DNA of 24,257 nucleotides from positions 1 through 24,257 of the forward strand of contig JALGVQ010000098.1 in NCBI GenBank assembly GCA_025774615.1, read 5' to 3'. Each line of letters begins with the position of its first letter. The stretch's first letter is position 1. Shown one piece after another: positions 1 through 24,257 of the stretch. A program made the translations under genes and the position numbers. The notes under the pieces are model-generated. The model was not told where the DNA came from. It searched no databases and worked only from the letters and a program-made list of their open reading frames with translations. The stretch is from a bacterium. GTDB taxonomy: Bacteria; Blakebacterota; Blakebacteria; Blakebacterales; Blakebacteraceae.

Positions 1-1
1 G

Positions 2-2815
2 TTCTTCAGCCCGGTTCTCCGACCTAACGCTGATAAGTGTCTGGCGGGGCAAGTGGTGACTTACCAGGATTGGTTCACTTTTCTCGCTACCGACCGAAAG
101 TATAGGGATATCTCCTATTACCCGTATTTCGGTGAAGAGGGAAAGGTGAGGGGGTTTGTGGTTCACGCGCGTGACATCACTGACCAGAAGGAAGCCAGAG
201 AGAATCTCGAAAGGAGTGAAGCGAGTCTTTCTCGAGCCCAGGAGATAGCGCACCTGGGGAGCTGGGAGTGGGACATCACGACCGGAGGATTATGGTGGTC
301 AGATGAGGTATATCGGATCTTCGATCTGGAACCACATGTATTCGGTGACTCCTATGAGGCGTTTCTTGAATGGGTGCATCCCGATGACAAAGAATTCGTT
401 GCTGATGCGGTCGAACTCGCTGTCACCGACTGTGAGGAATACAACATCGAACATCGGATCATACGCCCTGATGGTTCTGAGAGAATTGTGAATGAAATGG
501 GCGAGGTCAGATACGATGAAGCCGGCCAAGCGATCACCATGATTGGCACGGTTCACGATATAACCGAGCGTAAGCTGGCTGAGATGGAGCTGAAAGAAAG
601 CGAAGAACGGTATCGCGCTCTCTTCGATTACGCCGACGATGCCATCTTCCTCATGCATGAAGATTGCTTCATTGACTGCAATGCCAGGACACTCGAGATG
701 TTCGATCGCCCGCGGGAGAAGGTAATCGGCCAAACCCCTGCCGATTTCTCGCCTGAATTTCAGAACTTCGGACGCAAGTCGAGTGAAGAAGCCGAATACA
801 GGCTCAATCTGGCGCTGGCGGGTGAGTCCCAGCTCTTCGAGTGGATTCATCTCCGACCTGACGGAACGCCATTTGTAGTTCGCGACATCACGGAACGGAA
901 GCAGACAGAAGAGAAATACCGACAGGTGGTTGAGAACGCAGGAGAGGGGATTTTCGTCGCTCAGGATGGTGTACTCAAGTTCGTAAATCCAAAGGTATTG
1001 GAGTACCTGGGGCGGTCTGAGGACGAGGTCAGGTCGGTCTCCTTCCTGGAGTTCGTCCACCCGGAAGATCGAGCCGAGTTGGAGGATCGTTACGTCCGCC
1101 GTCTGGCAGGGGAGAGCGTTCCTGACATTTCTTCATATCGGATCATCGACAACGAAGGCGAAACAATCTGGGTTGAGGCCAACACCGTTCCAATCACCTG
1201 GGATGGTAGACCAGCCAGTCTCAACTTCGTGGACGATATCACCGACCGCAGACAGGCCGAGGATGAACTGAAGATGAAGGAGGCCCAGCAATCGCTGGTG
1301 CTCAGTTCGCTGCCTATGGCCTTCTACATTGCCAGGCCGTATGGTGACTTCGGCGGGACGTGGGTCAGCGAACAGATTGGTAATCTCTCGGGTTATAGTG
1401 CAGCAAATTTTTTCGACGACACCGGACTCTGGGCTGCCAGGCTGCATCCGGATGATCGTGACAGAGTATTCCAGTTGTTCGATGACATTACCGATACAGA
1501 CACAATCACAGTGGAATACCGTTGGCAACATGCCGATGGGCATTACATCTGGTTTCTGGATCAAGGTGTCCTGATAAGAAATGGAGATGGCACCCCTGAA
1601 GAGATAATCGGGATCTGGCTGGATATCACTCAACAGAAGGAGGCTGAGCAGGAGTTACGCGTGAAAGAAGAACAACTTCTCCAGTCGCAGAAACTGGAAG
1701 CGGTGGGTCACCTGGCTGGTGGCATCGCCCACGATTTCAACAACATACTCGGTGTGATATCAGGCTACAGTGAACTGGCCTTGATGAACCTTGAGGACGA
1801 TGATCCCCACCATGAGAATTTCACCCGGATCAAGGATGCCGCTGAACGCGCTGCCGGTATGACCAGTCAACTGCTTGCTTTCAGTCGCAAGCAGAAGATT
1901 GTGGCCAATCAAATCGACCTGAATGAAATAATCGAGAAGATTGAGAGACTGTTGGGCCGTCTCATAGGGGAACATATCCATTTCAGGATCGAATTGAATG
2001 CTGGTCCCTGCTTGATCTTCGCCGATCCCGCTCAGATTGATCAGGTTATCATGAACATGGCGGTGAATGCTCGTGATGCGATGCCGGACGGTGGAGATTT
2101 GATGATTCGGACCTCATGCGTGAATGTCGATGAAAATATTGCCGGGAGCCTCGGAGATATCGATCCCGGACCATATGTGTTGCTTTCAATAGCAGACACC
2201 GGTCATGGAATGGATGATGAGACGAGAACAAAGATATTCGATCCATTCTTCACGACGAAAGAGGCAGGCAAGGGTACCGGGCTCGGTCTGGCCACCGTCT
2301 ATGGAATAGTCGGACAGAGCAATGGATGTATCGAGGTCAAGAGTGAGCCGGGGCAAGGGACCACGTTCAATATCTTCTTCCCGATCACCGAAGGAGCAGA
2401 AGCAGGTGATGGAGCGATCGTTGAGGGAGCAAGCCTGGTTTCGAACGGAGAGCGGGTGTTGCTCGTCGAGGATGATGACGCTTTCAGGGATCTGACTCAC
2501 AAGATATTGCAGATGTTTGGATATAGAACGATTGTGGCCCGGAATGCAGGTGAGGCCCTGTTGATATGTGAACAGGAGGATGAACCGATCCAGATCATGC
2601 TGACCGACGTAGTGATGCCGCAGGTGAGTGGCCCGAAACTGGCTGAACGAGTAGCCGGTCTCCAACCTGACATGAAGGTCCTCTTCATGTCAGGGTATAC
2701 GTATGACATCATGGAACTGCATGGACTGGATGAAACAGAGATCAATCTGATCGAGAAACCCTTCACTACAACTAAGCTTGCACGACGTTTACAAGAGGTA
2801 CTGAATCAAGAGTAG
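2..2815 (+). CDS. PAS-domain hybrid histidine kinase (5' end outside window)
   Basis: Sensor kinase with a C-terminal receiver; the frame is open from base 2, so the GTG at 53 is probably internal and the true start lies upstream. Domains by position: end of a PAS/PAC (to ~205, motif RDITDQKEA), PAS ~215-590, PAS ~600-905, PAS ~910-1260, PAS ~1275-1650, HisKA with the phosphoacceptor His at 1730-1732 (GGIAHDFNN), HATPase_c ~2025-2390 (N-box with [11 protein letters not shown]1 DTGHGMD, F/G2 FDPFFTTK and GTGLGL), and REC ~2455-2800 with acceptor Asp at 2606-2608 (LTDVVMP) and Lys in EKPF. No transmembrane segment is visible in this part, so it probably senses in the cytoplasm. The third complete PAS lacks about 20 residues before RDITERK. 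Kinase plus REC suggests intramolecular phosphotransfer with the partner elsewhere in the genome. Ligand unknown. Confidence 0.95.
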
Positions 2816-2841
2816 TCTCGACGGTATCAATCGTAGCGGGC

Positions 2842-2858
2842 CGACGAATTGAACGTCG
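2842..2858. repeat. Short inverted repeat after the hybrid kinase
   Basis: CGACG and CGTCG separated by 7 bases, 27 bases past the kinase stop. There is no T-run, so it is not a convincing terminator. It is the only clear hairpin in the first half of the 181-base gap 2816-2996. Confidence 0.35.
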
Positions 2859-2951
2859 TATCTCTTAATTGCAGCAAGCGCTCATTCAATGTGGGTGGAT
2901 GGAGCTTAAGCGAACGACACCACAGAGTAGTATGATAGAGCCAGAGCAAAT

Positions 2952-2990
2952 AGGATTGATACTCTGAGAAGTAATCCTTAATGGAAGGAT
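2952..2990 (+). promoter_or_regulatory. Possible Shine-Dalgarno-sequestering hairpin pair before the ureohydrolase
   Basis: AATCCTT (2973-2979) can pair downstream with AAGGAT (2985-2990), which is the Shine-Dalgarno of the next gene (6 bp, 5-base loop). It can also pair upstream with AGGATT (2952-2957; 6 bp, 15-base loop). The two pairings exclude each other, so this has the form of an on/off translation switch. The stems are short and could be chance. No known riboswitch consensus was recognised. Confidence 0.35.
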
Positions 2991-2996
2991 AAGAGC

Positions 2997-3935
2997 ATGG
3001 AAGAAGTCGGCAACGGCAAGTCCTTATCACGCTTTTCTGGAACTGCTTCTTTCATGGGTACGCCACTGGTTGAGGATCCAGATGAGCTGGATATAGCACT
3101 CATTGGTGTGCCATTCGATGGAGGAGCTGAAAACCGGCCTGGTCAACGTCACGCACCACGCGAGATCCGCAACATGTCGAGCATGCTTCGTGCCGTCCAT
3201 CATGTCACCAGAATAAACCCATATGAACTCTGTCGTGTTGGTGACATGGGCGATGTTCCACTTCCCCATGCCTTTGATATCGAGTCAAGCCATTCAGATA
3301 TCACAGAGTTCATGAATCAAATTCATGCTGCTGGCGCAGTGCCTCTGAGTGCAGGAGGGGACCACTCGATCACTCTGCCGATATTCCGTGCGATTGCTGC
3401 AGACAGACCGATTGGCATGGTGCTTGTCGACGCTCACACCGATACACTCGATGAAGAACTGGGCTCCAGATTCTCACATGGCACACCGTTCCGAAGAGCA
3501 GTTGAAGAGGGGCTGCTTGATCCTCAACGAACCGTGCAGATAGGCGTCAGAGGTGCCCAGAACACGGAGGAAGGGTTGACCTTTGCACTTGAATCCGGTA
3601 TGCGCGTCATCCACATGGAAGAGTTTACAGAGTTGGGTTTAGAAGCGGTGATAGCTGAGTCCAAAAGTATAGTGGCAGATGGGCCCACATACATATCCTT
3701 TGATATAGACTGTCTCGATCCCGCATTTGCTCCAGGTACGGGTACACCGGAGGTTGGCGGTATGACCACAATCGAGGCGCAGGCACTTGTACGGGGTCTG
3801 CGTGGTATTGACCTTATTGGAGGCGATGTTGTCGAAGTAGCACCACCATTTGATCCTACAGGAAACACTGCGCTTGTCGGAGCAACTATGATGTATGAGA
3901 TTCTGTGTATTCTAGCCGAAAGTGTCGTTACATAG
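2997..3935 (+). CDS. Agmatinase-family ureohydrolase (agmatinase / guanidinobutyrase-like)
   Basis: 312-residue binuclear manganese hydrolase that should remove urea from a guanidino compound in the cytoplasm. All metal ligands of the arginase/agmatinase family are visible: H123 in GGDHS, D145-H147-D149 in DAHTDT, and D236-D238 in SFDIDCLDP, plus E280 in VEVAPPFD. The N-terminal stretch RFSG..TFM-like and GVPFDGG, and the SHGTPFRRA segment, resemble agmatinase, guanidinobutyrase and guanidinopropionase more than true arginase. The substrate cannot be told from sequence. ATG 2997 has AAGGA at 2985-2989 with 7-base spacing. It stands alone. Codon use includes many ATA and A/T-ending codons, more AT-rich than genes after 4.8 kb. 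A rocD gene 9 kb away could take up ornithine only if the substrate were arginine. Confidence 0.93.
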   Translation: MEEVGNGKSLSRFSGTASFMGTPLVEDPDELDIALIGVPFDGGAENRPGQRHAPREIRNMSSMLRAVHHVTRINPYELCRVGDMGDVPLPHAFDIESSHSDITEFMNQIHAAGAVPLSAGGDHSITLPIFRAIAADRPIGMVLVDAHTDTLDEELGSRFSHGTPFRRAVEEGLLDPQRTVQIGVRGAQNTEEGLTFALESGMRVIHMEEFTELGLEAVIAESKSIVADGPTYISFDIDCLDPAFAPGTGTPEVGGMTTIEAQALVRGLRGIDLIGGDVVEVAPPFDPTGNTALVGATMMYEILCILAESVVT

Positions 3936-3972
3936 GCTCATGTCGCAGGTGAAGTTTGCCACTCCAAAACCT

Positions 3973-3990
3973 GGTCGGGACATCCCGACC
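3973..3990. repeat. Perfect inverted repeat between ureohydrolase and secreted protein genes
   Basis: GGTCGGGA, two bases, then TCCCGACC. A strong GC hairpin 37 bases after the ureohydrolase stop. No T-run follows (GCGTATTG), so it is either a terminator of the non-U-tract type or an operator for the gene at 4104. Confidence 0.5.
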
Positions 3991-4103
3991 GCGTATTGTT
4001 CATAATGATACACCGGCGGTAGATCGTTCTTACTCCTATGTATCCTGCCCTGACGTCGTTACTATTCCATGAATCTGAGCCGTAACCAGATGAAAGGAAT
4101 GTC

Positions 4104-4745
4104 ATGAAGCTGTCTGCAGTCCCGATTCTGATCACTTTGCTCTCCATGGCTCCCGTCTCAGCAGTGAGGGCACAGGAATGCGGACCCAATTGTCCCATCT
4201 GCTCCGGCTCGGTCTTTAATACCGAGACCATGCTTTCGACCAGCACCATACTTACCCGGGTTCTGGTATTCCCCGATGGCGAAGAAAAAGTCGTTTCCGG
4301 GATCAAGATGGCGCTCACATCGAAGCTCGATTTTGGTGTGAGTTACCTGACCACCAGCCAATCGGTCATCTTCAATGCGCGAGTGCTTCTTCTGGGTGAA
4401 GAGGAGTTGAGACCGGGTGTTGTCGCCGGCATAGGTAGTGTCAGAGCAGACGCCTCCGACCAGTCGGTTTTCCTCAGCCTGACCAAGAATCTTGAGGATG
4501 TGATCGGGCCACCCGTCCGTATATCGCTTGGGGCGGCCGGATATCTGCGGGGAGGAGAAAAACTATATCCGATCGGCACAGTGAGCTACTTCTACAAAGA
4601 GAAACTGCTCCCATTCATCTCCTACGATGGACTGAACATCAACTACGGAGTCTCCTGGTTCCTTTTTGAGACCCTGAATATCGGTCTGCTGTATGTGGAG
4701 AACAGATATCTGGGACTGTCGACCGGATTGAGGATATCGAGATAG
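4104..4745 (+). CDS. Secreted, probably outer-membrane beta-barrel-like protein of unknown function
   Basis: 213 residues. A typical Sec signal peptide (MKLSAVPILITLLSMAPVSA) ends near VRAQ, followed at once by a cysteine cluster, ECGPNCPICSG. The remainder alternates short hydrophobic/aromatic strands with turns, ending in LGLSTGLRISR, as in small outer-membrane barrels. ATG 4104 follows AAAGGA (4093-4098). I do not recognise a named family. The Cys motif may form a disulphide or bind a metal, which is inference. No operon partner: gaps of 168 bases before and 67 after, both carrying hairpins. Confidence 0.8.
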   Translation: MKLSAVPILITLLSMAPVSAVRAQECGPNCPICSGSVFNTETMLSTSTILTRVLVFPDGEEKVVSGIKMALTSKLDFGVSYLTTSQSVIFNARVLLLGEEELRPGVVAGIGSVRADASDQSVFLSLTKNLEDVIGPPVRISLGAAGYLRGGEKLYPIGTVSYFYKEKLLPFISYDGLNINYGVSWFLFETLNIGLLYVENRYLGLSTGLRISR

Positions 4746-4779
4746 AGCAGAACCTGGTCTGAATCACCGACCTCATACA

Positions 4780-4796
4780 CCGTTCCCGGGGAACGG
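4780..4796. repeat. 17-bp perfect palindrome upstream of the SDR gene
   Basis: CCGTTCCC-G-GGGAACGG, ending 17 bases before the SDR start codon. No T-run. The position suits an operator or a 5'-UTR hairpin better than a terminator. Confidence 0.5.
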
Positions 4797-4812
4797 ACAG
4801 ACGGAGCGCTGA

Positions 4813-5721
4813 ATGATGTGGACTGAAGCCGATATTCCTGATCTGAGTGGAACACAGACGATTGTTACAGGAGCTAACAGCGGAATAGGCCTGGAAACGT
4901 CCCGGGCGCTGGCTGAGAAGGGTGCCCATGTGGTCCTGGCGTGCCGGAACCTGGAGAAGGGAAATGAGGCCGCCGGTTCCATCAGACAGAAGAATTCCAG
5001 GGTCGATATCGAGGTCATGGAGCTCGATCTGAGTGACCTCTCATCGGTGAGGGTTTTCGCCGAGGCCTTTAACGGTGGACATTCCTCCCTCGACATCCTC
5101 TGCAACAACGCGGGGGTGATGGCGCTCCCCGAGCGGATTGAGACCGTGGATGGCTTCGAGATGCAGTTCGGCACGAACCATCTCGGACATTTCGCACTCA
5201 CCGGACTTCTCTTCGGCATGCTCCGGAACACTCCGGGCGCGCGGGTCGTGACGGTGAGCAGTATGGGACACCGGATGGGGAAGATCGATTTCGAGAACCT
5301 GAACGCGGAAAAATCATACAAATCGACCGGAGCGTACGGTCAGAGCAAACTGGCCAACCTGCTCTTCACACGTGAACTGCAGTGGCGTGCCGACGATGCT
5401 GGCGTCGGAATCCGGGCTACGGCTGCTCATCCGGGCTGGACCGGCACGAATCTGCAAAGACACGCTCCCATGCTGAATTTCCTGAACAGATTCGTTTCCC
5501 AGAAACCTCCGATGGGTGCCCTGCCGACGCTCTATGCCGTCATTTCCGACGAGATGGCTGATGGGGAGTATGCCGGACCGAGTGGTTTCATGGAGATGCG
5601 CGGATATCCGAAGAAGGTCAAGTCGAGCGCAGCATCACGTGACAGGGATATCGCCCGGAAGCTGTGGAATGTCTCGGAAGAACTCACCGGTATACGCTTC
5701 GATTTTTCGTCACCAGCCTGA
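4813..5721 (+). CDS. Short-chain dehydrogenase/reductase, retinol-dehydrogenase-like
   Basis: 302-residue NAD(P)-dependent oxidoreductase of the classical SDR fold. Visible motifs: cofactor loop TGANSGIG (residues 19-26), ACR after strand 2 which favours NADP(H), NNAG (98-101), catalytic N122 in TNHLGHF, S150 in VTVSSMGH, and Y175-x3-K179 in YGQSK. The NHLGHF and ANLLFTREL signatures and the overall arrangement match the retinol dehydrogenase/WW-domain oxidoreductase-like branch. The natural substrate is unknown. Two adjacent ATGs (4813, 4816) with GGAG at 4803-4806 leave the exact start one codon uncertain. Single gene. Confidence 0.92.
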   Translation: MMWTEADIPDLSGTQTIVTGANSGIGLETSRALAEKGAHVVLACRNLEKGNEAAGSIRQKNSRVDIEVMELDLSDLSSVRVFAEAFNGGHSSLDILCNNAGVMALPERIETVDGFEMQFGTNHLGHFALTGLLFGMLRNTPGARVVTVSSMGHRMGKIDFENLNAEKSYKSTGAYGQSKLANLLFTRELQWRADDAGVGIRATAAHPGWTGTNLQRHAPMLNFLNRFVSQKPPMGALPTLYAVISDEMADGEYAGPSGFMEMRGYPKKVKSSAASRDRDIARKLWNVSEELTGIRFDFSSPA

Positions 5722-5803
5722 TCGGACCGGATTGCCACGGCGATTGATCAGATCCGCGCCTTCTGAAACATAGCCCCTCGAGTTCAGCACTCCTCCTGGT
5801 GCG

Positions 5804-5823
5804 GCAGGCCTCTTTCTGCCTGC
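5804..5823. repeat. Inverted repeat in the SDR-peptidase gap
   Basis: GCAGGC and GCCTGC with an 8-base pyrimidine loop (CTCTTTCT), about 80 bases past the SDR stop. It may act as a weak terminator but has no U tract. Nothing else is evident in the 194-base gap apart from a T-rich stretch around 5865. Confidence 0.4.
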
Positions 5824-5915
5824 GGAACATCAGTTGGCATCGACTCGGTGCCCATTGATGGTTATTTTTCATATCTGTTCGCGAACCTGACACAGTCATC
5901 AAGGGGAGTCGTCCA

Positions 5916-8021
5916 ATGAGGTCTCTTGCCACTTTCGCCACCCTTTTCATGCTGCTCGGAGCCGTTTCGTGCTCCTCTTCCGGAGGTAATCCGCTTCTGG
6001 CGGAGTGGAATACGCCCTTCGGCGTACCGCCGTTCGATCTCATCAAGGAGAGGCACTATCTTCCGGCTTTCCGTTCTGCCATGGCCGAGCACCAGGCGGA
6101 AATTGCTGCGATCGTCCAGAGCAGTGATGCGCCTACGTTCGCTAATACGCTCGAGGCTCTCGATAGAAGCGGCAAAGCCCTCGGGCGCGTCTCAAGTGTG
6201 TTCTTCGCTGTCGAGGGTGCCCATGGGAACGATGCACTGCGGGAGATCGCGAGTACTGTCGCGCCGGAACTGGCGTCCCATGGTGATGATATTTCCCTGA
6301 ACCGTGATCTCTATGAGCGGGTGAATTCGGTTTTCGAACAGCGTGGTTCCCTGGGTCTGAACCCGGAACAGATGCGGCTGCTTGAAGAGACCCACAAGGG
6401 ATTCGTCCGAAGTGGTATCGCTCTGGGTGACGAGGCGCAGACCCGCCTGCGGGAGATCAACGGTGAACTGGCGGAACTCTCACAGACCTTCGGGCAGAAC
6501 CTGCTGAGGGAGACCAACGATTTCTCCATCCATGTGACAGACGAGGCCGACCTGGGGGACCTGCCGTCGAGTCTGGTCGCGGCTGCCGCCGCCGAAGCCG
6601 AGCGCACCGGCCATGACGACGGCTGGGTGTTCACGCTTCAGCGCCCGAGTATTAATCCCTTCCTGCAGTATTCGCCGAACAGAGAGCTGAGACGTCAGCT
6701 CTTCATGGGGTATGCGTTGCGGGGTGACAATGACAACGAGGATGACAACAAGGCGACCCTCTCCCGGATGGCATCGCTCAGGTCCGAGCGGGCCAAGCTG
6801 ATGGGGTACGAGACTCACGCTGACTTCGTGCTCTCCGACAACATGGCCGAGACCACGGCCAACGTGTACAACTTCCTCGATCAGATCATGGAACCGGCTC
6901 TGCGGGTGGGTAAGGAAGAGCGGGCCGCGCTGGAAGAGATGATGCGCGCCGAAGGGATCGATGATGAACTGAAGGGCTGGGACTGGCGCTACTACACCGA
7001 GAAGGTGCGCAAAGCGCGTTACGATCTGGATGAGGAGATCCTGAGGCCTTACTTCCCGCTCGAATCGGTCCGGGACGGTGTCCTCGGGCTGGCCACCCGG
7101 TTGTGGGGGCTCACGTTCACTGCGCTGGAGGATCTGCCGAGATGGCACCCTGACCAGCAGGTCTTCGAGGTGAAAGAGGCAGATGGTTCACACCTCGGCA
7201 TCATGTACATGGATTTTTATGCCCGGGAGAGCAAGCAGGGCGGGGCATGGATGAACGCTCTGCGCTCCCAGTCGAAGCTGGATGGTGATGTGAAGGCGAT
7301 CGTGACCACCAACTTCAATTTCCCCGGTCCGACCGATGATGCCCCGGCGCTCCTTGCTGCCGTCGATGCCACGACACTGGCCCACGAGTTCGGTCATGCC
7401 CTCCACGGTCTTCTCTCTGATGTGACCTATGAAGGGCTCTCCGGGACCAACGTGCCGCGGGACTTCGTCGAGTTCCCTTCCCAGATCATGGAGAACTGGA
7501 TGAACGAGCCGGAGGTGATCCGGGAATACGCCCGACACTACCAGACCGGTGAAATCATCCCTGATGAACTGCTCGACAAACTGCAGGCGGCGGGGACCTT
7601 CAACCAGGGCTTCATCACCCTCGAGTACCTGGCTGCCTGTTACCTGGACCTTGCCTGGCACACACTCGCGGATAGCGACGAGCGGGAAGCGGGTGCCTTC
7701 GAGGTCGCCGAGATGAACCGGGTAGGCATGATCGACGAGATCATCCCGCGCTACCGGAGCACTTACTTCGCTCACATCTTCTCGGGTGGTTATGCCTCTG
7801 GATATTATGCCTACATCTGGGCAGAGGTACTCGACGCCGATGCCTTCCAGGCATTCAAGGAGACGACGCTCTTCGACAGGGAGACGGCCACCAGACTGCG
7901 CCGGGAGGTCCTTTCAAGGGGTGGTACCCGGCCGGGCATGGAGCTCTACGAGGCATTCCGGGGCCGCATGCCTTCGATCGACGCTCTGCTGGCCAAGAGG
8001 GGATTCATACCTGGACGGTAG
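5916..8021 (+). CDS. dcp: Lipoprotein M3-family peptidyl-dipeptidase (Dcp-like)
   Basis: 701-residue zinc metallopeptidase of family M3, which cleaves dipeptides or short oligopeptides. The zinc site is H490-E-F-G-H494 in AHEFGHALHG, with third ligand E519 in DFVEFPSQ. Other family landmarks are NTPFGVPPFDLIKERHYLPAF at the N-terminus and the C-terminal substrate-loop region with FSGGYASGYYAYIWAEV. The leader MRSLATFATLFMLLGAVSC ends in a lipobox (AVSC), so it should be lipid-anchored in the cell envelope rather than cytoplasmic like the E. coli enzyme. ATG 5916 has AGGGGAG at 5902-5908. It stands alone, and would fit peptide scavenging in the periplasm. The symbol reflects family, not proven orthology. 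Confidence 0.95.
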   Translation: MRSLATFATLFMLLGAVSCSSSGGNPLLAEWNTPFGVPPFDLIKERHYLPAFRSAMAEHQAEIAAIVQSSDAPTFANTLEALDRSGKALGRVSSVFFAVEGAHGNDALREIASTVAPELASHGDDISLNRDLYERVNSVFEQRGSLGLNPEQMRLLEETHKGFVRSGIALGDEAQTRLREINGELAELSQTFGQNLLRETNDFSIHVTDEADLGDLPSSLVAAAAAEAERTGHDDGWVFTLQRPSINPFLQYSPNRELRRQLFMGYALRGDNDNEDDNKATLSRMASLRSERAKLMGYETHADFVLSDNMAETTANVYNFLDQIMEPALRVGKEERAALEEMMRAEGIDDELKGWDWRYYTEKVRKARYDLDEEILRPYFPLESVRDGVLGLATRLWGLTFTALEDLPRWHPDQQVFEVKEADGSHLGIMYMDFYARESKQGGAWMNALRSQSKLDGDVKAIVTTNFNFPGPTDDAPALLAAVDATTLAHEFGHALHGLLSDVTYEGLSGTNVPRDFVEFPSQIMENWMNEPEVIREYARHYQTGEIIPDELLDKLQAAGTFNQGFITLEYLAACYLDLAWHTLADSDEREAGAFEVAEMNRVGMIDEIIPRYRSTYFAHIFSGGYASGYYAYIWAEVLDADAFQAFKETTLFDRETATRLRREVLSRGGTRPGMELYEAFRGRMPSIDALLAKRGFIPGR

Positions 8022-8083
8022 GCAGCAGAGGCAGATCGGGGCAGGCTGAGGGAGCAGAAAGGGCAGAAAAGAGCACAGAGAGG

Positions 8084-8118
8084 GGAGAATCGGAACAGAT
8101 CACTATTTTCGATTCTCC
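8084..8118. repeat. 9-bp inverted repeat after the peptidase gene
   Basis: GGAGAATCG and CGATTCTCC separated by 17 bases. It lies at the end of a purine-rich, C-poor tract (8022-8092) and just before the predicted cold-shock promoter. No T-run on either side, so it is a candidate 3'-end stabiliser for the dcp transcript rather than an intrinsic terminator. Confidence 0.4.
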
Positions 8119-8129
8119 TCAAATTGTGC

Positions 8130-8157
8130 TTGAAGTGTGTCAGAATAGCGCTAGATT
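8130..8157 (+). promoter_or_regulatory. Candidate sigma-70-type promoter for the cold-shock leader
   Basis: TTGAAG (8130-8135), 16-base spacer, TAGATT (8152-8157); each hexamer matches four of six consensus bases. It would start a transcript near 8164, about 185 bases before the cspA-like start codon, a leader length similar to those of known cold-shock mRNAs. Confidence 0.4.
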
Positions 8158-8163
8158 TACTCA

Positions 8164-8250
8164 GTGAGCACGACGTTGAAGCAGTACCGGATGGTCTGAT
8201 CAATCAAAGCACCGGGGATATGCGTCATTGCCTGGGTGCTTTTTTTATTT
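8164..8250 (+). ncRNA. Candidate leader RNA or small RNA ending at an intrinsic terminator
   Basis: The 328-base gap 8022-8349 holds a promoter-like pair (8130-8157) and, about 85 bases on, an intrinsic terminator. The segment between could be an independent small RNA or the attenuated leader of the cold-shock gene. It has no credible ORF and matches no RNA family I recognise. Confidence 0.35.
8206..8250 (+). terminator. Intrinsic terminator upstream of the cold-shock gene
   Basis: AAAGCACC (8206-8213) pairs with GGTGCTTT (8235-8242) over a 21-base loop; a T-run follows (8240-8246). It could end readthrough from dcp, end a small RNA, or act as an attenuator in the cold-shock leader. Confidence 0.7.
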
Positions 8251-8283
8251 GGAACACCAGAACAGCTACGCGTTGTGGAAGTA

Positions 8284-8326
8284 TCCGGTGAATTGCCGGA
8301 CTTATGTAAAAGCGAGCCGAAAGGCT
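8284..8326 (+). promoter_or_regulatory. Two hairpins in the cold-shock 5' untranslated region
   Basis: TCCGG (8284-8288) pairs with CCGGA (8296-8300) across 7 bases. AGCC (8315-8318) pairs with GGCT (8323-8326) around a GAAA tetraloop. Both sit just upstream of the AAAGGA Shine-Dalgarno (8333-8338). Structured leaders that control translation with temperature are known for cspA-type mRNAs; here this role is inferred. Confidence 0.45.
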
Positions 8327-8349
8327 TCGAACAAAGGAATACGATTACA

Positions 8350-8553
8350 ATGGCACAAGGTACAGTAAAGTGGTTCAACGACTCCAAGGGCTTCGGTTTC
8401 ATCACGCAAGATGATGGTTCCAAAGACTGTTTTGTTCACCACTCAGCGATCCAGGGTGACGGTTTCAAGACTTTGAACGAGGGCGACCGTGTCGAGTTCG
8501 ACATCGTTCAGGGTGACAAGGGTCCCGCGGCGGAGAACGTCGTAAAGATCTGA
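8350..8553 (+). CDS. Cold-shock protein, CspA family
   Basis: 67-residue single cold-shock domain, the full family length. The single-strand nucleic-acid-binding motifs are present: RNP1 as KGFGFI and RNP2-like CFVHHSAI (usual VFVHFSAI), after the typical opening [15 protein letters not shown]. It is expected to bind RNA or ssDNA and melt secondary structure. ATG 8350 follows AAAGGA (8333-8338) with an 11-base gap; an upstream in-frame ATG at 8236 would lie inside the terminator stem and is not used. The long leader contains a terminator and two hairpins, and a strong terminator follows the gene, so it is a one-gene transcript. Confidence 0.97.
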
Positions 8554-8577
8554 CACCCAGCCCGTAAAGAACAATAT

Positions 8578-8617
8578 GGCGCCTCTTCCGGTCGAACCGG
8601 GGGAGGCGCCTTTTTTT
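8578..8617 (+). terminator. Strong intrinsic terminator after the cold-shock gene
   Basis: A 15-bp stem (from GGCGCCTC at 8578-8585 to GAGGCGCC at 8603-8610, with two G-T pairs), 3-base loop CGA, then seven T (8611-8617). Textbook Rho-independent terminator starting 24 bases past the stop. Confidence 0.95.
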
Positions 8618-8671
8618 GTCATCAATCCGTTACACAATTCCGGCGCCTGTACGCTATACAGATGATAACAG

Positions 8672-8685
8672 GGTAACCGGGTACC
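8672..8685. promoter_or_regulatory. Near-palindromic candidate operator before the sigma gene
   Basis: GGTAACCGGGTACC matches its own reverse complement at 12 of 14 positions and lies 27 bases before the sigma factor start. A weak -10-like TATACA lies upstream at 8655-8660. Binding protein unknown; low support. Confidence 0.3.
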
Positions 8686-8712
8686 GATCCTGATACCTCA
8701 AAGGTGTCATTC

Positions 8713-9246
8713 GTGGATGCAGCCGACCGACTGTATGAAGATCTGATAGGCCCTGTTGAGGGCCGCATGAAGAGCGTCGTGGCGGGGATCGTCACTGATC
8801 CCGATGACGCGGCGGACGCCTTTCAGAACGCTCTGGTCTACATCTGGAAGCATCTCAGGAAGATCCATCGCCATCCCAATCCGCACGGCTACATCATCAA
8901 GGTCTGCATCAGTTCGGCGTACGATGTGCTGCGGCAGAGCACGCGCCGGCTGGAGCGGGAGAGTGCCGCATCTGTAGAACCGGAAACGGCGGGGCAGAGC
9001 GATGGGACATCCGACGGCGATCAGCAGGATCAGCAGATAGTGCCACTCATCCGCGAGGGAATCTCCCTGTTACCCAGGAAGCAGGCTCAGGCAGTACTCC
9101 TGCGGCTGCTTGAAGACCAGCAATTCGATGTGATAGGCCGGGTGCTCGGTTGTTCCGAGGTTACCGCCCGTTCCCATGTATCGAAGGGGCTTGCGAGGCT
9201 GCGGGAACATCTGGCGGATCTTGGGCTCAACCCGGCGGAGGGATGA
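8713..9246 (+). CDS. ECF-type RNA polymerase sigma factor
   Basis: 177 residues with the two-domain layout of group 4 sigma factors. Region 2 is around DPDDAADAFQNALVYIWKHL, and region 4 around ISLLPRKQAQAVLLRLLEDQ..IGRVLGCSEVTARSHVSKGLARLREHL, a helix-turn-helix for the -35 element. I chose GTG 8713: AAAGG at 8700-8704 gives an 8-base spacing, whereas the GTG three codons earlier (8704) overlaps that AAAGG and has no site of its own. It directs RNA polymerase to a stress or envelope regulon. The next gene begins 4 bases after its stop and encodes a membrane protein with a cytoplasmic N-terminus, a usual arrangement for sigma and anti-sigma. Confidence 0.88.
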   Translation: MDAADRLYEDLIGPVEGRMKSVVAGIVTDPDDAADAFQNALVYIWKHLRKIHRHPNPHGYIIKVCISSAYDVLRQSTRRLERESAASVEPETAGQSDGTSDGDQQDQQIVPLIREGISLLPRKQAQAVLLRLLEDQQFDVIGRVLGCSEVTARSHVSKGLARLREHLADLGLNPAEG

Positions 9247-9250
9247 CGAG

Positions 9251-10285
9251 ATGGACGAACAGGCTGATGGATCTGATGACCTCACCCGCGCGGTGAGAGG
9301 TATTGTCTCCGACGATCCCCGGGAAGAGGTGGACAGCATGATGGATGAGAGTCTGCGAAGATTCAGGGAAGATCTGACCGATCATCCATACGTGCGCCGG
9401 ATCGAAAGGAAAGGCCGGGTCAGGTCTCGCCCGGTATGGTTCCTGGTGGGACGTCCGGTTCCGGTTCGATGGGCAGCGGCCGCCCTGTCGGTTCTGATCG
9501 TCGTCACGGCCGGGCTTTCACTCAGGCGGCAACCGCTGACTCCCGTTGTCTGGGCAGAGGTGGCCGACCATATGGCTGGTATCGATCGGATGATGTTCAG
9601 CATGCAGGTCAGGATCGGGGAACCGAAGAGTGGCGGAAGGGTGATGTCGGAGCGTCTTCAGGGTGATGCGAAGAGAATGCGGAGTGGCGCGGGGAGTGAG
9701 GCGGGAGCCGCTCCCTCCAGAGGCCGGGGCGCGCAGGCTCCATTATCGGTATCGGTTTCAGAGCCGGCCGTGGAAGAAGCCACCTTGGCGTTCTGGCTCT
9801 CGCGGGAATACGGATTCAGATGGGATGTGCTTACCGATTCACTCCTGGTCTCGAGCATGTTCATTCCTCCTTCAGGTGACTCGATGATCTGGGTGATGCA
9901 CGAGGAGGAGATGTGGGCGAGGCTGCCGGTCGACCGGGAAGAGTCGGGTCAGATGGTGCCTGCCGTCCAGCGGAACCCGGAGGAGTACATCCGGCGGTTC
10001 CTTGCCGGCGGCTACCGTGAGCTGGGAACCTCGGTAATCGACAGTACCGAAGTGGTGGGGATCGAAGTCGATGATCCCCCGGCCGGCGATGGTGCGGTGC
10101 TCGATGGAGTGGGGAGGCTCTGGGTGGATGTCCTCAGCAGCCTGCCGGTGCGACTCGAGCTGCGCGGCCAGGTCGGCGGAAGCGACCTGCAGTGGGTGTT
10201 CGATTTCCGCTGGGGGGAGCAGGTCGATCCCGACAGGTTCAACCCGGTGATCCCGCCAGGATTCTCGCCGCTACCGCCCCTGTAG
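9251..10285 (+). CDS. Single-pass membrane protein, probable anti-sigma factor with LolA/RseB-like periplasmic domain
   Basis: 344 residues. An acidic, helical N-terminal part (about 1-70) would be cytoplasmic. One transmembrane helix lies near 74-91 (WAAAALSVLIVVTAGLSL), and a 250-residue periplasmic part follows. The latter starts VVWAEVADHMAGIDRMMFSMQV, and near its end LWVDVLSSLPVRLEL recalls LolA/RseB-fold proteins (inference). No clear zinc-binding ZAS motif (HxxxCxxC) is present, so the anti-sigma role rests on gene order and topology. ATG 9251 has GGAGGGA at 9237-9243, overlapping the end of the sigma gene, so the two are translationally coupled. An upstream in-frame ATG at 9176 would overlap the sigma gene by 70 bases and is disfavoured. 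Confidence 0.75.
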   Translation: MDEQADGSDDLTRAVRGIVSDDPREEVDSMMDESLRRFREDLTDHPYVRRIERKGRVRSRPVWFLVGRPVPVRWAAAALSVLIVVTAGLSLRRQPLTPVVWAEVADHMAGIDRMMFSMQVRIGEPKSGGRVMSERLQGDAKRMRSGAGSEAGAAPSRGRGAQAPLSVSVSEPAVEEATLAFWLSREYGFRWDVLTDSLLVSSMFIPPSGDSMIWVMHEEEMWARLPVDREESGQMVPAVQRNPEEYIRRFLAGGYRELGTSVIDSTEVVGIEVDDPPAGDGAVLDGVGRLWVDVLSSLPVRLELRGQVGGSDLQWVFDFRWGEQVDPDRFNPVIPPGFSPLPPL

Positions 10286-10286
10286 A

Positions 10287-10301
10287 CTGAATCGGTTTCA
10301 G
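10287..10301. repeat. Small hairpin between convergent genes
   Basis: CTGAA, five bases, TTCAG, directly after the anti-sigma-like gene and 24 bases from the end of the convergent pseudogene. Weak 5-bp stem and no T-run. Confidence 0.3.
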
Positions 10302-10324
10302 GTCAGGGGAGCGCGTGATTCCGC

Positions 10325-11691
10325 CTATGGTCGGGGCGGATATGCCGGTCGGGCATGGGCGATCTCCGGCCACCACTCCTCGAAACTGAAGCGCTCCGGC
10401 CGGTGGTGGCACTGTCGACAGGTCTCCGCGGTCGGTGTCATCCCGCCGTTGGCCAGGAATCTCCTCCGGTCGATCATGATACCTTCATCCATGTACACAG
10501 AGCCCGGTCCGTGGCAGGTCTCACATCCGACACCTTCCTCCCGCCTGAAACCGGGTGTGAACCGGGCATCGGGATCATGACCACCGGTGATATGACATCT
10601 CAGGCACCTCTCCTCCTCGATCGGATCGGAGATATCCTGATATTCCTCCCGCAGGGAGGCGAGATACCGGGCCCAGTCGGTTGCCAGCCGCCAGTAGGCC
10701 GCGGCATGCTGACTGCTGAGCCAGGTGAGGTACTGGTTGCCGTGTTCCTAGCCCGCATGGCAGGTACCGCATGTGGCTGAACCGACATATGTATACGGGT
10801 GATCCACACCTGCGTTCCTGGTGCCGGTGACCGTACGGCGCAGGAATGTTACCTGGATCTCCGCCACAGTACCCACATCGTTCCGGATGAAGGTCACCCT
10901 CCACGGTTCCTGTCGGCAGTAGAAGATATGTAGAAGATATCCCCACCGATCGCGTACAGTTCATCAGGAGCGAACTCCATGAGATGGAGGATGCCCTCTT
11001 CCAGCCATACCGTCATGCTGTACCCGCCGCCCAGATTGTATTCGCCGGAATACTCCGCCAGACGATCGGGCTCGAGCGGTATCGGATCGGGTCTGGTGAA
11101 GGCATGATCCGCGGGACGCCGTCCATCGTTGTCACGTATGGTGGTCGAGGCCCCTCCTGTCACCAGCAGATCGACGCACTCCGGCTGTCCGCTCATGTAT
11201 GCGACGTGCAGTGGTGTCCACCCTTCAAGGGTTGTCGCATCCGGATCGGCTCCCTGATCGAGCAGCAGGGTGGCGACCCCGGTACATCCACGGCGGATCG
11301 AGACGTGCAGCGGTGTGCGACCCCACTGGTTCTGGATCGAGATGTCGGCGCCCCGTTCGATGAGGAGACCGACCATGTCAGGCCGATCATGATGAGCGGC
11401 CCGGTGCAGGACAGTGCCTCCATCCCCTCCGATATGATCCACGTCAGCGTCGGTGTCGAGAAGGAGGGAAAGGATGTCCCAATGGCCTCGGGTCGCAGCC
11501 CAGTTCAGTGCGGTGTACCCGAGGTCATCGACTGCGTCTACAAGTGAGGGGTCGCTTTCAACGATTATCCGGACTTCCTCGGTCCTTCCCGCCTTGACCA
11601 GGTCGAAGAGGTCAGGGGGGGCGTCCCCGTCCTGCGCAGAGGAGGGCAGAGTGAGGAGCGATGCCAGTACGACTCGGGTAATGATATTCAT
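10325..11691 (-). pseudogene. Broken fusion: signal peptide, ankyrin repeats, DUF3471-like domain, cytochrome c554-type tetrahaem domain
   Basis: The intact frame from ATG 11691 encodes a signal peptide (MNIITRVVLASLLTLPSSAQ), five to six ankyrin repeats (about 11610-11070) and the start of a DUF3471-like beta domain (EYSGEYNLGGGYSMTVWLEE). An 11-bp perfect tandem duplication (10919-10929 and 10930-10940) then shifts the frame and stops it at 10894. With one copy removed the frame continues through FYCRQEPWRVTFIRNDVGTV into a cytochrome c554-type domain. That domain has four CxxCH haem sites: CGTCH (10757-10771), CLRCH (10592-10606), CETCH (10511-10525) and CRQCH (10406-10420). A single amber codon at 10748-10750, between CGTCHAG and EHGNQY and probably a former CAG, breaks this part. 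Repaired length would be 451 residues. The cytochrome half has no signal peptide of its own, which supports one fused exported protein. Family names are from pattern recognition. Confidence 0.82.
10919..10940. repeat. 11-bp perfect tandem duplication causing a frameshift
   Basis: GTAGAAGATAT occurs twice head to tail. Removing one unit restores a single reading frame between the ankyrin/DUF3471-like part and the tetrahaem cytochrome part of the minus-strand gene. Confidence 0.93.
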
Positions 11692-11695
11692 GATG

Positions 11696-11797
11696 CTAGC
11701 GTCCCGTTACGTAGCAAATATGTGCATCGAGAGCGGTGGGCATCAGGCAGGCGCCGAGCAGAAGGGATCCGGCAAGAAGGGGCAGGGTCGAACGCAT
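11696..11797 (-). CDS. Possible 33-residue lipoprotein-like peptide
   Basis: ATG 11797 follows GGGAG (11806-11810) with 8-base spacing and encodes MRSTLPLLAGSLLLGACLMP then TALDAHICYVTGR. A charged start, hydrophobic core and lipobox-like LGAC make a plausible exported mini-lipoprotein, or the signal peptide of a gene since lost. It ends 4 bases before the ankyrin-cytochrome start, so both would share a transcript. Too short to judge by codon use. Confidence 0.45.
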   Translation of the reverse strand: MRSTLPLLAGSLLLGACLMPTALDAHICYVTGR

Positions 11798-11824
11798 GGC
11801 ATGTGCTCCCTTGTTGGATTGAAC

Positions 11825-11852
11825 TTGAAACAGCTCAGTTTCGTGATACGGT
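11825..11852 (+). promoter_or_regulatory. Candidate promoter for the small lipoprotein gene
   Basis: TTGAAA (11825-11830), 16-base spacer, TACGGT (11847-11852) preceded by TGA, which gives an extended -10 form. The predicted start site is about 45 bases before ATG 11907. Moderate match only. Confidence 0.35.
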
Positions 11853-11906
11853 TAGGAAGGTATCGAAGTTGCGATGTTCCATCTCCAGGCCAGGAGCCAT
11901 ACAGCG

Positions 11907-12353
11907 ATGCGTTATCTGAACCGAACTCTTCCAGCCATATTGTTCCTTTTCATACTCATCTCCGCCGGATGCGCCAGCAGCTCCGGGACTTCCGGGGGTG
12001 GTCAGGCCGCTTCGACGACTGAGGCGGCTGAACCTGTGGGTGATTTCGGAGGGGTCTGGCAGGGTATGATGTCACTGTCGGAGGGCGATGGTGAGGTAAC
12101 CATACGGTTTGCCTGGGAGGAAACCACATATTCACTTCAGACATCGGTCAATTACCAGGGCCAGTCGGAAACGGCCAGCGTCTCACGGGTGTCATTCGAA
12201 GGGGACAGCTGCTCATTCTGGATGGGATTCGACGTCTTCGGAGTCGACGTGTTCTGCAGGTCGCGTCTTGAGGACGGAAAGCTTGTGGTCGAGGTGTATC
12301 AGGAAGGCATGCTCGTCGATGAGGGGATCTTCACGCTGCACAAGCGAGGATGA
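11907..12353 (+). CDS. Small lipoprotein of unknown function
   Basis: 148 residues. The signal MRYLNRTLPAILFLFILISAGC has a lipobox with C22 as the lipidation site, then a Ser/Gly/Thr-rich linker and a compact beta-rich domain with regular polar/hydrophobic alternation (GVWQGMMSLSEGDGEVTIRF, LEDGKLVVEVYQ), reminiscent of lipocalin-like or DUF-type sandwich domains. Two cysteines (CSFW, FCRS) may form a disulphide. ATG 11907 is chosen over an in-frame ATG at 11874 because AGGAG (11892-11896) precedes it by 10 bases and because the signal peptide then begins correctly. The stop lies 17 bases before the next start, so the two probably form an operon. No function assigned. Confidence 0.8.
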   Translation: MRYLNRTLPAILFLFILISAGCASSSGTSGGGQAASTTEAAEPVGDFGGVWQGMMSLSEGDGEVTIRFAWEETTYSLQTSVNYQGQSETASVSRVSFEGDSCSFWMGFDVFGVDVFCRSRLEDGKLVVEVYQEGMLVDEGIFTLHKRG

Positions 12354-12370
12354 GAGGGGAGGAGAGGATC

Positions 12371-12748
12371 ATGCCTGCCGTGACTGATGCTGAACACAGA
12401 GCACTCGATGAGCGACTCGATATCATCACCTGGGGATGCGCGCTTCTCGTGGTGGCGATCATGTTCCTGCTTCCCGGCGCAGGTCGATTATGGCACTTTC
12501 TCATGCCGTTCGGGCTGGTATTCATCACCATGAGTGTTGTACGCCAGAAGATCAAAACCCGCAGAGACACTGCAGGACTCATCGTGGGGATCGCATTTAC
12601 TGGTACCGGTCTGCTCGACCTGGTCGGTATCGACCTGCAGTTCTTCCCCCTGGTGCCGGCGATACTGGCGATCGTGGGGTCAGGGTTGATATTCAACGCC
12701 GTCGTGAGTAAGCGTCTCCGGGTCGATCCCGATCGCCCGCCCGAGTGA
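12371..12748 (+). CDS. Small four-helix membrane protein, unknown function
   Basis: 125 residues with four predicted transmembrane helices: IITWGCALLVVAIMFLLPG, LWHFLMPFGLVFITMSVV, a TAGLIVGIAFTGTGLLDLV segment and FFPLVPAILAIVGSGLIFNA. A short acidic cytoplasmic N-terminus and a basic RLRVDPDRP tail flank them. ATG 12371 has GGAGGAG (12358-12364) at 6 bases; an in-frame ATG at 12350 would overlap the previous stop as ATGA and is the alternative. Probably co-transcribed with the lipoprotein. No family recognised. Confidence 0.75.
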   Translation: MPAVTDAEHRALDERLDIITWGCALLVVAIMFLLPGAGRLWHFLMPFGLVFITMSVVRQKIKTRRDTAGLIVGIAFTGTGLLDLVGIDLQFFPLVPAILAIVGSGLIFNAVVSKRLRVDPDRPPE

Positions 12749-12772
12749 TCTGATTGATCGGGAACTGACCTG

Positions 12773-12836
12773 GTGCCCTGTCACGAAACAACTGTGGCAT
12801 GCGAGCGGCGCTGACATCAGCCGCGTGACAGGACAC
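12773..12836. terminator. Nested inverted repeats between convergent genes, possible bidirectional terminator
   Basis: Outer arms GTGCCCTGTCACG (12773-12785) and CGTGACAGGACAC (12824-12836) match as a 13-bp inverted repeat with one mismatch. Inside, GCTGA (12810-12814) and TCAGC (12817-12821) form a second hairpin. The structure reaches the rocD stop codon and sits between two convergent genes, as expected for a shared terminator, but neither side has a T-run. Confidence 0.55.
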
Positions 12837-14041
12837 TAGTCAGTCAGAACCTTCCGTATCCGCTCGAACGCCCACTCGAGGTCATCTCTGCCGATCACGA
12901 GTGGGGGCGCGAATCGGATAACATTCTCGTGCGTCTCCTTGCAGAGCAGTCCCTCTTCCTGAAGTGCTTCGCAGTACGGTCGCGCGGGTTCATCCAGTTC
13001 CAATCCGATGAAGAGACCCCGACCACGGATCTCCCTGATGTGAGGGCTCTCGATGGTGCGAAGCTGTTCGAGGAACCAGGCCCCGAGTTCAGCGCTCCGT
13101 TCCGCCAACCGTTCCTCCTCGATCACCTCGAGCGCGGCCAGGGCGATGGCACAGCCGAGGGGATTGCCTCCGAACGTGCTTCCGTGGTCACCGGGGGTGA
13201 AGACGTCCATCACTTCCCTGCTGGCGAGGAACGCCGATACCGGGTAGAAGCCGCCAGAGAGTGCCTTGCCGACGATCAGACCATCGGGAACGACATCCTC
13301 GTACTGGTAGGCAAAGAGCTTGCCGCAACGTCCAAGACCTGACTGTATCTCATCGAAAATCAACAGGACATTCCGCTCCCTGCAGAGCCTGCCGGCGGCC
13401 GCGAGGTAGCCTTCCGGAGGAATGCGGATACCCGCTTCACCCTGGATCGGTTCAACGACGAAGGCGCAGGTGTTCGGTGTGATCGCCGCCTCGAGTGCCT
13501 CGATGTCACCATAATCTGCCATGACGAAACCGGGAGTCAGGGGACCGAATCCATCCCGATACTGCTCTTCAGTGGATGCAGAGATGATGCTGATAGTGCG
13601 CCCGTGAAAATTGTCGCTGCAGACGATGATCTCCTGTGATCCGCCTGCGATCCCCTTGACCTTCTCACCCCACTTCCGGGCCGCCTTGAAGGCAGTTTCC
13701 ACCGCCTCGGCACCAGAGTTCATCGGAAGGGAGACGTCCATGCCGCTCATCTCATGGAGCTTCCGGTAGAGCAGGGGGAGTTGATCGTTGCGGAACGCCC
13801 TGCTCGTCAGTGTGATGCGTGCCATCTGTCCGATCGCGGCTTCACGGATCCGCGGATGGCAGTGCCCCTGGTTCACGGCTGAGTAAGCGGCCAGGAAATC
13901 GAGGTATTTGTTGCCATCCACATCCCACACCCAGATACCCTCGGCCCGGTTGATGATGACATCGAGGGGATGGTAGTTGTTGGCGCCTAACTCGTTTTCG
14001 ACCGCGATGCAGTCAGCTGGTGAGAGCGGGGAGGAACTCAC
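12836..14041 (-). CDS. rocD: Ornithine aminotransferase (ornithine--oxo-acid transaminase)
   Basis: 401-residue class III PLP aminotransferase converting ornithine and 2-oxoglutarate to glutamate semialdehyde and glutamate. The opening ENELGANNYHPLDVIINRAE is diagnostic for RocD/OAT. PLP contacts include D230 in FDEIQSG and the Schiff-base lysine K259 in VGKALSGGFYP, with GHCHP and the EPIQGEAG loop also conserved. I place the start at GTG 14041: AAAGGA (14055-14050) precedes it by 8 bases. A TTG six codons upstream (14059) has no such site. It links arginine/ornithine breakdown to proline or glutamate. It is divergent from the ABC exporter and convergent with the small membrane gene; no other arginine-pathway gene is adjacent. 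Confidence 0.95.
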   Translation of the reverse strand: MSSSPLSPADCIAVENELGANNYHPLDVIINRAEGIWVWDVDGNKYLDFLAAYSAVNQGHCHPRIREAAIGQMARITLTSRAFRNDQLPLLYRKLHEMSGMDVSLPMNSGAEAVETAFKAARKWGEKVKGIAGGSQEIIVCSDNFHGRTISIISASTEEQYRDGFGPLTPGFVMADYGDIEALEAAITPNTCAFVVEPIQGEAGIRIPPEGYLAAAGRLCRERNVLLIFDEIQSGLGRCGKLFAYQYEDVVPDGLIVGKALSGGFYPVSAFLASREVMDVFTPGDHGSTFGGNPLGCAIALAALEVIEEERLAERSAELGAWFLEQLRTIESPHIREIRGRGLFIGLELDEPARPYCEALQEEGLLCKETHENVIRFAPPLVIGRDDLEWAFERIRKVLTD

Positions 14042-14154
14042 GGTTCTGATCCTTTGCAATGATGGCGACAGTGATCGATGCGCTGCTTCAGGCAGAGCGA
14101 TAACTGGATGAAGAGAACGTCCTTATGTTCCGTATATTATGATATTCGTGCCAC

Positions 14155-14173
14155 TACGGCATGCATAACCGTA
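14155..14173. promoter_or_regulatory. Dyad in the rocD / ABC divergent region
   Basis: TACGG and CCGTA flank a 9-base spacer containing the palindrome ATGCAT (14161-14166). An AT-rich island (14131-14147, with overlapping TATATT and TATGAT) lies just before it on the plus strand and could be a -10 region for either direction, although no good -35 was found. Confidence 0.35.
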
Positions 14174-14215
14174 CTGCAGACGCGATCAGAGCAACAGGAA
14201 AGCGAGCACGACTTC

Positions 14216-15124
14216 ATGATCAAGGTTAATGTCGAGAATGTGGTGAATGTGGAAGCAGTCGGGGGGGTCTCCCTCGAAGCCAGGGGGGGTGAGGTGCTTG
14301 CGCTCCTTGGACCGAACGGCGCCGGAAAAACCACTCTGATCCGCATGATGATGGATATCACCAGGCCCGATTCGGGAACGATCACCTTCGACGGGGAGGC
14401 GATAACGCCTGACCTCAAGCACAGGATCGGGTACCTGCCGGAGGAGCGGGGGCTCTATAAGAAGCAGAAACTGGGTGAGGTACTTTCCTATTTCGGTCGA
14501 CTTCATGGTCTCGGTAAGGAGGAATCACGGGAGCGCGCGCGGGAGTGGCTCGGCAAGGTCGACCTGGGGGAGTGGGAGAAAAAGAAGGTGGAGGAACTGA
14601 GCAAAGGGATGCAGCAGAAGGCGCAGATCATCCTGACGCTTCTGCATGATCCCGACCTCATCATCCTGGATGAACCGTTCAGCGGACTCGACCCACTCAA
14701 CATCCAGGTCGTGAAGGAGTTCATCGCTGAAATGCGACGGCGGAGAAAGACCGTGATCCTCTCCACCCACCAGATGGCTCAGGTGGAGGCTCTCGCGGAT
14801 CACGTATTCATGATCAGCCGCGGGAAGCGTGTACTCTACGGAAGACTGGATGAGATCAAGCGGGAGCACGCCGACAATGCGGTGTACGTCAACGATGAAG
14901 TGACCGCCAGGGGAATGGCGCAGGTCGTACGCGTCGATGAGAACGCCGCCCCCGGCAGGCTGAAAAAAGTCTGGCTGAAGGGTGAGGTGGAACCGGAAAA
15001 GTTCATCAGGGAACTGCTCGACAGGAGGGAACCGGTCGAGCATTTCGAGCTGGCTGAAACACCTCTGGAGGAGATCTTCGTCAAGATCGCCAGAGAGCCG
15101 GTTGGAGAGGAGGTGACGTCATGA
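14216..15124 (+). CDS. ABC transporter ATP-binding protein (NatA-like)
   Basis: 302-residue ATPase of an ABC-2 type exporter. Walker A GPNGAGKTT (residues 32-40), signature LSKGMQQK (129-136), Walker B LIILDEP (148-154, catalytic E153) and the H-loop His185 in STHQM are all intact. The C-terminal extension after ~215 with ETPLEEIFVKI is typical of NatA-like subunits. ATG 14216 gives the normal family N-terminus; the longer frame from 14078 adds 46 residues unlike the family. The N-terminus is about five residues shorter than usual and lacks the A-loop aromatic residue. Its stop overlaps the permease start as ATGA, so the two subunits are made together. Confidence 0.93.
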   Translation: MIKVNVENVVNVEAVGGVSLEARGGEVLALLGPNGAGKTTLIRMMMDITRPDSGTITFDGEAITPDLKHRIGYLPEERGLYKKQKLGEVLSYFGRLHGLGKEESRERAREWLGKVDLGEWEKKKVEELSKGMQQKAQIILTLLHDPDLIILDEPFSGLDPLNIQVVKEFIAEMRRRRKTVILSTHQMAQVEALADHVFMISRGKRVLYGRLDEIKREHADNAVYVNDEVTARGMAQVVRVDENAAPGRLKKVWLKGEVEPEKFIRELLDRREPVEHFELAETPLEEIFVKIAREPVGEEVTS

Positions 15125-16482
15125 AACGGTCACTCCTCGTAGCGGCCCACGAACTCACGGTCACGATCAAGCGTCCCGCCTATCTGCTGACGATCTTCGG
15201 TATGCCGATCATGTTCGGGGCGATTTTCGGGATCATCGGACTTGTTACGGCCAAGTCGGTCATGAAGATCAGGCCTCGGGTCATCGCGGTGGTGGATTCG
15301 AGTGGCGTGCTCGATCATTCGATCCTGAGGGGACTTGAAGAGGATGCACGGGAAAGGGGTGTGCTAAATGAGGAAGAGGCGCAGGCGCTCACTGTTCGGA
15401 TGGCGGAGGTGGCCCCATCCACGCTCGAACTCGTCTCAGAGACCTTCAGCGGGTTCCGGGGGACCATCACTCTGGTGATGATGGCCGACGCGGACAGCGC
15501 CCGGGAAGCGACCAGGCGGGGGGATCTGAATGGCGCCCTGATCATCGCGGAGAAGTATATCGAGAGCGGCAGAGTATGGGGATACAGCCAGAGTAAGAGC
15601 TTCATTGATGATGACGAGGGAGAAGGACCCGCAGAACGCCTGCTCCGCAGAGCGCTCCTGTTGAGTCTGCTCGATAAACAGGAGGTTGATCCTGCGATCG
15701 AGCAGAGAATCCTCTATCCAATGCTGCTGAAAGGGTACGAAGTATCCACCACGAGTGAGGGGTTCGAAGAGACCGGAGTGATCTCGGAGATCCGCAAGTT
15801 CGCGCTCCCCTACGCCTTCTCGCTCCTTCTGCTGATGTCGATCATGATGGGGGGTGGTTACCTCCTCCAGGGCGTTGCCGAGGAGAAGGAGAATCGGGTG
15901 ATGGAACTCCTCCTTTCGAGTGTGACGACCGATGAACTGATGTTGGGAAAGGTTCTCGGACTGGGCGCCTGTGGGCTGATCCAGGTCGTGGTATGGCTCG
16001 GGATGGGATTCGGGCTCCTGACTGTACTGGCCAGTAAAAATATTCTGCCCGGTTTCGAAGTGCCGGTCGAACTCTTCCTGCTCTGCCTCGGCTACTTCCT
16101 GGTGGGGTACCTGATGATCTCCAGTCTGATGGCGGGCGCGGGCAGTCTGGGCAACACCATGAAGGAGAGCCAGCAGCTCTCCATGTGGTTCACGATGCCG
16201 ATCGTGGCACCGATGGTGCTGATGATGGCGATCCTGGCAGAACCGGTCGGCACGATCGCCCGGGTATTCTCCTGGTTCCCGCTCACTTCTCCGGTGACCA
16301 TGATGCTGCGGCTCCCCTCGGGACAGGTACCGTGGTGGGAGATCCCGCTCACCTTCGGGATCCTGATCATCTCGACCTGGTTCGCTCTCAAGTTCGGGGC
16401 GAAGCTCTTCAGGCTCGGTTCACTGATGTACGGGAAGCGGCCGACCCTGCCGGCGATCTTCAGATGGATGAATGAGCTCTGA
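15121..16482 (+). CDS. ABC-2 type transporter permease (NatB-like)
   Basis: 453-residue membrane subunit for the preceding ATPase. One N-terminal helix (about 23-44, LLTIFGMPIMFGAIFGIIGL) is followed by a large extracytoplasmic domain (about 45-235) and a five-helix block. The coupling sequence EEKENRVMELLLSSVTTDEL with GKVLGLG is characteristic of ABC-2/NatB permeases. NatAB of Bacillus exports sodium; other members export drugs or lipids, so the substrate here is open. It ends 10 bases before the convergent transporter gene, with no terminator seen between them. Confidence 0.9.
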   Translation: MKRSLLVAAHELTVTIKRPAYLLTIFGMPIMFGAIFGIIGLVTAKSVMKIRPRVIAVVDSSGVLDHSILRGLEEDARERGVLNEEEAQALTVRMAEVAPSTLELVSETFSGFRGTITLVMMADADSAREATRRGDLNGALIIAEKYIESGRVWGYSQSKSFIDDDEGEGPAERLLRRALLLSLLDKQEVDPAIEQRILYPMLLKGYEVSTTSEGFEETGVISEIRKFALPYAFSLLLLMSIMMGGGYLLQGVAEEKENRVMELLLSSVTTDELMLGKVLGLGACGLIQVVVWLGMGFGLLTVLASKNILPGFEVPVELFLLCLGYFLVGYLMISSLMAGAGSLGNTMKESQQLSMWFTMPIVAPMVLMMAILAEPVGTIARVFSWFPLTSPVTMMLRLPSGQVPWWEIPLTFGILIISTWFALKFGAKLFRLGSLMYGKRPTLPAIFRWMNEL

Positions 16483-16492
16483 TGGTGTGAGG

Positions 16493-18040
16493 CTATTGTA
16501 ACACCGGCATCCCCATCGCGGGCCAGATCACCGCGACGAAGAGCGCCAGTACGGCGATAAGCAGCACGCTGGCCGGGATCCCCGCCTTGAAGAACTCCCC
16601 TGTGGTGAACTGGTTGCTGGTGTGGGCGATGGCGTTGGGTGCCGCGCCGACCAGCAGCAGGAAGGGCATTCCCGCGGTCACGAGGGAAGCGAAGAGGATC
16701 ACTTCGGGCGAGACGCCGACGTAGGGAGCTATATGGAGCGCGACCGGCATCGTTATTGCGATCGCCGCCACGTTCATGATCACATTGGTCATCACCAGCA
16801 CGAAAATCGATATCGCCAGGATGAAGACCAGTGGGGGGGTGTCAGTGAACATGCTCAGCCAGTGGATGGCAAGCCACCTGGCAGTGCCTGTCTCCCACAG
16901 GCAGAGACCGATGCTCATGGCGCCGCCGAAGAGCAGGACGATGTTCCACGATGTCCCTTCGAGATCTTCCAGGCGCAGTATTTTGAAAAGAAAGAAAAGG
17001 ATCGTGGAAACGAGGATGATCGCGCTCTTGTCGAATGCCTGCAGGGCCGGGATGAAGGAGCGGAGGCTCAGAACGACGATCGTACCGAGTACCAAGGTAA
17101 GGGCGAGTATCTCATTCCGGCTGATCGGCCCGAGGCTGGCATACAACCGGTTTACCCGTTCCCGCAGTCCGGGAATGGTCTTCTTCTCGGGGGGGTAGTA
17201 GATCATGAAGAAGCCCCAGAGCAGGATAACCATGAGCGCACCGATCGGGAGCATGTACCAGGTCAGCTCGAAGAAACTGACAGTCCGTCCGGTTATGTCG
17301 TTGAAGAATCCGATCGCGACGGCGCCCCGAGCTGCGCCGAGCAGGGTGATGATGCTGCCGGCGCCGGCCACAAAGGCCATTCCCATGAAGAGTCCCTTCC
17401 CGAACTTCGTCGGTTCACTCTCATCGGTGTAGAGGGCATAGATCGCCATGAAGAGCGGGAAGACCGTGGCCGCCACAGCCGTATGGGCCATGACGAGCGT
17501 GAGAGATGCCGTCATGACGAAACAACCCAGATAGATCATGCTCGTCCGCTCCCCCACCAGGGAGAGCATCTTATAGGCCATGCGGCGCGTCAGACCTGTT
17601 TTTGTGAATACCATTCCGAAGATGAGTGATCCGAAGATGAACCAGACTGACGGCACCATGAAATCGGTGAAGGCATCTTCGGCGGGCCTGATCAGGAAGA
17701 GGGCCTGGACCACGCCGATCGTGATGCTGGTCACACCGATCGGGATGACCTCGGTGACCCACCAGGTCGCCGCAAGGAAGAAGAGGGCCAGGGCGGCCTT
17801 GCCCTCGGGTGTCAGAGGGAAATGTACTCCCTGGGGATCGACGGCGTCGGCCGGTACCGGCGCGAAATATACCAGCGCGAACAGCGCCAGTCCCAGGAAG
17901 ATGCATCCAAGCCGCTTCCAGTTGACCTTCTCGACCCCCGGTTCAGCGCCAGGTCGCCTCAGGGCGATGCGCGGTCCATCATCTGAAAATCCGATTTCAG
18001 TTGCGGGTGCAGCGGTATCTGGTGATCCCTCTCTGCTCAT
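16493..18040 (-). CDS. DASS/SLC13-family anion:sodium symporter
   Basis: 515 residues with an unusually long hydrophilic N-terminus (about 45 residues) and a dozen hydrophobic segments in the two-repeat DASS layout. WWVTEVIPIGVTSI and FKILRLEDLEGTSWNIVLLFGGAM are hallmarks of the family, which imports dicarboxylates, citrate or sulfate with Na+. In both repeats the usual SNT substrate/Na+ motif is changed: AHT in MAHTAVAATVFP and MNV in VIMNVAAIAITMP, so substrate or coupling may differ. It lies 42 bases after the CBS gene in the same direction and is probably the last gene of the signalling operon, making it the likely physiological target. Confidence 0.88.
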   Translation of the reverse strand: MSREGSPDTAAPATEIGFSDDGPRIALRRPGAEPGVEKVNWKRLGCIFLGLALFALVYFAPVPADAVDPQGVHFPLTPEGKAALALFFLAATWWVTEVIPIGVTSITIGVVQALFLIRPAEDAFTDFMVPSVWFIFGSLIFGMVFTKTGLTRRMAYKMLSLVGERTSMIYLGCFVMTASLTLVMAHTAVAATVFPLFMAIYALYTDESEPTKFGKGLFMGMAFVAGAGSIITLLGAARGAVAIGFFNDITGRTVSFFELTWYMLPIGALMVILLWGFFMIYYPPEKKTIPGLRERVNRLYASLGPISRNEILALTLVLGTIVVLSLRSFIPALQAFDKSAIILVSTILFFLFKILRLEDLEGTSWNIVLLFGGAMSIGLCLWETGTARWLAIHWLSMFTDTPPLVFILAISIFVLVMTNVIMNVAAIAITMPVALHIAPYVGVSPEVILFASLVTAGMPFLLLVGAAPNAIAHTSNQFTTGEFFKAGIPASVLLIAVLALFVAVIWPAMGMPVLQ

Positions 18041-18082
18041 ATGATGTCAGCCTCGTCGGATGCCGGTTATTACGTAGTCTGG

Positions 18083-18607
18083 TCAGGTAACGATCTGAGC
18101 GAGTTCATGGAACACATCGACCGAACGGACCACCCCCACAAGATGGCCATCCCTGATGACCGGAAGATGACTCAGGTTGTAGGAGACCATCTCGTACACC
18201 GCCTTCAGGACGTGATCATCGGCGTCGATCAGTACGTCATTGGGACGCATCACCTCGACCACCAGCCTGTCGGCCTGATTCAGGATACTCTTCAATGCAC
18301 GATCATATGAGAGTTCGGACAGATTCGGATCTACCCCGACATCGAATGGCTTCTTTTTATAGTCGAGCGGTTCGCTGATGAGCGATGTCGGTTCCAGGCC
18401 GCGCATTATGTCACGTCGCCGTACGTATCCGACCATCACATCGATCGCGTCGAATACCAGCAGGACCCGGGGCAGCGACTTCCTCAGAGCCACTTCGAGC
18501 TGGACACCCTCGATGGCTGCGATCGCCTCGCGCAGTGTCGCGGTGTCACGCACCGAGGGGTACTGTGCGATGGGGACCATGATTTCACCGACACGTCTGG
18601 TAGGCAT
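18083..18607 (-). CDS. Two-CBS-domain protein
   Basis: 174 residues forming a Bateman module: CBS1 about 8-70 (VGEIMVPIAQYPSVRDTATL..AI) and CBS2 about 115-170 (VEVMRPNDVLIDADDHVLKAVYEMV..LPVIRDGHLVGVVRSVDV). Such pairs bind adenine nucleotides and often regulate transporters or enzymes. The linker PFDVGVDPNLSELSYDRALKSI is specific to this copy. Start choice is open: ATG 18607 lies just after the upstream stop, while GTGs at 18619 and 18616 overlap the response regulator. Sited between the receiver proteins and the DASS gene, it may pass the signal to the transporter (inference). Confidence 0.87.
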   Translation of the reverse strand: MPTRRVGEIMVPIAQYPSVRDTATLREAIAAIEGVQLEVALRKSLPRVLLVFDAIDVMVGYVRRRDIMRGLEPTSLISEPLDYKKKPFDVGVDPNLSELSYDRALKSILNQADRLVVEVMRPNDVLIDADDHVLKAVYEMVSYNLSHLPVIRDGHLVGVVRSVDVFHELAQIVT

Positions 18608-18612
18608 GGCAG

Positions 18613-19044
18613 TCACCACCCCTTCTTCCGCACGATATCGGAGAGTCGCTGCTCGATCCGCTGATCATCCAGTTTCGTCTTTTCCGTCGCTGCCGTCTCG
18701 ATCCTGGAAACCAGTGTATCGATATCAGCCGGTTTCTCGAGGAAATCGAGAGCTCCCCGTTTCATGGCCTCGACCGCCTGACCCAGCGTCGACTGGCCGG
18801 TGAGCAGGATGACCTGCAGATCGGGATTGATCTCCAGCAGTCGCTGCAGCGTCTCGGTGCCGTCCATACCGGGCATGGCCATGTCGAGCAGGATCGCGTC
18901 ATATCCCTTCGACTCGGCCTTCTGAAGGGCGATCTCCCCGTTTTCGGCAGTATCGACCATCAGGCCTCGTGCCTCGAGCCGTTCTGCCAGCACGGCGACG
19001 AACTCCTCTTCGTCATCGACCAGCAGGACTGTGGTATTACTCAT
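18613..19044 (-). CDS. Single-domain response regulator
   Basis: 143 residues, REC only. Acidic pocket D10-D11-E12, acceptor D54 (LLDMAMPG), switch T in LLTGQ and Lys in LEKPADI. A 25-residue charged helical tail (TEKTKLDDQRIEQRLSDIV) replaces an output domain, as in CheY/Spo0F-like carriers. ATG overlaps the previous stop as ATGA, and GGGGAGGAG precedes it. It should receive phosphate from one of the two upstream kinase-like proteins. Confidence 0.93.
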   Translation of the reverse strand: MSNTTVLLVDDEEEFVAVLAERLEARGLMVDTAENGEIALQKAESKGYDAILLDMAMPGMDGTETLQRLLEINPDLQVILLTGQSTLGQAVEAMKRGALDFLEKPADIDTLVSRIETAATEKTKLDDQRIEQRLSDIVRKKGW

Positions 19045-19424
19045 GGCTCCTCCCCCTCGTTCTGTGCCGCGGCGGAAACGAGCAGCTGGCTGAGCACTTC
19101 GATCTTGACCGGCTTCATGAGGTAATCGTACGCGCCCAGTTCCATGCCTCTTTCAGCATCCTGTGCAGAACCGTGACCGGTGAGCAGGATCACTTCCAGA
19201 TTCGGGTAGTGATTCTTTATCTTCTTGATCACTTCGAGACCGCCGAGGCCCGGCATCTTCACATCGAGCAGTACCACGTCACAGGGTGTCTCTTCAAGAT
19301 GGGTAAGGGCTTCTGCTCCCGTGGTCACGCCCCTGGCCTGGAATCCCCGCAGGTTCAGGCGTTCCTCCAGGGCGCTTGCCAGTTCCTCCTCATCGTCCAC
19401 GATCAGAACACGAACCGGTTCCAT
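19041..19424 (-). CDS. Single-domain response regulator
   Basis: 127 residues, receiver only: D10-D11-E12, acceptor D54 (LLDVKMPG), T in LLTGHGS and Lys in YLMKPVKI. No output domain. ATG 19424 lies 9 bases after the kinase stop, with AGGAG at 19435-19431 partly overlapping that stop codon, indicating coupled translation. It is closer to the two receivers of the tandem-REC protein (shared TGHGS and LGAY/F-[DE]Y) than to the next regulator. Confidence 0.94.
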   Translation of the reverse strand: MEPVRVLIVDDEEELASALEERLNLRGFQARGVTTGAEALTHLEETPCDVVLLDVKMPGLGGLEVIKKIKNHYPNLEVILLTGHGSAQDAERGMELGAYDYLMKPVKIEVLSQLLVSAAAQNEGEEP

Positions 19425-19433
19425 GCACCGCTC

Positions 19434-21137
19434 CTAATCCACAGTATGACCCTTCGGCAGGGTTACGGTAAAACAGGTGCCTTCGCCCACGGTACTCTCC
19501 ACGGTGATATTGCCGCCCAGCTTCTCGATTATCCCGTAGGTGATGGAGAGTCCCAGACCCGTTCCGGCACCCTTCTTGGTTGTGAAGAACGGATCGAAGA
19601 TGCGTGCCAGGTTCTCCTCCGGCACACCGATACCGTCATCGGCAATACTCACGGCAACCATGTTAGCCCCATCATGTGTAACACCTATCACGATGTGGCC
19701 TCCATCATCCACAGCCGCAAAGGCATTGTTGAGGATGTTCAGAAAGACCTGCTGGAGCTGGCCCCGGTCGCTGGACACCGTGGGCTGTAACTCCGGGAAC
19801 TGGAAGTCGACATAGATGCTGCGGTACTCGGCCTCCTTCTCCAGGAATCCAAGCACCTCCCTGAGCAGCAGGTCGAGGTCCACGTTCTCGTGCTTTACCT
19901 GCATGTGCTTGGCGAAACCGAGGAGACGATGGGTAATCCCGCCGCAGCGGTCGGCAGACTTGATGACAGAGTTGACCAGTTCGACCAGTTTCTCCCTGGG
20001 CGGCATCTTGTCGGACAACTGCAGCAGATCCTTCATCAGGCCCGCTTTCTCGGTGATGATGGAGAGCGGGTTGTTGATCTCATGGGCCACGCCCGCGCTC
20101 ATGCGGCCGAGAGATTCCATCTTGTTGGTGTATTCCATCTTGTGATAGCAGAGAGCACGCAGTCGATCAGCTTCCTGCATGCGCCTGATCATCCAGACGG
20201 AACCTCCGATTATCACCCCGAGGATGAGAATGATGCTGATCACCAGGAAAATGCCGAGTTCACGTCGCAGGTTCAGCCAGTCGGTGGGCAGGGCGGAGCT
20301 GGGGCGCAGGAGGACCAGCCTGAAGGAGGAGCGTTCGATCGGCGCGCAGGCGACAATCAGTGACTCACCGTTCTGAGCCTCCAGTTCCACCAGTTCGGTC
20401 TGCGTACTATGCGGCAGGCCGGGCAGGAGAGATCGTTCCAGGATATCACCATTGAATTGTGAAGGGGTTTGCAGAATGCTGTCGCGATTGATGATGAACG
20501 CGTCACCGTGAGGCTGGATCACGAGAGACTGGACCAGCCTGTTCAGCACATCGGTATCGATGGTGGCACGCAGCACGAACTGATGACCGGCACCGAGATC
20601 GTGCCTGATGGCAATGACGAAATGAGGAAAGTTCCTGTGTCCCATGAAGACATCGCTCACATGTACTCCCCGCATGATGACCTCATGGAACCAGATGGAT
20701 TCCTCGTAGTTCACCCCTTCGAGTTCATAGGGGCCGACGTATGACAGCTGGATCCCGTCTTCATCGATCACTCCGAGGTCGATGAAACCGCCAAAGGCCT
20801 GTTTGAGGTTCATGAGCACCCGCTCCAGGGTCCTGTTCTCCTGCAGTTCCTCGAAGGAACGTTCCCTGATGACCATGGTGAGGGCGGAAATGTGTTCAGA
20901 GAGAAATGATTCGAGCGACTGCTTCCCGTTCGTGGTGAAGCGAACCATCGGACGGGTCATTTCGGCGTCAAATACAGTCCGGTATTGCCGGTAGGTGGTT
21001 CCGGTCATGATCAGCAGCGGTATGATGGCTACAATGGAGACCGCCAATACTGATGCGATGAACGTTCTGTGATACCGACGGTCCGAAATCAGTTCTTCTT
21101 CTTCCGGACCAAGATTCTGGTTCACATCCTCGGGCAT
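19434..21137 (-). CDS. Membrane histidine kinase with Cache-type sensor domain
   Basis: 567 residues. TM1 about 25-47, a periplasmic Cache-like domain about 50-290 (FGGFIDLGVIDEDGIQLSY, YVGPYELEGVNYEESIWF, GHRNFPHFVIAIRH), TM2 about 294-317, then HisKA with H352 in GVAHEINNPL and a complete HATPase_c ([40 protein letters not shown]). Cache kinases usually sense small organic ligands such as carboxylates outside the membrane, which fits the DASS transporter in the operon. ATG 21137 begins one base after the upstream stop; a longer frame to 21251 would run into the previous gene and is rejected. No HAMP domain is apparent. Confidence 0.93.
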   Translation of the reverse strand: MPEDVNQNLGPEEEELISDRRYHRTFIASVLAVSIVAIIPLLIMTGTTYRQYRTVFDAEMTRPMVRFTTNGKQSLESFLSEHISALTMVIRERSFEELQENRTLERVLMNLKQAFGGFIDLGVIDEDGIQLSYVGPYELEGVNYEESIWFHEVIMRGVHVSDVFMGHRNFPHFVIAIRHDLGAGHQFVLRATIDTDVLNRLVQSLVIQPHGDAFIINRDSILQTPSQFNGDILERSLLPGLPHSTQTELVELEAQNGESLIVACAPIERSSFRLVLLRPSSALPTDWLNLRRELGIFLVISIILILGVIIGGSVWMIRRMQEADRLRALCYHKMEYTNKMESLGRMSAGVAHEINNPLSIITEKAGLMKDLLQLSDKMPPREKLVELVNSVIKSADRCGGITHRLLGFAKHMQVKHENVDLDLLLREVLGFLEKEAEYRSIYVDFQFPELQPTVSSDRGQLQQVFLNILNNAFAAVDDGGHIVIGVTHDGANMVAVSIADDGIGVPEENLARIFDPFFTTKKGAGTGLGLSITYGIIEKLGGNITVESTVGEGTCFTVTLPKGHTVD

Positions 21138-21138
21138 G

Positions 21139-22053
21139 TCAGGTACCGGCCCGGCCAGCCCTGCTGATCGTCTCCATGAGATCATTGAAGTCGACCGGTT
21201 TGCGCAGATATTCGAAAGCACCCAGCCGGCGTGCCTCTGCCTCTTCTTCATCAGAGCCGTGACCGGTCATGATGATCACCGCTATGTCGGGATACTGTTC
21301 CTTGACCTGCCGCAGCACCTCCATGCCGCCCATCCCGGGCATGCGCAGGTCGAGCACCATGACGTCGGGTAACTCCTCTTCAAGCATACGGAGCGCCTGC
21401 TCTCCGTCGAGGGCGACGTCACTGCCGAGCTCACGCATTTCCATCCGCTCGGCCATGGTCCGCACGAAATCCTCCTCGTCATCGACCAGAAGGACCTTGA
21501 GAGAGGAATCGGGATGAACAGCCCGGTCGGCCGGAGGAACCGGGAGCGCTTCTGCCTCCTGTGGCTCCACTTTTTCCATGATCTCCGCGGCCACCTCCGG
21601 GATGCCTCCCTCGGCAAGAGCGGCTGCGGCCATGCCTTTCTGGAAATCATCCTTCGTATGTTTGAGAAACTCCTCAACGGCCTTGATGCTCTTCTTCCAG
21701 GCCGATGTGATCGCTTCCTGAAGCTGGCCGCTGTCGGCCGGCTTCTGCATGTACTCAAATGCTCCCAGCCTGCGGGCTTCCTTCTCTTCCACTTCGGAGC
21801 CGTGGCCGGTCAGGATGATGACCTCGACGAGGGGGTGTTCCTTCTTGATCCGCTCCAGCACCTCCATGCCATTGATACCGGGCATGCGCAGATCGAGCAC
21901 CATGACGTCAGGTACTTCCTCACCGACCAGTTCCAGTGCTTCCTCGCCACTCAGCGCGATCCGACTGCCGATGTCGCGCATTTCAAGCCTCTCAGCCATT
22001 GTCCTGACGTAATCAGCCTCGTCATCGACGAGCAGCAGCTTGATCTTGCTCAT
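21139..22053 (-). CDS. Tandem-receiver response regulator (REC-linker-REC)
   Basis: 304 residues with two complete REC domains: REC1 1-120 (D10/D11, acceptor D54, K104) and REC2 about 185-304 (D191/D192, acceptor D235, K285). They are joined by a helical, acidic linker (about 120-184). The two receivers are very alike (DVMVLDLRMPG and RRLGAFEY are identical), showing an internal duplication. There is no output domain. ATG 22053 has GGAGG just upstream (about 22064-22058). Being made directly before the Cache kinase, it may buffer or branch the phosphate flow. Confidence 0.94.
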   Translation of the reverse strand: MSKIKLLLVDDEADYVRTMAERLEMRDIGSRIALSGEEALELVGEEVPDVMVLDLRMPGINGMEVLERIKKEHPLVEVIILTGHGSEVEEKEARRLGAFEYMQKPADSGQLQEAITSAWKKSIKAVEEFLKHTKDDFQKGMAAAALAEGGIPEVAAEIMEKVEPQEAEALPVPPADRAVHPDSSLKVLLVDDEEDFVRTMAERMEMRELGSDVALDGEQALRMLEEELPDVMVLDLRMPGMGGMEVLRQVKEQYPDIAVIIMTGHGSDEEEAEARRLGAFEYLRKPVDFNDLMETISRAGRAGT

Positions 22054-22116
22054 TACTTCCTCCGTGGTGCGGAGCCCGGTGGCACCGCCAGGTTGCTCAT
22101 CACAGGTGCGGTACTG

Positions 22117-22779
22117 TTATACACCCCCGGTTGCCGGAAGGGTGATAGAGAAAGCGAATCCCTGCTCGGCGATCTCAACCGACGCATCGAGATCATCGAG
22201 TACTTCTGTCATGCTGTTCCAGCCGGACGCCTCGGCAGGGGAGGGGAGGGCCGAACCGTCTTCAGCCTCGCCGATAAACCCGATCGTCGGCTGGCTGCCA
22301 TTCCGTGATGTATGTACGGTGATCGTACCCCTGTCAGGCATCTGCTCGATGCAGCATTCGATAGCTGTGAAGAGAGCCATCTGAAAAAGGAGTGAATCGA
22401 TCATCACCGTCATGTTCTCCGCTCCGGGAGACACCTCCAGCCGGTGCCGACCCTCCCTGGCCAGACGCTGGCTCAGAAAGACCACCTGGCCGACTTCCTG
22501 GTCGAGGTCCACACCGTTCAGGGAGCGGTCGATGCAATGGGCAAAGCGGTTGAGGTGGGAGAGGAGTTCGGCGCCGCGACCGACCTGGGCGTCGATACGA
22601 TTAACGACCTTCAGAAGGCGCTCGGCCTGTTCGGGCCCGCCCAGGCTGCCATTGCCGAGAAGGTCCTCGATGAGGCCGGCGGATTCCTTGACGATCGCCA
22701 GAACATTACGGAATTCATGCGTTGTGCTGGCGGTTATCCGCCCGATGAAGACAGCTTCGCGGTTCCCGGACGTTTCCAT
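22117..22779 (-). CDS. Degenerate histidine kinase / phosphotransferase-like protein
   Basis: 220 residues from ATG 22779. A HisKA-like helix carries a candidate phosphoacceptor H21 in STTHEFRNVLAIVKES. The C-terminal half ends like a HATPase_c fold (LDASVEIAEQGFAFSITLP), but the N-box Asn is absent (MALFTAIECCIEQM), and DxGxG is replaced by a segment reading GEAEDGS. It is therefore unlikely to bind ATP. The architecture recalls ChpT and Spo0B histidine phosphotransferases. The start is uncertain: ATGs at 22779, 22788 and 22818 are all in frame. 22779 has GGA at 8 bases, and 22818 would lie only a few bases past the predicted transcription start. It is the first gene of the operon. Confidence 0.8.
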   Translation of the reverse strand: METSGNREAVFIGRITASTTHEFRNVLAIVKESAGLIEDLLGNGSLGGPEQAERLLKVVNRIDAQVGRGAELLSHLNRFAHCIDRSLNGVDLDQEVGQVVFLSQRLAREGRHRLEVSPGAENMTVMIDSLLFQMALFTAIECCIEQMPDRGTITVHTSRNGSQPTIGFIGEAEDGSALPSPAEASGWNSMTEVLDDLDASVEIAEQGFAFSITLPATGGV

Positions 22780-22830
22780 GTTGTTCATCCGTTGGTTGTC
22801 TGATCCCGTGCAGATCATTGATCCAGTCGG

Positions 22831-22859
22831 AAGATACGATGCCCCCTGAAGCCCAACAA
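22831..22859 (-). promoter_or_regulatory. Candidate promoter of the phosphorelay operon
   Basis: On the minus strand TTGTTG (22859-22854), a 17-base spacer and TATCTT (22836-22831) predict a start near 22824, about 45 bases before ATG 22779. The -35 is weak (three of six), as is common for activator-dependent promoters. Confidence 0.45.
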
Positions 22860-22875
22860 GCGTGACCGGTTAAAT

Positions 22876-22891
22876 CGTGAAATATTTCACA
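22876..22891. promoter_or_regulatory. CRP/FNR-family-like palindromic operator
   Basis: GTGAAATATTTCAC (22877-22890) is a perfect 14-bp palindrome. With flanking bases it reads CGTGA-N6-TCACA, nine of ten matches to the CRP-type TGTGA-N6-TCACA. Its centre lies about -60 from the predicted start near 22824, the class I activator position. Confidence 0.6.
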
Positions 22892-22907
22892 GGTTGGATT
22901 GACCCCG

Positions 22908-22923
22908 GTTACGGGCTGGTAAC
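22908..22923. repeat. Hairpin after the lipoprotein gene
   Basis: GTTAC, six bases, GTAAC, within 10 bases of the stop of the minus-strand lipoprotein gene. It may be that operon's 3' end, but no T-run follows. Confidence 0.4.
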
Positions 22924-22930
22924 GGCCGGA

Positions 22931-23455
22931 CTACGGCGTGATGAAATAAAGGGATGTTCTGGCGCGTGGTGTGTTGACTTCGAGATCCAGTTGCGGGATG
23001 CGGACCTTGCCCTGGAGGATGAGGTCGAGCGATTCGACATCCGGATACTCCCAATTCCAGCTCCGTCCGTCATTGTCGGTGAGCGGCAGGTCGAATCCGA
23101 GCACGACGAAGTACCCCCACTTGAGATCATCGATCGGGCCGTCGAAGGTCTTCGAATTTTCAATCACCACTTTCCTGGTGGGATCCCGGGCCAGAAAGAC
23201 GCTGATGTCGACAGAGACATCATACGGTGCGGGCAGAACCCATGAATCGATCTCATTGCTCATGTTGGTGATCTTGACAGAGAAATCAGGACTGAGCCGC
23301 ACCACGTCCGCTCGCCATAGCTGCGCATTGACGATGATCCCGGCAGAGAGGGGGGTGTCAGGTTCCTCATAGGCCGGTAGTGTTTCCTGGCAGGCCGACA
23401 GGAGCATGACTACCGGCAGGAGCGTGACCAGCAGGAGGAGTCGGATGTGCTTCAT
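22931..23455 (-). CDS. Lipoprotein of unknown function (paralogue B)
   Basis: 174 residues. The signal ends in a lipobox (LLSAC, Cys22), then QETLPAYEEPDTPL and a beta-rich domain. It shares with the upstream gene the motifs LPAYEEP, LA-x-DPTRKV, KTFD-x-P, a DG-R-WNW stretch and the same overall length, so the pair arose by tandem duplication. The motifs suggest an immunoglobulin-like fold (inference). ATG overlaps the stop of the upstream gene as ATGA, indicating coupled synthesis, possibly as a complex with the TonB receptor. Last gene of its operon. Confidence 0.85.
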   Translation of the reverse strand: MKHIRLLLLVTLLPVVMLLSACQETLPAYEEPDTPLSAGIIVNAQLWRADVVRLSPDFSVKITNMSNEIDSWVLPAPYDVSVDISVFLARDPTRKVVIENSKTFDGPIDDLKWGYFVVLGFDLPLTDNDGRSWNWEYPDVESLDLILQGKVRIPQLDLEVNTPRARTSLYFITP

Positions 23456-24000
23456 GGCGTGCCGGTCGCAGTGTCGTAGATGAACATGACCCGCACCTGC
23501 GGCATGTTGATGCTGCTCAGTACACGACCATCCTTTCTCAGGATCAGGCGGCCCTGAAAGAGCAGTTCATGCCGGGGTTCGGAAGACCTCAGCCAGTTCC
23601 AGGGCCGTCCTTCGCCATCCTGCATCGGAAAGGGGACCTCTACCCAGACAGATCCGCCCACCGCCAGGGTATCAGAGGGGCTATCGAAGGTCTTTTTCAC
23701 CGTCAGAAATACCTTGCGGGTCGGATCTTGCGCCAGCGAGACGCTGACATTCGCCTCGATCTCGAATGGGGGGAAGAGGACGTACTGCATCGATCCGTCA
23801 TCGATGTTCTCGAGATAGACAGAGAAAGGCGCGGGCTGCGGTACGAAGAGCGACCCCATATCTATCACACTGTCGACCAGTATCCGCGCCTGCAGGGGGA
23901 TCGAGGGTTCCTCATAGGCCGGCAGCTGCTCCTGACATCCGCAGAGAGCGCAGGATGATATCAGGATGGACACAGCTGGTATGATGAGCGACCGGCACAT
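23452..24000 (-). CDS. Lipoprotein of unknown function (paralogue A)
   Basis: 182 residues from ATG 24000, which shares one base with the stop of the upstream receptor gene (TGATG). A longer frame to 24048 would overlap that gene and hide the signal peptide. The leader MCRSLIIPAVSILISSCALCGC contains lipobox LCGC, followed by QEQLPAYEEPSIPL. The mature domain parallels paralogue B (LAQDPTRKV, KTFDSP, EGRPWNW). Likely surface or periplasmic accessory to the receptor. Function unknown; the fold guess is beta-sandwich. Confidence 0.85.
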   Translation of the reverse strand: MCRSLIIPAVSILISSCALCGCQEQLPAYEEPSIPLQARILVDSVIDMGSLFVPQPAPFSVYLENIDDGSMQYVLFPPFEIEANVSVSLAQDPTRKVFLTVKKTFDSPSDTLAVGGSVWVEVPFPMQDGEGRPWNWLRSSEPRHELLFQGRLILRKDGRVLSSINMPQVRVMFIYDTATGTP

Positions 24001-24257
24001 CAGAATCGCATCTCCAGCCCGAACCGGATCCTCCTGCCGATCCTCCACGCTCCCGGATCACTCAGCTCTCCGCCGATGCGGCCGTCACTGGCGATCCAGA
24101 TGATATTCTGCCGGTCTGTCAGATTCCTGATGTCCACAAAGAGGGCCACCTCGGTCTCACTGCCGCCGAGCGTGAGGGGAATCCCCTTTCTCAGGCGGGC
24201 GTCGATCTGGAATATTTCTTTCATGCGCGCGTTGTTCGGCTCCACCACAGTGCCTTC
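24000..24257 (-). CDS. TonB-dependent receptor, C-terminal fragment (start outside window)
   Basis: The frame is open to the window edge, giving 85 residues. The text IFQIDARLRKGIPL, VALFVDIRNLTDRQNI, GAWRIGRRIRFGLEMRF is typical of the last barrel strands of TonB-dependent outer-membrane receptors, with the terminal Phe needed for BAM recognition. Substrate unknown. Its stop overlaps the start of the first lipoprotein, so receptor and both lipoproteins form one operon. Confidence 0.85.
   Translation of the reverse strand, partial: EGTVVEPNNARMKEIFQIDARLRKGIPLTLGGSETEVALFVDIRNLTDRQNIIWIASDGRIGGELSDPGAWRIGRRIRFGLEMRF

Follow-up and report, generated by a model that had tools for sequence, protein, structure and literature searches.

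Multihaem electron carriers usually meet their partners by diffusion or in complexes. Among solved structures, the one nearest to the cytochrome described here is cytochrome c554 of Nitrosomonas europaea (1bvb/1ft5, E 3.8e-9); its distal histidines in 1ft5 are, we assume, H27, H102 and H179, with H102 serving as the distal ligand of haem 1. Ankyrin repeats are known from another haem setting, in which exported ankyrin proteins interact with haem catalases and promote them, stabilising the enzymes or aiding haem binding (PMC10294975). In the window, i.e., the whole 24,257-nucleotide stretch of bacterial DNA that was analysed, ankyrin repeats and a c554-type cytochrome belong, together with a beta domain, to one broken gene. 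All three domains are known, and the joined architecture is apparently undescribed: the combination was not found described in the open-access literature searched (a scope outside which most subscription journals lie), and Pfam and NCBIfam hold no curated family for it.

The broken gene and its domains

The original prediction had read a 451-codon fusion through two lesions, and its coordinates, both lesions and the length of the frame all proved exact on re-check. The read-through frame starts with MNIITRVVLASLLTLPSSAQDGD, occupies minus-strand positions 11691 to 10325 and encodes 451 residues, composed as follows.

10325..11691, minus strand: whole broken gene, i.e., signal peptide, ankyrin repeats, lipocalin-like (DUF3471-like) domain and tetrahaem c554-type cytochrome (read-through frame and intact homologues)
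11632..11691, minus strand: Sec-type signal peptide MNIITRVVLASLLTLPSSAQ, lipobox not seen (sequence, by eye)
11104..11613, minus strand: ankyrin repeats, four Ank stretches above threshold (Pfam PF12796/PF00023)
10811..11094, minus strand: DUF3471-like lipocalin-type beta domain, interrupted by the duplication (Pfam 26.1 bits against 29.3, and homologue domain model)
10919..10940, minus strand: 11-bp exact tandem duplication, two copies of ATATCTTCTAC (10940-10930 and 10929-10919), shifting the frame (sequence)
10346..10801, minus strand: c554-type tetrahaem cytochrome domain (PF13435, 48.8 bits, cut-off 20.8)
10757..10771, minus strand: haem site 1, CGTCH (sequence)
10748..10750, minus strand: in-frame TAG stop, seven codons past the start of the first CxxCH (sequence)
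10592..10606, minus strand: haem site 2, CLRCH (sequence)
10511..10525, minus strand: haem site 3, CETCH (sequence)
10406..10420, minus strand: haem site 4, CRQCH (sequence)

In the read-through product, Pfam detected Ank_2 (E 4e-32) and Cytochrome_C554 (E 1.4e-12), both above their cut-offs, the ankyrin part scoring 111 bits against 27.3 (PF12796, PF00023) and the cytochrome 48.8 bits with PF13435, compared with 47-51 bits in intact homologues and a cut-off of 20.8. When the codons of the 3' part were shuffled, a mean of 0.017 CxxCH motifs was obtained, and four were reached in none of 20,000 trials. Since, in addition, intact homologues continue across both lesion sites (see below), the frame in the window is not a product of chance. 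All four CxxCH sites are intact after repair, as had been predicted, and start at 10771, 10606, 10525 and 10420. By eye, the N-terminus looks like a Sec signal in the window copy and in all homologues, and export is thus predicted for the whole family.

The ankyrin repeats were modeled well in one homologue (L039; pLDDT mostly 75-96), while the AlphaFold model of the whole protein had a mean pLDDT of 57.8 and was set aside, as it was too poor beyond the ankyrin part. For the DUF3471-like domain, the original assignment held at the level of the fold and not at that of the Pfam score: DUF3471 (PF11954) reached 26.1 bits in the window and 24.8 bits or less in the homologues, below the cut-off of 29.3. 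Folded alone from six homologues, the domain gave a confident barrel (pLDDT 84), whose top VIA-align matches were the C-terminal domains of IS11 esterase (Z 12.2), the PBP-type cyclase Ulm16 (Z 11.6), D-aminopeptidase (Z 11.0) and SurE (Z 10.3), whereas generic lipocalins and fatty-acid-binding proteins scored lower (Z 6-8). Judging from this model, the middle domain has the fold of the lipocalin-like C-terminal domain of serine beta-lactamase-like hydrolases. As a separate observation, the beta domain has weak sequence matches in the phylum of L044, among them, as read by eye, beta-lactamase-like proteins with a pair of such domains (L089, L094) and a frame (L090:1-1770, plus strand) in which ankyrin repeats appeared to be followed by a domain of the serine beta-lactamase-like type and a pair of DUF3471-like barrels.

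The cytochrome domains of fusion and unfused proteins have in common the four CxxCH sites, a His after haem 1, a C-terminal His and a Met in the motif CHGPGxxYxxxx(I/V)M, close to which the haem ligand H102 of c554 presumably lies. Compared with 1ft5, the H27-type and the C-terminal H179-type His are conserved, while the H102 position carries no His and an invariant Met stands nearby; the ligation itself is unreadable from sequence, and His/Met ligation of haem 1 is a prediction. Two proteins depart from the rule at this very place: the unfused relative L011 carries a His at about the position of the Met that follows CHGPG in nearly all other members, and the cytochrome domain of L045 is without this Met. 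They offer a natural test of which residue is the ligand of haem 1. With respect to the curated equivalogs, the nitrifier c554 model (NF043010, cut-off 400 bits) gave 26.2 bits with L039 and 25.7 bits with L044, and the UshA-like PCGU model (NF041198, cut-off 275 bits) gave 57 bits, from the cytochrome tail only.

Intact homologues, origin and distribution

When the cytochrome part was searched against named prokaryote genomes, six close relatives (L039-L044; 53-62% identical) were retrieved, and in all six a single uninterrupted frame led from a signal peptide through ankyrin repeats and the beta domain to the fourth haem site. A profile search added a seventh intact fusion (G551/L067). The seven proteins are 436-460 amino acids long and 47-83% identical among themselves, and all of them, like the window copy, contain four CxxCH sites. 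The domain combination is therefore genuine, being intact in a few other uncultured bacteria. The fusion claimed in the original prediction was borne out, with all seven homologues reading uninterrupted across both junctions and with a single clade of cytochrome domains; homologues encoding the parts always as two genes, or a lack of any homologue spanning the junction, were not what we found, and the seven single frames rule out two separate genes. Matches to Legionella Ank effectors were also rejected, since they covered ankyrin repeats only and lay far below the cut-offs.

L039-L041 are Gemmatimonadota metagenome-assembled genomes; L042-L044 are metagenome-assembled as well, with L043/L044 representing a second phylum. 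Between these groups, RpoB is 57-61% and the fusion 49-54% identical. In a maximum-likelihood tree of eight fusion and 22 unfused cytochrome domains, a branch supported at 100/100 set all fusions apart from the unfused domains. A single fusion origin is thus the simplest reading, and the fusion probably arose once and was kept.

For frequency counts, a profile was built from six sequences, and full-length fusions were counted. They were present in three of 395 sampled genomes of the phylum Gemmatimonadota and in 3/80 of the phylum of L043/L044, while the 386 genomes drawn around the window contained none except the broken window copy. The fusion is rare, and its distribution across the sampled genomes is patchy. 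Horizontal transfer and vertical descent were weighed against this pattern, the RpoB and fusion identities and the GC3 of the window copy, and neither was favored. Among 72,556 plasmids, no match reached 80% of the fusion query, and no relative was found in viral contigs, so that spread by plasmids or viruses is unsupported. In one of 24 loci checked, that of the distant genome G026 (L032:1975-3589, minus strand), an exported ankyrin gene (220 aa) precedes an unfused tetrahaem c554 gene of the same orientation by about 320 bp; the pair may represent this partnership without fusion, or else mere chance.

State of the window copy and its locus

Within the whole window, exact tandem repeats with units of 8-30 bp occur only twice, one of them being the 11-bp duplication. 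The residue at the position of the TAG is variable among the homologues. In an alignment of the eight fusions, the window copy departs at 16 of 141 columns that are invariant in the other seven copies, as compared with 10-12 departures per approximately 136 invariant columns in equally diverged intact copies (Fisher p 0.55, window versus closest). Its GC3 resembles that of the neighboring genes, and the 16 neighbors examined are all open. As the conservation of the window copy is near that of equally diverged intact copies, the lesions are recent, or else they are errors; advanced decay is unsupported by these figures. The recent date proposed in the original prediction agrees with this comparison, with the survival of all four haem sites and with the open neighbors. 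Most likely, then, the window copy is a recently inactivated pseudogene of an accessory gene and, since it is broken twice, its product would at best be a truncated ankyrin protein with the beta domain cut and without the cytochrome.

That the lesions are assembly or sequencing errors in a gene intact in the organism we regard as unlikely, though deserving some weight. Speaking for it are the genome, a metagenome assembly of 324 contigs at 82% completeness, the intactness of all four haem sites, and a conservation that does not fall clearly short of that in intact copies. On the other hand, two independent lesions 170 bp apart would have had to fall within one gene while the 16 neighbors examined are open, an exact 11-bp duplication is the signature of slippage, unlike base-calling error, and the gene is wholly missing at the sister locus (G001), in line with a relaxed need for it. 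It is hardly credible that the broken state is itself functional, with stop readthrough, TAG recoding or programmed frameshifting yielding some full-length product. The good conservation of both parts of the protein would speak for it; however, TAG is the ordinary stop of 10 of the 16 window genes, which rules out recoding, the frameshift is due to a private 11-bp duplication found in no homologue, and no homologue has a stop or shift at these places. Recent inactivation thus remains the preferred reading, and the window gene should not be read as functional: its lineage is losing the fusion or has lost it.

The sister locus was delimited by two anchors.

9176..10285, plus strand: convergent neighbor of 369 aa without a Pfam family, marking the left side of the empty G001 site (Pfam scan, synteny)
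12836..14059, minus strand: class-III aminotransferase, marking the right side of the empty G001 site (Pfam scan, synteny)

G001 is a relative of the same genus (RpoB 91% identical) in which the flanking genes stand in the same order, with 72-78% DNA identity, and the fusion gene is absent; the window stretch from about 10,280 to about 11,730 corresponds there to some 40-70 bases. The fusion gene is thus dispensable in the window's genus. The difference may stem from loss in G001 or from gain in the window lineage; neither G002 nor G003 contains the locus in full.

Two further observations were made in the window. An ORF of 33 codons (11696-11797, minus strand), which encodes a signal peptide (MRSTLPLLAGSLLLGACLMPTALDAHICYVTGR) and hardly anything else, stops a few bases short of where the broken gene starts; at the empty site of G001, its 5' part is retained with another tail (43 aa). 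The ORF might be what is left of a deleted exported protein, or it might encode a small exported peptide. Moreover, two adjacent exported lipoprotein-like ORFs (22931-23455 and 23452-24048, minus strand) share CQE(T/Q)LPAYEEP near the N-terminus and, by this motif, are apparently a tandem duplicate.

Proposed function and comparison with known systems

We consider it reasonably probable that the window holds a recently inactivated copy of an accessory gene, whose family encodes an exported tetrahaem carrier held to a partner by an ankyrin/lipocalin scaffold. The family product would be a soluble exported electron carrier. Its signal peptide would direct the chain into the periplasm, where the cell's c-type cytochrome machinery would attach four haems at the CxxCH sites, both steps following from the anatomy of the protein. 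The ankyrin repeats and the lipocalin-like barrel would then keep the tetrahaem domain docked on a specific partner, which would allow electrons to pass locally and not by diffusion. The genome of the window encodes haem c assembly proteins (two PF01578 proteins above the cut-off); the contig that bears them also carries an unfused tetrahaem c554 (190 aa) and further multihaem cytochromes, and the genome can therefore probably make c-type cytochromes. A cluster in this genome, G000:C34:9776-12716 (L033:277-3217, minus strand), comprises an unfused tetrahaem c554 and a pair of large multihaem cytochromes, lies next to a TolC-like gene and shares its contig with haem c assembly genes; G001 has part of this cluster (L034).

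We infer docking from what ankyrin repeats do, and the partner and the function are likewise putative. The protein-bound redox module of the original prediction is plausible in this sense, although no partner emerged from the neighborhood: across phyla, no gene is conserved beside the fusion, and the neighbors of L039, L040, L043 and L044 differ, except that G102 and G551 both encode, downstream of the fusion, large exported proteins related to each other. The fusion looks like a stand-alone gene.

It is also conceivable, if quite improbable, that the ankyrin-lipocalin portion handles haem as a chaperone of the fused cytochrome instead of forming a docking scaffold, in the manner of AnkB and Cj1386 next to catalases. 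The promotion of haem catalases by exported ankyrin proteins (PMC10294975) would speak for this, a lipocalin-type barrel could hold a hydrophobic ligand, and the ankyrin part contains invariant His and Cys residues in the six aligned intact copies. However, the invariant His residues belong mostly to the normal TPLHxA ankyrin motif, and the ankyrin Cys of the other seven copies is replaced by Ala in the window copy. Furthermore, c-type haems are attached covalently by dedicated assembly proteins, which are present in the window genome, and cytochromes c554 are not known to need a dedicated chaperone. We therefore retain the docking scaffold as the preferred reading.

A carrier linked in one chain to a protein-binding scaffold, conserved in at least two phyla besides the window lineage, offers a handle on a periplasmic redox partner. 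As a long shot, the fusions might even constitute a distinct class of docked carriers, in which the ankyrin/lipocalin head is specific for one periplasmic partner and haem 1 of the tetrahaem tail is unusual, either His/Met-ligated via the invariant Met or with an open site; if so, the fusion would be more than a wire and act as a redox enzyme or a sensor.

Compared with known systems, the cytochrome part resembles Nitrosomonas europaea c554 (PF13435; PDB 1bvb, 1ft5, 1ft6) in its four CxxCH sites, in CHGPG after haem 3 and in the HAxA His after haem 1, and differs from it in being placed behind ankyrin and lipocalin-like domains. It is 36-43% identical over the domain to small unfused tetrahaem c554-like cytochromes (e.g., that of G000:C34, 190 aa), with which it shares the same four haem sites and the same C-terminal IxH and IM motifs; unlike these stand-alone genes, the fusions lie on a separate side of the tree and have in common YWRLAT(D/G)W, 3-4 additional residues inserted ahead of haem 2 and a C-terminal part that is shortened. 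The UshA-like (seleno)protein with a C-terminal cytochrome (NF041198; L045) likewise has a c554-like tail following an N-terminal domain of unrelated type, which in this case is, however, 5'-nucleotidase-like. The middle domain is like the small lipocalin-like domains of IS11 esterase (7spn), Ulm16 (8fek), SurE (6ksv) and D-aminopeptidase (1ei5), with Z values of 10-12, whereas in the fusion it comes without a hydrolase, between ankyrin repeats and a cytochrome. Finally, like AnkB and the Cj1386-type proteins, the fusion is an exported ankyrin protein that would work with a haem protein (PMC10294975); in those systems, the two are separate genes and the enzyme carries b-type haem, whereas in the fusion both parts are joined in one chain with c-type haems.
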